This document shows positions 1 to 64,000 of a DNA stretch of 64,000 bases, one piece after another. Origin of the DNA: Sinomonas sp. R1AF57 (GTDB taxonomy: Bacteria; Actinomycetota; Actinomycetes; Actinomycetales; Micrococcaceae); assembly GCF_002224485.1 (NCBI RefSeq), contig NZ_CP022463.1:2110239-2174238 (forward strand), written 5' to 3'. The notes under the pieces are model-generated. The model was not told where the DNA came from. It was given only the letters and a program-made list of their open reading frames with translations, and did not search any database. A program made the position numbers and the translations under genes. How positions within the stretch are numbered: the stretch's first letter is position 1; every line of letters begins with the position of its first letter.

Positions 1-226
1 CGACCTCGCTCGCGAAGTCCGGGTCCTCCGCCGCCATCTCGCGGGCGGCCTCGAGGTCGTCGTCGAGCTGCTTCCAGCGGTGGTAGGCCTCGACGATGCC
101 GTTGAGCTGCGCCGAGCGCCGGCCGAGCTTCCTGGCGCGTGCCTGGTCCTGGTAGACCGCGGGGTCGCTCAGCTCCTTCTGCAGGTCTGCGTGCTCGTCC
201 AGCAGTCCTTGCACGGACTCGAACAT
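1..226 (-). CDS. prfA: Peptide chain release factor 1, N-terminal part
   Basis: Class I release factor that reads UAA and UAG at the ribosomal A site and triggers peptide release. Only the first 75 codons lie in the window; the GGQ domain is beyond the edge. The visible part starts [19 protein letters not shown] and forms the charged helical N-terminal domain of RF1. It follows rho on the same strand, separated by a strong hairpin, which is the usual actinobacterial order (hom, thrC, thrB, rho, prfA). The family call is from the N-terminus and the gene order. Confidence 0.85.
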
Positions 227-294
227 GTCGGGGGCCTTTCTGGGTCAGTCAGCTGCCTGATTCTCGCACCCGGGCGCATCCCGGTGCCACGACG

Positions 295-332
295 ACGGCG
301 GCCGGCACCGGGGGTACCGGGCCGGCCGCCGT
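295..332 (-). terminator. Hairpin between rho and prfA
   Basis: Two perfect 12-base arms (295-306 and 321-332) can form a very GC-rich hairpin just downstream of the rho stop codon. There is no clear U-tract, as is common in high-GC actinobacteria. It may end the rho transcript or separate it from prfA. Confidence 0.55.
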
Positions 333-341
333 TCGGGTCAG

Positions 342-2459
342 CTAGTGCTTGTCGTTCTCGCCCTTCGAGGCGAGCGTCGTCTTCTGCACCTGGAGGAGGA
401 ACTCGACGTTCGAGCCCGTCTCGCGGATCTTCGTGGTGAGCAGCTCGAGCGCCTGCTGGGTGTCGAGGCCGGAGAGCACGCGGCGCAGGCGCCACATGAT
501 CTTGACCTCTTCCGGCGAGAGCAGGTTCTCCTCGCGGCGCGTGCCGGACGCGTTGACGTCCACGGCCGGGAAGATGCGCTTGTCGGCGAGGGCGCGGGAC
601 AGCCGCAGCTCCATGTTGCCGGTGCCCTTGAACTCCTCGAAGATCACCTCGTCCATCTTGGAGCCCGTCTCGACGAGCGCCGTGGCGAGGATGGTCAGCG
701 AGCCGCCGTTCTCGATGTTCCGCGCGGCGCCGAAGAAGCGCTTGGGCGGGTACAGCGCGGCCGAGTCGACACCGCCGGAGAGGATGCGGCCCGAGGCCGG
801 CGCGGCGAGGTTGTACGCGCGGCCGAGCCGGGTCATCGAGTCCAGCAGCACCACGACGTCCATGCCCATCTCGACGAGGCGCTTGGCGCGCTCGATCGCG
901 AGCTCGGCCACCGTCGTGTGGTCGTCGGCCGGGCGGTCGAAGGTCGAGGCGATGACCTCGCCCTTCACCGAGCGCTGCATGTCGGTGACCTCTTCGGGAC
1001 GCTCGTCGACGAGCACCATCATGAGGTGGACCTCGGGGTTGTTCACCGTGATCGCGTTCGCGATGGACTGCAGGATGAGCGTCTTGCCGGCCTTCGGCGG
1101 GGAGACGATGAGGCCGCGCTGGCCCTTGCCGATCGGTGCCACGAGGTCGATGACGCGCGGGCCGATCTTCTTCGGGTCGGTCTCGAGGCGCAGGCGCTCC
1201 GAGGGGTACAGCGGGACGAGCTTGGTGAACTCGACCCGGCCCTTCATCTCCTCGGGGCTCTTGCCGTTGACGCTCGTGACCCGCACGAGGGCGTTGAACT
1301 TCTGGCGGCCGCCCTGCTGCTGGCGGTTCTCCTCGCCGTCGCGCGGTGCGCGGATGGCGCCGACCACCGCGTCGCCCTTGCGCAGGCCGTGCTTCTTGAC
1401 CTGGGCGAGCGGCACGTAGACGTCGTTGGGACCGGGCAGGTAGCCGGAGGTGCGGATGAAGGCGTAGTTCTCGAGGACATCGAGGATGCCCGCGACGGGG
1501 ACCAGGACGTCGTCCTCGGTCACCTCAGTGTCATCGACGTCCGGGCCCGCGCTGCGGCCGCGCCGGCGCTCGTTCCGGTCGCGGAACCGCTCGTTGCGGC
1601 CTCCCTGCTCGCCGCCGTCGCGGTCGCGGCCACGGCGCGAGCGGCGCGAACGGCGCGAGCCGCCCTCGTCGCCGTCGCCCTCGTCGCGCCGGTCCTGACG
1701 CTCCTGGCCCTCGTCGCGCCGGCTCTGGCGCTCCTGGCGGTCCGACCGCTCGCGGCCCTCACGGCCACGGCGCTGGCGGCCCTCACCGGCCTCCTGCTGC
1801 GGGGCCTCGGCGGGCTGCTGGGCAGCGTGCTCGGCCTCGGCGGCCTTCTGGGGCGCCTCCGCCGGCGCCTCGGCGGGAGCCTCGGCAGGCGTCTGGGCGC
1901 GCTGCTCGGGGGCAGCAGTCTCGGTGCCGGAGCCCTGAGCGGCCTCAGCGCGGCGGCTGCGGCCGCGGCTGCGGGCCGGGCGCGTCGGCTCAGCCGGCGC
2001 CTCGCTCGGGGCGGCAGCCTCGACGGGAGCCGCCTGAGCGGCCGGGGCCTCGGAGGCGGGGGCCGCGGCAGGGGCGGGCGTCTCGAGCAGTACGGACTGG
2101 CCTTCGGCCGCGGGGGTCACGACGCCGTCGCTCCCCGCACGACGGCGGCTGCGCCGGGCGCGGGGGGCGGGCTCGGCCGCGGGGGCCTCGGCGGCAGCCG
2201 CCGGCTCGGCAGCCGCGGTCGCGGCGGCCGGAGCCTCGTCCTTGGCCTGCGCACGGCTGGCGGGGCGGCCCACGGGCTCGCCCTTCTGGTGTGCCGAGAT
2301 GGCGGCGACGAGGTCGCCCTTGCGCATGCGGGAGCCACCGGTGATGCCCAGCTGGGAGGCAAGCGCCTGGAGCTGTGCGAGCTTGAGACCGGCGATCCCC
2401 TTGGACTCGGATGCCGAAGCGGGGTCCACTGCTGGGTTCAGCTCAGTGGTCTGTGTCAC
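342..2459 (-). CDS. rho: Transcription termination factor Rho
   Basis: Hexameric RNA-dependent ATPase that loads on nascent RNA and stops transcription. About 705 residues from the chosen GTG (2457-2459), which has AAGGAAC six bases upstream; the frame is open further upstream but without a better start. An N-terminal Rho_N helical segment is followed by a long Ala/Pro/Glu-rich stretch and then an Arg/Asp/Gly-rich basic insertion, the RNA-binding fold, and the ATPase domain with a P-loop (SPPKAGKT, Lys about 459). The large insert is typical of high-GC actinobacterial Rho and is thought to help it act on structured RNA. It lies downstream of thrB and upstream of prfA. Confidence 0.95.
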   Translation of the reverse strand: MTQTTELNPAVDPASASESKGIAGLKLAQLQALASQLGITGGSRMRKGDLVAAISAHQKGEPVGRPASRAQAKDEAPAAATAAAEPAAAAEAPAAEPAPRARRSRRRAGSDGVVTPAAEGQSVLLETPAPAAAPASEAPAAQAAPVEAAAPSEAPAEPTRPARSRGRSRRAEAAQGSGTETAAPEQRAQTPAEAPAEAPAEAPQKAAEAEHAAQQPAEAPQQEAGEGRQRRGREGRERSDRQERQSRRDEGQERQDRRDEGDGDEGGSRRSRRSRRGRDRDGGEQGGRNERFRDRNERRRGRSAGPDVDDTEVTEDDVLVPVAGILDVLENYAFIRTSGYLPGPNDVYVPLAQVKKHGLRKGDAVVGAIRAPRDGEENRQQQGGRQKFNALVRVTSVNGKSPEEMKGRVEFTKLVPLYPSERLRLETDPKKIGPRVIDLVAPIGKGQRGLIVSPPKAGKTLILQSIANAITVNNPEVHLMMVLVDERPEEVTDMQRSVKGEVIASTFDRPADDHTTVAELAIERAKRLVEMGMDVVVLLDSMTRLGRAYNLAAPASGRILSGGVDSAALYPPKRFFGAARNIENGGSLTILATALVETGSKMDEVIFEEFKGTGNMELRLSRALADKRIFPAVDVNASGTRREENLLSPEEVKIMWRLRRVLSGLDTQQALELLTTKIRETGSNVEFLLQVQKTTLASKGENDKH

Positions 2460-2813
2460 GGATGTTCCTTCCGGATCGATTGCGTGGCCAGGGGCCAACG
2501 CATCGTGGTCGCGGCCGTCGGCGACAGCGGCGGCCAGGCTGGGTGACCTGCGGGGCCGTGGAGGCCGGGCAGGCCCGTCGTCTAGCTGCTCGTCCGAGCT
2601 GGCAGCAGGGCTGGATCGCTGCTTGCCGAACAGTCTGTGGGGACAGTCGCAATCAGCCTGACCGGCTGCGAGCTGGAGGAGCGGCACCCCGTGCCGAGAA
2701 ACTGGACCAGAAGGCGGCGATCACAGTGCCACCGGGCCGGGAACGATGTCCCTGACCGTGTGTCCCTGTGTCGCCGGACGGTGTCTATCCGGGTACGCCG
2801 AACTGAGGCAGAT
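2460..2813 (-). other. Long leader region of rho, no gene
   Basis: This 354-base gap between thrB and rho holds no convincing gene. A possible -10 box (TAGACA, complement 2782-2787) would give a 5' leader of about 315 bases for rho. In many bacteria rho is autoregulated through its leader; that is a plausible reading here but nothing in the sequence proves it. Confidence 0.35.
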
Positions 2814-3821
2814 TCACCGTGGGTGCAGGTCCACTCTAGCACCTTCGCGGTCGACAGCCAGACGAAGGACACGCCACGAGGTCACAGATTCGTCACCCTG
2901 CTCGGGATCGAGCGTTCCGGCGCCCATGCTGTGCGCGAAGCGCTCCACGGCATCCTGCACCTCGTCGGCCTCGGCGGCACCGTCGGCGAGGGCCAGGACG
3001 GTGGGGCCGGCGCCCGAGACGACCGCCGCGTGCCCCTCGGCACGGAGCCGCTGGATGAGCCTCGCGCTCGGTTCCATAGCGGTCGAGCGGTAGCTCTGGT
3101 GCAGGTAGTCCTCGGTCGCCGGCAGGAGCAGGGACGGGTCCTTCGTCAGGGCGTGCACGAGCAGGGCCGCGCGTCCGGAGTTCGCCGCCGCGGCGTGGTG
3201 CGGGATCGACGAGGGCAGGAGCGAGCGGGCGAGCTCGGTCGAGAGCTCGAAGTCCGGGATCGCGACGATCGGCACCACCGTGTCGACGACCTCGGCGACC
3301 GCCGTGCGGAACGCCTCACCCTCCTGCCAGGACAGTGCGAGGGAGCCGAAGATCGCGGGGGCCACGTTGTCGGGGTGCCCCTCGATCTCGCTGCACAGCT
3401 GGAGGACCCAGGCCCGGTCGGGCTGGTCCGCCGGCTCGACCAGCGCCGCCGCCGCGAGCACCGCCGCGACGGTCGCCGACGCCGACGAGCCCAGTCCGCG
3501 TCCGTGCGGGCTCACGTTCTCCGCACGCAGGAGCAGGCCCGAGCGCGTGTAGCCGAGCCGGGCGAGGGCGGCGTCCAGCGTGCGCACGACGAGATGCGTC
3601 TCGTCCCGCGGCAGCGTGTCGGCGCCCTCGCCGCTCAGCTCGAAGGCGAGGCTCCCGTCGTCGGTCGTCTCGACGGTCACGGTGTCGTACAGCGCCAGGG
3701 CGAGTCCCAGGCTGTCGTAGCCGGGACCGAGGTTCGCGCTCGTCGCCGGCACCCTCACGGTGACGCGCTGCCCGGCCGCCACCGTGCGCAGGGACTCGGC
3801 GGCCGTCGTCGGAGCCGTCAT
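2814..3821 (-). CDS. thrB: Homoserine kinase
   Basis: Phosphorylates L-homoserine to O-phosphohomoserine, the substrate of threonine synthase. The product is 335 residues, normal for the family. It is a GHMP kinase: the N-terminus carries VPATSANLGPGYDSLGLAL and the ATP-binding GRGLGSSASAT loop lies near residues 100-112. The ATG at 3819-3821 was chosen because the protein then starts a few residues before the conserved first strand. The gene begins five bases after the thrC stop, so the two are almost certainly co-transcribed and probably translationally coupled. Confidence 0.95.
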   Translation of the reverse strand: MTAPTTAAESLRTVAAGQRVTVRVPATSANLGPGYDSLGLALALYDTVTVETTDDGSLAFELSGEGADTLPRDETHLVVRTLDAALARLGYTRSGLLLRAENVSPHGRGLGSSASATVAAVLAAAALVEPADQPDRAWVLQLCSEIEGHPDNVAPAIFGSLALSWQEGEAFRTAVAEVVDTVVPIVAIPDFELSTELARSLLPSSIPHHAAAANSGRAALLVHALTKDPSLLLPATEDYLHQSYRSTAMEPSARLIQRLRAEGHAAVVSGAGPTVLALADGAAEADEVQDAVERFAHSMGAGTLDPEQGDESVTSWRVLRLAVDREGARVDLHPR

Positions 3822-3826
3822 CGCTT

Positions 3827-4945
3827 CTACTCGAGCCCCAGCTCGGACGCGACGGTCACGACGTCGTTGCTCACCTTGACGGGCTCGACCTCGGCGCCGT
3901 CGGCGGTGCGGAGGGCCCACTGGGGGTCCTTGAGCCCGTGGCCGGTCACCGTGCACACGATGGTCTTCCCGGAGGGCACCTCCCCCGCGGTGTGCTTCTT
4001 GAGCAGGCCCGCGACGCTGGCCGCCGAGCCGGGCTCGACGAACACTCCCTCCTTGGAGGACAGCCAGCGATGCGCGGCGAGGATCTCCTCGTCGGTGACG
4101 GAGCCGATCAGGCCCCCGGACTCGTCGCGGGCGGCAACCGCCGTCTCCCACGACGCCGGGTTGCCGATGCGGATCGCGGTGGCGATGGTCTCGGGATGGG
4201 TGATGGGGTGGCCGGCGACGAACGGGGCCGCGCCGGCGGCCTGGAAGCCCCACATCACGGGCAGCTTCGTCGCCACGGCATCCAGGGTGCGCGGTTGGGC
4301 GTCGCCGCCATGCGCCGGGTACTCGGTCTCCGCGGCGTACTCCTTGTAGCCCTTCCAGTACGCCGAGATGTTGCCGGCGTTGCCCACCGGGAGGACGTGG
4401 ATGTCCGGGGCGTCGCCGAGGGCGTCGACGATCTCGAACGAGGCAGTCTTCTGCCCCTCGATGCGGGCCGGGTTGACCGAGTTCACGAGGAACACCGGGT
4501 ACGAGTCGGCGAGCTTGCGTGCGATCTCGAGGCAGTCGTCGAAGTTGCCGTCGACCTGCAGGAGCGTCGCGCCGTGCGCGATGGCCTGGGACAGCTTGCC
4601 GAGCGCGATCTTGCCCTCCGGGACGAGGACGGCGCAGGTCAGGCCTGCCGCGGTCGCGTAGGCGGCGGCGGACGCCGAGGTGTTGCCCGTGGACGCGCAG
4701 ACCACAGCCTTCGCCCCGGCCTCGACGGCGGCGGTCATGGCCATGGTCATGCCGCGGTCCTTGAAGGAGCCGGTCGGGTTCATCCCCTCGACCTTGAGGA
4801 ACACCTCGGAGCCGGTGAGCTCGGAGAGCTTCTGGGCGTGGACGAGGGGCGTGCCGCCCTCGCCGAGGGTGATCACGCGGGTGGACTCGCTGACGGGCAG
4901 GCGGTCGGCGTATTCGCGGATGACTCCGCGCCACTGGTGGGCCAC
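3827..4945 (-). CDS. thrC: Threonine synthase
   Basis: PLP enzyme converting O-phosphohomoserine to threonine. It has 372 residues; the PLP lysine is in [11 protein letters not shown] (Lys about 62), the glycine-rich phosphate loop reads PVGNAGN, and a serine/threonine dehydratase-type fold runs through the chain. The GTG start shares one base with the hom stop codon (TAGTG) and has AAGGAG five bases upstream. It is the middle gene of the hom-thrC-thrB cluster, so homoserine made by Hom passes through ThrB and then ThrC within one transcript. Confidence 0.96.
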
Positions 4946-6324
4946 TAGACTCCTTCGACTCGGAGGACGCTCGTCACGGATTCGACGACGTCGAGGTTCT
5001 TGATGTCCGCGACGGTCGCGGCGAGGGCTGCCTCGGAGGCAGGGTGGGTGACGAAGCGCAGCTCGGCCCGTCCTCCGGCGCTCCAGCGGTCGGCGGCGGC
5101 GAGGCCGGGTGCGCCGTCGACGGTCTGGCGCATGGTCTCGATCGAGACGCCGTGCTCGGCGAAGACGGCGGCCACGCGGGAGAGCACACCCGGTTGGTCC
5201 GCGACCTCGAGCCCGATGCTGTAGCTCGTCGTGACGGCGTCGAGCCCGAGGATGGGCAGGGCACGCGTGGCGGCGCCGGGGGCTCCGGGAGCGCCGGCCG
5301 CGATGCGGCGTGCGGTCGAGACGACGTCGCCCATGATGGCCGAGGCCGTCGGGGCGCCGCCGGCCCCCGCGCCGTAGAACATGAGCGAACCAGCGTTGTC
5401 CGCCTCGACGAACACCGCGTTGAAGGCCCCGTGCACGGCCGCGAGGGGATGCTTGCGCGGGAGCAGCGTGGGATGGACCCGGACGCTCACGCCCTCGGCC
5501 GCCGTCCCGTCGGCGCCGTCCCCCGCGGTGATGAGCTCGGCGATGGCGAGCAGCTTGATGGTCATGCCTGCATCCTGCGCGGCTGCGATGTCGTCGGCGG
5601 TGACCTTCGTGATGCCCTCGCAGCGCACGTCCTCGAGGGAGACGCGCGTGTGGAAGGCGAGGGAGGCGAGGATCGCCGCCTTGGCCGCGGCGTCGAGGCC
5701 CTCGACGTCGGCCGTCGGGTCCGCCTCGGCGTAGCCCAGGCGCTGGGCCTCGGCGAGGACGTCGGCGAACTGGGCGCCGGTCGTGTCCATCGCGTCGAGG
5801 ATGAAGTTCGTCGTCCCGTTCACGATGCCGAGCACGCGCGTGATGCGGTCGCCGGAGAGGCTCTCGCGGATGGGCCGGATGATCGGGATGGCGCCGGCGA
5901 CGGCGGCCTCGAAGTTGAGGTCGGCGTTGTTCGCGCTCGCGGCGTCGAACAGCGCCGCGCCGTCCTGGGCGAGGAGTGCCTTGTTGCCGGTGACGACGGA
6001 CGCGCCGTTCTTGAGCGCGGCGAGGATATGCGTGCGGGCCGGCTCGATCCCGCCCATGAGCTCGATCACGAGGTCCGCGCCCGCCACGAGCCTGTCCGCG
6101 TCGGTCGTGTACAGCTCGCGGGGAAGCTCGACGTCGCGGGGGGCGTCCACGTTGCGCACGGCGATGCCGGTGAGCACCAGGCGTGCCCCAGCGCGGGCGG
6201 CCAGGGCATCGGCATCCTCGAGGAGGATGCGGGCCACCTGGGAGCCCACGGTCCCTCCGCCGAGGAGGGCGACCTTGAGCACCTTCTCGGCGCCAGGGGC
6301 GTCGGGCCCACTCGTCTCAGTCAT
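4945..6324 (-). CDS. hom: Homoserine dehydrogenase
   Basis: Reduces aspartate semialdehyde to homoserine, the branch point to threonine and methionine. There is an N-terminal NAD(P)-binding Rossmann motif ([12 protein letters not shown]), a central catalytic domain containing [11 protein letters not shown], and a C-terminal ACT domain (around [15 protein letters not shown]) that in relatives binds threonine for feedback inhibition. I chose the ATG at 6322-6324 because GGGAG precedes it by five bases; an ATG twelve bases earlier (6336) is possible. It lies 17 bases after lysA, linking lysine and threonine branches in one operon. Confidence 0.95.
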
Positions 6325-6341
6325 CGTCTCTCCCATTCGTC

Positions 6342-7877
6342 TCAGGCTCCCATGTCGCGGGAGAGCAGGTCGTCCTCGGTCTCCGGGCGCACAATCCAGC
6401 GCGCCTCTCCCCCGCGCACGGCGAGGACACCCGGGCGGGCGAGGTAGTTGTAGTTGCTGGACAGGGCCCAGCAGTAGGCGCCGGTTCCGGGGACCGCGAG
6501 CAGGTCGCCGGCGCGGACGTCCGCGGGGAGGTACGCGTCGCGCACCACGATGTCGCCGCTCTCGCAGTGCTTGCCGACCACACGCGTCAGCTGCGCGGGC
6601 GCCTCCGAGGTGCGGTTCGCGAGCACGACCGAGTAGTCGGCGTCGTACAGGACCGGGCGAGCGTTGTCGCTCATGCCGCCGTCGACCGAGACGTACCGGC
6701 GGACCGCGGTGCCGCCCATCCCGCCGACCGGCAGGTCCACGACGACGTCCTTGATCGTCCCGACCTCGTACAGCGTGAACGTCGTCGAGCCGACGATCGC
6801 GCGGCCGGGCTCGATCGAGATGCGGGGCGCGGCGATGCCGAGCTTCTCGCAGGTCTCGCGCACGACTCCGGCCAGGGCCTCCGCGATCTCGGCCGGCGGT
6901 CGGGGCGCGTCCCCCGGCAGGTAGGCGATGCCGTACCCGCCGCCGAGGTCCAGCTCCGGCAGCTCGACGCCGTACGCGGAGCGCATCGACGCGACGAAGG
7001 CCAAGAGCTTCACGGCGGCGAGCTCGAAGCCCTCGGGCTCGAAGATCTGCGAGCCGATGTGGCAGTGGACGCCGAGCAGCTCGATGCTGTCGTGGCCCGC
7101 GGCGGCAGCGACGGCCTCCTCGGCCATGCTCGCGGCACCGTCGGCGCCACCGTCCCCGCCGGGGCCCCGGAACGCCTCGCTCGCCGTGCCGGCGGCCATG
7201 GAGAGCCCGAACTTCTGGTCCTCGTGCGCCGTGGCGATGAACTCGTGGGTGTGGGCGTGCACACCGGGTGTCAGGCGGAGCATGACCTTGGCGCGGGGGG
7301 CCTCCGAGCCGTCCGGCCCTGAGCCGGGAGTGTCCGTGCCGCGCGCCGCGGCGATGCGGGCAACCCGCTCAAGCTCGTCGAGGCTGTCCACGATGATGCG
7401 GCCCACGCCGTTCGCGAGGGCGCGTTCGATCTCGGCGTCGGACTTGTTGTTGCCGTGGAGGCCGATGAGCTCCCCCGGGACGCCTGCGCGCAGGGCCACG
7501 GCGAGCTCGCCGCCCGAGGCCGTGTCCACCCGCAGGCCTTCCTGGTGGGCCCACGCGGCCACCGCGGTGCAGAGGAACGACTTGCCCGCGTAGTAGACGT
7601 CCACTCCCCCGCACACATCGGCGAAGGCCGCGTCGAACGAGTCCTTGAACGCGCGTGCGCGCCCCCGGAAGTCGGCCTCGCTCAGCACGAAGACCGGGGA
7701 GCCGAACCGGGACTTGACCTCGCCGACCGGGAGGCCCGCCACGGTGAGGTCGCCGCCCGGGCCGCGGGCGACGTCGTGTGCCCAGAGTGCGGGGACGAGC
7801 TCGTTGAGATCTGAGGGGACGGCGAGCCACTCGGGGGCGAGCGGCGAGCCGGCGGCCTGCGCGGTGCTCTCAGCCAC
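6342..7877 (-). CDS. lysA: Diaminopimelate decarboxylase
   Basis: PLP-dependent last step of lysine synthesis, decarboxylating meso-diaminopimelate. The product is 511 residues, a little longer than most relatives because of an insertion around residues 225-245 rich in Gly and Ala. The PLP lysine is in VYYAGKSF (Lys about 99); HCHIGSQI, SIEPGRAIVG and the substrate-binding CESGD motif are present. GTG start three bases after the argS stop. The pairing argS-lysA is conserved in actinobacteria. Confidence 0.96.
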   Translation of the reverse strand: MAESTAQAAGSPLAPEWLAVPSDLNELVPALWAHDVARGPGGDLTVAGLPVGEVKSRFGSPVFVLSEADFRGRARAFKDSFDAAFADVCGGVDVYYAGKSFLCTAVAAWAHQEGLRVDTASGGELAVALRAGVPGELIGLHGNNKSDAEIERALANGVGRIIVDSLDELERVARIAAARGTDTPGSGPDGSEAPRAKVMLRLTPGVHAHTHEFIATAHEDQKFGLSMAAGTASEAFRGPGGDGGADGAASMAEEAVAAAAGHDSIELLGVHCHIGSQIFEPEGFELAAVKLLAFVASMRSAYGVELPELDLGGGYGIAYLPGDAPRPPAEIAEALAGVVRETCEKLGIAAPRISIEPGRAIVGSTTFTLYEVGTIKDVVVDLPVGGMGGTAVRRYVSVDGGMSDNARPVLYDADYSVVLANRTSEAPAQLTRVVGKHCESGDIVVRDAYLPADVRAGDLLAVPGTGAYCWALSSNYNYLARPGVLAVRGGEARWIVRPETEDDLLSRDMGA

Positions 7878-7880
7878 GCC

Positions 7881-9539
7881 TCACATCCTCTCCGGCGCCG
7901 AGACGCCGAGCAGGGACAGCCCGTTGGCCAGGACCTGGCTCGTGGCGTCGTTGAGCCACAGGCGCGTGCGGTTGAGGTCGGTGACCTCGTCGTCGCCCTG
8001 GGGCGCGATGCGGCAGTTGTCGTACCAGGAGTGGTAGGCGCTCGCGATGGTCTCGAGGTGGCGCGCCACGCGGTGCGGCTCGCGGAACTCCGCGGCCTTG
8101 CCCACGATCGAGGGGTACGCGGCGAGGTGCGCGAGCAGCTCGTTCTCGGTCGGGTGGTCCAGGAGCGCGGCATCGAACGCGTCGGCGCCGTCCACGGTGC
8201 GGTGGACGCCGGCGGCCTCCGCGTTGCGCGCCGCGCCGCGCGAGCGGGCGTGGGCGTACTGGACGTAGAACACGGGGTTCTCGTTGGAGTTCTTCTTGAG
8301 CAGCTCGGGGTCGAGGGTGAGCGGCGAATCCGCGGGGAACCTTGCGAGCGAGTAGCGCACCGCGTCCTTGCCGAGCCACTCGATGAGGTCCTTGAGCTCG
8401 ATGATGTTGCCCGCGCGCTTGGACAGCTTCGCGCCGTTGACCGAGACGAGCTGGCCGATGAGGATCTCGATGTTCGTCTCTGGGTCGTCGCCGGCGCAGG
8501 CTGCGATGGCCTTGAGGCGGTTGACGTAGCCGTGGTGGTCGGCGCCGAGGAGGTAGACCTTCTCGCCGAAGCCGCGGTCCTTCTTCGTGAGGTAGTACGC
8601 GGCGTCGGCGGCGAAGTACGTGGGCTCGCCGTTGGCGCGGATGAGGACGCGGTCCTTGTCGTCGCCGAAGTCCGTGGTGCGCAGCCAGACCGCGCCGTCG
8701 GCGTCGAAGACGTGGCCCTGCTCGCGCAGGCGCTTCACGGCGGACTCGATGGCCCCGGACTCGTGCAGGCCCTCCCGCTCGGAGAAGTAGACGTCGAAGG
8801 TGACGCCGAAGGCCGCGAGCGTGGCCTTGATGTCCTTCATCTGCGCGGCGTAGGCCGCCTCCCGGACGATCGGCAGCGCGGCCTCGTCGGTGAGCTCGCG
8901 CACGTCGGGATGCGCGGTCAGGACCTCGTGGCCCAGGTCCGCGATGTACTGGCCGGGGTAGCCGCCCTCGGGCACGTCGCGGCCGTGCAGGCGCGAGAGC
9001 ACGGAGTTCGCGAACACGTTCATCTGGTTGCCGGCGTCGTTGATGTAGTACTCGCGCGTCACGTCGGCCCCGGAGGCCTTGAGCACCCGCGCAATCGAGT
9101 CCCCGAGCGCGGCCCAGCGGGTGTGGCCGATGTGCAGCGGGCCCGTGGGGTTCGCCGAGACGAACTCCATGTTGATGACGTGGCCCGCGAGGGTGCCGTT
9201 GGTGCCGTAGCCGGGGCCGGCCTCGACGATGGCCTTCGCGAGCGCGCCTGCCGCGGCGGCGTCGAGCGTGATGTTGAGGAAGCCGGGACCCGCGATGTCG
9301 ACGCTCGCGACGCCGGCGAGCGCCTCGAGGCGGACGGCGAGCAGCTCGGCGAGCGCCCTCGGCGGCATGCCTGCGCGCTTGCCGAGCTGGAGGGCGATGT
9401 TGGTGGCCCAGTCGCCGTGCTCGCGGTTCTTGGGACGCTCCACCCGAACGTCCGTCGGCACATCCACAGAGATCTCGCCGGCGCGGACGGCGTCGGCGAG
9501 GCAGGCGGATATAGCGGCAGAAAGTTCTTCGGGAGTCAC
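7881..9539 (-). CDS. argS: Arginyl-tRNA synthetase
   Basis: Charges tRNA-Arg with arginine. The class I signature HIGH is in GPLHIGHTRWA and the KMSKS-like loop reads GAKLSKRAGN; the C-terminal anticodon-binding helical domain is complete. I place the start at the GTG (9537-9539) so that the protein begins MTPEEL, like mycobacterial ArgS, rather than at the ATG six bases upstream: a -10 box TAGGCT ends exactly six bases before this GTG, which suits a leaderless mRNA. It heads the argS-lysA-hom-thrC-thrB run. Confidence 0.94.
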   Translation of the reverse strand: MTPEELSAAISACLADAVRAGEISVDVPTDVRVERPKNREHGDWATNIALQLGKRAGMPPRALAELLAVRLEALAGVASVDIAGPGFLNITLDAAAAGALAKAIVEAGPGYGTNGTLAGHVINMEFVSANPTGPLHIGHTRWAALGDSIARVLKASGADVTREYYINDAGNQMNVFANSVLSRLHGRDVPEGGYPGQYIADLGHEVLTAHPDVRELTDEAALPIVREAAYAAQMKDIKATLAAFGVTFDVYFSEREGLHESGAIESAVKRLREQGHVFDADGAVWLRTTDFGDDKDRVLIRANGEPTYFAADAAYYLTKKDRGFGEKVYLLGADHHGYVNRLKAIAACAGDDPETNIEILIGQLVSVNGAKLSKRAGNIIELKDLIEWLGKDAVRYSLARFPADSPLTLDPELLKKNSNENPVFYVQYAHARSRGAARNAEAAGVHRTVDGADAFDAALLDHPTENELLAHLAAYPSIVGKAAEFREPHRVARHLETIASAYHSWYDNCRIAPQGDDEVTDLNRTRLWLNDATSQVLANGLSLLGVSAPERM

Positions 9540-9545
9540 CCCCAT

Positions 9546-9551
9546 AGCCTA
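9546..9551 (-). promoter_or_regulatory. -10 box of argS overlapping the upstream stop codon
   Basis: TAGGCT on the minus strand, six bases before the argS GTG. Its first three bases are the TAG stop codon of the upstream MFS gene. No clear -35 was found. The spacing predicts transcription starting at or next to the start codon. Confidence 0.5.
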
Positions 9552-10853
9552 CCGGCGCGGCGCGCGCGAGCCGAAACCGCGCCGTGAGGATGCGGGTTCT
9601 GCTACGGGCTCGACCACGCGGGGGTGGTCGTCGATGAAGTGGGGACGGCTGATGACCCACCCCGAGGCTGCCAGCACCACGAGGGTCGCGCCGAGGAACG
9701 CGAACGTGGCGCCCCAGCCGCCCGTCGCGTCGTGGAGGAGCCCCGCCGGGAGCGGGCCCGCGCACGCGACGATGTAGCCGATCCCCTGCCCGAACCCGGA
9801 CACGGCGCCGGAGGACTGGTGCGTGCGTGTGCGCAGGTTCACGAGGACGAGCGCGAGCGGGAACGTCGCCGGGCCGAGCCCCGCAAGGGTCGTCCACACC
9901 CATGTCGCCGAGCCGGGGGCGAGCCAGAGGCCCGCGTAGCCTGCCGCGAAGCAGACCACGCCGAACGCGACGATGGGGAACGGGTTCCGCAGGCGGGCCG
10001 CGAGGACGGGCACCACCAGGCTCAGCGGCAGTCCAATGCCCGAGAAGAGCGCGAGCTGGAATCCGGCGTCGGCGGCACCGAGCCCTGCACCGGTCAGGAT
10101 TGAGGGGAGCCAGCCGAACATCGTGTACGTGTTCAGCGAGGAGCAGCCGAACAGGAGCGCGAGCGCCCACGCGGCGGGCGCGCGCCAGGGGCGCACGACG
10201 ACGCGTGGCCGGGGCGCGGAACCGCCCTCGCCCGTCTCGGGGCTCGCCGCGGGGACGCCTCCGCGGCGCCCGGGCCAGACGCTGAGCCACGGGAGGATGG
10301 CGACAGCGTTGACCGCCGCCCACCAGCCGACGGACGCGCGCCAGCCTGCGGCGTCCGCGACGGGCACAGCGACGAGGGGCGGGATGGTGGTGCCGAGGCT
10401 GATGATCGTCACGTACAGCGCCGTGACGAGGCCGATCCGGTCGGGGAAGTACTTCTTGACCATGGGCGGCAGCACCACGTTCCCGGCACCCATCCCGGCG
10501 AGCGCGAGGGCGGAGCCCGCCAGGAACGTGCCGGTCTCGGGCGCGACGGCCCGCACCGCCTGGCCGAGCCCGGAGGCCGCCATCGCGGCGACTGCGATGG
10601 CCTCGACGCTCCATGCACGCATCAGGAGCGGGGTCAGCAGCCCCGCCAGCCCGAACAGGGCGGTCGGCAGCATCCCGAGCACGCCGATGAGCCACGACGG
10701 GAGCGCGATGTCCTGCCCGATCGCGGTGGTCAGCGGCGGGACGCTCGTCACCGCCGTCCTCAGCGTGAACGCCACCACCAGCAGGCCGGCGAGGACGAGG
10801 AGGCGGCCGCGCCAGGCTCTGGGCCCCCGGGCCGCACCATGTTCTTGTGCCAC
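9549..10853 (-). CDS. MFS transporter, CynX/NimT-like
   Basis: Integral membrane carrier of 434 residues with about twelve hydrophobic segments. It resembles the CynX/NimT subgroup of the major facilitator superfamily (cyanate, nitroimidazole and related carriers): the start RLLVLAGLLVVAFTLRTAVT and the TM1-TM2 region are typical. The substrate cannot be told. The GTG start follows TAGCGT by six bases, consistent with a leaderless message, and lies only 22 bases from the divergent DUF2630 start. An Arg/Gly/Pro-rich loop sits in the middle of the protein, as in many MFS proteins. Confidence 0.85.
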   Translation of the reverse strand: MAQEHGAARGPRAWRGRLLVLAGLLVVAFTLRTAVTSVPPLTTAIGQDIALPSWLIGVLGMLPTALFGLAGLLTPLLMRAWSVEAIAVAAMAASGLGQAVRAVAPETGTFLAGSALALAGMGAGNVVLPPMVKKYFPDRIGLVTALYVTIISLGTTIPPLVAVPVADAAGWRASVGWWAAVNAVAILPWLSVWPGRRGGVPAASPETGEGGSAPRPRVVVRPWRAPAAWALALLFGCSSLNTYTMFGWLPSILTGAGLGAADAGFQLALFSGIGLPLSLVVPVLAARLRNPFPIVAFGVVCFAAGYAGLWLAPGSATWVWTTLAGLGPATFPLALVLVNLRTRTHQSSGAVSGFGQGIGYIVACAGPLPAGLLHDATGGWGATFAFLGATLVVLAASGWVISRPHFIDDHPRVVEPVAEPASSRRGFGSRAPRR

Positions 10854-10859
10854 CCCCTG

Positions 10860-10869
10860 ACGCTATCGT
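10860..10869. promoter_or_regulatory. Overlapping divergent -10 boxes
   Basis: On the minus strand TAGCGT (10860-10865) is six bases before the MFS start; on the plus strand TATCGT (10864-10869) is six bases before the DUF2630 start. The two boxes share two bases. Any -35 element of either gene must lie in the coding sequence of the other; none is strong. Confidence 0.5.
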
Positions 10870-10875
10870 GCTGGT

Positions 10876-11112
10876 ATGGACAAGGACATCCAGGACCGCA
10901 TCCGCGAGCTCATCGACGAGGAGCACGCCCTCCGCGGCACGCCCGGCGCCGGCAGCGCGGAGAAGGGCACCGGGCGCCTCGGGGAGGTGGAGGCACAGCT
11001 CGACCAGTGCTGGGACCTCCTGAGGCAGCGCCGTGCGAAGCGCGAGTTCGGCGAGGACCCCGACGAGGCCACGGTTCGGCCGGCCGACGTCGTGGAGAAC
11101 TACAAGGAGTAG
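10876..11112 (+). CDS. DUF2630 family small protein
   Basis: A 78-residue, highly charged, probably helical cytosolic protein. The conserved core LDQCWDLLRQRRAKREFGEDP followed by VRP near the C-terminus matches the actinobacterial DUF2630 family, whose function is unknown. The ATG is six bases downstream of TATCGT, with no Shine-Dalgarno sequence, so the mRNA is probably leaderless. It is a single gene between the divergent MFS transporter and tRNA-Arg. Confidence 0.9.
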   Translation: MDKDIQDRIRELIDEEHALRGTPGAGSAEKGTGRLGEVEAQLDQCWDLLRQRRAKREFGEDPDEATVRPADVVENYKE

Positions 11113-11164
11113 CCCTGGTTCGCCCCCTGGCTCCGAGTGCAGCGGGCGCCGCGCCCTCCCCGGT

Positions 11165-11195
11165 TTGCGCGCGGCCCCGGAGCACCTGATAAGCT
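11165..11195 (+). promoter_or_regulatory. Likely promoter of tRNA-Arg
   Basis: TTGCGC (11165-11170) and TAAGCT (11190-11195) are spaced 19 bases; the overlapping GATAAG gives 17. This would start a transcript some 35 bases before the mature tRNA. Confidence 0.4.
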
Positions 11196-11235
11196 CGGTG
11201 AGTTCCCGCAGGGGAGCGTTCGGAAGAAATGGCAT

Positions 11236-11308
11236 GCCCTCGTAGCTCAGGGGATAGAGCGTCTGCCTCCGGAGCAGAAGGCCGTAGGTTCGAATCCTAT
11301 CGAGGGCA
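11236..11308 (+). tRNA. tRNA-Arg (anticodon CCG)
   Basis: Complete cloverleaf: acceptor arms GCCCTCG and CGAGGGC pair fully, D arm GCTC/GAGC, anticodon stem TCTGC/GCAGA with loop CTCCGGA giving anticodon CCG at 11269-11271, T arm with TTCGAAT, and discriminator A at 11308. It reads CGG codons, which are frequent in this window. The following bases are CC, so the full CCA is not encoded. Confidence 0.97.
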
Positions 11309-11313
11309 CCGCA

Positions 11314-11347
11314 GAAGGCCCCGCCGAAGCAGTTCGGCGGGGCCTTC
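11314..11347 (+). terminator. Terminator hairpin after tRNA-Arg
   Basis: Perfect 15-base stem (11314-11328 with 11333-11347) and a 4-base loop, six bases past the tRNA. It lacks a U-tract but is the obvious stop for the tRNA transcript before hrpA. Confidence 0.75.
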
Positions 11348-11372
11348 GACGTACCCGGGCCGGCTCCGCCAC

Positions 11373-11378
11373 TAGAAT
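11373..11378 (+). promoter_or_regulatory. -10 box of hrpA
   Basis: TAGAAT ends nine bases before the hrpA ATG, and no ribosome binding site is present in between, so a leaderless or near-leaderless mRNA is likely. Confidence 0.45.
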
Positions 11379-11387
11379 GGACCAGCC

Positions 11388-14300
11388 ATGGCGCTCACGA
11401 TCACCTATCCCGAAGCCCTCCCTGTCTCCGAGCGGCGCGACGACATCATGGAGGCCATCGCCGCGCACCAGGTCACGGTGATCGCCGGGGAGACGGGCTC
11501 TGGCAAGACGACGCAGATCCCCAAGATGTGCCTTGAGCTCGGCCTGGGCGAGAAGGGCCTCATCGGCCACACGCAGCCCCGCCGCCTCGCCGCCCGCACG
11601 GTGGCCGAGCGCATTGCCGAGGAGCTCGACGTCGAGCTGGGCCAGGAGGTCGGCTTCCAGGTGCGGTTCACCGGAGAGGTCGGACCGCAGACCAGGGTCA
11701 AGCTCATGACCGACGGCATCCTGCTCGCCGAGATCCAGCGGGACCGCCTGCTGAAGAAGTACTCGGCGATCATCATCGACGAGGCCCACGAGCGCAGCCT
11801 CAACATCGACTTCATCCTCGGCTACCTCAGGCGGATCCTCCCCCAGCGCCCGGACCTCAAGGTCATCATCACCTCGGCAACGATCGATCCCGAGCGGTTC
11901 GCGCGCCACTTCGCGGCTCCGTCGCCGGAGGCGGGGGAAGAGCAGGTTCCCGCGCCCATCATCGAGGTGTCGGGGCGCACCTATCCGGTCGAGGTCCGGT
12001 ACCGGCCGCTCACGTCCGCCCCCGGAGAGGCGGGCGACGGCGGGGAGGAGGACGACGCCGTCGCGCGCTCGGACGACGCGCTCGAGGAGGACCGCGACCC
12101 CGTCGACGCCGTGTGCGACGCCGTCGACGAGCTCTCCCGCGAGGCCCCCGGCGACATCCTCATCTTCTTCTCCGGCGAGCGCGAGATCCGCGATGCGGCG
12201 GACGCCCTCGCGGGCTCGACCCAGAAGAACCCGCGCATGGCGAACGCGGAGATCCTGCCGCTGTTCGCACGGCTCTCGCTCGCCGAGCAGCACCGGGTGT
12301 TCACCCCGGGCGGCCGGCGGCGGATCGTCCTGGCCACCAACGTGGCCGAGACGTCGCTCACCGTCCCGGGGATCAAGTACGTCATCGACACGGGCACGGC
12401 GCGCATCTCGCGCTACTCGCACCGCACGAAGGTCCAGCGGCTGCCGATCGAACGTGTCTCCCAGGCCTCCGCGAACCAGCGGGCCGGCCGCTGCGGGCGC
12501 GTCTCGGACGGCATCTGCATCCGCCTCTACTCCGAGGAGGACTACCTCTCGCGCCCGGAGTTCACCGACCCCGAGATCCTTCGCACGAACCTCGCCGCCG
12601 TCATCCTGCAGATGACTGCGATGGGGATCGCGCGCGGCCCGAAGGACGTCGAGGCGTTCCCGTTCGTCGAGCCGCCCGAGTCCCGCGCGATCAACGACGG
12701 CGTGACCCTGCTGCGCGAACTCGGCGCCCTCGCCGAGCCGGGAAGTGCGAAGGAGACGAAGAGCGCCGAGGCCACTCGTGGCACGAGGGGCGCGAAGGGC
12801 GGCCTCACCGCCGTCGGGCACCAGCTCGCCCAGCTCCCGGTCGACCCCCGGCTGGGGCGCATGATCGTCGAGGCGGCCAGGCGCGACTGCGCGCGCGAGG
12901 TCATGGTGCTCGCAGCCGCCCTGACCATCCAGGACCCCCGCGAGCGGCCCTCGCAGGAGACGGGCAAGCGGCAGGCCGCGGACGAGAAGCATGCGCGCTT
13001 CAAGGACGAGAACTCCGACTTCACGGGCTACCTCAACCTCTGGAACTACCTGCAGGAGCAGCAGCGCGAGCTGTCCTCCTCGGCGTTCCGGCGCCTGTGC
13101 AAGGCCGAATTCATCAACTTCCTGCGGGTGCGCGAGTGGCAGGAGCTGTACGCGCAGCTGCGCCAGCTGGCCCGCCCTCTGGGCATCTCCCCCGGCCAGG
13201 GCCGCGCGACGGACACCCGGCTGGAAGCAGCAGTGAAGCACGACGCCGTGCACCAGTCCCTCCTCGCGGGCCTGCTGAGCCACATCGGGCTCCTCGACGA
13301 GCGCAAGCGAGAGTACGTCGGCGCCCGCGGGACGCGCTTCGCTGTCTTCCCCGGTTCGGCGCTGTTCAAGAAGAACCCGACCTACGTCATGGCGGCCGAG
13401 CTCGTGGAGACCAGCCGCCTCTGGGCCCGCACCGCCGCGAAGATGGACCCCGCGTGGGGCGAGCTCGTGGCGCCGCACCTGGTCAAGCGCTCCTACTCCG
13501 AGCCGCACTGGTCCAAGCGGGCCGGCTCCGTCATGGCGTACGAGAAGGTCACGCTCTACGGCGTGACCCTCGTGGCGCAGCGGCGCGTCAACTACGCGCG
13601 GATCGACCCGGCGCTCGCCCGGGAGCTGTTCATCCGGCACGCGCTCGTGGAGGGCGACTGGCACACGCGCCACCACTTCTTCAAGCGGAACCGCGCCCTC
13701 CTCGACGAGGTCGAGGAGCTCGAGACCCGGATGCGGCGGCACGACCTGCGCGTGGACGACGAGGCGCTCTTCGACTTCTACGACCGCCGGCTCCCCGAGG
13801 GAATCGTCTCCGAGCGGCATTTCGACGCCTGGTGGAAGAAGGCCAGGCACGAGGACCCGGACCTCCTCGACTTCGACCGCGATCTCCTGCTGCGCGAGGA
13901 GGCCGCCGCCGGGGACGACGCCGCGTACCCCACCGTCTGGCGCCAGGGAGGCTTCGACCTTCCGCTCTCCTACGAGTTCCACCCCGTGGCACCCGGCGGC
14001 ACGCCGGACCCGAACGACGGGGTGACCGCGGAGGTCCCGGTGCTGTTCCTCAACCAGCTCGATCCCGAGCCGTTCCGGTGGCAGATCCCGGGCCAGCGGG
14101 TCGACCTCGTGACGGCGCTCATCAAGTCCCTGCCCAAGCAGGTCCGGAAGAACTTCGTGCCCGCCCCCGACGTCGCGCGCCGGGCCGTTGCCGCCCTCGA
14201 GGCGGACTTCGACCCCGCGCACGACCGGATCGAGGAATCCCTCGAGCTCGTGCTGCGCCGGCTCAAGGGCCAGATCGTGCCCCCGGGCTCGTGGAACTGG

Positions 14301-15530
14301 GACGCCGTGCCGCCGCATCTGAAGTTCTCCTTCAGCGTCGTCGACCCGCGGGGGAAGGTCCTCGGCTCAGGCAAGGACCTCGTGGCCCTGCAGGAGCAGC
14401 TCGCCCCCGCCACGCGCCGCGCCATCGCGGAGTCCCTCGGTGCGACCCCGGGCAGCACCGCCCCGCCGAAGTCACCCCGTGTGGACCCGAAGTCACCTCG
14501 TGTGGACGCGAGGTCACCCCGTGTGGACCCGAAGTCACCCCGTGCCGAGAAGACCTCGCCCAACGGACGCACGACGGCGCGCCCCGCCGAAGGCGGCGGA
14601 GTCACGGCCCGCGGCGGACTGGCAGAGCGCGGCGGACTGGCCGAGCGCAGCGGACTGACAGAGTGGAGCGTGGGGACCATCCCGCGGACGGCGAGCACCG
14701 TCGTCGCCGGCCACACCGTCACGGGCTACCCGGCCCTGACCGACGAGGGCAGCACCAAGGCCTCGCCGAGGGGCACTGCGGGCCTGCGCGTATTCCAAAG
14801 CGAGGAGGACCAGCTGCGTGCCCACCGGGCCGGGGTGATCCGCCTCCTGGCCCTGCGCATCCCGTCGCCGGACCGCTACGTGCTCGAGCACCTGAACAAC
14901 CGCGAGAAGCTCACGTTCAGCCAGAACCCGCACGGATCGGTCGCGGGGCTGATCTCCGACTGCGCGATCGCGGCGATCGACCGGCTCGTCCCCGCCGCAC
15001 TGCCGTGGGACCGCGCCGCCTTCGACGCCCTCTACGACGAGGTCCGTGCCGAGCTGATCGACACGGTCTTCAAGGTGACCGCCATCGTCGAGCAGGTCCT
15101 CGCCTCCTCGATGCGGATCAGCAAGCAGCTCAAAGGCTCCACGAGCCTGGCCCTGATCAGCGCACTGAACGATGTCAAGGCCCAGCTCGAGCAGCTCGTC
15201 TACCCCGGCTTCGTCGCCCGCACCGGGTACGCGCAGCTGATGCACCTGCCCCGCTACCTGCGCGCGATCGAGCGCCGCCTCGAGAAGCTCCCCGCCAACG
15301 TCCAGCGCGACGCCGTCGCGATGGCCACGGTCCAGGCCCTCGAGGACGACTACGACGACGCCGCCGCGGCCCTCGCCCCCACGGGACGCAACGAGGCCAA
15401 GCTCGAGAAGGTCCGCTGGATGATCGAGGAGCTGCGGGTGAGCCTGTTCGCCGTCGAACTCGGCACCGCGGGGAAGGTGTCCGAGAAGCGCGTCCGCCAG
15501 ACGCTGAACGAGGCGCTCGCCCCGGCGTAG
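11388..15530 (+). CDS. hrpA: ATP-dependent RNA helicase HrpA
   Basis: DEAH-box helicase of 1380 residues, the usual giant size of HrpA, involved in RNA remodelling (in E. coli linked to mRNA processing and stalled-ribosome rescue). The P-loop GETGSGKT (Lys about 40), DEAH (about 131) and the helicase C domain with QRAGRCGR are seen, then HA2 and OB-fold regions and a long DUF3418-type C-terminal part. Around residues 1028-1054 a linker carries a 7-residue repeat, KSPRVDP, in three and a half copies; it is encoded by the 21-bp tandem repeat described separately. The Ala/Arg-rich segment after it looks unstructured. Start chosen from the leaderless -10 spacing. Confidence 0.95.
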   Translation: MALTITYPEALPVSERRDDIMEAIAAHQVTVIAGETGSGKTTQIPKMCLELGLGEKGLIGHTQPRRLAARTVAERIAEELDVELGQEVGFQVRFTGEVGPQTRVKLMTDGILLAEIQRDRLLKKYSAIIIDEAHERSLNIDFILGYLRRILPQRPDLKVIITSATIDPERFARHFAAPSPEAGEEQVPAPIIEVSGRTYPVEVRYRPLTSAPGEAGDGGEEDDAVARSDDALEEDRDPVDAVCDAVDELSREAPGDILIFFSGEREIRDAADALAGSTQKNPRMANAEILPLFARLSLAEQHRVFTPGGRRRIVLATNVAETSLTVPGIKYVIDTGTARISRYSHRTKVQRLPIERVSQASANQRAGRCGRVSDGICIRLYSEEDYLSRPEFTDPEILRTNLAAVILQMTAMGIARGPKDVEAFPFVEPPESRAINDGVTLLRELGALAEPGSAKETKSAEATRGTRGAKGGLTAVGHQLAQLPVDPRLGRMIVEAARRDCAREVMVLAAALTIQDPRERPSQETGKRQAADEKHARFKDENSDFTGYLNLWNYLQEQQRELSSSAFRRLCKAEFINFLRVREWQELYAQLRQLARPLGISPGQGRATDTRLEAAVKHDAVHQSLLAGLLSHIGLLDERKREYVGARGTRFAVFPGSALFKKNPTYVMAAELVETSRLWARTAAKMDPAWGELVAPHLVKRSYSEPHWSKRAGSVMAYEKVTLYGVTLVAQRRVNYARIDPALARELFIRHALVEGDWHTRHHFFKRNRALLDEVEELETRMRRHDLRVDDEALFDFYDRRLPEGIVSERHFDAWWKKARHEDPDLLDFDRDLLLREEAAAGDDAAYPTVWRQGGFDLPLSYEFHPVAPGGTPDPNDGVTAEVPVLFLNQLDPEPFRWQIPGQRVDLVTALIKSLPKQVRKNFVPAPDVARRAVAALEADFDPAHDRIEESLELVLRRLKGQIVPPGSWNWDAVPPHLKFSFSVVDPRGKVLGSGKDLVALQEQLAPATRRAIAESLGATPGSTAPPKSPRVDPKSPRVDARSPRVDPKSPRAEKTSPNGRTTARPAEGGGVTARGGLAERGGLAERSGLTEWSVGTIPRTASTVVAGHTVTGYPALTDEGSTKASPRGTAGLRVFQSEEDQLRAHRAGVIRLLALRIPSPDRYVLEHLNNREKLTFSQNPHGSVAGLISDCAIAAIDRLVPAALPWDRAAFDALYDEVRAELIDTVFKVTAIVEQVLASSMRISKQLKGSTSLALISALNDVKAQLEQLVYPGFVARTGYAQLMHLPRYLRAIERRLEKLPANVQRDAVAMATVQALEDDYDDAAAALAPTGRNEAKLEKVRWMIEELRVSLFAVELGTAGKVSEKRVRQTLNEALAPA
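14468..14551 (+). repeat. 21-bp tandem repeat inside hrpA (array 1)
   Basis: Three full 21-base units start at 14468, 14489 and 14510, with a fourth partial unit from 14531. The unit core is GTCACCCCGTGTGGACCC. Because 21 is a multiple of three the reading frame is kept and gives the heptad KSPRVDP. The same unit, in the same orientation, occurs at 56579-56700. Confidence 0.93.
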
Positions 15531-15583
15531 CCCGCCGGCCGCCGCGCCCGCCACTGCAGACTTCCACGAGAGAGAGGAACCGC

Positions 15584-16567
15584 ATGAAGCTCACGGTCGC
15601 CCACGGTCCGGCCGGGACCGAGATCGCGGGGCTCGGCCATGCCCAGCCCCGCCGCGTCATGGACAACCATGAGCTCGAGGGCATGATGGACACGTCCGAC
15701 GAGTGGATCCGCCAGCGCACCGGCATCGTCACGCGGCGCATCGCCGCCGAGGGCGAGACCGTCAAGGACCTTGCGATCCCCGCCGCGCGGATGGCCCTCG
15801 AAGACTCCGCCGTGGCCGCCGAGGACATCGACCTCGTGGTGGTCGCCACCACCACGGCCGCCGAGCGCTCCCCCAACACCGCCGGCCGTGTGGCCGAGGC
15901 CCTCGGACTGGGGCGCAACGGGCGGGGGCCGGGGATCATCGACATCAACACCGCGTGCTCGGGCTTCGAGTACGCCCTCGGCATCGCCGACCAGTCCATC
16001 CGTGCCGGCAGCGCGAGCCACGCGATCGTCGTGGGGGCGGAGACGCTCTCCGCCGTCACCGACTGGACGGACCGCACGACGGCGGTGCTCACCGCGGACG
16101 GTGCCGGCGCCGCCGTCGTGCGCCCCTCGCAGACGCCGCGGATCGGCCCTGTCGTGTGGGGCTCGCGCGGCGACATGGCCGGTGCCGTGACGATCTCGCC
16201 GCCCTCGGGCCGGTTCTGGCAGAACGGCCGCGAGGTGCTGCGTTGGGCGATCACCAAGGCGCCGGAGCATGCACGGGAGGCCGTCGCCGCCGCCGGACTC
16301 TCTCTGGACGACATCCAGGTCCTCGCCGCGCACCAGGCGAACCTGCGCATCGTCGAGCCTCTTGCCGAGGCGCTGGGCCTGACCGACCGGATCGTCATCA
16401 CGGATGTGACGGAGTCTGGCAACACCTCGGCGGCGAGCGTCCCTCTCGGGCTGAGCAAGTGGTGGCACGCGGGACGGATCCCCGCGGACGTCCCTGCCCT
16501 CCTGTTCGGGTTCGGCGGCGGGTTCACCTTCGCGGGCATGGTGGCGATGACGCCGCGGAAGGCCTAG
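15584..16567 (+). CDS. fabH: Beta-ketoacyl-ACP synthase III
   Basis: Condenses an acyl-CoA primer with malonyl-ACP to start fatty acid synthesis; in branched-fatty-acid actinobacteria the primers are often branched acyl-CoAs. The product has 327 residues with the catalytic triad Cys125 (NTACSGF), His250 (AAHQAN) and Asn280 (ESGNTSAAS). The ATG is preceded by AGAGAGG. It stands 53 bases after hrpA rather than in the usual fabD-fabH-acpP-fabF cluster, so it may be a second copy or a relocated gene. Convergent with the HIT gene, ten bases apart. Confidence 0.92.
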   Translation: MKLTVAHGPAGTEIAGLGHAQPRRVMDNHELEGMMDTSDEWIRQRTGIVTRRIAAEGETVKDLAIPAARMALEDSAVAAEDIDLVVVATTTAAERSPNTAGRVAEALGLGRNGRGPGIIDINTACSGFEYALGIADQSIRAGSASHAIVVGAETLSAVTDWTDRTTAVLTADGAGAAVVRPSQTPRIGPVVWGSRGDMAGAVTISPPSGRFWQNGREVLRWAITKAPEHAREAVAAAGLSLDDIQVLAAHQANLRIVEPLAEALGLTDRIVITDVTESGNTSAASVPLGLSKWWHAGRIPADVPALLFGFGGGFTFAGMVAMTPRKA

Positions 16568-16577
16568 GAGACGGGTC

Positions 16578-17006
16578 TCAGGCGGCCGGGACGTGGTCCC
16601 CGTGCCCGGCGGCGCGCAGGGCCGCCCGGATCTTCTCGGCGGCCGCGTCGAGGACGGCCGGGTCGGGGTTGTGCTGGGCGCGCTTGAAGTCGTACTCGGC
16701 CTCCGAGTTGGAGGGCCAGACGTGCAGGTGCAGGTGGTTGATCTCGAACCCGGCGATGATCAGGCCCGCGCGCGCCGCGCCGAACGCCTCGACCTGCGCC
16801 GCCCCGATGGTCTGGGCCACCGCGGTGAGCCTGCCCCAGAGCTCCGGCGAGGCATCGGTCCAGCGGTCCACCTCCTCGCGCGGCACGACCAGCGTGTGGC
16901 CCTCCGCGAGCGGCCCGATGCTCAGGAACGCGACGACGTCGTCGTCCTTCCACACGAAGCGTCCGGGCAGCTCGCCCTCGATGATGCGCGTGAACAGCGT
17001 GCTCAT
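16578..17006 (-). CDS. HIT family nucleotide-binding protein
   Basis: Small (142 residues) histidine-triad hydrolase or transferase acting on nucleotides; the exact substrate is not predictable. The triad motif reads NHLHLHVWP near residue 95, and the early IIEGELPGRFVWKDD strand is typical. I start at the ATG 17004-17006, which has GAGAGG seven bases upstream; an in-frame ATG 108 bases earlier lacks such a site and would add an atypical tail. Confidence 0.9.
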   Translation of the reverse strand: MSTLFTRIIEGELPGRFVWKDDDVVAFLSIGPLAEGHTLVVPREEVDRWTDASPELWGRLTAVAQTIGAAQVEAFGAARAGLIIAGFEINHLHLHVWPSNSEAEYDFKRAQHNPDPAVLDAAAEKIRAALRAAGHGDHVPAA

Positions 17007-17110
17007 GGCTTTCCTCTCATTGCCCTGGTCGGAGGCCCTCTCCGCGCTCGCGTGAGTGCCGAGGGGGCGGCGAAGCTTGTCCGCCCCGGGCAGGATGGGG
17101 CGTCCCTGGG

Positions 17111-18037
17111 TCATGCCCGTGCTCCTCGGCTCATGGTTCCGACGCTAGCCGATGCGGCGGTCTCCCCGTCTCCGGTGCTCTCCTCGTCTCCAGTGGCCAC
17201 GGCCCGTGAGGGGTCCCTCGACCACTGCGAGTAGGAGCCTGGGTAGAGCGCGGCGTCGATGCCCGCGATGGCGAGGGCCGCGACGTCGTGCGCGGCGGTG
17301 ACCCCGGAGCCGCAGTAGACCGCGACGTCCCGCCCGGCCACTGCACCGAGCGCGGCGTAGCGCTCCCGCAGGGCGTCGGCGGGCAGGAACGTGCCGTCCG
17401 GGGCGAGGTTGCCGGACGTGGGGGCGCTGACGGCGCCGGGAATGTGGCCGGGGCGCGGGTCCACGGGCTCGACCTCGCCCCGGTACCGCTCGGGCGCCCT
17501 TGCGTCCAGCAGCAGGCCCCCTTGGCCCGGGAGCGCGGCGGCGGCATCGGCGTCGACCCGCGGCAGGTGTGGCCCGGAGAGGTGGACACTGCCGAGCGCG
17601 GGGACCTCCCGGCCGCGCTCGAGGGCGAGCCCGCCGCGCGTCCACGCGGCCAGTCCTCCGTCGAGGATGCGCACGTCCTCGACGCCCGCATCCCGGAGCA
17701 TCCACCAGGCGCGGGCGGCGGACTGGCCGGCGGAGTCGTCGTACACGACCACCGGGTCGCCGTCGTCGATCCCCCAGCGTCTGGCGGTCTCCTGGAAGCT
17801 GTCCGGCGCCGGCAGGGGGTGCCGGCCGCCGGCGGCCTCCTCGGCGCTTCCCGGCTGGACCGGCACGGCGAGCTCTGTCTCGAGGTCCGCGAACACGGCG
17901 CCGGGGATGTGGCCGGCCTCGTAGGCCGTCAGGCCGTGGGGGGCGCCGAGGGACCATCGGACGTCCAGGACGGCGGTGCGGGCGCCGGAGTCGAGCCGGC
18001 CGGCGAGTTCTGCCGCGGTGATGAGGACCTGGGTCAT
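17111..18037 (-). CDS. Rhodanese-type sulfurtransferase, two domains
   Basis: Thiosulfate or 3-mercaptopyruvate sulfurtransferase of about 308 residues. The first rhodanese domain lacks the active cysteine (VVYDDSAGQSAARAW), the second has the catalytic loop CGSGVTA with Cys about 242. This arrangement is the family norm. The CGSGVTA loop is nearer the mercaptopyruvate type than the thiosulfate type, but that is a weak guide. ATG at 18035-18037 preceded by AAGGAG eleven bases upstream; a GTG four codons earlier overlaps the ribosome site and is less likely. A tail of about 25 residues at the C-terminus is acidic and low complexity. Confidence 0.9.
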   Translation of the reverse strand: MTQVLITAAELAGRLDSGARTAVLDVRWSLGAPHGLTAYEAGHIPGAVFADLETELAVPVQPGSAEEAAGGRHPLPAPDSFQETARRWGIDDGDPVVVYDDSAGQSAARAWWMLRDAGVEDVRILDGGLAAWTRGGLALERGREVPALGSVHLSGPHLPRVDADAAAALPGQGGLLLDARAPERYRGEVEPVDPRPGHIPGAVSAPTSGNLAPDGTFLPADALRERYAALGAVAGRDVAVYCGSGVTAAHDVAALAIAGIDAALYPGSYSQWSRDPSRAVATGDEESTGDGETAASASVGTMSRGARA

Positions 18038-18151
18038 GATCAGTGCCACTCCTTCTCGGGACCGGCGCCTTGTGGGCGCCGCGTCTGGTGCGCGGCGGTG
18101 ACGCCGGCGCTGACGTCCACAGTAGACCCTGTCCTGCGGCTGTCCGGGGAG

Positions 18152-18826
18152 CTACAGGTCCACGGACTCGCCCGGTTCGAGGTGCACGTACTCGGTGCCG
18201 TACTTCGCCCCGATCCGCTTGGCGTGGCCCTCGGCGATTCCGGTCCCGCGCTCGTTCAGGAGGGCATTGTGGATCGGATAGGCACGAGGCGCCCCGACGG
18301 CGATCATGAAGTCCAGGACCTCGCCGACCTTGCTCCAGGGCGCATGGATCGGCACGAGCAGCGTGCTGACGCTGACTCCGTGAGGGACGGTGAAGGAGTC
18401 TCCGGGGTGGAACACCTCGCCGTCCACGAGGTAGCCGATGTTCGCCACAACGGGCACGCTCGCGTGGATGAGCGCGTGCTGGCTGCCGAAGGTCTTCACG
18501 TGGAAGCCTGCGGCGTCGAACTCCGTCTCCGGCTCCGCCACGTGGATGCGGTCCGCGGCCGACGGCGCGGCCTCCTTCAGCTGCCCCGCCACCCCCGCGG
18601 GGGCCCAGGCCTCGAGGCCGGTGTCCGCCGCGAGCGCGGCGCCGGTCCTGTCGAGGTCGAGGTGGTCGGGGTGCTCATGGGTGACGAGGAAGGCCTGGGC
18701 CCCATCCAAGGCCTCCTCCACCTCCGAGAAGGTGCCGGGATCGATCACGAGGACCCGGTTCCCGCCGGCCGGCCCGTCCGGCTTCTCGAGCCTGATGCAC
18801 GCGTGGGTGAGCTTCGTCATGCGCAT
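18152..18826 (-). CDS. MBL-fold metallohydrolase, UlaG-like
   Basis: Metallo-beta-lactamase fold hydrolase of 224 residues with the metal-binding motif THEHPDHLDLD near residue 50 and later ligands in HPGDSF. It resembles the YtkL/UlaG-like small hydrolases of unknown substrate. The ATG (18824-18826) lies six bases after TAGACT with no Shine-Dalgarno sequence, so the mRNA is probably leaderless. Divergent from the Zur-like gene. Confidence 0.85.
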   Translation of the reverse strand: MRMTKLTHACIRLEKPDGPAGGNRVLVIDPGTFSEVEEALDGAQAFLVTHEHPDHLDLDRTGAALAADTGLEAWAPAGVAGQLKEAAPSAADRIHVAEPETEFDAAGFHVKTFGSQHALIHASVPVVANIGYLVDGEVFHPGDSFTVPHGVSVSTLLVPIHAPWSKVGEVLDFMIAVGAPRAYPIHNALLNERGTGIAEGHAKRIGAKYGTEYVHLEPGESVDL

Positions 18827-18832
18827 GGCGCC

Positions 18833-18838
18833 AGTCTA
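18833..18838 (-). promoter_or_regulatory. -10 box of the MBL-fold gene
   Basis: TAGACT on the minus strand, exactly six bases before the start codon; leaderless arrangement. Confidence 0.5.
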
Positions 18839-18852
18839 GAACCGCCTCTTGC

Positions 18853-18858
18853 TAGGCT
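18853..18858 (+). promoter_or_regulatory. -10 box of the Zur-like gene
   Basis: TAGGCT on the plus strand, 14 bases from the opposite-strand -10 of the MBL gene. The predicted leader is about 40 bases and contains GGGAGG just before tandem GTG codons. Confidence 0.4.
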
Positions 18859-18905
18859 GGAGGATCGACCGCGCCGGAGGACTGCCGGCGTTCGAGGGAG
18901 GAACG

Positions 18906-19427
18906 GTGGTGGAGAGAACCCGCACGACGGCCCGGGCATCGGAGAGCGCGGGACGGCCCGCGGCACGCGAGCAGCGGGTCACGAAGCAGCGGGTCGCCGT
19001 CTCGGCGGCGCTCGACCGGCTCGAGGACTTCGTGAGCACTCAGGAGCTGCACCGCATGCTCCACGACGAGGGGGCGTCCGTCTCGCTCGCCACGACGTAC
19101 CGGATCCTGCAGTCCATGGCCGAGGAGGGCCTGGTGGACGTCCTGCGCAGCGACGAGGGCGAAGCGGTCTACCGCCGGTGCGAGGCCACGGGCCATCACC
19201 ACCACCTGGTGTGCCGGCGGTGCGGGAAGGCTGTGGACATCGAGGCCCCCGCCGTCGAGACCTGGGCGAGCCGCGTGGCCCGCGAACACGGCTACACCGC
19301 CGTGGAGCATACCGTGGAGATCTTCGGCCTCTGCCCCCAGTGCACCGCGCTGGCCGCAGCAGAGCGTGCCGACGGGCAGCCCGGCGGATCCACCGAAACC
19401 CGGGCCGCGGGCGAGGCGGGCAGCTAG
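18906..19427 (+). CDS. zur: Fur-family regulator, probably Zur
   Basis: Metal-dependent repressor of about 173 residues. After a basic, disordered-looking N-terminus comes the winged helix (RVAVSAALDRLEDFVSTQEL, then SLATTYRILQSM) and a dimerisation domain with HHHHLVCRRCGK and a C-terminal CPQC pair, giving the structural zinc cysteines. It faces the znuBCA operon end to end, its stop overlapping the znuB stop by three bases, so zinc (Zur) rather than iron is the likely signal. Two GTG codons in tandem (18906 and 18909) follow GGGAGG; the second has the better spacing. Confidence 0.88.
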   Translation: MVERTRTTARASESAGRPAAREQRVTKQRVAVSAALDRLEDFVSTQELHRMLHDEGASVSLATTYRILQSMAEEGLVDVLRSDEGEAVYRRCEATGHHHHLVCRRCGKAVDIEAPAVETWASRVAREHGYTAVEHTVEIFGLCPQCTALAAAERADGQPGGSTETRAAGEAGS

Positions 19428-20338
19428 CGCGGGGCCGCGACCGGCGTCGTGCGCTGAGGCTCCCCCGGAGCGGGCTGCAGCCGGCCGTTGAGGGCCCGCC
19501 GCCGGCGGTACCAGCCGATGCTGGCGCTCACCGCGTAGATGAGGAACGACAGCGTGGTGATGTACGGGCTGATGGGGAGCCTGCCGCCGAGTGCGAGCAG
19601 GATCCCGCCGACCGTGGCGGCCACCGCGAACACGACGCTGAGCGCGAGCACGAGACGGGGCGAGGACGTCACCTTCAGGGCGGCCGCCGCCGGGGTGATG
19701 AGGAGCGCGAGCACGAGCAGCGCGCCGACCACGTGGATCGACAGTGCGACGCTCACACCGAGGATCACCAGGAACGCGATGGAGAGCCCGCGCACGGGAA
19801 CGCCGCGGGCGTGGGCCATCTCGGGGTCGACGCTCGCGAAGGTGAGCGGCCGCCAGATGGCGGCGAGGGCGAGCACGACGGCGAGCGCGGTCACGGCGAG
19901 CAGCTGCAGCTGCACGGTGTCGACGGCGATGATCTGTCCGGTGAGGAGCCCGAACTTGTTGGCCGCGCGGCCCTCGTAGAGCGCCAGGCAGAGGATGCCG
20001 AGCCCCAGCCCGAACGGCATGAGGACGCCGATCACGGAGTTCTTCTCCCGCGCGCGGCCGCCCATGAGGGCGATGACAAGCGCGGCGACGACGGAGCCGG
20101 CGAGGGAGCCCAGCACGACGTCCGCGCCGAGGAGCAGCGCGAACGCGGCGCCGGCGAACGAGAGCTCGGAGATGCCGTGGACGGCGAAGGCGAGGTCCCG
20201 CTTCATGACGAACGTCCCGACGAGGCCTCCGAGCAGGCCGAGCACGGCACCCGCCCACACCGAGTTCTGGACGAGCGCGAGGATCTCCCCGTAGTTCTCG
20301 AAGGAGAAGATGCTCCCGAGGATGTCGGACAGGCTCAT
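19424..20338 (-). CDS. znuB: Zinc ABC transporter permease
   Basis: Membrane subunit (304 residues, about eight hydrophobic segments) of a cluster-9 metal importer. Conserved features include GILVGLL-type first segments and HVVGALLVLALLITPAAAA in the second half. ATG at 20336-20338 overlaps the znuC stop by four bases. The C-terminal 25 residues are Arg/Pro rich and cytosolic. Zinc specificity is inferred from the adjacent Zur-like gene and the binding protein; manganese cannot be excluded from this subunit alone. Confidence 0.9.
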   Translation of the reverse strand: MSLSDILGSIFSFENYGEILALVQNSVWAGAVLGLLGGLVGTFVMKRDLAFAVHGISELSFAGAAFALLLGADVVLGSLAGSVVAALVIALMGGRAREKNSVIGVLMPFGLGLGILCLALYEGRAANKFGLLTGQIIAVDTVQLQLLAVTALAVVLALAAIWRPLTFASVDPEMAHARGVPVRGLSIAFLVILGVSVALSIHVVGALLVLALLITPAAAALKVTSSPRLVLALSVVFAVAATVGGILLALGGRLPISPYITTLSFLIYAVSASIGWYRRRRALNGRLQPAPGEPQRTTPVAAPR

Positions 20339-21168
20339 GCGGGCTCCGTCTCGTGGTGGTCGCCGGGGAGGTGGTAGTGGGTGGTGGCGTCGGGCAGGCC
20401 CACGACCACGATGCGGCCGTTGACCCGGGAGACCTCGACGCGGCCGCCGTAGAGCGCGGAGAGGACCTCGGTGGTCATGACCTCTGACGGGGAGCCGATC
20501 CGGAAGCGACCGTCCGCGAGGTACAGGACGCGATCCACGTAGTCCAGGATCGGGTTGATCTCGTGGGTGACGAACACGACCGCGGCGTCGTTGGCTCGGC
20601 GCTGGTCGTCGATGAGCTGGCTGACGGCCTGCTGGTGGTTGAGGTCGAGCGAGAGGAGGGGCTCGTCGCACAGGAGCACGCGGGGGCTGTCGGCGATCGC
20701 CTGCGCGACGCGGAGCCGCTGCTGCTCGCCGCCGGAGAGCTGGCCGACCGGCACCTTGGCGTACTCGCGGGCACCCACGCGCCCGAGCAGGTCGTCCACC
20801 TGGGCGTCGACAGCCCGGTGGCGCAGGCGGAAGCCCCATCGGTGCCCGTCGATGCCGAGGCCGACGAGGTCCCGCGCGCGCAGGGGCGTGTCCGGGGCGA
20901 AGGCGCGCTGCTGGGGGATGTAGCCGATCCCCTCTCCCCGCTGCCCGGCGGGGTGTCCCGCGACCTCGACGGTTCCCGAGCTGAGCGGGAGGACGCCGAG
21001 GAGCGCTTTGAGGAAGCTCGTCTTCCCGCTGCCGTTGGGCCCGAGGACGGCAAAGAACTCACCCGGCTGGATATCGAGGTCGAGCCCGGACCAGAGGGTC
21101 CGGTCGCCGAACGCGAGGGAGGCGCCGCGCAGCCGGACAGCGGGGACGCGCGCGTCGGGGCCGCTCAT
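20335..21168 (-). CDS. znuC: Zinc ABC transporter ATP-binding protein
   Basis: ATPase subunit of 277 residues. Walker A is GPNGSGKTSFLKA, the signature is [14 protein letters not shown], Walker B VLLCDEPLLSLD and the switch histidine is in VFVTHEINPIL. It overlaps both neighbours by four bases (ATGA), so znuA, znuC and znuB are translationally coupled. Confidence 0.92.
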   Translation of the reverse strand: MSGPDARVPAVRLRGASLAFGDRTLWSGLDLDIQPGEFFAVLGPNGSGKTSFLKALLGVLPLSSGTVEVAGHPAGQRGEGIGYIPQQRAFAPDTPLRARDLVGLGIDGHRWGFRLRHRAVDAQVDDLLGRVGAREYAKVPVGQLSGGEQQRLRVAQAIADSPRVLLCDEPLLSLDLNHQQAVSQLIDDQRRANDAAVVFVTHEINPILDYVDRVLYLADGRFRIGSPSEVMTTEVLSALYGGRVEVSRVNGRIVVVGLPDATTHYHLPGDHHETEPA

Positions 21169-22133
21169 CCGAGTGCCTTCGCGAGCGCGTCGGCGTTGCC
21201 CTGCATCCAGCCCGCGTAGTCGGTTCCCTGGGGGAGCGTCTCGGTGAACTCGACGACGGGAACTCCCGCGGCCTCGGCCGCCGCCCGGACCTGCTTGGTC
21301 TGGGGGCTCTCCGTCTGGGGGTTATAGGCCAGGACCGCGACGCCCCTGGCGGCGAGGAGGTCCAGCGTGGACTTGAGCACTGCGGGCGGGACGTCCTGCT
21401 CCTCTTCGACGGCCTCGAGGAAGCCCGGCGGCGTGGCGTCCTTGAGCCCCGCATCCTCGAGGAGATAGGACGGGACGGGCTCGGTGAGCACGGCGGCCTT
21501 GCCGGGGTGGGCCTGCCTGATCGCCGCGAGCGTTCCCTCGGCGGCTTCGAGCCGCTTCACGACCGCGGCGGCCCGCTCGGTGAAGTCCGCCGCCGAGGAG
21601 GGCTCGAGCGCGCCGAGTCGCTCGGCAATCGCTGCGACCACAGCCTCCATCGCGTGCAGGTCGTACCAGACGTGCTCGTTGGATGCGTGGGCGTGGCCGG
21701 CGTGGGCGCTGGCCGAGGCGGCGGCGGACGAGGGCGCCGCCTCGCCCGAGCCGCCCGCGCCGCCGCCGAGCCCGCTCGCCTCGACGGCCTTGAGGACCGA
21801 GGACGCCTCGGGCCGGGCGTCGGCGAGGAGGGAATCCATGAACGGGTCGTAGCCGCCGCCGTTCTCGATAACGAGCCTGGCCTTGGACACCGCGAGGCGG
21901 TCCTGGGTCGTGGCCTCGTAGGAGTGCGGGTCCTGAGTCGGCTTGCTGACGATCGCGGTCACGTGCACGCGGTCGCCGCCGATCGTCTGGGCGAGGTCCC
22001 CGTACACGTTCGTCGAGGCCACGACGGAGATTGCGTCCCCGCCGCCGCCCTGGCCCGAGGTCGGGGCGCAGCCGGCCACGAGGAGGGCGGCTGCGGCGCC
22101 GAGGGCGGCGGTGCGGAGCAGGGAAGAACTCAC
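21165..22133 (-). CDS. znuA: Zinc ABC transporter substrate-binding lipoprotein
   Basis: Cluster A-I metal-binding protein of 322 residues anchored outside the membrane. The signal peptide ends in the lipobox LVAGC. A flexible loop (HAGHAHASNEHVWYDL) is rich in His and is followed by the metal-ligand helix; such His-rich loops are typical of ZnuA zinc binders. The GTG start has GAGGA five bases upstream. First gene of znuACB. Confidence 0.92.
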   Translation of the reverse strand: MSSSLLRTAALGAAAALLVAGCAPTSGQGGGGDAISVVASTNVYGDLAQTIGGDRVHVTAIVSKPTQDPHSYEATTQDRLAVSKARLVIENGGGYDPFMDSLLADARPEASSVLKAVEASGLGGGAGGSGEAAPSSAAASASAHAGHAHASNEHVWYDLHAMEAVVAAIAERLGALEPSSAADFTERAAAVVKRLEAAEGTLAAIRQAHPGKAAVLTEPVPSYLLEDAGLKDATPPGFLEAVEEEQDVPPAVLKSTLDLLAARGVAVLAYNPQTESPQTKQVRAAAEAAGVPVVEFTETLPQGTDYAGWMQGNADALAKALG

Positions 22134-22211
22134 AGGTCCTCAGTTCGGGTCGGCGGGAGGGGGTCGAGGGGGCGCGAGGCGACTGCTCCCGCTGGCCCTA
22201 GACCGAGCAAC

Positions 22212-22262
22212 TGAGAACGAGTCGCAACACGGATACTCTACCGCTTCTTGGGAACAATTCCC
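22212..22262 (-). promoter_or_regulatory. znuA promoter with candidate operators
   Basis: On the minus strand TAGAGT (complement 22235-22240) is a likely -10. Just downstream lies TGCGACTCGTTCTCA (complement 22212-22226), an imperfect 15-base palindrome (TGNGA...TCNCA) placed where a Zur repressor could sit over the start site. Upstream is a perfect inverted repeat GGGAACAATTCCC (22250-22262). Which protein binds either is not known. Confidence 0.35.
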
Positions 22263-22297
22263 ATCTAGCGCCGCGGTCCACCCCCGCCCGGCTGCCC

Positions 22298-23371
22298 CTA
22301 CCTCGCCGCGCCGCCGTTCTCCCTGCGGCGCACGACGCCGTTCTGCGTCGCGTCCCGGATCTCGCCGACGAGCTGCTCGATGACGTCCTCGAGGAACACG
22401 ACGCCGCGCGTCGCACCCTCGGGGCCGATGACGCGCGCGAGGTGGAAGCCCGACTTCTGCATCGCGGAGAGGGCGTCCTCGATCTCCGCGTCCAGCCCCA
22501 GGTTGGCCAGCGAGCGGACCCTGCTCTCCCCGATCGGCCGGCCGCGGTGCTCAGGGGCGATGGCAAGCACGTCCTTGACGTGCAGGTACCCCACGAGCTC
22601 GCCGTCGTCGTCGACCATCGGGAAGCGCGAGAACCCGGTCTTGGCGACCGCCTTCTCGAACTCCTCGGGCGTGGCCGTCGCGGGGAGCGAGACGAGGTCC
22701 TCGACCGGGACCATGATCGACTCTGCCGTCTGGTCGGAGAACTCGAGGGCTCCCGAGAGCAGGCCCGACTCATCGTCGACGAGCCCGTGGCGCGTGGACT
22801 CCTCGACGATCGACTGCACCTCCTCGAGCGTGAAGCTCGAGGTCACCTCGTCCTTGGGCTCGACCCGCAGCAGGCGGAGGACGGCGTTCGCGCTGCCGTT
22901 GAGGAGGTGGATCACGGGGCGCACGAGCCGCGCGACACCCATGAGCGCGGGAGCGAGCAGGAGCGCCGCGCGGTCCGCGGCCGAGACGGACATGTTCTTG
23001 GGGACCATCTCGCCGAAGGTCACGTGCAGGAAAGTGACGATCGCCAGCGCCGCCACGAAGCCGATGCCCCCTGCCAGCTCCTCGGGGAGCCCCACCGCGT
23101 GGAGGGGGTCGCCGATGAGGTGGTGGATCGCCGGCTCGGCGACCTGGAGGATGAGCAGCGAGCACACCGTGATGCCCAGCTGCGCGCACGCGAGCATGAG
23201 CGAGACGTGTTCCATGGCGCGCAGCGTGGTGACGGCGCGGCCTGAGCCTCCTTCGGCAAGCGGCTCGATCTGGCTCCGCCGCGCGCTCATGATGGCGAAC
23301 TCGGCGCCGACGAAGAAGGCGTTGCCGAGCAGGAGCACGGCCAGCCAGACGATCCCGGCCCAGTCGCCCAT
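22298..23371 (-). CDS. CBS/DUF21 membrane protein (CorB/hemolysin-like)
   Basis: The 357-residue protein has an N-terminal DUF21 transmembrane domain (three or four helices, residues 1-130), then a pair of CBS domains (residues about 205-330). It belongs to the CorB/CorC-HlyC group, some members of which move magnesium or sense ATP. Unlike its upstream neighbour it ends soon after the CBS pair, without the CorC C-terminal domain. The start overlaps the stop of the upstream paralogue by one base (TGATG), so the two are one operon and may work as a pair. Confidence 0.88.
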   Translation of the reverse strand: MGDWAGIVWLAVLLLGNAFFVGAEFAIMSARRSQIEPLAEGGSGRAVTTLRAMEHVSLMLACAQLGITVCSLLILQVAEPAIHHLIGDPLHAVGLPEELAGGIGFVAALAIVTFLHVTFGEMVPKNMSVSAADRAALLLAPALMGVARLVRPVIHLLNGSANAVLRLLRVEPKDEVTSSFTLEEVQSIVEESTRHGLVDDESGLLSGALEFSDQTAESIMVPVEDLVSLPATATPEEFEKAVAKTGFSRFPMVDDDGELVGYLHVKDVLAIAPEHRGRPIGESRVRSLANLGLDAEIEDALSAMQKSGFHLARVIGPEGATRGVVFLEDVIEQLVGEIRDATQNGVVRRRENGGAAR

Positions 23372-24705
23372 CAGGCAGCCCTCCCGCCGCCGCGCGTGCC
23401 CTCGGCCATCTGCGGCTCCTTGGGCGGGACGAACTTGAGCCGGTCCACGCGGCGGCCGTCCATGCGGACCACGCTGAGTTCGCCGCCGCCGATTTCGAGG
23501 GTGTCCCCCACTGCGGCAACGCGTCCGAGCGCGCTCATGACGAAGCCGCCCACCGTCTCGTATGCGGGACTGTCGGCCACGCCCAGCCCGGGCACCTGCT
23601 CCGACACCTCGTCAGGGCGCATGAGGCCCGAGAAGTACCAGTCCCCCGCCGCGCTCTGCAGGACTCCGGGGGCGAGCCTGTCATGCTCGTCCGAGACCTC
23701 GCCGACGATTTCCTCCACCAGGTCTTCGAGCGTGACGATGCCCGCGGTCCCGCCGTACTCGTCCAGGACGACGGCGAGCTGCAGGTTCCCGTCGCGCAGC
23801 TGGGAGATGAGCGCGTCCAGGTGGATCGTCTCGGGGACCCGGAGCACCTCCGTCATGATGGCTCCCGCCTGCAGCGAGTGCCGGCGCTCAGCAGGAACGG
23901 CCACGGCCTTCTTGACGTGGACGAGTCCGCGGACGTCATCGGGCGAGTCCCCGATGACCGGGAAGCGCGAGTGGCCGGTGCGCCTCGCGGCCTCCACCAC
24001 GGCGTCGACGGAACCGTCGGCATCCACGGTCGTGACCCGCATGCGCGGGGTCATGACGTCGGCCGCGGTGCGCTCCGAGAAGCTCAGGGTGCGCGCCACG
24101 AAGCGTGCCGTGCCCTCGTCGAGCGTGCCGAGCTCGGCTGACCGGCGGACGAGGGAGGCAAGCTCGGCGGGCGACCGCGCGCCGGAGATCTCCTCCTTGG
24201 CCTCAATGCCCATCTGGTGCAGGACCCGGTTCGAGAATCCGTTGAGCACGACGATGGCGGGCTTGAACACCGCCGTGAACACGAGCTGCGACGGGGCCAC
24301 GGCGCGGCCGACGGCGAGTGCGCGGGCGATCGCCAGGTTCTTCGGCACGAGCTCGCCGATGAGCATGGACAGGAATGTGGCGATGACCATCGCCACGGTC
24401 AGCGACACCGCAGTCGCCCCCGGGATGCCGAGGGCCGCGAGCGGGCCCTCGAGGAGACGGCCCACCGACGGTTCCATCACGTAGCCGGTGAGGAGCGTGG
24501 TGAGGGTGATGCCGAGCTGGCAGCTCGAGAGCTGGGTCGAGAGGCTCTTGAGGCAGCGCAGGAGCGCCTCTGCGCCGGGTTCGCCGGCGTCGATGCTGCG
24601 CTGGACGGTGGCCTGGTCGAGGGCCACGAGGGAGAATTCGACGGCCACGAAGAAGCCCGTGCCGAGAATCAGGAGCAGGCCGGCGGCCAGGAGGAGCCAT
24701 TCCAT
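23371..24705 (-). CDS. CBS/DUF21 membrane protein with CorC domain
   Basis: Longer paralogue (about 444 residues): DUF21 transmembrane domain, two CBS domains (about 200-330, with DEYGGTAGIVTLEDLVEEI) and a C-terminal CorC_HlyC domain that ends in RLKFVPPKEP. I place the start at ATG 24703-24705 because the protein then begins MEWLLLAAG, the family norm; the frame stays open to a GTG at 24771. No Shine-Dalgarno site is evident at either, so the start is uncertain. Probable role in cation (Mg or Co) homeostasis. Confidence 0.85.
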   Translation of the reverse strand: MEWLLLAAGLLLILGTGFFVAVEFSLVALDQATVQRSIDAGEPGAEALLRCLKSLSTQLSSCQLGITLTTLLTGYVMEPSVGRLLEGPLAALGIPGATAVSLTVAMVIATFLSMLIGELVPKNLAIARALAVGRAVAPSQLVFTAVFKPAIVVLNGFSNRVLHQMGIEAKEEISGARSPAELASLVRRSAELGTLDEGTARFVARTLSFSERTAADVMTPRMRVTTVDADGSVDAVVEAARRTGHSRFPVIGDSPDDVRGLVHVKKAVAVPAERRHSLQAGAIMTEVLRVPETIHLDALISQLRDGNLQLAVVLDEYGGTAGIVTLEDLVEEIVGEVSDEHDRLAPGVLQSAAGDWYFSGLMRPDEVSEQVPGLGVADSPAYETVGGFVMSALGRVAAVGDTLEIGGGELSVVRMDGRRVDRLKFVPPKEPQMAEGTRGGGRAA

Positions 24706-25085
24706 TTCAGGAATCGGGCCCCCAGAGGGTGCGGCGGCGCACCCATGGGCGCCGCGGGTGAACAAGTACACGGTGTCTGCCGGCGCTGCGGTCGCGGAGC
24801 CCCGGAAGGGGTGCGCGGCCGGGCCGGCATCTAGAGGTGCCGTCCATAGTCATTCCAGCCTATCAGCGACGGCGCGGTGTGATAGCGGACTCAGATTGCC
24901 CGATTCCGCGCGCAGGTCACTAGACTATTCAGGAGTGTGTGGGCCCTGACGGGGTCCACGGCAGTCGGCGGATCCGGCCGGCCCCTCGGACAGCCCCGTG
25001 GAGAACACGGTCCCGGCGTGGGGCATGGCGCGCGGACCCGCGGACTTGTGCGGGCCTAAGTATCGATGGAAGAGGCGTAACTCCA
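24706..25085. other. Divergent control region of the CBS pair and kgd
   Basis: This gap of 380 bases holds promoters, not genes. A minus-strand TAGGCT (complement 24857-24862) may serve the CBS pair with a leader of about 145 bases. A plus-strand TTGCCC (24896-24901) and TAGACT (24921-24926) may serve kgd, leaving a leader of about 150 bases. The leader is in frame with kgd and without stops from a GTG at 24939, but the 49-residue extension would be Arg/Pro-rich and unlike the family. Confidence 0.45.
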
Positions 25086-28000
25086 GTGCCAGAACTGCCA
25101 ACCCACCGCCTGCCCGAGGAATTCGGCGGCAATGAGTGGCTTGTGGACGAGCTCTACGAGCAGTACCAGCAGAACAAGAACTCCGTGGACTCCAAGTGGT
25201 GGCCGTTGTTCGAGTCATTCGACTCGGACAGCGGCCACACGTCGAACGGCACGGCGAAGGCGCCCGCGGCCGACACGCTGACGCGGCAGATCCCCACGGT
25301 CAAGGCTCCCAACGCTTCGCCTGCGCCCGCCGCCGCCGCGGCTGCGCCCGCCAAGCCGGCGGCACCGGCCGCCGCCCCTGCTGCCGCTCCCGCCAAGCCT
25401 GCGGCACCGGCCGCCGCCCAGGCTGGCGCCTCCGCTCAGGCTGCTGCCCCGGCGCCGTCGGACGCCGCGCCGAAGAAGGGCGCTGCCGCCGTCGTGCGCG
25501 ACGGTGCCCGGCCCTCCACGACGGGGCTGATCCCCGCCCAGCTGCCGAAGACGGCCAAGGACGAGACGATCGAGGACGACATCGTCTCGCCGCTGCGCGG
25601 TCCGGCCAAGGCCATCGCGTCGAACATGATCACGAGCCTCGAGGTGCCCACCGCCACGACCGTGCGCGCGGTGCCCGCGAAGCTCCTCATGGACCAGCGC
25701 ATCGTGATCAACAACCACCTGACGCGCGTCCGCGGCGGCAAGGTCTCCTTCACGCACCTCATCGGCTTCGCCGTGATCCGCGCGCTCAAGCTCATGCCGT
25801 CCATGAACGTCTCCTACGACGAGGTCGACGGCAAGCCCGTCGCCATCCAGCACGCGCACGTCAACTTCGGCATCGCCATCGACCTGCCGAGGCCGGACGG
25901 CTCACGCCTCCTCGTGGTCCCGAACATCAAGAAGGCCGAGACCCTCAACTTCTCGGACTTCTGGCACACGTATGAGGACCTCGTCAAGCGCTCGCGCGCG
26001 GGCAAGCTCACGGCCGACGACTACGCCGGCACCACGGTCTCCCTGACCAACCCCGGCGGCATCGGCACCGTCCACTCCGTGCCGCGCCTCTCGAAGGGCC
26101 AGGCCGCCATCATCGGCGTCGGTGCGCTCGAGTACCCGGCCGAGTTCCAGGGCAGCTCCGAGAAGATCCTGGCCCTCCAGGCCGTCGGCAAGATCATCAC
26201 GCTGACCTCGACCTACGACCACCGCGTGATCCAGGGCGCGGGCTCGGGCGAGTTCCTCCGCCTCGTGCACCAGCTCCTCCTCGGGGAGCAGGGCTTCTAC
26301 GACGAGATCTTCGAGTCGCTGCGCATCCCCTACGAGCCGGTGCGCTGGAGCCCGGACCTCCAGGTCAACCCCGAGGACGCCATCAACAAGGTGGCGCGCA
26401 TCCAGCAGCTCATCCACGCGTTCCGCGTGCGCGGCCACCTCATGGCGGACACGAACCCGCTCGAGTACGTCCAGCGCCGGCATCCGGACCTCGACGTGCT
26501 CACCTACGGCCTGACCCTGTGGGACCTCGACCGCGAGTGGCCCACCGGCGGGTTCGGCGGCCGCCCGAAGATGAAGTTCCGCGACATCCTCGGCGTGCTG
26601 CGCGACGCCTACTGCCGCACCACCGGCATCGAGTACATGCACCTCCAGGAGCCCGCCGAGCGCAAGTGGTTCCAGGACGAGCTCGAGCACCCGTACAAGA
26701 AGCCGAGCCGCGAGGAGCAGCTGCGCATCGTCTCCCGCCTGAACGCGGCCGAGGCGTTCGAGACGTTCCTGCAGACCAAGTTCGTCGGCCAGAAGCGCTT
26801 CTCCCTGGAGGGCGGCGAGTCGCTCATCCCGCTCCTGGACGCGACCCTGTCCGAGGCCGCCGAGGACGGGCTCGACGAGGTCGGCATCGGCATGGCCCAC
26901 CGTGGCCGCCTCAACGTGCTGACCAACATCGCCGGCAAGACCTATGCACAGGTGTTCCGCGAGTTCGAGGGCACGCAGGATCCGAAGAGCGTCCAGGGCT
27001 CCGGCGACGTCAAGTACCACCTCGGCACCGAGGGAACGTTCACCGCGGAGAACGGCAAGCAGACCAAGGTCTACCTCGCCGCCAACCCGTCCCACCTCGA
27101 GGCCGTCGACCCGGTCCTCGAAGGCATCGTCCGCGCCAAGCAGGACCGGCTCGACAAGGGCGAGGCGTTCCCCGTCCTGCCGATCCTCGTCCACGGCGAC
27201 GCGGCGTTCGCCGGCCAGGGCGTCGTGGCAGAGACCCTCAACCTCTCGCAGCTGCGCGGCTACCGCACCGGCGGCACGATCCACATCATCGTGAACAACC
27301 AGGTCGGCTTCACGACCTCCCCGTCCGCGTCGCGCTCCTCGGTGTACTCGACCGACGTCGCGAAGATGGTCCAGGCGCCGATCTTCCACGTCAACGGCGA
27401 CGATCCCGAGGCCGTGGTCCGCGTCGCCCAGATGGCGTACCGGTTCCGCCAGCGGTTCCACAAGGATGTCGTGATCGACCTCGTGTGCTACCGCCGCCGT
27501 GGGCACAACGAGGGCGACGACCCGTCGATGACCCAGCCGCTCATGTACAACCTCATCGAGGCGAAGCGCTCGGTCCGCAAGCTCTACACCGAGAGCCTGA
27601 TCGGCCGCGGCGACATCACGCAGGAAGAGGCGGAGCAGCTCCTGCGCGACTACCAGGAGCGCCTCGAGCGCGTCTTCGCGGAGACCCACGCCGCGCAGAC
27701 CTCGCCGATCCCGGTCATCACCGGCGACGCGAAGGCCGTCTCGGACCTCGAGCGCCCCCTCGCCCAGCAGCAGGAGGACACCGAGGTCCGTGCCCCGCGC
27801 CAGACGGCGATCAGCCGCGAGATGCTCGCCGCGATCGGCCAGGCGCACGTCCAGGTTCCCGAGGGCTTCACGGTGCACGCCAAGCTCCGCCAGCTCCTCG
27901 AGCGCCGCGAGCAGATGTCCCGCGACGGCGGGATCGACTGGGGCTTCGGCGAGATCGCGGCCTTCGGCTCGCTCACGGCAGAGGGCGTGCCCGTGCGCCT

Positions 28001-28952
28001 GTCGGGCCAGGACTCGCGCCGCGGCACGTTCGTGCAGCGGCACGCGGTCTTCCACGATCGCCAGACCGGCGCCGAGTGGACTCCCCTCGCGAGCCTCTCG
28101 GAGGACCAGGCGAAGCTGTCGATCTACGACTCGTCGCTCTCGGAGTACGCCGCACTCGGATTCGAGTACGGCTACTCGGTCGAGCGTCCGGACACCCTCG
28201 TGCTGTGGGAGGCGCAGTTCGGCGACTTCGTGAACGGCGCGCAGACGATCATCGACGAGTTCATCTCCTCGGCGGAGCAGAAGTGGGGCCAGCGGTCCTC
28301 GCTCGTCATGCTCCTCCCCCACGGCTACGAGGGCCAGGGCCCGGACCACTCGTCCGCCCGGATCGAGCGCTTCCTCCAGCTGTGCGCCGAGGACAACATC
28401 ATCGTCGCCCAGCCGAGCACGCCGGCGTCGCACTTCCACCTCCTGCGCCGCCAGGCGTTCAGCCGGCCCCGCAAGCCGCTGGTGGTGTTCACGCCGAAGC
28501 AGCTCCTGCGCCTCAAGGGCGCCGCGTCGAGCGTCGAGGACTTCACGGAAGGCACGTTCCGTCCCGTGATCGGCGAGCACGAGCAGCTGGATGCGAACGC
28601 TGTGGACCGGGTCATCCTGGTCTCCGGCCGCCTCTACTACGACCTGCTGTCCTCCCGGACGAAGGCCAAGGACACCAGGACGGCAATCGTCCGCGTCGAG
28701 CAGCTCTACCCGCTGCCCGAGGAGGAGATCAAGGCCGAGCTCGCCAAGTACCCGAACGCCGAGGTCGTGTGGGCGCAGGACGAGCCGGCGAACCAGGGCC
28801 CGTGGCCGTACATGGCGATCACGCTCGCCCCGGTGCTCGAGCGCCGCATCCGCCTCGTGTCCCGCGCTGCCTCGGCCGCGACGAGCGCGGGCTCGATGAA
28901 GCGCCACGCAGCGGAGCAGGACGTCCTCGTCCGCGAGGTGTTCACACGCTGA
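25086..28952 (+). CDS. kgd: Multifunctional 2-oxoglutarate metabolism enzyme
   Basis: Fusion enzyme of 1288 residues, as in Mycobacterium and Corynebacterium (Kgd/OdhA): it acts as the E1 of 2-oxoglutarate dehydrogenase, and can decarboxylate or condense 2-oxoglutarate, in the TCA cycle. Order: short N-terminal peptide, Ala/Pro/Lys linker (about 80-130), an E2-type acyltransferase domain with the catalytic histidine in DHRVIQGA (His about 379), then the thiamine-diphosphate E1 part with GDAAFAGQGVVAET and NNQVGFTT. No lipoyl domain is present, so it must work with a separate lipoylated E2. The GTG start (25086) gives the normal family N-terminus MPELPTHRLPEEFGGNEW. Confidence 0.95.
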   Translation: MPELPTHRLPEEFGGNEWLVDELYEQYQQNKNSVDSKWWPLFESFDSDSGHTSNGTAKAPAADTLTRQIPTVKAPNASPAPAAAAAAPAKPAAPAAAPAAAPAKPAAPAAAQAGASAQAAAPAPSDAAPKKGAAAVVRDGARPSTTGLIPAQLPKTAKDETIEDDIVSPLRGPAKAIASNMITSLEVPTATTVRAVPAKLLMDQRIVINNHLTRVRGGKVSFTHLIGFAVIRALKLMPSMNVSYDEVDGKPVAIQHAHVNFGIAIDLPRPDGSRLLVVPNIKKAETLNFSDFWHTYEDLVKRSRAGKLTADDYAGTTVSLTNPGGIGTVHSVPRLSKGQAAIIGVGALEYPAEFQGSSEKILALQAVGKIITLTSTYDHRVIQGAGSGEFLRLVHQLLLGEQGFYDEIFESLRIPYEPVRWSPDLQVNPEDAINKVARIQQLIHAFRVRGHLMADTNPLEYVQRRHPDLDVLTYGLTLWDLDREWPTGGFGGRPKMKFRDILGVLRDAYCRTTGIEYMHLQEPAERKWFQDELEHPYKKPSREEQLRIVSRLNAAEAFETFLQTKFVGQKRFSLEGGESLIPLLDATLSEAAEDGLDEVGIGMAHRGRLNVLTNIAGKTYAQVFREFEGTQDPKSVQGSGDVKYHLGTEGTFTAENGKQTKVYLAANPSHLEAVDPVLEGIVRAKQDRLDKGEAFPVLPILVHGDAAFAGQGVVAETLNLSQLRGYRTGGTIHIIVNNQVGFTTSPSASRSSVYSTDVAKMVQAPIFHVNGDDPEAVVRVAQMAYRFRQRFHKDVVIDLVCYRRRGHNEGDDPSMTQPLMYNLIEAKRSVRKLYTESLIGRGDITQEEAEQLLRDYQERLERVFAETHAAQTSPIPVITGDAKAVSDLERPLAQQQEDTEVRAPRQTAISREMLAAIGQAHVQVPEGFTVHAKLRQLLERREQMSRDGGIDWGFGEIAAFGSLTAEGVPVRLSGQDSRRGTFVQRHAVFHDRQTGAEWTPLASLSEDQAKLSIYDSSLSEYAALGFEYGYSVERPDTLVLWEAQFGDFVNGAQTIIDEFISSAEQKWGQRSSLVMLLPHGYEGQGPDHSSARIERFLQLCAEDNIIVAQPSTPASHFHLLRRQAFSRPRKPLVVFTPKQLLRLKGAASSVEDFTEGTFRPVIGEHEQLDANAVDRVILVSGRLYYDLLSSRTKAKDTRTAIVRVEQLYPLPEEEIKAELAKYPNAEVVWAQDEPANQGPWPYMAITLAPVLERRIRLVSRAASAATSAGSMKRHAAEQDVLVREVFTR

Positions 28953-28971
28953 CGCCAGGCTGAAGCAAGGC

Positions 28972-29015
28972 ACGACGGCGGCCGGTCCCCACGCGCGGGG
29001 ACCGGCCGCCGTCGT
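28972..29015 (+). terminator. Terminator hairpin after kgd
   Basis: Perfect 19-base stem (28972-28990 with 28997-29015) and a 6-base loop, 20 bases beyond the kgd stop. No U-tract, but among the strongest hairpins in the window. Confidence 0.8.
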
Positions 29016-29019
29016 TCGC

Positions 29020-29025
29020 TAGACT
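29020..29025 (+). promoter_or_regulatory. -10 box of the SGNH hydrolase gene
   Basis: TAGACT directly after the kgd terminator, 50 bases before the ATG at 29076. Confidence 0.4.
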
Positions 29026-29075
29026 CGGAAGCCGAGAGCAGGGGCGGCAGCGGCCGCGACGACGAGGGAGAGTGG

Positions 29076-29678
29076 ATGGCGCACGAGAGGAAGCTTCGCC
29101 TCGCGGCGATCGGAGACGAGCTGCTCGCAGGCAATGGGGACCCCCGCGCCCTCGGGTGGTTCGGCCGGGTCCTCGCCCGGACACCGCGGGAGGAGCTGAC
29201 CCTCGAGTCGTACGTCCTCGCCGCCCCCCTCGAAGGAACCGAAGGCCTCGCCGCCCGCTGGGAGGGCGAGACGCTCCGCCGCTTCGGCGAGGGCTTCGAG
29301 AACCGGCTCGTGATCGGCCTGTCCGGCCGCGACATCGAATTCGGCATCTCCCCCGCCCGCAGCCGGCTCAACGTGGCCAACATCCTCGACTCGGCGCAGC
29401 AGAACAGCGCCGAGGTGTTCGTCGTGGGCCCTCCGCCGACCCTGGACCCGGCGCGGAACCGCCGCCTCGCGGAGCTCAACACTGCCTTCGCCGACGTCAC
29501 CACGCGCCGGAACCACTACTACGTGGACACCTTCTCCCCCCTGCTGAACCACGAGCAGTGGCGCGGCGACCTTGCCGCCAATGCCGGCGCCCCCGGGCAG
29601 GCGGGCTACGGCCTCATCGCCTGGCTCGTGCTGCACCGCGGCTGGTTCCCCTGGCTGCGCCTGCCCCAGCCGCAGTAG
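29076..29678 (+). CDS. SGNH/GDSL-type hydrolase
   Basis: A 200-residue esterase-like protein. The first block LAAIGDELLAGNGDPRALGW is the GDSL-type loop with GDEL in place of GDSL, and blocks later resemble the SGNH Gly and Asn loops (VVGPPP). The usual nucleophile serine of GDSL is replaced by Glu in this reading, so catalysis by the standard mechanism is doubtful, or another residue serves. GGGAGAG precedes the ATG. The protein has no signal peptide. Substrate unknown. Confidence 0.75.
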   Translation: MAHERKLRLAAIGDELLAGNGDPRALGWFGRVLARTPREELTLESYVLAAPLEGTEGLAARWEGETLRRFGEGFENRLVIGLSGRDIEFGISPARSRLNVANILDSAQQNSAEVFVVGPPPTLDPARNRRLAELNTAFADVTTRRNHYYVDTFSPLLNHEQWRGDLAANAGAPGQAGYGLIAWLVLHRGWFPWLRLPQPQ

Positions 29679-29769
29679 GGCCTCTCCTCTGGCAATGCCG
29701 CTGGCGGGGAGCCCCTCAAGGGACCCGCCGGCGGCAGGGTATCCGGTCCCGGGCCTTGCCCTGCCCAGG

Positions 29770-29812
29770 AACGCGATATATCGTGATCTCGTCAACGCGA
29801 TATATCGTGATC
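29770..29812 (+). promoter_or_regulatory. Paired palindromic operator, probably PadR site
   Basis: The 19-base sequence AACGCGATATATCGTGATC occurs twice, starting at 29770 and 29794, 24 bases apart. Each holds the perfect palindrome CGATATATCG (29774-29783 and 29798-29807). It lies right before AGAGGAGGGG and the ATG of the DUF4097 gene, whose operon encodes a PadR regulator. Binding by that regulator is an inference. Confidence 0.7.
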
Positions 29813-29826
29813 CCAGAGGAGGGGCC

Positions 29827-30693
29827 ATGCCCACCGAAAGCTGGTCAGTGACGGAACCCCAGACCATCGACATCGAGGCGGTGTCCTCCCTGCGGGCCGG
29901 CATCATCGCCGGGCGCCTCGACGTCATTGCGCACGACGGCGAGGGCGCGCGCGTGGAGGTAGCGGAGGTCAGCGGCGAACCCCTCGTCGTGACCCTCACC
30001 GAGGGCCGGCTCGAGGTCCGGCACCGCGAGGACGGCGCGCAGGGCTGGTTCAGGAGCATGCTCGGAACCATCAGCGGCGCAACCCAGAACACCGCGATCG
30101 TGAGCATCGCGCTGCCCGCCCGTGTCCCCGTCGAGGTCGGGACGGTCACCGGCGACGGGCTCGTCTCGGGAACCGGCCCGGTCACGAAGCTCAACACCGT
30201 CTCCGGCTCGGTCCTCGCCGACGGCACCGAGGGCGAGCTGCACATCAATACGGTCTCGGGCGAGGTCATCGCGCGCGGCCACGAGGGCCTCCTGACGGCG
30301 AAGACGGTCTCGGGCGAGGTCACCGCCTCCGGTGAGCTGAACCACGTGCGCGCCAACTCCGTCTCCGGGGACCTGTCCTTCGACTCGGCAGGCACGATGC
30401 AGGACATAGGAGCCAACACAGTCAGCGGCGCGCTCACCGTCCGCATACCGCACGGCGTGGGGCTCGACCTCGGCGTGCGCACCTCCTCGGGCCGCGTGGT
30501 GGTGGACGACGAGCGCTTCACGATCCTCGGCGGCAAGATCGCAGCCAGCCTTGGTCCCGAAGGGCAGCGCATCCGCCTGCGCGCCAACACCGTCTCGGGG
30601 GACGTTGCCGTCGTCCACGCCCCGGCGCCCGCGCACCCGGCCCCCGAGGCTCCCGCGGCATCCCAGGAGCCGGGCCGCGGAACGGAGGACTGA
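29827..30693 (+). CDS. DUF4097 beta-repeat (toastrack-type) protein
   Basis: A 288-residue protein made of repeated short strands with the recurring motif TVSG (INTVSGEV, AKTVSGEV, NSVSGDL, NTVSGAL, NTVSGDV), the hallmark of DUF4097 right-handed beta-helix proteins. No signal peptide or membrane segment is visible. In other bacteria such proteins sit with PadR or PspC regulators and may report envelope stress; the function is not established. The ATG has AGAGGAGGGG. Its stop is one base before the PadR start codon. Confidence 0.85.
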   Translation: MPTESWSVTEPQTIDIEAVSSLRAGIIAGRLDVIAHDGEGARVEVAEVSGEPLVVTLTEGRLEVRHREDGAQGWFRSMLGTISGATQNTAIVSIALPARVPVEVGTVTGDGLVSGTGPVTKLNTVSGSVLADGTEGELHINTVSGEVIARGHEGLLTAKTVSGEVTASGELNHVRANSVSGDLSFDSAGTMQDIGANTVSGALTVRIPHGVGLDLGVRTSSGRVVVDDERFTILGGKIAASLGPEGQRIRLRANTVSGDVAVVHAPAPAHPAPEAPAASQEPGRGTED

Positions 30694-30694
30694 G

Positions 30695-31387
30695 ATGGTC
30701 CCACCTGTCTTCGCCCACGGTGCCCTGCGCCTGTACCTCCTTGCGCTCCTCGAGGACGGGCCCAAGCACGGCTACGAGATCATCAGGGCACTCTCCGAGC
30801 GCTTCGGCGGCACCTACTCGCCCAGCGCCGGGACCGTCTACCCGCGGCTCTCCAAGCTCGAGGAGGAGGGACTGGTCGCGACTGCGCCCGAGGGCCGGCG
30901 GACGGTGTACTCGATCACCGACTCCGGCCGCGCCGAGCTCGAGGAGCGCCGCGGCGAGCTCGCGGACGTCGAAGAGGACATCTCCGCATCCGTGCGGCGC
31001 CTCGCCGACTCGCTGCGGGAGGAGCTGCGGGCGAGCATGCGCGGCCTCAGGGCGGACCTGGCCGCGACAGCCGAGACGGCGCGCAGGTCGGCCCAGCGCA
31101 GCAGCGGACCGCCGTGGGGCGTCGGCGGCTCGGGAGGCGCCGGCGCACGCCCGACCGATGACGGCCCGGCGGGGCGCACCCCTGCGGCCGGCCGCGCCGA
31201 GCAGGTGCGGGAGAACGCGGGACGCCTCGCCGAGGCCGAGATGCTCGTGCAGGCCTTCCGCGACGACCTCCGCATCGAGCTGCGCGCCCACGCGGCCGCC
31301 CACCCGATCACCGAGATCACGGTCGAGGCCCTGCGCGCCGCCCTCGAATCGACCCGCGCCGCGATCCGCGCAGCCCTCCGGCCCTAG
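30695..31387 (+). CDS. PadR-family transcriptional regulator
   Basis: Winged-helix regulator, about 230 residues. The N-terminal PadR domain has LLALLEDGPKHGYEIIRAL and GTVYPRLSKLEEEGLV, then a charged helical region of about 110 residues with an Ala/Gly-rich break that probably serves for dimerisation. Its ATG follows GGAGG by eight bases and lies one base after the DUF4097 stop, so the two form one operon, likely autoregulated through the twin CGATATATCG sites. Confidence 0.9.
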   Translation: MVPPVFAHGALRLYLLALLEDGPKHGYEIIRALSERFGGTYSPSAGTVYPRLSKLEEEGLVATAPEGRRTVYSITDSGRAELEERRGELADVEEDISASVRRLADSLREELRASMRGLRADLAATAETARRSAQRSSGPPWGVGGSGGAGARPTDDGPAGRTPAAGRAEQVRENAGRLAEAEMLVQAFRDDLRIELRAHAAAHPITEITVEALRAALESTRAAIRAALRP

Positions 31388-31392
31388 CCCGG

Positions 31393-31423
31393 TTGGGCGC
31401 TGGGGTGCCGAATGTGGGAGACT
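31393..31423 (+). promoter_or_regulatory. Possible promoter of bL37
   Basis: TTGGGC (31393-31398) and GAGACT (31418-31423), spaced 19 bases. The -10 is weak, but no better candidate precedes bL37. Confidence 0.3.
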
Positions 31424-31440
31424 GGACGACGGCCTTCTGG

Positions 31441-31485
31441 GCCACCCGGCCCACCGCGGGCCACCCGGCCCACCGCGGGCCACAC
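31441..31485 (+). repeat. 19-bp tandem duplication in the bL37 leader
   Basis: A 19-base unit (GCCACCCGGCCCACCGCGG) occurs twice without a gap (31441-31459, 31460-31478) and a third copy begins with GCCAC at 31479. It lies between the probable promoter and the ribosome site of bL37. Confidence 0.85.
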
Positions 31486-31511
31486 AGTCCGTCGAGAGAA
31501 GGAGGCCAGCC

Positions 31512-31586
31512 ATGAGCAAGCGTGCACGCAAGCGCCGTGACCGCAAGCGCGGCGGCGCGAACCACGGCAAGCGCCCCAACACCTAA
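31512..31586 (+). CDS. 50S ribosomal protein bL37, 24 residues
   Basis: Very short, very basic protein (12 of 24 residues are Lys or Arg) with the C-terminal GANHGKRPNT typical of bL37, the small actinobacterial 50S subunit protein seen in mycobacterial ribosome structures. The ATG is preceded by AGAAGGAGG with good spacing, TAA ends the frame, and a strong hairpin follows. It is short enough to be missed by standard gene callers. Identification rests on the conserved C-terminal motif, size and charge. Confidence 0.88.
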   Translation: MSKRARKRRDRKRGGANHGKRPNT

Positions 31587-31607
31587 AGGCGCAGCCGCGG
31601 ACAGCAC

Positions 31608-31635
31608 GAGGCCCCGGACACTTGTCCGGGGCCTC
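31608..31635. terminator. Terminator between bL37 and rsrA
   Basis: Perfect 13-base arms (31608-31620 and 31623-31635) with a tiny loop. It lies between two converging genes and could stop both transcripts. Confidence 0.7.
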
Positions 31636-31704
31636 CTGTGCGTCCGTCGGCCGCTGGCGTCGGCAGCCCGCTCCACTCGTACTTCGCGGATCTCACCGTG
31701 CCAT

Positions 31705-31962
31705 TCAGGACTGGGCGCGCAGGGTGTGGATCTTGTCCAGGATCGAGGTCTTGAGGGCGGCGGGCGCCTGCTCGTGGCAGCTGCGCTTCATGGCCGAGCG
31801 GATCATGCACTCGAGGTCGTGCTCCTCGAGGCAGTCCGGGCACGTCTCGAGATGGGTGCGGATCTCGGCCACGTCATGCGCGGGAAGGGCGCCGTCGAGG
31901 TACTCGTACAGTCGCTGGAGCCGGCTTTCGTCGCAGTCCCCCAGCCCTTGGCAATCGCTCAT
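31705..31962 (-). CDS. rsrA: Anti-sigma factor RsrA, mycothiol-system type
   Basis: Zinc-dependent, redox-sensitive anti-sigma factor of 85 residues. The HxxxCxxC zinc motif (HLETCPDC) is around residues 37-44. In the related Streptomyces system, oxidation of these cysteines releases SigR to turn on thiol stress genes. The ATG overlaps the end of sigR by four bases, so anti-sigma and sigma are made together. Confidence 0.93.
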
Positions 31963-32639
31963 TGTTCCTTCTCCTGAGATGCTGCGGTGCGGGCGCCCGC
32001 GAATCCTCGCTCGGCGGCGTAGTCGGCGAGCCTGTCGCGCAGCATCTTCCGCCCGCGGTGGAGCCGGCTCATGACCGTGCCTATGGGTGTGTTCATGATC
32101 TCCGAGATCTCCTTGTACGCGAAGCCCTCCACGTCCGCGAAGTACACCGCAAGGCGGAACTCCTCGGGGATGGACTGCAGGGCTTCCTTGACGTCGGAGT
32201 CTGGGAGGTGGTCGAGCGCCTCGGCCTCGGCGGACCGCAGTCCGGTGGAGGTGTGCGACTCGGCGCGGGCGAGCTGCCAGTCCTCGACGGTGTCGGTGGC
32301 CGCCTTCTGCGGTTCCCGCTGGCGCTTCCTGTAGAGGTTGATGTACGTGTTCGTCAGGATCCGGTACAGCCAGGCCTTCAGGTTCGTGCCCGGCTTGTAC
32401 TGGTGGAACGCTGCGAAGGCCTTCGCATAGGCCTCCTGGACGAGGTCCTCCGCGTCCGCGGGGTTCCGCGCCATCCGCATGGCAGCGGAGTACAGCTGAT
32501 CGACGTACTGCATCGCGTCCCGCTCGAAGCGGTCGCGGCGCTCATCGTCCGACTCGGCGGCAACGTCCGGGGCCGCGGCGCCCACGGCGCCTGTCCCGTC
32601 GTCGGCGGCCTTCGGCTCGCGGGGCTCGACACTGCTCAT
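31959..32639 (-). CDS. sigR: ECF sigma factor SigR (SigH)
   Basis: Alternative sigma factor of about 226 residues for disulfide and heat stress. Region 2 contains [19 protein letters not shown] and [13 protein letters not shown]; region 4 has a helix-turn-helix ([20 protein letters not shown]). The acidic N-terminus (residues 1-40) is disordered looking. The ATG (32637-32639) follows TAGACT by eight bases with no ribosome site between, which suggests a leaderless mRNA; no clear SigR-type GGAAT promoter was spotted. Confidence 0.93.
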
Positions 32640-32647
32640 TGCCGACC

Positions 32648-32653
32648 AGTCTA
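32648..32653 (-). promoter_or_regulatory. -10 box of sigR
   Basis: TAGACT on the minus strand, eight bases from the sigR ATG. Confidence 0.45.
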
Positions 32654-32832
32654 CTGTCGGGGCAGGCACGGGGCGGTCGAGGACCAGCACGGTGGCTCCT
32701 TCCAGACGACGACGGGCGGCGGCTTTCGCTGACGGACGTGAGGCACAACGCCGCGTCCGCGCGAAAATATTCCGCAAAGGTGCGAGACTGGGGACGCATC
32801 TGACGACGTCACCGACTCTTGCAGGAGGCTCC

Positions 32833-33399
32833 ATGTCCGCAGTCCGATTCCTCGCCCGGCCGCTTCTGGCGTCGTCATTCATCGTCGCTGGCGCGGACAA
32901 GCTGAAGAACGCGGACGACACGGCGGAACAGCTGTCTCCGGTCCTCCGCCGCGCAGCCGACGCACTGCCAGTGCGCGTGGACGAGAAGACCCTGGCGCGG
33001 GCGATCGGCGGGAGCCAGGTCGCCGCGGGCGTCCTGTTCGCCTTGGGCAAGGCGCCGCGGCTGTCGGCGTCGGTCCTCGCCCTCACGAGCGCGCTCACCG
33101 CGTTCGTCGAGTGGCGCTCGGCGGACATCGGCTCTCCCGAGGGCCGCGCGGCGCGCCGCTCCGGGCTGCTGAAGAACCTCTCGCTCGCAGGCGGGGTCCT
33201 GCTTGCCGCGGTGGACACCGACGGCCGGCCCTCCGTCGCGTGGCGCGCGCAGCACCTCGCCGCTGACACCGCGAAGGCCGGCCGCCGCCAGCTGGCCCGG
33301 GCCGACAAGGCCGCGCACAAGGCCGCCAAGCGCGCCGAGCGCACGGTGCGGAACGTCGCCAAGGGGGCCTCGGAGACCGCCTCGGGCGTGCTCGCGTGA
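32833..33399 (+). CDS. DoxX-family membrane protein
   Basis: Small integral membrane protein (188 residues, about four hydrophobic stretches) with the DoxX start [21 protein letters not shown]. In mycobacteria DoxX-type proteins act with SodA and SseA in thiol homeostasis, which makes its place next to sigR-rsrA suggestive. The C-terminal 50 residues are Lys/Arg/Ala rich. The ATG has GCAGGAGG. Its stop overlaps the GTG of aroA, so it leads the aroA-rsgA operon. Confidence 0.85.
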
Positions 33400-34727
33400 C
33401 CTCTCCTGCCTGGCCCGCCCCGTTCGCCGTCGGCCCGGTAGACGCGACAGTCACCGTTCCGGGCTCGAAGTCCCTCACGAACCGATACCTCGTGCTGGCG
33501 GCTCTCGCGGACGGGCCAAGCAGGCTCCGCGCGCCCCTCCACTCGCGCGACTCCGCACTCATGGTCGCGGCGCTCCGGTCGCTCGGGGCGACGGTGACCG
33601 AGGTGCCCGGCGACGGCGAGTACGGCCCCGACCTCGAGATCACCCCGATCCCCACCGGCGCCGACGCCGACGCCCCGAGTCTGGGACGGGCCGAGGTCGA
33701 CTGCGGCCTCGCCGGGACAGTGATGCGCTTCGTCCCGCCGCTCGCCGCGCTCGTCCACGGCGAGGTCGCGTTCGACGGCGACCCCCACGCCCGGGTCCGC
33801 CCCATGGGACCGGTCATCGATGCGCTCACGGCCCTCGGCGTCGCCGTCTCCTCGTCGGATCCGGACTCCGCTGGCACGCCGACGTCGCTGCCGTTCACGG
33901 TGCACGGCAGGGGATCCGTGCCCGGCGGCCATGTGGTCGTCGACGCATCCGGGTCGAGCCAGTTCGTGTCGGCGCTCCTCCTCGTGGGCGCCCGGTTCGA
34001 GCAAGGCCTGCACCTCGAGCACGTGGGCAAGCCCGTGCCGAGCCTCGACCACATCTCCATGACGGTCGAGGTGCTGCGGGGCGTCGGGGTGGAGGTCGAC
34101 GACTCCGTGCCCAACCACTGGCACGTCACGCCCGGGACCATTCGCGCCTTCGACGTGCGCATCGAGCAGGACCTCTCCAATGCGGGGCCCTTCCTCGCGG
34201 CGGCCCTCGCGACGCACGGGACCGTGCGGGTCCCCAACTGGCCCGAGCACACGACGCAGGTGGGCGACGCCTGGCGGCGGATCCTCCCGCAGCTCGGGGC
34301 CACCGTGACGCTCGACGGCGGGACGCTCACCGTCACGGGCGGAGAGCGGATCACGGGCGCCGAGCTGGCGGACACGAGCGAGCTTGCCCCGACCGTGGCG
34401 GCGCTGTGCGCGCTGGCAGAGTCGCCGTCGCGCCTCACCGGCATCGCGCACCTGCGCGGGCACGAGACCGACCGCCTTGCGGCCCTCGTCGCAGAGATCA
34501 CGCGGCTCGGCGGCGACGCCGAGGAGACCGAGGACGGGCTGGTGATCCGCCCTGCCCCGCTGCACGGCAGCGTCGTGCGCAGCTACGCGGACCACAGGAT
34601 GGCCACGGCCGGCGCAATCTGGGGTCTCGCCGTCCGGGGCGTCGAGGTGGAGGACATCGCGACGACGTCCAAGACGATGCCCGAGTTTCCCCAGATGTGG
34701 GCGAGGATGCTCGGCCAGGGAGCCTGA
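33396..34727 (+). CDS. aroA: 3-phosphoshikimate 1-carboxyvinyltransferase (EPSP synthase)
   Basis: Sixth shikimate step, the target of glyphosate. The 443-residue protein has the PEP-binding start [20 protein letters not shown]. The usual GNAGT loop reads GLAGTVMRF, as in other actinobacterial enzymes, so it is not an oddity of this strain. The basic loop [13 protein letters not shown] and the end [14 protein letters not shown] complete the active site. GTG start overlaps the DoxX stop by three bases; rsgA follows with no gap. Confidence 0.95.
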
Positions 34728-35873
34728 GTGGCCAAGCGCGAGTGGGACGAGAGCGACGTCCGGATCCGCCCCAACAAGCGCGGCAGCCGGCCGCGCACCA
34801 AGGAGCGGCCGAGCCATGACGACGCCGTCCGTGGCAGGATCGTCACGGTGGACCGCGGGCGCTACACGGCGATCGTGGCCGAGGACTCGTCCGAGGAACG
34901 GGTCGTCGTCGCGGCCCGCGCGCGCGAGCTGCGGCGCACCCCGGTGGTCGCCGGGGACTTCGTCGCGCTCGTCGGAGACGTGAGCGGGCGTCCGGACACC
35001 CTCGCCAGGCTCGTCCGCGTCGAGGAGCGGCAGACCGTCCTGCGCCGCAGCGCGGACGACACGGACCCGGTCGAGCGCGTCGTGGTCGCCAACGCCGACC
35101 AGCTCGTGATCGTGGTGGCGGCCGCCAATCCCGAGCCCCGCACCGGCTTCATCGACCGGGCCCTGGTCGCCGCCTACGACGCCGGGATCGAGCCGCTCCT
35201 GCTCGTCACCAAGGCAGACCTGAAGGACCCGGCCCCGCTCCTGGCGACCTACGAGCACCTGCCGCTGACCGTCGTCGTGAGCCGCACCGCCGAGACGGAC
35301 GAGGCCCCGGCGGACGACGCCCCGGCCGACGAGTCCGCAGCGGGCGCCGGCATCGATGCGCGAGGGGCTGACGGCTCCTCGGCCCGGCTGGACGCGGAGG
35401 CCGTCGCCGAGCTGCGCGCGGAACTCGACGGGCACGTGACGGTCCTGCTCGGCCATTCGGGTGTGGGCAAGTCGACCATGGTCAACGCGCTCACCGGCGC
35501 CGACCGGGCCACCGGAGGCGTGAACGCCGTGACCGGGCGCGGGCGGCACACCTCGTCGTCGGCGCTCGCGCTCCGCCTCTCCGACGCCCCGGCGGGGAGC
35601 TGGATCATCGACACCCCGGGGATCCGGTCGTTCGGCCTCGCGCACGTGGACCCGGACCGGATCCTGCACGCCTTCGCCGACCTCGAGCCCGGCACCGCGG
35701 CGTGCGAACGGGGCTGCCGCCACGACGCCGCGGCTGTCGGCTGCGGGCTCGACGCGTGGGTCGCCGAGGGCAACGCGGGCGACGCCGGTCCGGCCCGCCT
35801 CGCGTCGCTGCGCCGTCTGCTCGGCAGCGGCTCGCGCGAGGAGGCGCAGGATGCCAAGGAGCTCGGCGCGTAG
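34728..35873 (+). CDS. rsgA: Ribosome small subunit-dependent GTPase RsgA
   Basis: Circularly permuted GTPase that checks late 30S assembly. Order along 381 residues: N-terminal OB fold, G4 (TKAD), G1 (GHSGVGKST), G3 (DTPG) and a C-terminal zinc segment with Cys and His ligands ([14 protein letters not shown]). A poorly conserved acidic loop of about 40 residues separates the G4 and G1 parts. The GTG begins directly after the aroA stop, with GGGAG upstream. Confidence 0.93.
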
Positions 35874-35924
35874 CGGGCCCCGTCTTCCACGCGGAGCCTC
35901 CCGCTCCGGCACGGCGCGAAGCGA

Positions 35925-35930
35925 TAGCGT
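35925..35930 (+). promoter_or_regulatory. -10 box of hisN
   Basis: TAGCGT, seven bases before the hisN ATG with no Shine-Dalgarno sequence between; likely leaderless. Confidence 0.45.
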
Positions 35931-35937
35931 GGGGTCC

Positions 35938-36750
35938 ATGACGCAAGCGCCCGAGACGTACAACGACGACCTCCGGCTGGCCCACGTGCTGGCGGACTCG
36001 GTCGATGCCCAGACCATGGAGCGGTTCAAGGCCCTCGACCTCAAGGTCGAGACGAAGCCCGACCTCACGCCGGTGACGGACGCGGACCGGGCGGCGGAGG
36101 AGGCCATCCGCGGCCAGCTTGCCCGCTCCAGGCCTCGGGACGCCGTGGTCGGCGAGGAGTTCGGCACGACGGGGCACGGGGCGCGGCGGTGGATCATCGA
36201 CCCGATCGACGGCACGAAGAACTTCGTCCGCGGCGTGCCCGTGTGGGCCACCCTCATCGCCCTCGCGGACGGCGATGAGATCGTCATGGGCGTGGTGAGC
36301 GCGCCGGCCCTCGGCCGCCGGTGGTGGGCCGTGAAGGGGGCCGGCGCCTACACCGGCCGCTCGCTCGCCTCGGCGACGCGGCTGAAGGTCTCCAATGTGG
36401 CGCGGCTCGAGGACGCCTCGCTCTCGTACTCCTCGCTCTCGGGATGGAAGGAGCGCGGGAGCCTCGACGGCTTCATCGGCCTCACCGAGGACGTGTGGAG
36501 GACGCGAGCGTACGGTGACTTCTGGTCGTACTGCCTCGTCGCGGAGGGAGCTGTCGACATCGCCACCGAGCCCGAGCTCGCCCTGTACGACATGGCGGCC
36601 CTGGTCCCGATCGTGAAGGAGGCGGGCGGGCGCTTCACGTCCCTGGACGGGGAGGACGGCCCGTGGGGCGGGAACGCCCTCGCGACCAACGGGATCCTCC
36701 ACTCGGAGGTCCTCGGCCGTCTACGCGAGCCCGTCTCGGAGGCGCCCTGA
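35938..36750 (+). CDS. hisN: Histidinol-phosphatase, inositol monophosphatase type
   Basis: Dephosphorylates histidinol phosphate in histidine synthesis, using an IMPase fold with magnesium. The 270-residue chain has the metal sites GEEFG and [12 protein letters not shown] and a later [20 protein letters not shown] motif; these match actinobacterial HisN better than general inositol phosphatases. ATG at 35938-35940 follows the -10 by seven bases. It is monocistronic here. Confidence 0.9.
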
Positions 36751-36812
36751 CACGCGCTGTCACAATGCGACACGCTCGACGGCCATGGATGCGCCCTCCG
36801 CACCCCGTGGCC

Positions 36813-36818
36813 TAGTCT
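36813..36818 (+). promoter_or_regulatory. -10 box for the SAM-IV riboswitch transcript
   Basis: TAGTCT about seven bases before the predicted 5' end of the aptamer. Confidence 0.5.
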
Positions 36819-36824
36819 CGTGGA

Positions 36825-36945
36825 CAGGTCACGAGTGCCAGCGATAAACCCCGGTTTGCTGGCCGGCAACCCTCCCACCGCGGCGGGGTGCCCCGGGTGA
36901 CGACCAGGCCGGTCCGGAGCGGACCCGGCAAGCGCGGACCCGCCA
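36825..36945 (+). promoter_or_regulatory. SAM-IV riboswitch
   Basis: The run AGTGCCAGCGATAAACCCCG and the later core GGCCGGCAACCCTCC, GGGGTGCCCCGGGTGACGACC match the SAM-IV aptamer known from actinobacteria: P1 closes with GGTCAC and GTGACGACC. Binding of S-adenosylmethionine would be expected to switch off the downstream gene, probably by hiding the ribosome site at 36964-36968, as there is no obvious terminator. Exact 3' end estimated. Confidence 0.9.
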
Positions 36946-36974
36946 CGGGTCCCTCACGGTCACGAGGAATGCCG

Positions 36975-38396
36975 ATGAGCCCTGTCCTGCCCTCCCTGCT
37001 GCCCGCCGTCGACACAGCCGTCGGCACCAGCGCCGCCGCGCCCCACCGGTACGCCGACGCGCTCGAGCCGCTGCTCGCCGTCGTGGGCGCCGACCTCCGG
37101 GCGCCGTTGGTGGGCGGGGACGAGGTCCGGTACGCCAATCTCGACTATGCGGCGTCCGCCCCGTCGCTCGCTGCCGTTGCCGACCATCTCACCGAGGTCC
37201 TGCCGTTCTACGCGAGCGTCCATCGGGGTGCGGGGTATGCGTCGCAGATCAGCACAAGCCTGTATGAGAACGCCCGGGGGATCGTCCGCAGGTTCGTCCG
37301 GGCACGGCCCGACGACACGGTGGTGTTCACGCGCAACACGACGGACTCCCTCAACCTGCTGGCCGGATGCGTCCCGGCTGGGAGCGAGGTCCTGTACCTG
37401 GACATCGAGCACCATGCGAACCTCCTGCCCTGGCAGGCGCGCCCGCACCGCAGCGTCGTCGCCGCGCCCAGCGTGGCCGAGACGCTCGAGCGGGTCCGGA
37501 TCTCGCTGTCCGACGGCGGCGTGGGCCTCCTCGCGGTCACGGGCGCCTCCAATGTCACGGGCGAGGTCCTCCCCATCGCCGAACTCGCCGCGATCGCGCA
37601 CGAGCACGGTGCCCGGATCGTCGTCGACGCGGCCCAGCTGGCTCCGCACCGCCGGATCGACATGGCCTCCGCAGGGACGTCCGGGGAGATCGACTACCTG
37701 GCGTTCTCGGGCCACAAGCTCTACGCGCCGTTCGGCAGCGGGGTCCTCGTGGGCCGCGCCGACTGGCTCGACGCCGGCGCTCCCCACCTTGCGGGCGGCG
37801 GCGCCGTGCGGGAGGTGCGCCTGGACGCGGTGGCCTGGGCGGACGGTCCGGCCCGGCACGAGGCCGGCTCCCCCAACGTCCTCGGGGCGGCCACCCTCGC
37901 CCGGGCGGCCGAGGTCCTCGGCTCCCTTGACGAGGCCCTGTGGCAGCGGCACGAGCAGCAGCTGCGTGCCGCGCTCCTGGAGGGGCTCGCGGAGATCGAC
38001 GCCGTCACCGTCCACCGGCTGTTCGAGGACTCCGAGGAGGCGATCGGCGTCGTGAACTTCTCGGTGGCCGGCCACGACGCCGGGCTGGTGGCCGCCTGCC
38101 TCTCGGCAGAGCACGGCGTGGGGCTGCGTGACGGCCGGTTCTGCGCGCACCCGCTCCTGAAGCGCCTCGGGCTGCCGTCGGGCTCGCTGCGCGCGAGCTT
38201 CGGGGTCGGGTCCCGGCTGGAGGACGTCGAGCGCCTTGTGGCGGGAGTGCGAGGGCTCGTCGAGGACGGGCTCGGGATCGACTACGCGGTCGACTCCGGC
38301 CGGTGGGTGCCCGCCCACGACTCGCGGCCCTTCCCCGCATGGGCGCCCAACACTCCCGGAACCGCGGGCGCAGCTCCCTGTCTCACGGACTCCTGA
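36975..38396 (+). CDS. Class V aminotransferase, cysteine-desulfurase-like
   Basis: PLP enzyme of 473 residues. The PLP lysine lies in SGHKLYAPFG (Lys about 248) and the SufS-like cysteine loop reads RDGRFCAHPLL (Cys about 390), so sulfur transfer from cysteine or a similar lyase reaction is plausible. It is longer than SufS (about 410). The SAM-IV riboswitch in front ties it to sulfur or methionine supply, not to general Fe-S assembly: no suf genes are near. The ATG at 36975 has GAGGA six bases upstream; an ATG six bases earlier is also in frame. Confidence 0.88.
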   Translation: MSPVLPSLLPAVDTAVGTSAAAPHRYADALEPLLAVVGADLRAPLVGGDEVRYANLDYAASAPSLAAVADHLTEVLPFYASVHRGAGYASQISTSLYENARGIVRRFVRARPDDTVVFTRNTTDSLNLLAGCVPAGSEVLYLDIEHHANLLPWQARPHRSVVAAPSVAETLERVRISLSDGGVGLLAVTGASNVTGEVLPIAELAAIAHEHGARIVVDAAQLAPHRRIDMASAGTSGEIDYLAFSGHKLYAPFGSGVLVGRADWLDAGAPHLAGGGAVREVRLDAVAWADGPARHEAGSPNVLGAATLARAAEVLGSLDEALWQRHEQQLRAALLEGLAEIDAVTVHRLFEDSEEAIGVVNFSVAGHDAGLVAACLSAEHGVGLRDGRFCAHPLLKRLGLPSGSLRASFGVGSRLEDVERLVAGVRGLVEDGLGIDYAVDSGRWVPAHDSRPFPAWAPNTPGTAGAAPCLTDS

Positions 38397-38429
38397 CCCC
38401 GCCTGAGGCGCGCCTGCCCACGCCGGAAT

Positions 38430-38435
38430 AGAGTG
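38430..38435 (+). promoter_or_regulatory. -10 box of the methyltransferase gene
   Basis: TAGAGT followed after about 17 bases by GAGGGAGG and then the ATG; a conventional leader, unlike the leaderless genes nearby. Confidence 0.4.
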
Positions 38436-38464
38436 GGCTCGGCAGTCCACGAGGGAGGCAGGGA

Positions 38465-39229
38465 ATGGCACGCGGCGGGCCGAAGCTGGACGACGCACGA
38501 CGGCGCGAGCTCGCCAGCGCGTTCGAGGCCGGCGGGGCGCACTATGAGAGGGTCCGGCCTGGGTACCCGGCGGAGGCGGTGGCGTGGCTCGTCCCCGAGG
38601 GCGCGGAGACCGCCGTCGACCTCGGGGCCGGCACGGGCAAGTTCACGGGCCTCCTGACCCGGCAGGGGCTCGAGGTCACCGCGGTGGACCCCTCCGCGGA
38701 CATGCTCGCCGAACTGGGCCGCCGCTACCCGGGGGTGCACTGCGTCGTCGCGCCTGCCGAGTCGACCGGGCTCCCCGACCGCTGCGCGGACCTCGTCGTC
38801 GCGGCCCAGGCCTGGCACTGGTTCGACGCCGAGGCTGCCACGCGGGAGGCCGTGCGGCTCCTGCGCCCCGGCGGCCGGGCGGGCCTCGTCTGGAACCAGC
38901 TCGACACGGCGGTGCCGTGGGTGCATCGGCTCTCCCGCATCATGCACGCCGGGGATGTCCACAAGCCCGACTACCACCCGCCGTCGGGCCCCGAGCTCAC
39001 GGGCTGGGAGTCTGCTGTGATCCGATGGGAGGACCCCATCACGCCGGAGGGCATCGTGGACCTGACCAAGTCGCGCAGCTACTACCTCCGCGCCGATGCG
39101 CGCCACCGCGCCAAGGTCGAGTCGAACCTCGCGTGGTACCTCTTCGAGCACCTCGGGCACAGCCCCGGCGAGGTCCTCGCGCTCCCCTATCTGACCCAGG
39201 TCTGGCGCGCCGTCCCGTCCGCCGCATAG
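38465..39229 (+). CDS. Class I SAM-dependent methyltransferase
   Basis: Methyltransferase of 254 residues with the SAM-binding motif VDLGAGTGKFT (about residues 57-67), an acidic motif II (VTAVDPSADML) and VVAAQAWHWFD. It is of the UbiE/Mg-protoporphyrin type 11 fold. The acceptor is unknown. It follows the riboswitch-controlled gene after 68 bases with its own promoter, so a link to SAM usage is possible but not shown. Confidence 0.85.
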   Translation: MARGGPKLDDARRRELASAFEAGGAHYERVRPGYPAEAVAWLVPEGAETAVDLGAGTGKFTGLLTRQGLEVTAVDPSADMLAELGRRYPGVHCVVAPAESTGLPDRCADLVVAAQAWHWFDAEAATREAVRLLRPGGRAGLVWNQLDTAVPWVHRLSRIMHAGDVHKPDYHPPSGPELTGWESAVIRWEDPITPEGIVDLTKSRSYYLRADARHRAKVESNLAWYLFEHLGHSPGEVLALPYLTQVWRAVPSAA

Positions 39230-39250
39230 CGGGCGGAAGGGGCCGGCCGC

Positions 39251-39294
39251 TTGCCCTCCTCGTCTGGGCCGCCTAAGGTTTAGGCAGACCGAAA
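39251..39294 (+). promoter_or_regulatory. mntH promoter and DtxR/MntR-type operator
   Basis: TTGCCC (39251-39256) and TAAGGT (39274-39279) are 17 bases apart, a good promoter. The imperfect palindrome TTTAGGCAGACCGAAA (39279-39294, TTTnGGnnnnCCnAAA) covers the predicted start site. It fits a DtxR-family metal repressor, most likely the MntR encoded downstream. Confidence 0.6.
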
Positions 39295-39348
39295 AAAGCT
39301 TCCGAGGGATGTCTAACACCTCTGGAGCCCGCAGCAGAGAGGCTGAAG

Positions 39349-40626
39349 GTGAGCAGGACGGTGAAGGCGACCGAGCGGCTGTCCGGGGCGACGCCCCGGT
39401 GGGCCATGCTCCTGGGGACTCTCGGGCCCGCGTTCGTCGCGTCCGTAGCGTACGTGGACCCGGGAAACGTCGCCGCGAACCTGACTGCGGGGGCCCGGTA
39501 CAGCTACCTGCTCGTGTGGGTGCTGGTCTTCGCCAACGCCATGGCGATGCTCATCCAGTACCAGTCCGCCAAGCTGGGAGTCGTCACCGGGCGTACCATG
39601 CCCGAGATCCTGGGCCGGCGCCTGCGGCCGGCGGCGCGCAGGCTGTACTGGGCACAGGCAGAAGTCGTGGCCCTCGCGACGGACCTCGCAGAGGTCGTCG
39701 GGGGCGCGCTCGCCCTGCATCTCCTCTTCCACGTGCCGCTGCCGCTGGGCGCCGTCATCGTCGGCGCTGTGTCCATGGCGATCCTCGCGATCCAGGACTT
39801 CCGGACGCAGCAGCGCTTCGAGCTCGCCATCGTGGGGCTCCTGGCCGTCATCACCATCGGCTTCCTCACGGGCCTGGCGCTGAGCCCCCCGGCACCCTCC
39901 GGCGTCGTAGCCGGCCTTCTGCCGCGGTTCGACGGACCCGACTCAGTCCTGCTCGCGGCCTCGATGCTCGGCGCCACAGTCATGCCCCATGCCATCTACG
40001 TCCATTCGGCGCTGGCGAGGGACCGGCACCGCAGCGACCCTGCCGAGGAATTCACCGGGGCGGCCATCCGCCGCCTCCTGCGCGGCACCCGGGTCGACGT
40101 CGTGGTCGCCCTGGGGGTGGCCGGCGTCGTGAACATCGGCATGCTCCTCCTCGCCGCCTCGACGCTCGCGGGCGAGGAGGGCACCGACTCGATCGAGGGA
40201 GCGCACGCCGCGATCCAGTCGGCCCTCGGCCCGGCCGTCGGCGCGATCTTCGCCGTGGGCCTCCTCGCCAGCGGCCTCGCCTCGACCGCGGTGGGCGCGT
40301 ATGCCGGAGCGACCATCATGGAGGGGCTGCTCGAACGCCGGATCCCCCTCGTGCTCCGGCGGTCCATCACCCTCATCCCCTCGATCGTCGTCCTCGCGCT
40401 GGGCGTGGACCCGACATGGTCGCTCGTCGTGAGCCAGGTCGTGCTCAGCTTCGGCATCCCCTTCGCCCTGATTCCGCTCATCCGCCTCGGTTCCTCGAAG
40501 TCGGTCGTGGGCGAGTACGCGATGCGGCTCCCCCTCGCGATCGCGTCCTGGACGAGCGCCGCGCTCGTCGTCGCGCTGAACATCGTGCTCCTGTGGCTCA
40601 CCTTCGCCCCGGGACCCCAAGGGTAG
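39349..40626 (+). CDS. mntH: Nramp manganese transporter
   Basis: Divalent metal/proton symporter of 425 residues with eleven or so hydrophobic segments. The Nramp metal-binding motifs are present: VDPGN in the first helix (about residue 37) and MPHAIYVHS in helix six. GTG start with GAGAGG seven bases upstream. It is in one locus with the DtxR-type regulator that follows. Confidence 0.93.
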   Translation: MSRTVKATERLSGATPRWAMLLGTLGPAFVASVAYVDPGNVAANLTAGARYSYLLVWVLVFANAMAMLIQYQSAKLGVVTGRTMPEILGRRLRPAARRLYWAQAEVVALATDLAEVVGGALALHLLFHVPLPLGAVIVGAVSMAILAIQDFRTQQRFELAIVGLLAVITIGFLTGLALSPPAPSGVVAGLLPRFDGPDSVLLAASMLGATVMPHAIYVHSALARDRHRSDPAEEFTGAAIRRLLRGTRVDVVVALGVAGVVNIGMLLLAASTLAGEEGTDSIEGAHAAIQSALGPAVGAIFAVGLLASGLASTAVGAYAGATIMEGLLERRIPLVLRRSITLIPSIVVLALGVDPTWSLVVSQVVLSFGIPFALIPLIRLGSSKSVVGEYAMRLPLAIASWTSAALVVALNIVLLWLTFAPGPQG

Positions 40627-40629
40627 GCT
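40624..40629 (+). promoter_or_regulatory. -10 box of mntR overlapping the mntH stop codon
   Basis: TAGGCT, whose first three bases are the mntH stop codon, ends six bases before the mntR GTG. It gives the regulator its own, probably leaderless, promoter. Confidence 0.5.
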
Positions 40630-40635
40630 GGACGG

Positions 40636-41361
40636 GTGAAGAGCGCTCCCTCGTCCTCGATCGAGGACTACGTGAAGGTCATCTACACCTTCACCGAATG
40701 GCAGGACAGGCCCATCACGTCGTCGCAGCTCGCCGCACGGCTGGGCGTGGCAAACTCATCGGTCTCCGAAATGGTCCGCAAGCTCAGGGAACAGGGCCTC
40801 GTGGACCACCGCCCCTACGGAGCCGTGCGGCTCACCGAGGAGGGGCGCGCGCTCGCCCTGACCATGGTCCGGCGGCACCGCCTCCTCGAGACCTTCCTGG
40901 TCCGCGAGCTCGGCTACCGGTGGGACGAGGTCCACGACGAGGCCGAGCAGATCGAGCACGCCGTGTCCGACCTTTTCGTCGACCGGCTCTCCGCCAAGCT
41001 CGGGCACCCCGTCCGCGACCCGCATGGGGACCCGATCCCCACCGCGGACGGGCGGATTGAACGGCCCAGCGCCCACGTCCTGAGCGAGCTTGACGCCGGC
41101 CATCGCGGGCGCATCACCCGGATCAGCGACGACAATCCGGAGCTCCTGCGCTACCTCGCGGCGGAGCGGATCGTCCTCGACGCCGACCTCGAGGTGGTGC
41201 GGCGCAAGCCGTTCGGCGGACCGCTGGTCGTGAGGATCGGCGGCACGGGCGATGCGCGTGAGGTCGACGTCGCGGATGAGATCGCCGAGGCCGTGTGGGT
41301 CCACAGCGACACCGTGCACGCCGGCTGCACTCTGGCCGCGTCCGCCCACCACGGAGGCTGA
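40636..41361 (+). CDS. mntR: DtxR-family metalloregulator, MntR-like
   Basis: A 241-residue metal-dependent repressor: N-terminal winged helix (ITSSQLAARLGVANSSVSEMV), the metal and dimerisation domain containing ETFLVRELGYRWDEVHDEAE, and an SH3-like FeoA domain near the C-terminus. The position after mntH argues for manganese control; iron (IdeR-type) is the alternative. The GTG follows TAGGCT by six bases. Confidence 0.9.
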   Translation: MKSAPSSSIEDYVKVIYTFTEWQDRPITSSQLAARLGVANSSVSEMVRKLREQGLVDHRPYGAVRLTEEGRALALTMVRRHRLLETFLVRELGYRWDEVHDEAEQIEHAVSDLFVDRLSAKLGHPVRDPHGDPIPTADGRIERPSAHVLSELDAGHRGRITRISDDNPELLRYLAAERIVLDADLEVVRRKPFGGPLVVRIGGTGDAREVDVADEIAEAVWVHSDTVHAGCTLAASAHHGG

Positions 41362-41400
41362 GCCGGACCCTACCGCCGCGCACGGCCGCCGGCTCCGGCT
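41361..41400. terminator. Possible terminator between mntR and MFS gene
   Basis: AGCCGGA (41361-41367) can pair with TCCGGCT (41394-41400) around an internal GC-rich region, between two converging genes. Weak and of low certainty. Confidence 0.3.
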
Positions 41401-42792
41401 TCACGCCTCCCGGCTGGCCGGCTCGGCAGTGGTGCTGCCCGCAGGGATCCAGACCGCCGAGGTGGCGGCCGCGAGGGCGAGGAGCACTGCGGTGACCGCA
41501 GCCGCCCGGCCGAACCCCGCGTCGTCGAGCGTGCCGCCCACGATCGCCCCGGACGCACCGATCGCAACGAGCGAGGCGATGCGGGCGACCGCGTTGTTGA
41601 CCGCGGAACCCGCACCCTCCGCCCCCGCGGGCACGGCGGAGAGCACGGTCGTCGTCAGGGGGGCGACCATGAGCGCCAGCCCGATCCCCAGCAGGACCAT
41701 GGGGCCGAAGACATCCCTGAGGTACACGAGCGGAGGCTGGGCGAGGGCGAGCCAGACGAAGCCCACGGCCGCCACGGCTGGCCCCACGGACATGGGAAGC
41801 CGGGGGCCCCGTTTGGCCGCCAGCCTGGCCGACCGCCCCGACAGGAACAGCATGGGGACGGTGCTCGGGAGCATGCCCAGCCCGGCCAGGAACGCACTCA
41901 TCCCCATCCGCTGCTGGAGGTACAGCCCGACGATGAAGGAGCCCAGGCCGAGGGCGCCATAGGCCCAGAAGGTCGCCGCGTTCCCCGCCGAGAAGGCCGG
42001 TTCGCGGAAGAGCCCCAAGGGTATCTGCGGGTCCGCAGAGGACCGCTGGCGCACCAGGAACACCGCGACCAGGACCGCGCCTCCCACGAGGGAGACGATC
42101 ACCGCCGGATCCGCGAAGCCGGTTCCCGCCGCCACGATGAGGCCGAGCACGAGGGCGCCCAGGCCGCCCACGCTCAGGGCCGCGCTCGCGACGTCGAAGG
42201 GCGCCGCCCGCCGCGGCGGACGGATGGCGCCGCGGCGCAGTCGCGCCAGCGGGCGCCACATGAGAGCCGCAGGGAGCACATTGACGAGGAAGACGAGCCG
42301 CCAGCTCCCGAGGTCGACCGCGGCGCCGCCCACGAAGGGCGCCGCGACGCTCGCCGCGGAGATCCAGGCGGTCCATTGGGCGATGAGCCGGAGCCGGGTC
42401 GTCCCGTGGGCGGCCGCAGTGATGAGCGCGAGCGCACTCGGCGTGATCACCGCCCCTGCGGCGCCCTGGGCGAGCCGGCCGGCCACGAGGACCCAGCCCT
42501 CAGGCGCTAGGCCGCACACGAGCGAGGTGAGCGTGAACCAGAGCGTCCCGGCGGCGAGCACCCGTTCGGTGCCGAAGCGGTCGGCCACGGCCCCGGCGGC
42601 GAGCAGGAGCGCCCCGAGGGTCAGGAGGTACCCGTCCATGACCCACTGCTGGAGCACGAGGCCGCCGCCGAGCTCGCGCTCGACCGCGGGAAGCGCCAGC
42701 CCGACGCCCTGCCCGTCGAGGATCACGAGGCAGCTCGAGGCAACCGCGACGCCGAGGACGCGGCGCAGGTCCCGGGGCTCGCGCGGACGCAC
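41401..42792 (-). CDS. MFS drug-efflux-like transporter (DHA2 family)
   Basis: Membrane protein of about 463 residues with the 14-helix DHA2 (EmrB/QacA) layout. The motifs LDGQGVGLALPAVERELGG and WVMDGYLLTLGALLLAAGAVADRFG are typical of this family. Substrate unknown. The frame is open much further upstream, but that stretch overlaps the tmRNA; I chose the GTG at 42790-42792, which puts the protein start just before helix one. GGAGG is 13 bases upstream. Its promoter must lie in or near the tmRNA terminator. Confidence 0.8.
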   Translation of the reverse strand: MRPREPRDLRRVLGVAVASSCLVILDGQGVGLALPAVERELGGGLVLQQWVMDGYLLTLGALLLAAGAVADRFGTERVLAAGTLWFTLTSLVCGLAPEGWVLVAGRLAQGAAGAVITPSALALITAAAHGTTRLRLIAQWTAWISAASVAAPFVGGAAVDLGSWRLVFLVNVLPAALMWRPLARLRRGAIRPPRRAAPFDVASAALSVGGLGALVLGLIVAAGTGFADPAVIVSLVGGAVLVAVFLVRQRSSADPQIPLGLFREPAFSAGNAATFWAYGALGLGSFIVGLYLQQRMGMSAFLAGLGMLPSTVPMLFLSGRSARLAAKRGPRLPMSVGPAVAAVGFVWLALAQPPLVYLRDVFGPMVLLGIGLALMVAPLTTTVLSAVPAGAEGAGSAVNNAVARIASLVAIGASGAIVGGTLDDAGFGRAAAVTAVLLALAAATSAVWIPAGSTTAEPASREA

Positions 42793-42838
42793 AGCCCCAT
42801 ACTGCCCTCCGGGACGGCGTGGGCACGAGGGGCGGACG

Positions 42839-42874
42839 CACGAGGACCCCGGCCTGATGGCCGGGGTCCTCGTG
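42839..42874 (-). terminator. Terminator of tmRNA
   Basis: Perfect 16-base stem (42839-42854 with 42859-42874) and a 4-base TGAT loop, just downstream of the mature tmRNA end. Confidence 0.85.
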
Positions 42875-42882
42875 CGACAGAG

Positions 42883-43248
42883 TGGAGATGGGGGGAATTG
42901 AACCCCCGTCCGGTGCGGTTTTGCCAGGTATTCTCCGGGCGCAGTGTGCGTCGGGCTTTCTCGGCCCCAGCCATCAAGCACACCAGTGGCTGACCCGGGC
43001 CCAGTCGTCTGAATGTCCCAGCAGCCCCGACGACGAGGGCTGCCAGCAGTGGCTATCTAATCGACGCCAGGATCCGGGGCGATAGCAATCCCGGGCTGAC
43101 GGACTTGCTCGCTACTTAGGCAGCGAGAGCGAAGTCAGTGCGCTTAGACTTGGCACTTATTGTTTTGCAGAGAGCGTTGACGAGATGACTCTGCATCCTC
43201 GGCCCGCTTCCCCTGTCTCGACCTACACCGTCGAAACCGATCATCCCC
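42883..43248 (-). ncRNA. ssrA: Transfer-messenger RNA (tmRNA)
   Basis: Rescues stalled ribosomes with SmpB. The 5' GGGGATG pairs with the 3' CATCTCC, followed by A at 42883; the T arm GGGGTTCAATTCCCC is complete. The tag-coding frame (complement 43116-43154) gives resume codon GCC and the tag AKSKRTDFALAA, ending TAA. The CCA end is not encoded. Two bases of the 5' arm make a G-U pair. A terminator follows and smpB is 1.5 kb away on the same strand. Confidence 0.96.
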
Positions 43249-43322
43249 GTATGTGGTTGTCAAACCTCGGGCAACCCCTGCGGGCTGACCGCTCCGGCGG
43301 CCCTGCGACCATCGGAACAGCC

Positions 43323-43328
43323 AGTATA
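43323..43328 (-). promoter_or_regulatory. Likely -10 of tmRNA
   Basis: TATACT on the minus strand would start the tmRNA precursor about 68 bases before the mature 5' end, to be trimmed by RNase P. No clear -35. Confidence 0.4.
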
Positions 43329-43356
43329 GCGCGCCACCGCCACAGAATATTCCGGC

Positions 43357-44664
43357 TCACCCTCGCGGCAGCAGACCGGCCGATTCCTTGGCCGTGAGGA
43401 CGGCCAGTGCCGCGGCGTCGACGGTCCGGGCGAAGGCGGGATCGGTCTTCGCCCGCTCGACGATCCCTGCCCACACGCGAGGCGCCAGATTCTGGTTGGT
43501 GCACAGCGCCACCGTGCCCCCGGCAGTCAGGAAGCCGCTCCCCCGGCCTTCGGGCGGGACGGAGGCGAGCTGGGCGGCGTCGCAGATGTCGTCGGAGACC
43601 ACGATGCCGCGGAATCCGAGGTCACCCCGGAGCATGCCCTGGATGACCGTCGGGGAGAACACGGCGTCGTTCGCAGCGTCGATGGCCGGGTACCGGGCGT
43701 TGGAGATCATGGCCCACGGGGCCCCCGCCCGCACGGCCGCGCTGAAGGGAGCCAGAAACGGGTCATTCCGGCCTGTCACGGGGTCGGCCACGCCGGCGCT
43801 GATGTCGGTGTTGGCCGTGACACGCCCGAGGCCCGGGAAGTGCTTCGGCGCGGTGGCCACGCCGGCGTCGGCCATGCCCTGGGCGAAGGCCACGCCGTGG
43901 GACGCCACCGTGTCCGTGGTGTAGCCGTACTCGCGGCCCCACTTCCCGATCGGCACATTCTCCGGCGCGAACTCCGCCGACGGCACGGTGTCCAGGACGG
44001 GAGCGAGGTTCACGTTGACGCCGGCGGCCGCCAGCTCGCGGCCCCAGGTCCGGGCCGCTGCGCGGAGCGCGGCGGGATCCATCGCCCCCTGGTCGATCGC
44101 CGCAGGGATGTCCGAGAACCCGGGGCCGCGCAGGATCTGCACGTTGCCGCCTTCCTGGTCCGTCGCGACGAACTGCCCTACCCCGAGCGTGGCGTCCGGC
44201 GTGGCCTCCGCCTTCAGGGCGGCCACCACAGCGGACACGGCCGCCGCGCCAGCGGTCGTGCGCCCCTTGAGGAAGACGTTGCCGATGTGGAGGCGCCGGA
44301 GGGCGTCCAGGCTTGCGGCATCCGCCCCGGCCACCGGCGTCCCGACCATCACGACCTGCCCGACGCGCTGCTCAAGCGTCATCGACGCGAGGATCTGCTG
44401 CGCGCGGCTGGGCGCGGGGGCCTGGGACGCGCTCGGAGCGGACGACGGCGCGTGGCCGCCGCCCGCCTCGGTGCTCGCCGCGGGCGTGGTCTCACCGCCA
44501 CCGCCGGCCGACGCCCCGGGCGAGCCGGACGCGGAGGCGGCGGGCGGCGTCGTGGGTCCCGGCTCCGGTGCGAGCAGTCGCACGAGCACTGCCGACGCGA
44601 GCGCGAGCCCGACGATGATTCCTGCGGCTGCTGCGATCCAGGTCCGTGTCCGTGGGTGTGCCAT
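43357..44664 (-). CDS. Glycoside hydrolase family 3 protein, NagZ-like
   Basis: Exported beta-N-acetylhexosaminidase-like enzyme of 435 residues. The N-terminus has a short basic stretch and a membrane segment (WIAAAAGIIVGLALASAVLV), then a long Pro/Ser/Ala/Gly linker up to about residue 85, so it is likely anchored outside. GH3 features: KHFPGLGRV with His as in NagZ, the SDD pair (VVSDDICDAAQL) with the nucleophile Asp. Likely role in wall or glycan turnover. The ATG has GAGGAGG. Confidence 0.87.
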   Translation of the reverse strand: MAHPRTRTWIAAAAGIIVGLALASAVLVRLLAPEPGPTTPPAASASGSPGASAGGGGETTPAASTEAGGGHAPSSAPSASQAPAPSRAQQILASMTLEQRVGQVVMVGTPVAGADAASLDALRRLHIGNVFLKGRTTAGAAAVSAVVAALKAEATPDATLGVGQFVATDQEGGNVQILRGPGFSDIPAAIDQGAMDPAALRAAARTWGRELAAAGVNVNLAPVLDTVPSAEFAPENVPIGKWGREYGYTTDTVASHGVAFAQGMADAGVATAPKHFPGLGRVTANTDISAGVADPVTGRNDPFLAPFSAAVRAGAPWAMISNARYPAIDAANDAVFSPTVIQGMLRGDLGFRGIVVSDDICDAAQLASVPPEGRGSGFLTAGGTVALCTNQNLAPRVWAGIVERAKTDPAFARTVDAAALAVLTAKESAGLLPRG

Positions 44665-44712
44665 GGCCTCCTCAGGCGGGATCGCGGCGTGTCCGCGTCC
44701 CGGGGCGGCGCC

Positions 44713-45186
44713 TCACCGGCGCCGGTTGCGCTCCCGCATCTCGCGCAGAGCCTCGCGCTTGTCCTGCGCCTCGCGCAGGGACTGGCGCTTGTCGTAGTCC
44801 TTCTTGCCTCGGGCCAAGGCGATCTCGACCTTGGCGCGGCCGTCGTTGAAGTACATCTGCAGCGGCACGACCGTCAGGCCGGACTCGTTGACCTTGTGCT
44901 CGATCTTGGCCAGCTCCTCGCGGTGCAGCAGAAGCTTGCGCTTGCGCTTGGAGGGGTGGTTGGTCCACGAGCCCTGGGTGTACTCCGGAATGTTCACGGC
45001 CTCGAGCCACAGCTCACCGCGGTCGAAGTGGCAGAAACCCTCGCCGAGAGAAACGTGCCCGTCCCGGAGGGACTTCACCTCGGTGCCCATCAGCACGAGG
45101 CCGGCCTCCCAGGTGTCGAGGATGTGGAAGTCGTGCCTGGCCTTGCGGTTCGTGGCCACAACCTTCCGGCCACTCTCTTTCGGCAC
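44713..45186 (-). CDS. smpB: SsrA-binding protein SmpB
   Basis: Partner of tmRNA in trans-translation; 157 residues. It has the beta-barrel sequence [16 protein letters not shown] and the positively charged C-terminal tail ([19 protein letters not shown]) that folds in the mRNA channel. GTG start with AAGGAG eight bases upstream. It is 1.5 kb from ssrA and next to the M23-ftsX-ftsE genes, a standard actinobacterial order. Confidence 0.96.
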
Positions 45187-45262
45187 GGCGCTGCTCCTTT
45201 TCCTCGTTCCGCTCTCCGCGGTGGACAGTGTCCCCCGCCGGTCGGGCGAGGGAAGATTCAGT

Positions 45263-46696
45263 CTACAGCAGGCCCATCGGGTCGACCGGCGAGCCGTTGA
45301 GCCAGGTCTCGAAGTGCGAGTGGCAACCCGTCGAGTTCCCCGTGGTTCCGGAGTAGGCGATGAGCTGGCCCTGGCTCACGTACTGCCCGGGGCTCACCGC
45401 CACGGAGGTGTTGTGGTAGAAGACCGTGGTCAGCGAGTTCCCCTGGACCACACCGTGGGAGATCATCACGGTGTTCCCGCCGCCGTTGTTCAGCCAGCCC
45501 GCCGTCGTGACGGTGCCCGCCGCCGGCGCGTAGACGGGCGTCCCGCAGGGGGCCCCGAAGTCGATCCCGGTGTGCATGTAGCCGCCGGTGCCGTAGAAGT
45601 CGATCGATCCGGGCGGTGTGGCCCGCCAGCCGAACCCCGAGGTGATCGGGATGCCACGGAAGGGGTTCGCGAGGCCGAACGCGGACGGCGACCCCGGCTG
45701 GACGGCGTTGTCGCGCGCCGCCTGGGCAGCCGCCTCGGCCGCCGCCCTGGCCTGGCCTGCGGCGAGCGCGGCCTGGCGGGCCTCCTCGGCGCGCTGCTCG
45801 GCGATGCGGCGCTGCTCGGCCTCCCACGCCTCACGCAGCCTCCGGTCGCGCTCGGCGATCTCCGCTGCCACCTGGTCCTGCTGGGTCTTGAGGTCCGCGA
45901 TCTGCTTCTGGATGGCCGGCTTGGCGGCCTCGAGCTCCTTGCTCAGCCGCGAGGTGTCGTCAATCAGCTTGTCCACCGCGGCCTTCTTCGCCGCCGCGTC
46001 GTCCCGCGCGGCCTGCTCCTTGCGCAGCGCCTCGTCGGCGAGTGCCTTGAGCTCCTTGATCTCGGACTCGACCGCCGCGAGGCGCGCCTCGGAGTTGACG
46101 TTCGCGGCGCTCTGCTGGGAAAGCTGGGTCAGTGCCGCATTCTGGCTCTCCATGACCTGGTCGGCCAGGTCCAGCGAGCTCGTGAGGCTCCCGCCCTCTC
46201 CCGAGCCCAGCATGAGGCTGAGGTTCGACGGGACGCCGCCGGACATGTACGCCTCGCTCGCGATCTCGCCGATGAGCTTCTTGGTGCTGTCCATCTTGCC
46301 GCGGTCGGCCTCGATCTGGGCCGTGATCTTCGCCTTGTTCTGCTGGGCAGCGTCGACGCGCACGGCGAGGGCGTTGACCTCGTTGGTCGCGGCGGTGACG
46401 CGGGACTGGGCATCGAGCAGTGCCTGCTGCGCTCCGGGCAGCTGGCCCTGGTAGGTCGCGAGGTCCGCGGCGGTCTGGCGGATCCTGCCGTCGAGGAACT
46501 CGAGGTTCTGCTGGACCTCCTGCGCACGCTGGTTCAGCTGCGACTGCTTGTCGTCGAGGTCGTCGGCGATCGCCGCGGGCCCGGAGGCGCAGAGCCCCGC
46601 GAGGAGCGCGACGACGACGGCGGCGCCGGCCGCCCTGCGGCTCCTGCCGCCAGCCTGTGGCTGACGGACCCCCGGTCCCAGCGCGCGTTTGTGCAT
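45263..46696 (-). CDS. M23 peptidase with coiled coil, FtsEX-linked
   Basis: Secreted murein hydrolase or its activator (477 residues). A signal peptide ([18 protein letters not shown]) is followed by a long coiled coil (about 45-290) rich in Gln, Ala, Lys and Glu, then a LytM domain ([17 protein letters not shown], and GCHSHFE with zinc-binding His). This is the EnvC/RipC-like arrangement where FtsEX drives the coiled coil to activate cell-wall cutting in division. Its start lies 19 bases after ftsX. Both metal sites look intact. Confidence 0.9.
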
Positions 46697-46715
46697 CCTC
46701 GTCCCTCCCAGCGGA

Positions 46716-47630
46716 CTAGACCTTGAGATACCGACGAAGGGTCAGCATCGACGACACACCCGCGAGCACGATCCCCAGCGCGATGAGCAGGGGGGCGAGC
46801 ACGAGGGTCTGGGACGGCGAGATGAACGCTGTCCCGGGGTACTGGGCCGTGAGCACGTCGCCCAGGAAGAACTTGGCGACCGCCCAAAGGGTCGCCGACG
46901 CAAGGACCGCCCCCACCACCGCGGCGATGACCCCCTCGAGGACGAACGGCAGCTGGATCATGAGCTTCGACGCGCCGACGAGGCGCATGATCCCGGTCTC
47001 GCGGCGTCTGCTGAATGCGGAGAGCCTGATGGTCGTGGCGATCAGCAGGATCGCGCACACGATCATGATGCCCGCGATGACGATGGCCACGAGCGAGGCG
47101 ACGTTCATGACCGAGAAGAGCCGCTCGAGGACCTCGCGCTGGTCGCTCACGAGCCGGACGCCCGGCCGCGAGGAGAAGGTCTCACTGATGATCTGGTACT
47201 TCTGGGGGTCCTTGAGGTTGACCCGGAACGAGGCCGGAAGCTGGTCCGGGGTCACCGAGTCGACGATCGGCGAGTTGGCGAACTGCTCCCGGTAGTGCTG
47301 GTACGCCTCGTCCTGCGACTCATAGTGGTAGTCGTTGACGTACTGCGCGACCGCAGGCGTCTCGAGCAGCTTCGTCAGGGCCGCCCGCTGGTCCTCCGTC
47401 ACGGCCCCCGAGGTGCATCCCGGCGCCTTGGCGGTTCCGTTGCAGAGGAAGATGGCCACCTGGACGCGGTCGTACCAGAAGCCCTTCATCTGGTTGATCT
47501 GGAGCTGGAGCATGCCGGCCGCGCCCACGAACGTGAGCGAGACGAACGTCACGAGGACCACGGAGACGACCATGGTCAGGTTGCGGCGGAGTCCACCGGC
47601 GATCTCGCCGAGGATGAATGCGGCCCTCAC
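46716..47630 (-). CDS. ftsX: Cell-division permease FtsX
   Basis: Four-helix membrane subunit of the FtsEX complex, 304 residues. A first membrane helix (residues 22-42), a large extracellular loop with conserved Cys and acidic patches (up to about 165), then three helices near the C-terminus. It transmits ATP hydrolysis by FtsE to the outside peptidase. The GTG overlaps the ftsE stop by four bases. Confidence 0.95.
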
Positions 47631-48346
47631 TCCCCGCTCCCTTCCGCGGTGACGTGCGGGATCATCGAGGTGTACAGGGCCTTGGCCTCATCGCGCACCA
47701 CCTGGCCGTCGACGAGCTCGATGACGCGCTTGCGCATCGAGTTGACGATGTCGGTGTCATGGGTGGCCATCACGACCGTCGTGCCGTTCTGGTTGATCCT
47801 GTCGAGCACCGCCATGATCCCCTGGCTCGTGGTCGGGTCGAGGTTGCCGGTGGGCTCGTCTGCGAGGAGGATCCCGGGGCGGTTCACGACGGCGCGCGCG
47901 ATCGCCACGCGCTGCTGCTCGCCGCCGGAGAGCTCGTGGGGCATGCGGTGGCCCTTGCCCTCCAGGCCGACGGTCTTGAGGACCTCGGGCACAGCGTCCC
48001 GGATGATCGTCCGGCTCTTGCCGATCACCTGCATGGCGAAGGCCACGTTCGCGAAGACGGTCTTCTGGGGCAGCAGGCGGAAGTCCTGGAACACGACGCC
48101 GATACCCCGCCTCAGCCTGGGAATCCGCCAGCTCGGGAGCGTGGCGACGTTCTGGCCCGCGACGAACACCGCCCCGCTCGTGGCCCGGTCCTCACGCATC
48201 ACCAGCCGCAGGAAGGTGGACTTGCCGCTGCCGGAGGCGCCGACGAGGAACGCGAACTCCTCCCGCTCGATCTCGAGGCTCACGGAGTCGAGTGCCGGGC
48301 GGGCTTTCCGGTCGTAGACCTTCGTGACGTTCTCGAAGCGGATCAT
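47627..48346 (-). CDS. ftsE: Cell-division ATP-binding protein FtsE
   Basis: ATPase of the FtsEX complex (239 residues): Walker [10 protein letters not shown], signature [12 protein letters not shown], Walker [14 protein letters not shown]. The gene starts at the ATG 48344-48346. It normally follows prfB; here the 8-kb transport operon separates them, so it must use its own promoter. Confidence 0.95.
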
Positions 48347-48362
48347 CGGCTTTCCGGCCCGT

Positions 48363-48432
48363 GGACGCGCGCGTCCGACGCCCGGCGCACGGGCAAGGCT
48401 CGGGGGCAGAACGCGCCGGCTGCTCGACTATA
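48363..48432 (-). promoter_or_regulatory. ftsE promoter with palindrome in the leader
   Basis: TATAGT (complement 48427-48432) is a likely -10 for ftsE, with a leader of about 75 bases. The leader holds the perfect 14-base palindrome GGACGCGCGCGTCC (48363-48376), ending 16 bases before the ATG, where it could fold over the ribosome site. Confidence 0.4.
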
Positions 48433-48456
48433 ACCATGGGGTGGGCCGACACGCGG

Positions 48457-49464
48457 CTAACCCTTCGGCGTGTCGCCCTCGGCGACGCGCACTGCCTCTT
48501 CCGTCCTGACGCCGCGGCCGCCGAGTGTTGCGCGCGCGACGGACGCGGCGCCATTGGGCGTCATGACGATGGTGTAGTGGTTGGTGCCCGGGACCTCGCG
48601 GACCTCGATCGCCGGATAGGCCGCCCGCCAGCGCTCCATCGCCTCGTCCGGGTACAGCCGGGCAGGGTCGTCGAAGAATCCGCGTTCGGCGCGCAGGAAC
48701 ACTGCGGGGACGCGGAGCCGCTCGAGCGCGCTCAGAAGCACTGCGCCGCCGTAGAGGTCCTCGTTGCCGTCGGGGATCGCCGTGGGGACCGTGGAGGGGT
48801 GCAGGTGGGGCGCCTCGCCGTCGAGGTCGTAGCGGACGTAGTCCTCGACCTCTCGGGACCACGCGTGGGCGAACGCCGGATGCCCGCGCCAGTACTCCAG
48901 GTACGCCTCGGGACTCGCGAACTCCCTGGTCAGGCGCTCGAGGGTGGGCCCGAGGAGCGCCTCGAGCGCCTCGTCCCGCGTCATCCCCGGGGGCGCCTCG
49001 AGGGGGAAGCCGCCGTCCACGAGCACGAGCCGGTCGACGAGCTCGGCGTGCCGGTCGGCCAGGACGACGGACGCGAACGCACCCATCGAGTGGCCCACGA
49101 CGACGGCGGGCCGGTCCGCGCTCGCGCCGGCTGACCGGAGCACGGCGGCCAGGTCGTCGGCATGCTGGGCCATCCCGTACGGGCCGGGCAGCGAGCTGCT
49201 GCGCGCTCGCCCGCGCAGGTCCGGGGCGACCACGCGCTCGGGCGCCGTGCGCGCGGAGGCCGGGCCTCCGTCGTCGGCCGTGCGTGCGAGCAGTGCACGG
49301 GCGACGAAGGGCCACGCGAGATGCGAGGACGTGACCCCGTGCACCGCGAGGACGAGGGCAGACTCGCCCCGCCCTTCCTCATGCCCGCGCGACCACTCAC
49401 CGACCCGGAGGCGCCCGCCGCGCACGTCGACGTCGAAGGTGCGGTAGGCCAGCGTGTCAGTCAT
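48457..49464 (-). CDS. Alpha/beta hydrolase
   Basis: Serine hydrolase of about 335 residues. The nucleophile elbow is GHSMGAF and the catalytic His is in NHYTIVM; VLAVHGVTSSHLAW supplies the oxyanion hole. It is the last gene of the eight-gene transport operon, overlapping tetR by eight bases, with GAGAGGAC nine bases before the ATG (49462-49464). Probably hydrolyses an ester or amide, perhaps a CoA thioester or the imported compound; substrate unknown. Confidence 0.85.
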   Translation of the reverse strand: MTDTLAYRTFDVDVRGGRLRVGEWSRGHEEGRGESALVLAVHGVTSSHLAWPFVARALLARTADDGGPASARTAPERVVAPDLRGRARSSSLPGPYGMAQHADDLAAVLRSAGASADRPAVVVGHSMGAFASVVLADRHAELVDRLVLVDGGFPLEAPPGMTRDEALEALLGPTLERLTREFASPEAYLEYWRGHPAFAHAWSREVEDYVRYDLDGEAPHLHPSTVPTAIPDGNEDLYGGAVLLSALERLRVPAVFLRAERGFFDDPARLYPDEAMERWRAAYPAIEVREVPGTNHYTIVMTPNGAASVARATLGGRGVRTEEAVRVAEGDTPKG

Positions 49465-50119
49465 GCCGGACGTCCTCTCTGGGTGGGGCCGCTGGGGGCG
49501 GCGCGTCGGGCGCGAGGCCGCGCTGGATGAGGGCCATGAGCTCGTCGAGCACATGGTCGGGGATGTCGCGCGGCGCGCCGTCGGCCTCGCCGACCCCGCC
49601 CGCCTCCCAGAGGATGTACCGCATGCCGATGAGCTCGCCCATGCCCATGAGCGCCCACGCGGCGACCTCGGGATCCAGCGGGCGGACCTCTCCCGCGTCC
49701 TGCGCGGCGGCGAGGCCGTGGGCGTAGCTGCGGACGATCCGCTCGTAGTGCCGGCGCTGCGCGCCCGGGGAGACGAACTCGGCCTGCCGGATGATCCGGT
49801 AGAGGGCAGGGTGCTGCGCGGTGAAGCGGAAGAACGCCCGGAAGCCCTCCCGCTCCGCGTCGAACCGGTCCTCGGCGGTGCGGGCCGCCTCCGTCATGGC
49901 GTGGCGGACCCGCGCGTTGAGGTCGTTGACGACCTCGTCGAAGATCTCCTGCTTGCCGCCGAAGTACAGGTAGAAGGTGCCGAGGCCGATCCCCGCCTGC
50001 TCGGTGATCCTCACGATCGACGCGTCGTGGTAGCCGGCCGAGGCGAAGACATCCTCCGCCGCGGCGAGGAGGCGCGCCCGCGTGCGCGTCCCGCGGGCCG
50101 TGCGCGGCTGGGCGCTCAT
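49457..50119 (-). CDS. TetR-family regulator
   Basis: Repressor of 220 residues. The N-terminal DNA-binding domain has DASIVRITEQAGIGLGTFYL as its helix-turn-helix, and the rest is helical ligand domain. ATG overlaps the ligase stop by four bases, so it sits inside the operon it likely controls (autoregulation). Ligand may be the acyl-CoA product of the neighbouring ligase; this is inference. The AGGTTACGGAAAACCT repeat before livK is a candidate target. Confidence 0.88.
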   Translation of the reverse strand: MSAQPRTARGTRTRARLLAAAEDVFASAGYHDASIVRITEQAGIGLGTFYLYFGGKQEIFDEVVNDLNARVRHAMTEAARTAEDRFDAEREGFRAFFRFTAQHPALYRIIRQAEFVSPGAQRRHYERIVRSYAHGLAAAQDAGEVRPLDPEVAAWALMGMGELIGMRYILWEAGGVGEADGAPRDIPDHVLDELMALIQRGLAPDAPPPAAPPREDVRHD

Positions 50120-51678
50120 CGCGCGCCCTCCCCCGGCACCCGCAGGGCACGTGACTCGGCGCGCGCCCTGAGCCTGGCCCGGGCCGCCTTGTGGAGTCCC
50201 GTGCGGGGGATCTCCGCGACGAATTCGATGCTCCGGGGCACCTTGAACCGGGCGAGCACGCCGCGCAGGTGCTCTCTGAGCTCTTCGGCGTCAGTGGCGC
50301 AGCCGGGCCGCACGACGACGAACGCCGCTCCCGCCTCGCCCCAGCGCTCGTCCGGGACTCCGACGACGGCGGCGTCGGCCACCGCCGGATGCGCGAGGAG
50401 GGCCTGCTCGACCTCGGATGGAGAGACGTTCTCGCCGCCGGAGATGTAGAGGTCCTTGAGCCGGTCGACGACGCGCAGGAACCCCTCGGCGTCGCGCTCC
50501 ACGACGTCCCCCGTGCGCAGCCAGCCGTCGACGAGCACGCGGGCGGTCGCGGCCGGATCATCGAGGTACCCCGCGAAAACCCCCGGCCCCCGGACCCACA
50601 GCTCGCCGCGCGCAGGCCCGTCGAGAACGGCTCCCGTCGTTGGGTCGGCGACGGCGATGTCGACATGGGGGTACGGCGTCCCCGCGGATCCGACCCGGCG
50701 CAGGGCCTCCTCCGGGGCCAGGCACAGGACATTCGGGCCCGCCTCGGTGAGACCGTAGCCCTGGGTGAGGGCCACGCCGCGGGCATGCCACGTGCGCAGG
50801 AGCGGCGCGGGCATGGGCGCGCCGCCCACGACGGCGCGGCGCAGGCTCGTCAGGTCCGCCTCGCCGAACCCGGGGTGCTGGGACAGCATGAGGTAGTGGG
50901 CCGGGACCCCCATCATGGTGGTCACCCGGCGCTGGGCGATGAGCTTGAGGATGCGGGCGGCGTCGAACCCCCGTTCGAGCACGACCGTGGAGCCCGTCCA
51001 CCATGCCAGGAGCGCCAGGATGTTCCATCCCCCGACGTGGAACTGCGGCATGACGCACAGCACCACGTCCTCCCGGCTGACCTCCACGGTGCGGGAGAAC
51101 GAGAGGTTGGTCCAGAAGCAGTTCGCGTGGGTCAGGACCGCGGCCTTGGGCCGGCCCTCCGTGCCGGACGTGAAGACGATCAGGAGGGGGGCGTCGTCGG
51201 CCACCGCGGTACGGGGGACGGGTTCGCCGCGCGGCGGCAGGCTCCGCTCGATGCCTCCGCGGCCCGGCTCCGCGGTGGACGGGCGCACGGGCATCAGGGC
51301 CGCGGCCGCGCGGGCGAGGGCCTCGTGCTCCGGCTCGACGACGAACAGGACCGGCCCCGCGATCTCCAGCTGCTCGGCGAGCTCGCGCGGCGCGAGCCGC
51401 CACGAGAGCGGAACCAGGGCAAGCCCGGCCTTGGCGCACGCGAAGAAGAGCACGACCTGGTCCGCGCTGTTGCCCGTGAGCGTTGCGATGCGTTCGCCGG
51501 GCCGGTACCCGGCGCCGAGCAGGGCCGCTGCGAGCGCGGCCGCCCTGGCCTCGAGCTCGCCGTACGTGAGGGTGACGCCGCGGTCGTCCACGGCGGTCCG
51601 CTCGGGCATGCTGGACGCGCGGTCAGTGGTCCAGCGCCCCAGCGTGTGCAGCCCGTCGGCGGGTGCGGATCGGTTCAC
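50116..51678 (-). CDS. AMP-dependent acyl-CoA ligase
   Basis: Adenylate-forming enzyme (520 residues) that activates a carboxylic acid to its CoA thioester. Motifs: IVFTSGTEGRPKAAVLTH (P-loop), GYGLTEAGP, LYISGGENVSPSEVE and the C-terminal catalytic lysine in RTGLHK. It looks like a fatty or aromatic acid ligase of broad range. The GTG shares four bases with the livM stop and has GGAGG four bases upstream. As the ABC importer is in the same transcript, its acid is probably the imported substrate or a product of it. Confidence 0.9.
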   Translation of the reverse strand: MNRSAPADGLHTLGRWTTDRASSMPERTAVDDRGVTLTYGELEARAAALAAALLGAGYRPGERIATLTGNSADQVVLFFACAKAGLALVPLSWRLAPRELAEQLEIAGPVLFVVEPEHEALARAAAALMPVRPSTAEPGRGGIERSLPPRGEPVPRTAVADDAPLLIVFTSGTEGRPKAAVLTHANCFWTNLSFSRTVEVSREDVVLCVMPQFHVGGWNILALLAWWTGSTVVLERGFDAARILKLIAQRRVTTMMGVPAHYLMLSQHPGFGEADLTSLRRAVVGGAPMPAPLLRTWHARGVALTQGYGLTEAGPNVLCLAPEEALRRVGSAGTPYPHVDIAVADPTTGAVLDGPARGELWVRGPGVFAGYLDDPAATARVLVDGWLRTGDVVERDAEGFLRVVDRLKDLYISGGENVSPSEVEQALLAHPAVADAAVVGVPDERWGEAGAAFVVVRPGCATDAEELREHLRGVLARFKVPRSIEFVAEIPRTGLHKAARARLRARAESRALRVPGEGAR

Positions 51679-52793
51679 GCGTCCTCCAGGATCTTCTCGA
51701 GGCGCTCGGCGGGTTCGGGCGCACGGGTTCCCGCGCGGCGTCGTGCGCGCAGCCTGCCGGCGGCGCCGGCAATCCCGCCCGGCATGAAGAGCACGACAAG
51801 GATGAACAGCGTACCGAGGATGAACAGCGGTTCCGAGAGGGGAATCCGCAGCACCGGGGGCAGCTCCTTGACGGCCGGGGAGGCCGCGAACGCCGCGAGC
51901 CGCTGGTCCAGGAGCGTGTACAGGACTCCCCCGACGACCGCGCCCCAGCGGGACCCGACGCCGCCGAGCACCACCATGACCAGCAGCGTGATGGTGAGGT
52001 CCGTGGACACCGAGCGCGGCACGGCCCCCGACTGCAGGAGCAGGTACACCATGCCCGCGATCGAGGCGAGCGCCCCTCCGACTGTGAAGACGAGCAGCTT
52101 CGCGGGGAACGGGGTCAGCCCGAGCACGCGCACGCGCAGCTCGTTCTCGCGCACCGCCTCGGCGACATGCCCGGCACGGCTGCTCTGGATCCACAGCACC
52201 ACTGCGTAGACCAGCACGAGCGCCGCGAGAGCCAGCCAGTAGAGGTTGCGGGTGTTCACCACTCCGACGAGGCCCTCGGGGAGGTTCTGCGTGGCGAGGC
52301 TGAGCCCCTCGTCGCCGCCCGTCGCGTCGCCGGGGTTGCGGCGCACCAGCACGGAGCCGGCCTGGGCGAAGGCGAGCGTGACCATGGCGAAGGGGATGCC
52401 TCCCACGCGCAGGCTGATGCTCCCGACCGCGAGCGCGAGCACGATCGCGAGGACCAGGGCCAGCGCGGCTGCCGGGACGAGCGGCAGCCCGAGGTGGGCG
52501 AGGATCACGGCGAGGCCGTACACCCCGGCGCCGAAGGAGAGGGCATGGCCGAAGGAGAGCAGTCCCGCAGCCCCGAGCAGGAGGTGGTAGCTGAGGGCTG
52601 CGGCGGCCATCGCGAAGCACAGGGCGACCAGCTGGAGCGTGCCCGGGGTGTAGGTGGGTCCGGGGAGGACGCCCGGGAGGTCGATCGCGAAGAGCGGCAG
52701 GACGGCCAGTGCCAGGACAGCCGCCGCTCCCCCGGCCATCCGTGCCCACGGGAGCCGCCGGCGCTGTCCCGTCTGCGCCTGAGCCCCGCTCAT
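51675..52793 (-). CDS. livM: Branched-chain-type ABC transporter permease LivM
   Basis: Inner membrane subunit, 372 residues and about nine or ten hydrophobic segments; the LivM signature GAAGLLSFGHALSFGAGVYG follows the second segment. The C-terminal tail is basic and cytosolic. Overlaps livH and the ligase by four bases. Confidence 0.92.
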   Translation of the reverse strand: MSGAQAQTGQRRRLPWARMAGGAAAVLALAVLPLFAIDLPGVLPGPTYTPGTLQLVALCFAMAAAALSYHLLLGAAGLLSFGHALSFGAGVYGLAVILAHLGLPLVPAAALALVLAIVLALAVGSISLRVGGIPFAMVTLAFAQAGSVLVRRNPGDATGGDEGLSLATQNLPEGLVGVVNTRNLYWLALAALVLVYAVVLWIQSSRAGHVAEAVRENELRVRVLGLTPFPAKLLVFTVGGALASIAGMVYLLLQSGAVPRSVSTDLTITLLVMVVLGGVGSRWGAVVGGVLYTLLDQRLAAFAASPAVKELPPVLRIPLSEPLFILGTLFILVVLFMPGGIAGAAGRLRARRRAGTRAPEPAERLEKILEDA

Positions 52794-53662
52794 GACGCCG
52801 CCCCGAGGAGTCCGCGGGGCCGCACGAGGAGCACGACGGCGAGCGCGAGCACGACCACGAAATCACCGATCCCGAAGTAGAAGTTGGCGAACTGCTGGAG
52901 GACCGCGACCCCGACCGAGGCGATCGCCGCCCCCGTGAGCGAGCCGAGGCCGCCGATCACCGTGACGATGAAGGCGAAGATCAGGAGGGAGCCGCCCAGC
53001 AGCGGCGAGACATAGCCGAAGTAGTGGCTCGCGAGCACGCCGCCGAGCCCTGCCGCGGCGCCGCCGATCGCGAAGACGAGCGTGAAGGCCCGCCGCACGT
53101 CGATGCCCAGCGCCGTGACCATCGCCCGGTTCTCTACCCCGGCCCGGATGATGAGCCCGTAGCGGGTGCGCTTGAGGAACAGCACGAGTCCGGCCAGGAC
53201 GAGCGCGGCGCACAGGATCGCGACGAAGCGGTCGTTGGGGATCCTGGCCCCGAGGATGTCGGTCGTCTCCTCGAACCACCCCGGCCCGGAGATGTAGACG
53301 GCGTCGGTTCCCCAGATCCCGTCGAAGAGCGCCACTGTTGCAAGGGCAAGGCCCACCGTGACGAGCACCTGCTCGATGTGCCGCAGGTAGAGCGGCCTGA
53401 TGAGGACGAGCTCGGTCACCGCGGCGACCGCTGCGCCCGCCAGCACCCCCACGAGGAGTGACAGCGCGAAGGCGCCCCACGAGTCTGCCCCGAGCCTGCG
53501 CGCGGTCTCCCAGCCGAGGAAGGCGCCGAGCGTGAGGAAGGAACCGTGCGCGAAGTTGAGCACGCCCATGAGTCCGTAGATGAGGGACAGCCCGGAGGCG
53601 ACGAGGAAGTACAGCGCCCCCAGGCCCAGTCCTGTGACGAGCAGGAGGATGACGGTGCTCAT
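52790..53662 (-). CDS. livH: Branched-chain-type ABC transporter permease LivH
   Basis: Membrane subunit, 290 residues with about eight hydrophobic segments, beginning with the LivH motif GLSLIYGLMGVLNFAHGSF. Pairs with LivM to form the channel. Four-base overlaps with livF and livM point to strict coupling. Confidence 0.92.
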   Translation of the reverse strand: MSTVILLLVTGLGLGALYFLVASGLSLIYGLMGVLNFAHGSFLTLGAFLGWETARRLGADSWGAFALSLLVGVLAGAAVAAVTELVLIRPLYLRHIEQVLVTVGLALATVALFDGIWGTDAVYISGPGWFEETTDILGARIPNDRFVAILCAALVLAGLVLFLKRTRYGLIIRAGVENRAMVTALGIDVRRAFTLVFAIGGAAAGLGGVLASHYFGYVSPLLGGSLLIFAFIVTVIGGLGSLTGAAIASVGVAVLQQFANFYFGIGDFVVVLALAVVLLVRPRGLLGAAS

Positions 53663-54507
53663 GGCCGGGCCCCCTCGCCGGGGGACCTGGTGTACGACGC
53701 CGCGTGGGCACCCCGGGTGGGTGGGCGGCGCTCGTCGGGCGAGTGGGCGGCGTCGTGCCCGTGTCCCTCTGATCCCACGCCGAGGAGCCGACGGGTGAGC
53801 ACCTCGTCGTCGAGGAGCGCCCGTGCGTTGTCTGCGCGGTGCACCACCCTTCCGCCGGAGAGGACCACCACGCCGGCGGCGAGGCGGCGCACGACTGCGA
53901 GGTTCTGCTCGACGAGGAGGATGGGCACGGCCTGCGCGGCCGTCTCGAGCGCGGCGGCGACCTCCTGGACGACCTTGGGAGCGAGGCCCTTGGTCGGCTC
54001 GTCAACGAGGAGCACACGGTTCTCGTTCAGGAGCGCCCGTGCGAGGGCGACCATCTGCTGCTGCCCGCCTGAGAGGGTCCCGGCCGGCTGCTGGGCCCGC
54101 GCGACCAGATCCGGGAAGAGCGACTCGACGAACTCCCGGCGCTCGGCGGAGGCCTTGCCGCGGACCGCGAGCTGGAGGTTCTCGGCGACGGTGAGCTTCG
54201 AGAAGACCTCTCGGTCCTCCGGGACGTAGCCGACCCCGCGCTGGACGATCCGGTGGGTCGCCTCGCCGTCGATCCGCTCGCCGCCGAGGCTGACGCGTCC
54301 GGTGCGGCCGATGAGCCCGAGGACGGCCTTGAGCGTGCTCGTCTTGCCCACGCCGTTGCGCCCGAGGAGGGCGGTGACGCCGCTTGCCGGGACGGAGAAG
54401 CCCACGTCCTCCACGACCTGCTGGCCGCCGATGTGTGCGCGCAGGCCCTCGACCGTGAGGATGGGCGACGCCGACGGCCGCTCGGGCCGATCCGTTGCCG
54501 TGCTCAT
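53659..54507 (-). CDS. livF: ABC transporter ATP-binding protein LivF
   Basis: Second ATPase of the importer (282 residues), with Walker A GRNGVGKTST, the signature LSGGQQQMVALARAL and Walker B VLLVDEPTKGLAP. A His/Arg-rich tail of some 40 residues extends past the domain and is not typical of LivF. Confidence 0.9.
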   Translation of the reverse strand: MSTATDRPERPSASPILTVEGLRAHIGGQQVVEDVGFSVPASGVTALLGRNGVGKTSTLKAVLGLIGRTGRVSLGGERIDGEATHRIVQRGVGYVPEDREVFSKLTVAENLQLAVRGKASAERREFVESLFPDLVARAQQPAGTLSGGQQQMVALARALLNENRVLLVDEPTKGLAPKVVQEVAAALETAAQAVPILLVEQNLAVVRRLAAGVVVLSGGRVVHRADNARALLDDEVLTRRLLGVGSEGHGHDAAHSPDERRPPTRGAHAASYTRSPGEGARP

Positions 54508-55262
54508 ACCGGCTCCCCGAGGTAGGCGGCCTGGACGGTGCTGTCGGCCATGACGGCCTCCGGGGTTCCGATGGCAAGGAGCCGCCCGTGGTGCATGACG
54601 GCGACACGGTCTACGAGGCCGAGGACCACGTCCATGTGGTGCTCGACCATGAGCACGGTGGTCCCGCGATCCCGGTGGAGTCCCCGGATCACCTCGCTGA
54701 GCGCCCCCACGTCCCCTGAGCCGACGCCGGCCATGGGCTCGTCGAGGAGGACCACGCTCGGGTCGGTGGCGAGCATCATGGCGATCTCCACCTTCCGCTT
54801 GTCGCCGTGGGAAAGGTCGCCGGACCGGTGGTCCTCCTTGCCGGCGAGGCCCACCTCGGCGAGCCGTTCGCGGGCGGTTCGGGTCGCGGCGTCGTGCCTC
54901 CTGGGGAAGGCGAGGACCGAGAGGCTGCCGCCGAGCCGTGCCTGCGCGGCGAGCCGGACGTTCTCCAGGACGCTGAGCCCTTCGAACAGGCTCGACGTCT
55001 GGAACGTCCGCCCCAATCCGGCGCGGGCTCGGCGGTGCACCGCAAAGTGGGTGACGTCCTGGCCGTCCAGCAGCACCCGCCCGGCCGTGGGGCGGACGAG
55101 GCCAGAGAGGACGTTGAAGAGCGTGGTCTTGCCCGCACCGTTGGGGCCGATGACGCCGAGCATCTCGCCCTGCGCGACGCCGAACTCGACGTCCGCGAGG
55201 ATGCTCGCACCGCCGACGGCGAAGCCGAGGCCCTCGACGGCGAGGGCGGGATGGGCCGCCAC
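54504..55262 (-). CDS. livG: ABC transporter ATP-binding protein LivG
   Basis: First ATPase of the importer (252 residues), with Walker A GPNGAGKTTLFN and Walker B VVLLDEPMAGVGSGD. The signature motif reads LSHGDKRKVEIAM in place of LSGGQ, as is common in LivG. The GTG begins one base after the livK stop. Confidence 0.92.
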   Translation of the reverse strand: MAAHPALAVEGLGFAVGGASILADVEFGVAQGEMLGVIGPNGAGKTTLFNVLSGLVRPTAGRVLLDGQDVTHFAVHRRARAGLGRTFQTSSLFEGLSVLENVRLAAQARLGGSLSVLAFPRRHDAATRTARERLAEVGLAGKEDHRSGDLSHGDKRKVEIAMMLATDPSVVLLDEPMAGVGSGDVGALSEVIRGLHRDRGTTVLMVEHHMDVVLGLVDRVAVMHHGRLLAIGTPEAVMADSTVQAAYLGEPV

Positions 55263-55263
55263 G

Positions 55264-56460
55264 CTAGCTCTTCTTCTCGGCCGGGGCGACCTGGTCCGCA
55301 GGGACCGTCTTGACGAGTTCGGGCGTCCAGGCGCCGTCCTTCTGGACGAGCTTGGCCTGGTACATAGGCTGCATCAGGACGTGGTCCGAGGCGCGGACGC
55401 TCTCCTTGCCCTTGGGACCGTCGAACTCGTAGCCCTCGAGCCCCTTGACCATGTCGTCCACCGACGCACCGGACTTGACGGCCTGGACGATCATCTGCCC
55501 TGCGACGAACCCGTCCGGGGTGAAGAGGTCCACCTTCTTGCCTGCGGCCTCGACGTCCTTGACCATCTCCTGCTCGACAGCATTGTTGCCGCCCGCGCCC
55601 TTGAAGTAGTGGCTGAGGAAGCTGATCTTGCTGCTCGCGGCACCGTAGGCGGAGTAGGTCGAGGTGTCGCCGAGGCCGGTGACGACGGGCGCGGCGTCGA
55701 AGACGCCCTGCTGGGTGAGCGCCTGCCACATCGCGCCGCTCGTGGCGCCGGCCCAGGCGACAAAGGTCATCGCGGGCTTGGCGTCGATGATCTGGCGCGC
55801 GAACGGCGTGAACTCGGTGGCATCCTCGGGAACGAGGACCTGCTCCACCGTGGCGCCCTTGGCGCCGAGCACGGCCTTGACCGCTGCGACGTTGCCCTGG
55901 CCGAAGGCATTGTTCTGCGCGAAGACCAGGACCTTCTTGCCCTGGAGGCTCTCCACGAAGGTACCGGCCGTCGCGACGTCCTGGAGCGACTGGCGGCCCG
56001 AGCGGAAGGTGTACTTGTTGATGCCCTGGAGCGCGTCCGTCGCGGCGGGGCCGGAGATGTAGAGGACCTTGTTCTGCGCGGCCTGCTCGGCGAGCTTGAG
56101 CGCGACGCCCGAGACCACGGTGCCCGCGAGGATCTTGTAGTCCTTGCCGATGAGGTCCTTGGCCAGCGCCACGGCCTTGTCCGGGTCACCCGCGTCGTCC
56201 TGGTAGGTCAGGTTCAGGGTGGCGTTGCCGACCTTGCCGGTCCCGCCGGTTGCGTACTTGATCCCGGCCTGGAGGCCCTCGTAGTAGGCCTCGCCGTAGG
56301 CAGCGAGGGGTCCGGTCTTCGAGTAGACGATGCCCACGTTGACCGTCCGGGCCGCATCGGAGGAGCCGCCCGAGGCGCTGGACGAGCTGGGCGCGCATCC
56401 GGTCGCGGCGAGGCCGGCGGCGAGGGTGGCCGCAAGGAGGAACTTCTTTGTTGCCTTCAC
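55264..56460 (-). CDS. livK: ABC transporter substrate-binding lipoprotein
   Basis: Periplasmic-binding-type lipoprotein of 398 residues, Leu/Ile/Val-binding family. The signal peptide ends in the lipobox LAATGC; the mature protein has the bilobed fold with GPLAAYGEAYYEGLQAGI and GTVVSGVALKLAEQA. The ligand may be a branched-chain amino acid, an amide or an organic acid; the neighbouring acyl-CoA ligase favours an acid. GTG start with GAAAGG seven bases upstream. First gene of the operon. Confidence 0.9.
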   Translation of the reverse strand: MKATKKFLLAATLAAGLAATGCAPSSSSASGGSSDAARTVNVGIVYSKTGPLAAYGEAYYEGLQAGIKYATGGTGKVGNATLNLTYQDDAGDPDKAVALAKDLIGKDYKILAGTVVSGVALKLAEQAAQNKVLYISGPAATDALQGINKYTFRSGRQSLQDVATAGTFVESLQGKKVLVFAQNNAFGQGNVAAVKAVLGAKGATVEQVLVPEDATEFTPFARQIIDAKPAMTFVAWAGATSGAMWQALTQQGVFDAAPVVTGLGDTSTYSAYGAASSKISFLSHYFKGAGGNNAVEQEMVKDVEAAGKKVDLFTPDGFVAGQMIVQAVKSGASVDDMVKGLEGYEFDGPKGKESVRASDHVLMQPMYQAKLVQKDGAWTPELVKTVPADQVAPAEKKS

Positions 56461-56519
56461 GGGAGTGCCTTTCGCAGAAGCTGCAGGAGTGCGGAACGAG
56501 CAAACATGAAAGGTGATTC

Positions 56520-56535
56520 AGGTTACGGAAAACCT
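56520..56535 (-). promoter_or_regulatory. livK -10 box and inverted repeat
   Basis: TAACCT (complement 56520-56525) is a likely -10 for livK. It is one arm of an inverted repeat AGGTT-6-AACCT (56520-56535), a possible operator for the operon's TetR protein. Confidence 0.4.
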
Positions 56536-56578
56536 ACGACGCCGCCGCGCTGCCGTCAAGGCTCCGCCACCCTCCGCC

Positions 56579-56700
56579 GAGGTCACCCCGTGTGGGCCCG
56601 AGGTCACCCCGTGTGGGCCCGAGGTCACTCCCTGTGGGCCCGACGTCACCCCGTGTGGGCCCGAGGTCACCCCTTGTGGGCCCGAGGTCACCCCTTGCAC
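56579..56700 (+). repeat. 21-bp tandem repeat between livK and prfB (array 2)
   Basis: Five full 21-base units (56579, 56600, 56621, 56642, 56663) and a partial sixth from 56684. Unit: GAGGTCACCCCGTGTGGG plus CCC. Copies differ by one or two bases. Both this array and the one in hrpA share the left flank CCGCCGA before the first unit. It contains the near-palindromes GGTCACC and GGGCCC. Confidence 0.95.
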
Positions 56701-56748
56701 TCCGTGTCCACCGCCGAAACCGCGACGCACTGTGCCACAAAGGACGCA

Positions 56749-56786
56749 AGAAAGCCCGGCGCCTCACAAGAGGAGCCGGGCTTTCT
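56749..56786 (-). terminator. Terminator of prfB
   Basis: Twelve-base arms (56749-56760 and 56775-56786), extended by an inner CCTC/GAGG pair. On the minus strand the stem ends in GGGCTTTCTTG, a good intrinsic terminator 12 bases past the prfB stop. Confidence 0.85.
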
Positions 56787-56797
56787 ACGCAGCGGGA

Positions 56798-57919
56798 TCA
56801 GCTTTCGGCAGCGCCCTGGCGCTGACCGGCACGCCAGCGGATCCCGGCGTCGATGAAACCGTCGATGTCGCCGTCGAGCACCGCCGCCGTGTTTCCAACC
56901 TCGTGTTCCGTCCGCAAGTCCTTGACCATCTGGTAAGGGTTCAGGACGTATGACCGCATCTGATCGCCCCACGATGCCTTGACGTCGCCTGCGAGGGCCT
57001 TCTTCTGTGCGTCTTCCTGCTCCTTCTTCAGCAGGAGGAGGCGGGACTGGAGGACGCGCAGCGCAGCGGCGCGGTTCTGGATCTGCGACTTCTCGTTCTG
57101 CATCGACACGACGATGCCCGTCGGGATGTGCGTCAGGCGGACGGCGGAGTCAGTCGTGTTGACGGACTGGCCACCGGGGCCCGAGGAGCGGAAGACATCC
57201 ACGCGGATCTCGTTGTCCGGGATCTCGATGTGGTCCGTCTGCTCGATGAGCGGAATCACCTCGACCGCTGCGAAGGACGTCTGGCGGCGGCCCTGGTTGT
57301 CGAACGGGCTGATGCGAACCAACCGGTGCGTGCCTGCCTCGACGGAGAGCGTGCCGTAGGCGAACGGCGCATTGACCTCGAAGGTCGCCGACTTGAGGCC
57401 GGCCTCCTCCGCGTACGAGGTATCCATGACCTTCGTCGGGTAGCCGCGGCGTTCGGCCCAGCGGAGGTACATGCGCATGAGCATCTCGGCGAAGTCTGCG
57501 GCATCGACGCCACCAGCCCCCGCGCGGATCGTCACCACGGCATCCCGCTCGTCGTAGTCGCCGTTCAAGAGCGTCACGACCTCGAGTTCTTCAAGAGCCT
57601 TCCTGATCGAGCCGAGTTCCCTGCCGGCCTCTGCGAGCGAGTCTGGATCGCCCTCCTCTTGGGCAAGCTCGACGAGCACCTCAAGGTCGTCGATGCGCTC
57701 TCCGAGCTTCTCGACACGCTCGAGCTCCGACTGACGGTGAGACAGCCGAGAGGTCACCTGCTGGGCCTTCGACGGGTCGTCCCAGAGGTCCGGGGCCCCA
57801 GCCGCCTCGCTTAGCTCCGCGATCTCGGCACGCAGAGACTCGACGTCGGTCACCTGCTCAATGGAGTCGTGGGTGGCGCGAAGCGCGCGGATCTCTGCGG
57901 GGAAGTCGATCTCAGCCAT
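56798..57919 (-). CDS. prfB: Peptide chain release factor 2
   Basis: Release factor for UGA and UAA, 373 residues. It has the GGQ motif ([10 protein letters not shown], about 249-251) and the SPF anticodon motif (RISPFDN). No +1 frameshift site is present, as in other actinobacteria. I place the start at ATG 57917-57919 (MAEIDFP...), because the other ATG (57925) would leave only three bases after the -10. TAACCT (57929-57934) ends nine bases before this ATG. Confidence 0.95.
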
Positions 57920-57928
57920 AACCATCCA

Positions 57929-57934
57929 AGGTTA
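57929..57934 (-). promoter_or_regulatory. -10 box of prfB
   Basis: TAACCT on the minus strand, nine bases before the chosen ATG; no ribosome binding site is seen. Confidence 0.4.
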
Positions 57935-57956
57935 CGCCATGAGCAGCGGCCACCGG

Positions 57957-58409
57957 TCAGCGCACGAGCCGGGCACGGGCGCTGGCGGTGGCCTTGATCG
58001 GCACCCCGTGAGGCAAGAGGATGCCGGCCATCGGCACCTTCGCCATCGCGGTCAGGCTGACCGTGGCCGTGCGGCCGTCCGGCGTGCCGGTCGCTGCATC
58101 GACCGCCAGCCCCTCGAACCTCGCGGCCGCGCCGTCGCGAGCGAGGTAAGTGGCGACGACGCCACGCACCTTCTCCGGCGCGAGCGCAGCCGCTGGCGGC
58201 CGGTCTCCCGAGGCGGTGTCCGCGAGGGTGAAGCTGTCGGCGGCGGCTGCCGCGGCGCCGTCGGCCGCCGAGAGCAGCTTCCGGTGCTCGATGTGCACCG
58301 CGGAGACTCCCATCACCGTGGCTGCGACCAGCAGGCACAGGACGGTGAAGCCGATGATCAGGACGGTGAGCTGGCCCGACTCGTCCCCGCAGCTCCGGAC
58401 CCGGCGCAC
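57957..58409 (-). CDS. TadG-like pilus protein
   Basis: A 150-residue protein with a hydrophobic helix near the N-terminus (QLTVLIIGFTVLCLLVAATV) and an outer Ala-rich domain. It resembles the TadG-like/Rv3654-type components of the actinobacterial Tad locus. GTG start, weak. Last gene of the pilus run; 32 bases from prfB. Confidence 0.75.
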   Translation of the reverse strand: MRRVRSCGDESGQLTVLIIGFTVLCLLVAATVMGVSAVHIEHRKLLSAADGAAAAAADSFTLADTASGDRPPAAALAPEKVRGVVATYLARDGAAARFEGLAVDAATGTPDGRTATVSLTAMAKVPMAGILLPHGVPIKATASARARLVR

Positions 58410-58429
58410 GACGGCGCCCGCTAGCCTCT

Positions 58430-58921
58430 TCAGCGGAACCTCCCCACGATCTGGGTCGCCGACGCCTCGATACGGCCGATTGTCAGGCCGAAGCCTGAGC
58501 TGACCGGACTGAACGGCAGCGGTACCTCGACGTGGACCGTCGCCTGGACTGCGGCGCCAGCCTGAAGGCAGGGGCTGCGATCGCAGGCGAGTACGAGCCG
58601 GGCGCTGTGCTCGGCGAGCCCGAAGTCGGACATCGCCACGCGCACCGCCGACTCCGCCGCAGTCCGTGCCGCCGCCTCATCCGCCGCCTGGGCGAAGGAC
58701 TTGGCGGCATGGTCGGCGGCGCCTGTCGCAGCGAATGAGGCGCCTTGGAGCGCGGCGACCGTCAGCACGAAATAGACGACGGGCACGAGCAGGACCAGCC
58801 CGAGGAAGACGAATTCGACGACGGCGCTTCCGCCCTCTCCAGCGGCTGGCCCTCTGAGCCGATCGAGAAGGGCAGCCCACGGCCCAGCTTTCTGGGCCGG
58901 GCCATCACTGAAGCGGGGCAT
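58430..58921 (-). CDS. TadE-like pseudopilin 2
   Basis: A 163-residue membrane protein of the TadE family, with the conserved Gly-Ser and Glu-containing helix GSAVVEFVFLGLVLLVPVVY typical of prepilin-like proteins. Starts with ATG inside the previous gene (overlap 17 bases). Confidence 0.8.
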   Translation of the reverse strand: MPRFSDGPAQKAGPWAALLDRLRGPAAGEGGSAVVEFVFLGLVLLVPVVYFVLTVAALQGASFAATGAADHAAKSFAQAADEAAARTAAESAVRVAMSDFGLAEHSARLVLACDRSPCLQAGAAVQATVHVEVPLPFSPVSSGFGLTIGRIEASATQIVGRFR

Positions 58922-59312
58922 GGCCGGAGACCTTCAGGTGCCCCACCGGGCCGATGAGTCCGACGACCGGCATCGGGGCGACCACCCGGACCTCCAACGA
59001 GCGCACCCCGGCCGAAACGGCGTGGCCCACGCTGATGTCCCCGGCATAGTCGGCACCGACGGCCCCGGTGATGAGTTCGCCGGCCCGGGTGCGCGCGTCC
59101 TGGGGCGTCCTGTCTGCGAGGGTGCCATACCGCGCGCCGGAGGCGGCAGCATCGACGAGGACGTTGCGCACGTGGAGGACCAGCGTGAGCTGGACCACCG
59201 CAAGCGCAAGGACCGTCAGAAGGCCGCCGACCATCACGAAGTCGGCAGCCGCAGAGCCCTCATCAGAACCCCAGGGCGCCTGCCATGGGCGGCGCGAGCG
59301 GGGAGAGCGCAT
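58905..59312 (-). CDS. TadE-like pseudopilin 1
   Basis: A 135-residue protein with the helix GSAAADFVMVGGLLTVLALA near the N-terminus and an extracellular domain, TadE-like. The usual Glu of the prepilin helix reads Asp here. Three bases separate it from the pilin gene. Confidence 0.78.
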   Translation of the reverse strand: MRSPRSRRPWQAPWGSDEGSAAADFVMVGGLLTVLALAVVQLTLVLHVRNVLVDAAASGARYGTLADRTPQDARTRAGELITGAVGADYAGDISVGHAVSAGVRSLEVRVVAPMPVVGLIGPVGHLKVSGHAPLQ

Positions 59313-59315
59313 GGC

Positions 59316-59531
59316 CTACTTGCTCACCTTGCTGATGGCCTGGTTGAAGAGACCTTCGAGGGCAGGACCCGCCACGGCGAGCAGCCCCATCACAAGGACG
59401 GCAGACATCAGGGTGATCATGACCCAGCCCGGGACGTCGCCTCGCTCGCGGTCGTCGCCCTCGGAGACCCTTCTCCAGAGCGCCTCCGGAAGATTCGCGA
59501 GCCGAATCCCTGCACGGGTGAGCGTGTTCAT
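59316..59531 (-). CDS. Flp-type pilin, short
   Basis: Small protein of 71 residues with one hydrophobic segment (WVMITLMSAVLVMGLLAVAG) and a short C-terminal tail, the pattern of an actinobacterial Flp pilin or Flp-like subunit. The leader before the hydrophobic part has no clear Gly-X-X-X-X-Glu-Tyr cleavage motif; the nearest is DRERGDVPGW. AAGGGAAAC precedes the ATG. Confidence 0.78.
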   Translation of the reverse strand: MNTLTRAGIRLANLPEALWRRVSEGDDRERGDVPGWVMITLMSAVLVMGLLAVAGPALEGLFNQAISKVSK

Positions 59532-59603
59532 GGTGTTTCCCTTTCCCCAATAGGTGCGGCGCCGGGGGCGGTTCCCCGGATTCGGTGTCTCCCATAGCGG
59601 TGG

Positions 59604-60545
59604 TCAGAAGCCAAGCGTGATCGCGGCCACGCCCGGATACACGGCGAAGACGACGGTGAGCGGCAGGACACCGAAGACCAGCGGGACCATCATCCCGATC
59701 TCCTTCTTCCCAGCGGCCTCCATCAGTTCTCTCTTGGCAAGGTCGCGGACATCCTGGGCCTGCGCCCGCAGGACATCCGACAGGGGTGTCCCGCGTTCGA
59801 TGGCCACGATCAGCCCGTCCACGAACCTCGTGATGGGCGCTAGGTCGACCCGGTCCGCCATGGCCTGCAGTGCCTCGACGAGCGGCGCTCCAGAGCGGGC
59901 GTGGGCGAGGACTTTCTCAAACTCGCCGGCGAGGTCGCCCTTGGAGACACGGGCCGTCCTGTCCAGAGCCCCTGCAGCCGTCTCACCCGCGCCGACGGCG
60001 AGCGCCATCATGTCGGCGACCGAGGGGAACTCACCCAGGATCCGCTGCTTGCGCCGCGCGATGGCCGCACCGAGGAGGTAATCCCGCGCCATGAACCCGG
60101 CGACGGTCGCTGCCACGACCATGAGCAGCGCGAAGACTGCCGTGGTACGGCCGCTGAGAGCCGCGGCCGCCGCGCCGAGAGCCGCCACAGCGAACGACCC
60201 TCCGGCACAGAGCAGCTGCTCGGCGCGAAAGTCCACCGCCGACTTGTTGCTCCCCGCTTGGGCGAGCCGCCGCGCGAGCGTGGCATTGCCCAGATTCAGC
60301 CTGGACAGGGCGCCCACAGCGTCATCCAAGAGCGGGCGGATGATGTGTTCGAGGGGTCCGAAGGGGGTCACGCTGGCAGGCTCGCCATGCAGTAGCCTCG
60401 ATCCTCGGTCGACGGAGCGCAGCTGCGGAGCAACCCGCTGCGTGAACGTGGCGCGGCGCATGAGCGGGAGTCGGACAAAGGCGATCCACAGCCCCACGCC
60501 CAGAAGTGATCCTGTGAGAACGGCCGCAGCCGTGATGCCGCTCAT
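59604..60545 (-). CDS. tadC: Pilus assembly protein TadC
   Basis: Inner membrane platform protein of the T2SF (GspF) family, 313 residues with helices near both ends and cytosolic loops rich in Arg and Lys. It works with TadB as the platform for pilus assembly. Overlaps the tadB stop by four bases. Confidence 0.88.
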   Translation of the reverse strand: MSGITAAAVLTGSLLGVGLWIAFVRLPLMRRATFTQRVAPQLRSVDRGSRLLHGEPASVTPFGPLEHIIRPLLDDAVGALSRLNLGNATLARRLAQAGSNKSAVDFRAEQLLCAGGSFAVAALGAAAAALSGRTTAVFALLMVVAATVAGFMARDYLLGAAIARRKQRILGEFPSVADMMALAVGAGETAAGALDRTARVSKGDLAGEFEKVLAHARSGAPLVEALQAMADRVDLAPITRFVDGLIVAIERGTPLSDVLRAQAQDVRDLAKRELMEAAGKKEIGMMVPLVFGVLPLTVVFAVYPGVAAITLGF

Positions 60546-61396
60546 CGCAGGACCCGCTCTTCCCGGGGAAGCGCCCCGATGCGCAGCATCAGGCGATAGC
60601 AGACGACGGAAACGCCGAGTCCGACCGCCAGCACGAGGAACCCGCTCGGCGCCGCGTAGGCCGCCATCGCCTCAGGTCGTGTCGACATGAGCAGCAGCAC
60701 GATCCACGGGGCAGCGACGGCCAGGCGCGCGGCATTGACCGTCCAGGACTGCCGCGCCTCGAGCTCGCTGCGGGTGCGCGCGCTCTCGCGCAGGAATTCC
60801 GCGAGGGTGCCAAGCAGGCGTCCCAGGTCCGATCCGCCGACTTCACGAGTCAGCCGCAGAGCCTCGACGATGCGGTCCGCGACTGGGTCGGAGAGTCGCT
60901 CCTTGAGGCGGTCGAGTGACAGGCCGAAGCTTCCGCTCGAGCGGTAGTCCGCCGCGAACTCGAGGAACTCTCCGCGAAGCGGCTCCGGCCCCTTGTAGCC
61001 GAGCTGCATGAGGGATTCAGGCAGTGACAGACCCGCGCGGATCGCCGACCGAATGTGGTCGACGACGTCGGGCCAGAGCTCGCGGAGGACGGCGGTGCGC
61101 CGTTTGGCCTGCCAGCTCACCAGCCCGACAGGCAGAGCGCCCGCGAACAGGCCGAAGCAGAGCGCGACCGGGACGGCCCCGGTAACGACGAAGAACAGCA
61201 AGCCGACGAACGCGCCGAGTCCGAGGCTCGAAGCGACGAGTCCGGTGGGAGTGACCCTGTGGATTCCGGCTTGGGCGATCAGGACGTCAAGCCGGCCAGG
61301 CTCCTGCTTGCGGACCCTGCGCTCTGGTCTGGGCCAGAAGGACCACCACGCGAGGAACAGCCCCGCGCCCCCGGCCAATCCGAGCACCGCGGCCAT
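60542..61396 (-). CDS. tadB: Pilus assembly protein TadB
   Basis: T2SF-family platform protein, 284 residues. One helix at the start, a cytosolic domain with VVDHIRSAIRAGLSLPESL and EVGGSDLGRLLGTLAEFLRE, and two or three helices at the end. ATG shares one base with the tadA stop (TGATGG). Partner of TadC. Confidence 0.9.
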   Translation of the reverse strand: MAAVLGLAGGAGLFLAWWSFWPRPERRVRKQEPGRLDVLIAQAGIHRVTPTGLVASSLGLGAFVGLLFFVVTGAVPVALCFGLFAGALPVGLVSWQAKRRTAVLRELWPDVVDHIRSAIRAGLSLPESLMQLGYKGPEPLRGEFLEFAADYRSSGSFGLSLDRLKERLSDPVADRIVEALRLTREVGGSDLGRLLGTLAEFLRESARTRSELEARQSWTVNAARLAVAAPWIVLLLMSTRPEAMAAYAAPSGFLVLAVGLGVSVVCYRLMLRIGALPREERVLR

Positions 61397-62634
61397 CAGG
61401 CGCTCTCCAGAAGGTCCAGCACGTCGATCCCGGCCCGGGAGAACTTCTCCACCGAGAGAAGGCCGGTGGGCCGGGGCCGCAGGACGCCGTCGCCGTCGAG
61501 GGCGAACACCGACGATGTCTCGATGACACCGTTCTCCACGCGCTGCCCGAGGGACAGAATCTCGGTGACTTGCCGACGCCCATTGGGATGACGGCTGCAG
61601 TGGACGACGAGGTCGATGCACGCGGCCACGGTGGGCACGACGAAGCTGGACGAGATGTTGGCCCCAGCCAGCAGCGGGAGCGTGCACAGCTTGGTGACGG
61701 CGTCCTGGGCGGAGTTCGCGTGGACAGTGCACATGCCCGGAAGCCCACTGTTCAATGCGATGAGCATGTCGAGGGCCTCCGCCTCGCGCACCTCTCCCAC
61801 GACCAGTCGGTCGGGCCGCATGCGGAGCGCCTCCTTGACCAGACGTCGCAGCGGGATCTCGCCGGTTCCCTCGAGGTTCGGCTGACGGCACTGCAGCCCC
61901 ACCACATCGCGCAGCGGGAACTGGAGCTCGAAGATCTCCTCGACCGTGATCACCCGTTCACGGGATCCAATAGACGCACCGAGGCAGTTGAGCATCGTGG
62001 TCTTGCCGGCCTGGGTCGCACCGGAGACGAGGATGTTCAGACCGCCCGCCACCGCCGCGGCGAGGAACCGCGCGGCCTGAGGGGTGAGGGATCCCAGTTC
62101 GACGAGGTGCTCGAGGCGGCTCGCCTTCACAATGAACTTGCGGATGTTCACGGCCCAGTGCCGACGGGTCACATCGGGTATCACCACGTGCAGGCGAGAA
62201 CCGTCCGGGAGGGCGGCATCGACGAACGGGCTGGAGAGATCGAGCCTGCGCCCGGAGGACTTGAGCATGCGCTCGACGAGGTCGCGGACCTGCTGCTCGC
62301 TGAGAGTTACGCTCGTCAGTTCGGACTCACCGTTGCGGGCTGCGTACACCTCGTGCGGAGCGTTGAGCCAGATTTCCTCAATGGTCGGATCGTCCAGCAG
62401 GGGCTGGAGGGGCCCGAAGCCGGCGACGGCGTCGAGAAGGCTCTTGCGGGCAGCCTCAAGGGAGCCAAGGGGAGGGACCACGCCCAGCAGAGCTCGCTCG
62501 TCGTAGTCCACGACGGCGGCATCGACCAGCCGCCGTACGTCACCCGACGAGCCGAGCGGATCGATGCCCCTGAGCCTGATCAGCTCGCGGACCTCTCCCT
62601 CGACGATGCGCAGTGCGTCCACAGTTCCCCCCAC
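61396..62634 (-). CDS. tadA: Pilus ATPase TadA (CpaF)
   Basis: Secretion ATPase of the type II/IV family, 412 residues, powering Flp pilus assembly. Walker A is GATQAGKTTM (Lys about 211), followed by Asp and His boxes (EEIFELQFPL; MCTVHANSA) and RPDRLVVGEVREAEALD. GTG start; a second GTG 12 bases later follows GGGGGA and is a possible alternative. First gene of the Tad run. Confidence 0.92.
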   Translation of the reverse strand: MGGTVDALRIVEGEVRELIRLRGIDPLGSSGDVRRLVDAAVVDYDERALLGVVPPLGSLEAARKSLLDAVAGFGPLQPLLDDPTIEEIWLNAPHEVYAARNGESELTSVTLSEQQVRDLVERMLKSSGRRLDLSSPFVDAALPDGSRLHVVIPDVTRRHWAVNIRKFIVKASRLEHLVELGSLTPQAARFLAAAVAGGLNILVSGATQAGKTTMLNCLGASIGSRERVITVEEIFELQFPLRDVVGLQCRQPNLEGTGEIPLRRLVKEALRMRPDRLVVGEVREAEALDMLIALNSGLPGMCTVHANSAQDAVTKLCTLPLLAGANISSSFVVPTVAACIDLVVHCSRHPNGRRQVTEILSLGQRVENGVIETSSVFALDGDGVLRPRPTGLLSVEKFSRAGIDVLDLLESA

Positions 62635-62645
62635 GGTGTGTCGCC

Positions 62646-62682
62646 CTGCCGGGACCCCCTCCCGGCAGCAAGGCTCACACTA
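62646..62682 (-). promoter_or_regulatory. tadA promoter and 5' hairpin
   Basis: TAGTGT (complement 62677-62682) is a likely -10. A perfect 9-base stem with a 5-base loop (62646-62654 with 62660-62668) would stand right at the transcript 5' end, before the tadA start. Confidence 0.4.
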
Positions 62683-62754
62683 ACTGCTTTTGCAAACACC
62701 CGCTGAACAAGACGCCTACCTGTGGAAAACTCCCCGATTGAACCGCTGACGCGC

Positions 62755-63648
62755 CTACAGCGCCGCTGCGAAGTCCTTGAGCCACGGCCGCAGCCCGGCG
62801 AGATCCTCGCGCTCGACGGCGAGGGTCACCACCGCCTTGAGGTAGGAGAGCTTGTCCCCCGTGTCGTAGCGGCGCCCCCGGAACACCACTGCGTGGACGC
62901 CGCCGCCTTCGCCCTCGTCGGCGGCAAGGACCTCGAGCGCATCGGTGAGCTGTATCTCGCCGCCGCGACCGGGCTGCGTCTGCTCGAGTACGTCGAACAC
63001 GGCCGGGTGCAGCACGTAACGGCCGATCACCGCGAGGTTCGACGGCGCCTCCTCGACGGCGGGCTTCTCCACGAGCCTGTTGACGCGGACATAGTCCTCG
63101 CCGTCCACTGATTCGACGTCCGCGCACCCGTAGGACGAGATCTGCTCCGGGTCGACCTCCATGAGGGCGATCACCGATCCGCCGGTGGCCTGCTGGACCC
63201 GGATCATCTCGCCGAGCAGCTCATCGCGGGAGTCGATGAGGTCGTCGCCGAGCAGGACGGCGAAGGGCTCGTCACCCACATGCCGCTTGGCGCATAGGAC
63301 GGCATGGCCCAAGCCCTTTGGATCACCCTGACGCACGTAGTGGATGTCACCGAGCGTGTTCGACTCCTGGACAGCTGCGAGGCGCCTGGTGTCGCCCTTG
63401 GCCTCGAGCACGGCCTCAAGCGTCGGGACGCGGTCGAAGTGGTCCTCGAGCGCCCGCTTGCTGCGGCCCGTGATCATGAGGACGTTGTCGAGCCCGGCCT
63501 TGGCCGCCTCCGCGACGACGTACTGGATGGCGGGCTCGTCGACGACGGGCAGCATCTCCTTCGGCATCGCCTTCGTCGCCGGGAGGAAGCGGGTGCCGAG
63601 GCCTGCAGCAGGAATGACGGCCTTGGTGATACGTGAAGTCTGAGGCAT
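62755..63648 (-). CDS. galU: UTP-glucose-1-phosphate uridylyltransferase
   Basis: Makes UDP-glucose for cell-envelope and storage glycans. The 297-residue chain starts with VIPAAGLGTRFLPATKAMPKE, the nucleotidyltransferase loop, and has VEKPAVEEAPSNLAVIGRYV and the end RGRRYDTGDKLSYLKA. ATG (63646-63648) follows TAAGCT by six bases with no ribosome site, so the message is likely leaderless. Confidence 0.95.
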   Translation of the reverse strand: MPQTSRITKAVIPAAGLGTRFLPATKAMPKEMLPVVDEPAIQYVVAEAAKAGLDNVLMITGRSKRALEDHFDRVPTLEAVLEAKGDTRRLAAVQESNTLGDIHYVRQGDPKGLGHAVLCAKRHVGDEPFAVLLGDDLIDSRDELLGEMIRVQQATGGSVIALMEVDPEQISSYGCADVESVDGEDYVRVNRLVEKPAVEEAPSNLAVIGRYVLHPAVFDVLEQTQPGRGGEIQLTDALEVLAADEGEGGGVHAVVFRGRRYDTGDKLSYLKAVVTLAVEREDLAGLRPWLKDFAAAL

Positions 63649-63654
63649 GGGCGT

Positions 63655-63660
63655 AGCTTA
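63655..63660 (-). promoter_or_regulatory. -10 box of galU
   Basis: TAAGCT on the minus strand, exactly six bases before the galU ATG. Confidence 0.5.
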
Positions 63661-63703
63661 CGGGACGAACCGAAACGGAAGACGCTCGGTGACGTCCTCG
63701 CGC

Positions 63704-64000
63704 TCAAGGCCCGATCGGATAGGTGCGGAGTCGGTCTTCCCAGCGGTGGGGGGTGAAACCGGTGGATTCGATCCTGTGCAGGTCCAGGGTGGAGTTCAGC
63801 GGCCGTGGGGCGGTGTGGGGCCTGTCGGCGAAGTAGGCGGCGGTCGTGGTGCGCTGGATGTCCCCGGGGTGGCGTCCGACGACGGCGAACACTTCCGCGG
63901 CGACGTCGGCCCAGCTCGCGGTCTCCCCCGAGCAGCTGAGGTTGTAGGTCCCGTACGGAGCGCCGGTCTCGAGCAGGTGCCGGATCCCGGCGGCGAGGTC
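63704..64000 (-). CDS. rfbD: RmlD-like sugar nucleotide reductase, C-terminal part
   Basis: The last 98 residues of a dTDP-4-dehydrorhamnose reductase-like protein; its start lies beyond the right edge. Seen are GTYNLSCSGETASWADVAAEV and ADRPHTAPRPLNSTLDLHRI, the family's C-terminal end (SxxNLSxxGexSWxDxA and RP.NS.LD). It is probably part of a rhamnose or sugar cassette next to galU. It could also be the tail of an RmlC-RmlD fusion, found in actinobacteria. Confidence 0.85.
   Translation of the reverse strand, partial: DLAAGIRHLLETGAPYGTYNLSCSGETASWADVAAEVFAVVGRHPGDIQRTTTAAYFADRPHTAPRPLNSTLDLHRIESTGFTPHRWEDRLRTYPIGP

Follow-up and report, generated by a model that had tools for sequence, protein, structure and literature searches.

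Head-to-head arrays of a 21-bp repeat dispersed over the chromosome of Sinomonas: a genus-specific family with species dialects and possible phased binding sites

Several described systems resemble the arrays reported here, which are built of a 21-bp unit carrying a 10-bp header. MIRU and other bacterial VNTRs are tandem intergenic units of an actinobacterium with variable copy number, and the Sinomonas arrays are like MIRU in all of these respects; MIRU units, at roughly 50-100 bp, are longer than the Sinomonas unit, and we know of no description of head-to-head pairing or header dialects for MIRU or other VNTRs. The foldback transposons of eukaryotes have inverted ends built of tandem subrepeats, as the paired arrays of Sinomonas do, but in Sinomonas no cargo or transposase was seen, 27 of 67 arrays are unpaired and the middle is ordinary local sequence. 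Elements of the REP/BIME/REPIN type are short extragenic repeats present in many copies per genome, species-specific and arranged in opposed pairs (PMC2817692, PMC3116915). The Sinomonas arrays are similar in copy number, extragenic position, species specificity and opposed pairing; however, the REP/BIME/REPIN unit is a palindrome of 20-40 bp, whereas in Sinomonas a 21-bp direct repeat is placed first in tandem and then head-to-head, and Y1 transposase is absent from 15 of 15 genomes of the genus. The DNA uptake sequences of Neisseriaceae consist of a 10-bp motif with species dialects, found in inverted pairs near gene ends and also within coding sequence, in thousands of copies per genome (PMC3630211). 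A 10-bp motif, dialects, inverted pairs at gene ends and coding copies are also features of Sinomonas, where the motifs form arrays rather than scattered singles and occupy far fewer loci (a few dozen). Lastly, the TAACTGA repeats of Beggiatoaceae, Cyanobacteria and Bacteroidetes are described as genome-wide groups of 2-6 copies, mostly intergenic and suspected to be binding sites, the heptamer lying just upstream of start codons with a patchy distribution across phyla (PMC4679880). The Sinomonas arrays are likewise genome-wide, short, direct, mostly intergenic and suspected binding sites, but their unit has 21 bp, lies behind stop codons, belongs to one genus and comes in dialects.

The starting point was a window, that is, the whole 64-kb stretch of DNA analysed, in which two arrays with a common unit had been annotated. 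The features concerned are as follows:

11388..15530, plus strand: host gene hrpA, a DEAH helicase with DUF3418 (gene call; Pfam places DUF3418 at residues 711-1374)
14467..14550, plus strand: hrpA-linker array of four units, residues 1027-1054, in frame and sense to hrpA
55264..56460, minus strand: gene of a periplasmic binding protein family (Pfam match), its start facing the intergenic array
56578..56703, plus strand: array of six units (the sixth incomplete) in the intergenic DNA between two genes on the minus strand
56798..57925, minus strand: peptide chain release factor gene (Pfam PCRF and RF-1 domains), presumably prfB, its stop 94 bp from the tail of the intergenic array

According to the initial annotation, the two arrays share unit and left flank and the first encodes KSPRVDP heptads in the hrpA frame, and our analysis bears this out. 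TRF reports period 21 at 14466-14544 (3.8 copies, 89% matches) and at 56577-56694 (5.6 copies, 92% matches), CCGC directly before CGA forms the left boundary of both arrays, and the last unit of both stops after CGANGTCACCCC. The hrpA array is read in frame as KSPRVDP-KSPRVDA-RSPRVDP-KSPRAEK, and by the gene calls the intergenic array at 56578-56703 is antisense to both of its neighbours. When up to 3 mismatches were allowed, the pattern GANGTCACCCCGTGTGGNCC matched 8 times in the window, compared with 0.19 matches expected (100 shuffles, largest 2).

These two arrays belong to a family that is specific to the genus and spread over the whole chromosome, and the picture of two isolated loci drawn from the window had to be abandoned. 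In the whole genome GANGTCACCCCGTGTGGNCC gave 196 matches and the reversed pattern 3, and the tandem form GTCACC-N15-GTCACC gave 187 against 3 in this same genome (G000). We examined 45 stretches, namely the window and 44 fetched around pattern matches, detecting arrays by pattern and scoring units with a weight matrix. The 3.94-Mb chromosome contained, among the matches listed, at least 67 arrays, to which degenerate ones may have to be added; they comprise 280 units of 21-bp period and occur in 44 of the 45 stretches. The family is dispersed, keeps a head-to-head rule and a preferred placement, occupies sites shared between species, has dialects and changes its copy number fast, and no such family was seen outside the genus.

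The unit consists of the 10-bp header CGANGTCACC and a variable 11-bp spacer. The exact header is present in 247 of the 280 units, a constancy that is partly by construction because header positions 5-10 belonged to the search pattern, while the positions of the spacer vary. CGA before GTCACC, which lay outside the search pattern, is still nearly constant in the first 100 pairs listed, and the spacing between units is exactly 21 bp in 210 of 213 steps. Additionally, an exact double unit was searched in a collection of named species, which may omit the window's own records; all ten stretches recovered were from Sinomonas, nine from Sinomonas sp. ASV486 and one from Sinomonas atrocyanea.

The arrays are placed mostly outside genes. 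With genes predicted by a codon-contrast caller, 48 of the 67 arrays fall between genes, and the same caller takes 89% of this DNA as coding; a Pfam family was found in 39 of the 42 upstream neighbours scanned, out of 47 listed, and in all 15 genes that host an array. The gene upstream of the array head lies on the same strand for 34 intergenic arrays and on the opposite strand for 14. Furthermore, the head is within 30 bp of a facing stop codon in 26 of the 48, compared with 7 for the tail, and if the four arrays with both ends near a stop are left out, the bias is 22 heads to 3 tails (p = 1.6e-4). Single arrays followed no trend by eye with the direction of replication, the origin being assumed at the contig start. 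Two arrays, at chromosome positions 3191601-3191684 (L085) and 3202464-3202547 (L086), each lie directly behind the stop of one gene and at the same time supply the predicted N-terminus of the gene that follows.

This bias towards a sense unit behind the stop would be expected of an RNA element of the 3' untranslated region, which binds Rho or another RNA-binding protein and so ends, processes or protects the transcript. We consider such an element improbable. Ten of the 19 intragenic arrays are antisense and the other nine would sit within coding RNA, and the intergenic array of the window is antisense to both neighbours. Sense-strand RNA has no excess of structure over shuffled sequences (mean z -0.12, against -1.84 for antisense), the unit has no palindrome on the sense strand, no pairing-type covariation supporting a hairpin appeared among the top position pairs, and Rfam matched no array in the five sources scanned. 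Rfam matches elsewhere in the window are a SAM-IV riboswitch (36827-36940, plus strand), a tmRNA (42880-43248, minus strand) and a tRNA (11236-11308, plus strand). With respect to Rho in particular, a rut site should be unstructured RNA behind a stop, C-rich and G-poor; the arrays are unstructured and lie behind stops, but have 39% C and 33% G in the GTCACC dialect and, further still from expectation, 32% C and 47% G in the TCGGG dialect described below. On balance the Rho-site reading is disfavoured.

The remaining 19 arrays lie within 15 genes whose products are, according to Pfam, HrpA, TilS-like, DnaX, TetR, MazG, MoeA, phosphopantetheinyl transferase, AidB, E2 acyltransferase, XdhC, chorismate-binding, LigD, LUD, DUF4194 and StiP proteins. 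All but two of the arrays (17/19) are outside Pfam spans, the exceptions being those of hrpA, inside DUF3418, and MoeA, and that of AidB sits between two stretches of one domain. Nine are sense and ten antisense to their gene, which indicates that the DNA header is kept and the peptide is not; the period of seven codons keeps any frame, so arrays can survive in interdomain linkers. It had been proposed that the repeat inserts charged, disordered linkers into proteins: heptad linkers do occur in all these genes, but a purpose at the protein level is not borne out. In the same way, for a coding minisatellite selected as a protein linker one would look for a conserved frame or peptide, and neither was seen among the 9 sense and 10 antisense arrays, a further 48 being non-coding by our gene calls. 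The linker heptads of HrpA, DnaX, LigD and E2 acyltransferases are a warning that such peptides may arise simply because a DNA element happens to be translated.

Neighbouring arrays obey a strong rule of orientation. With a distance limit of 2 kb, the stretches of seven Sinomonas genomes gave 44 convergent pairs of neighbours, one divergent pair and two pairs in the same direction (L097 in G003 and L173 in G007); the lone divergent case arises in L053, where one convergent pair follows another. Three further pairs in G011, found by periodicity, were all convergent (3/3). In the window's genome 40 of the 67 arrays form 20 convergent pairs with gaps of 8 to 1148 bp, and 27 have no partner; when decayed partners of these were sought, near-header matches downstream were convergent in 30 cases and in the same direction in 26, and only L074 had a clear partner. 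The single arrays include one behind the acetate kinase gene (L076), and the pairs one that lies between a thiC-type and an SRP54-type gene (L064). Between convergent genes a head-to-head arrangement would simply follow from the sense-behind-the-stop bias, but the rule is also kept by pairs within one gene (L075, L081, L085, L086) and by pairs between genes on one strand (e.g. L056, L084, L088).

Dispersal in many, mostly extragenic copies and in inverted pairs, together with the species-specific sequence of the arrays, would suit a self-copying family, that is, non-autonomous mobile DNA of REP/REPIN or foldback type whose enzyme is encoded elsewhere and whose function, if any, is secondary. 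This is the strongest rival to the binding-site reading set out below, and we regard it as rather unlikely. A RAYT-type Y1 transposase (PF01797) was found in none of the 15 Sinomonas genomes, the Y1 family being the one searched, while control genomes were positive in 5 of 14 cases. The sense strand has neither palindrome nor RNA structure. As a candidate member of the REP/RAYT class the family agreed in copy number and extragenic bias, lacked the palindrome and the Y1 transposase, and was rejected; considered as a foldback-type element, with inverted ends of tandem subrepeats, it comprises 20 convergent pairs and 27 single arrays.

Comparison with congeners bears more directly on mobility. 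Array stretches of G003 and G014 aligned with array stretches of G000 in 12 of 14 and 11 of 15 cases, respectively. We viewed 16 chosen sites side by side, and since the first pair of L053 gave no relative, 15 were compared with G003 and G014. At 12 of them one or both relatives have an array with the same header in the corresponding position (at L074 the minus partner only), at the first array of L081 the other header is present, and at two, L052 in G003 and L076 in G014, where one relative each was comparable, there is no intact array. Most of the compared array sites are therefore old and not fresh insertions. In line with the self-copying reading are the two sites lacking an intact array and the gene beside the L053 arrays, which has no 21-bp periodicity in 7 of the 10 congeners read; this last comparison is weak evidence of gain or loss, given that several of them have a different order of genes near the homologue and the G011 match is only 55% identical. 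Against it stand the 12 shared sites and the changes of header in place described below. The idea of a mobile or self-copying minisatellite is hence supported as to dispersal but not as to fresh mobility as the main story.

Copy number, on the other hand, changes fast. In stretches of G003 and G014 that align at 96.5-99.1% identity, 8 of the 10 sites common to both have unequal numbers of headers, in agreement with the expectation that unit number varies between close relatives. The initial annotation also asked whether hrpA orthologues lack the heptads, and the answer is divided: in 11 of 15 Sinomonas genomes the linker carries two or more headers in 21-bp register and its sequence is species-specific, and in the other four (G001, G005, G006, G009) it falls short of that number. 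In those four the genome-wide pair counts are also at the background level of the controls, which indicates that the family is not essential to the genus.

The header itself differs between species. Congeners sometimes carry CGANNTCGGG instead of CGANGTCACC at the same gene ends or linkers. GTCACC-type pairs are frequent in five genomes (187 against 3 in the reversed control for G000, 180/1 for G003, 165/1 for G014, 158/1 for G011 and 104/1 for G008), and the other ten of the 15 have 1 to 14, with controls of 0 to 4. The hrpA linkers of G010 and G007 led us to predict a second, TCGGG family, which a genome-wide search then revealed: CCGANNTCGGG-type pairs number 89 in G010, 39 in G007, 15 in G002 and 0 to 3 in the rest of the 15 genomes, with a control of 0 throughout, the header being nearly palindromic so that a few sites are counted on both strands. 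Of the 8 genomes in which a family is clear, 7 have the same dialect in the hrpA linker as in the genome at large (G000, G003, G014 and G008 for one dialect; G010, G007 and G002 for the other), G011 being the one disagreement. A third header form, GGTCACCTCCCAACGTTG-like, was noted in G011 in three convergent pairs (L156, L157, L158).

Arrays of the TCGGG dialect occur at array sites of G000, in the same position and orientation relative to genes, in 6 of 12 stretches of G010 (L159, L160, L162, L166, L167 and L170) and in 3 of 5 stretches of G007 (L172, L174 and L175). In L160 the gene end is the same and the other neighbour differs, and in L167 the minus array alone is at the G000 site, its plus array being elsewhere. 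The chance of such agreement is about 1e-4 (7e-5 to 2e-4) for G010 and 3e-3 to 5e-3 for G007, if 7 to 8.5% of the chromosome is taken as array stretch and the easier alignment of conserved genes is ignored. Judged from these alignments, the species dialect of the header appears to be replaced in place at old sites. At the third L081 site, L103 in G003 and L113 in G014 hold arrays in which GTCACC and TCGGG-type headers occur together, as if between dialects.

Uniform headers might also arise if nothing reads them, slippage making the arrays and gene conversion spreading one header per species. A neutral minisatellite of this kind agrees with the fast copy-number change, the similarity of spacers within an array, the location of arrays at sequence-tolerant places and the mixed headers in one array each of G003 and G014. 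However, a constant header beside a variable spacer is unexpected if whole units are converted, and the head-to-head rule (44 vs 1) and the head-at-stop bias would need another cause; we find it distinctly unlikely.

Dialects of a 10-bp motif and inverted pairs near gene ends also recall the uptake sequences of Neisseriaceae (PMC3630211), and the header could be a species tag recognised in natural transformation and spread by biased uptake. Exact headers outside arrays number 26, against 4 in the reversed-sequence control. Micrococcus luteus belongs to the same family as Sinomonas. Transformation is a subject of study in that species (PMC4322843 and other reports). Nevertheless, ACC was the ending of 25 of 1033 solitary CGANGTC sites in 335.5 kb of fetched sequence (GAG 73, CTC 66), so that it is not singled out and the excess of solitary headers looks like ordinary sequence bias, and the arrays occupy a few dozen loci compared with thousands of motifs per genome in Neisseriaceae. 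As a candidate uptake sequence the family had the species dialects, lacked the over-representation of single copies, and was rejected. The DNA-uptake reading is disfavoured and, in our judgement, very improbable.

The reading that we prefer, tentatively, is that arrays act as landing pads, with several sites each, for a trans-acting factor that is sequence-specific and most probably a DNA-binding protein. We infer the existence of this factor, its action on DNA and its role from sequence patterns. Sites of a trans-acting factor are fitted by the constant header with a free spacer, the orientation rule, the presence of both orientations in coding sequence and the replacement of dialects in place. 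Headers every 21 bp would recur at two turns of B-DNA on one helix face, so the putative factor might work on several phased sites and, where arrays are close, on two facing arrays. Unit number would change fast by slippage or unequal exchange, and arrays, whose seven-codon period keeps any frame, could persist in interdomain linkers and in the permissive DNA behind stops. The need to match the putative factor would keep the header uniform within a species, and a shift in the preference of the factor could then lead to replacement of headers in place at old sites, giving CGANGTCACC in some species, CGANNTCGGG in others and a third form in one. A constraint on the DNA header rather than on the peptide would fit phased binding sites with fast copy-number turnover.

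Some observations speak against the landing pad. Uniform headers could be the work of gene conversion between arrays, with no reader involved; the sense-behind-the-stop bias (34 vs 14; 22 vs 3) hints at a part played by transcription, for which a pure DNA pad has no need; and 27 of 67 arrays have no partner and G011 breaks the agreement between hrpA and genome dialects. An extension of the landing-pad reading, which we hold to be unlikely, is a directional chromosome code new to bacteria, in which phased arrays, placed head-to-head at the ends of genes and across segments of genes, would have as their reader a protein that evolves fast, is peculiar to the genus and joins or insulates domains of DNA, and species-wide dialect switches would rewrite arrays in place at dozens of loci. 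Such a code would be similar in logic to convergent CTCF sites, though unrelated to them by descent.

Outside Sinomonas, matches are at background level only. The strict unit was found in 0 of 23 genomes from other genera, and with a three-header pattern run over 197 genomes of the family, 11 of them Sinomonas, 12 of the 186 others had 1-3 matches, while the reversed control reached 8 in one genome; the search covers these headers, and 21-bp families with other headers would escape it. Additionally, a search of an open-access library listed no report that describes arrays of this kind, either in Sinomonas or in other Actinobacteria. Loci that keep their place and swap their core motif by species are rare material for studying either the co-change of a motif and its reader or a gene conversion that imitates it, and this array system is compact, lives in soil bacteria and is open to clear experiments.

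Other repeats of the window were also noted. The hrpA linker contains at 14610-14663 a second, unrelated repeat of three 18-bp units encoding RGGLAE/RSGLTE-like hexads, and SGLAER/SGLTEW motifs similar to these hexads occur in hrpA linkers of congeners. Lastly, an Ala/Pro-rich coding repeat of 42 bp (2 x 21), at 25321-25457, has a sequence unlike that of the 21-bp array family.
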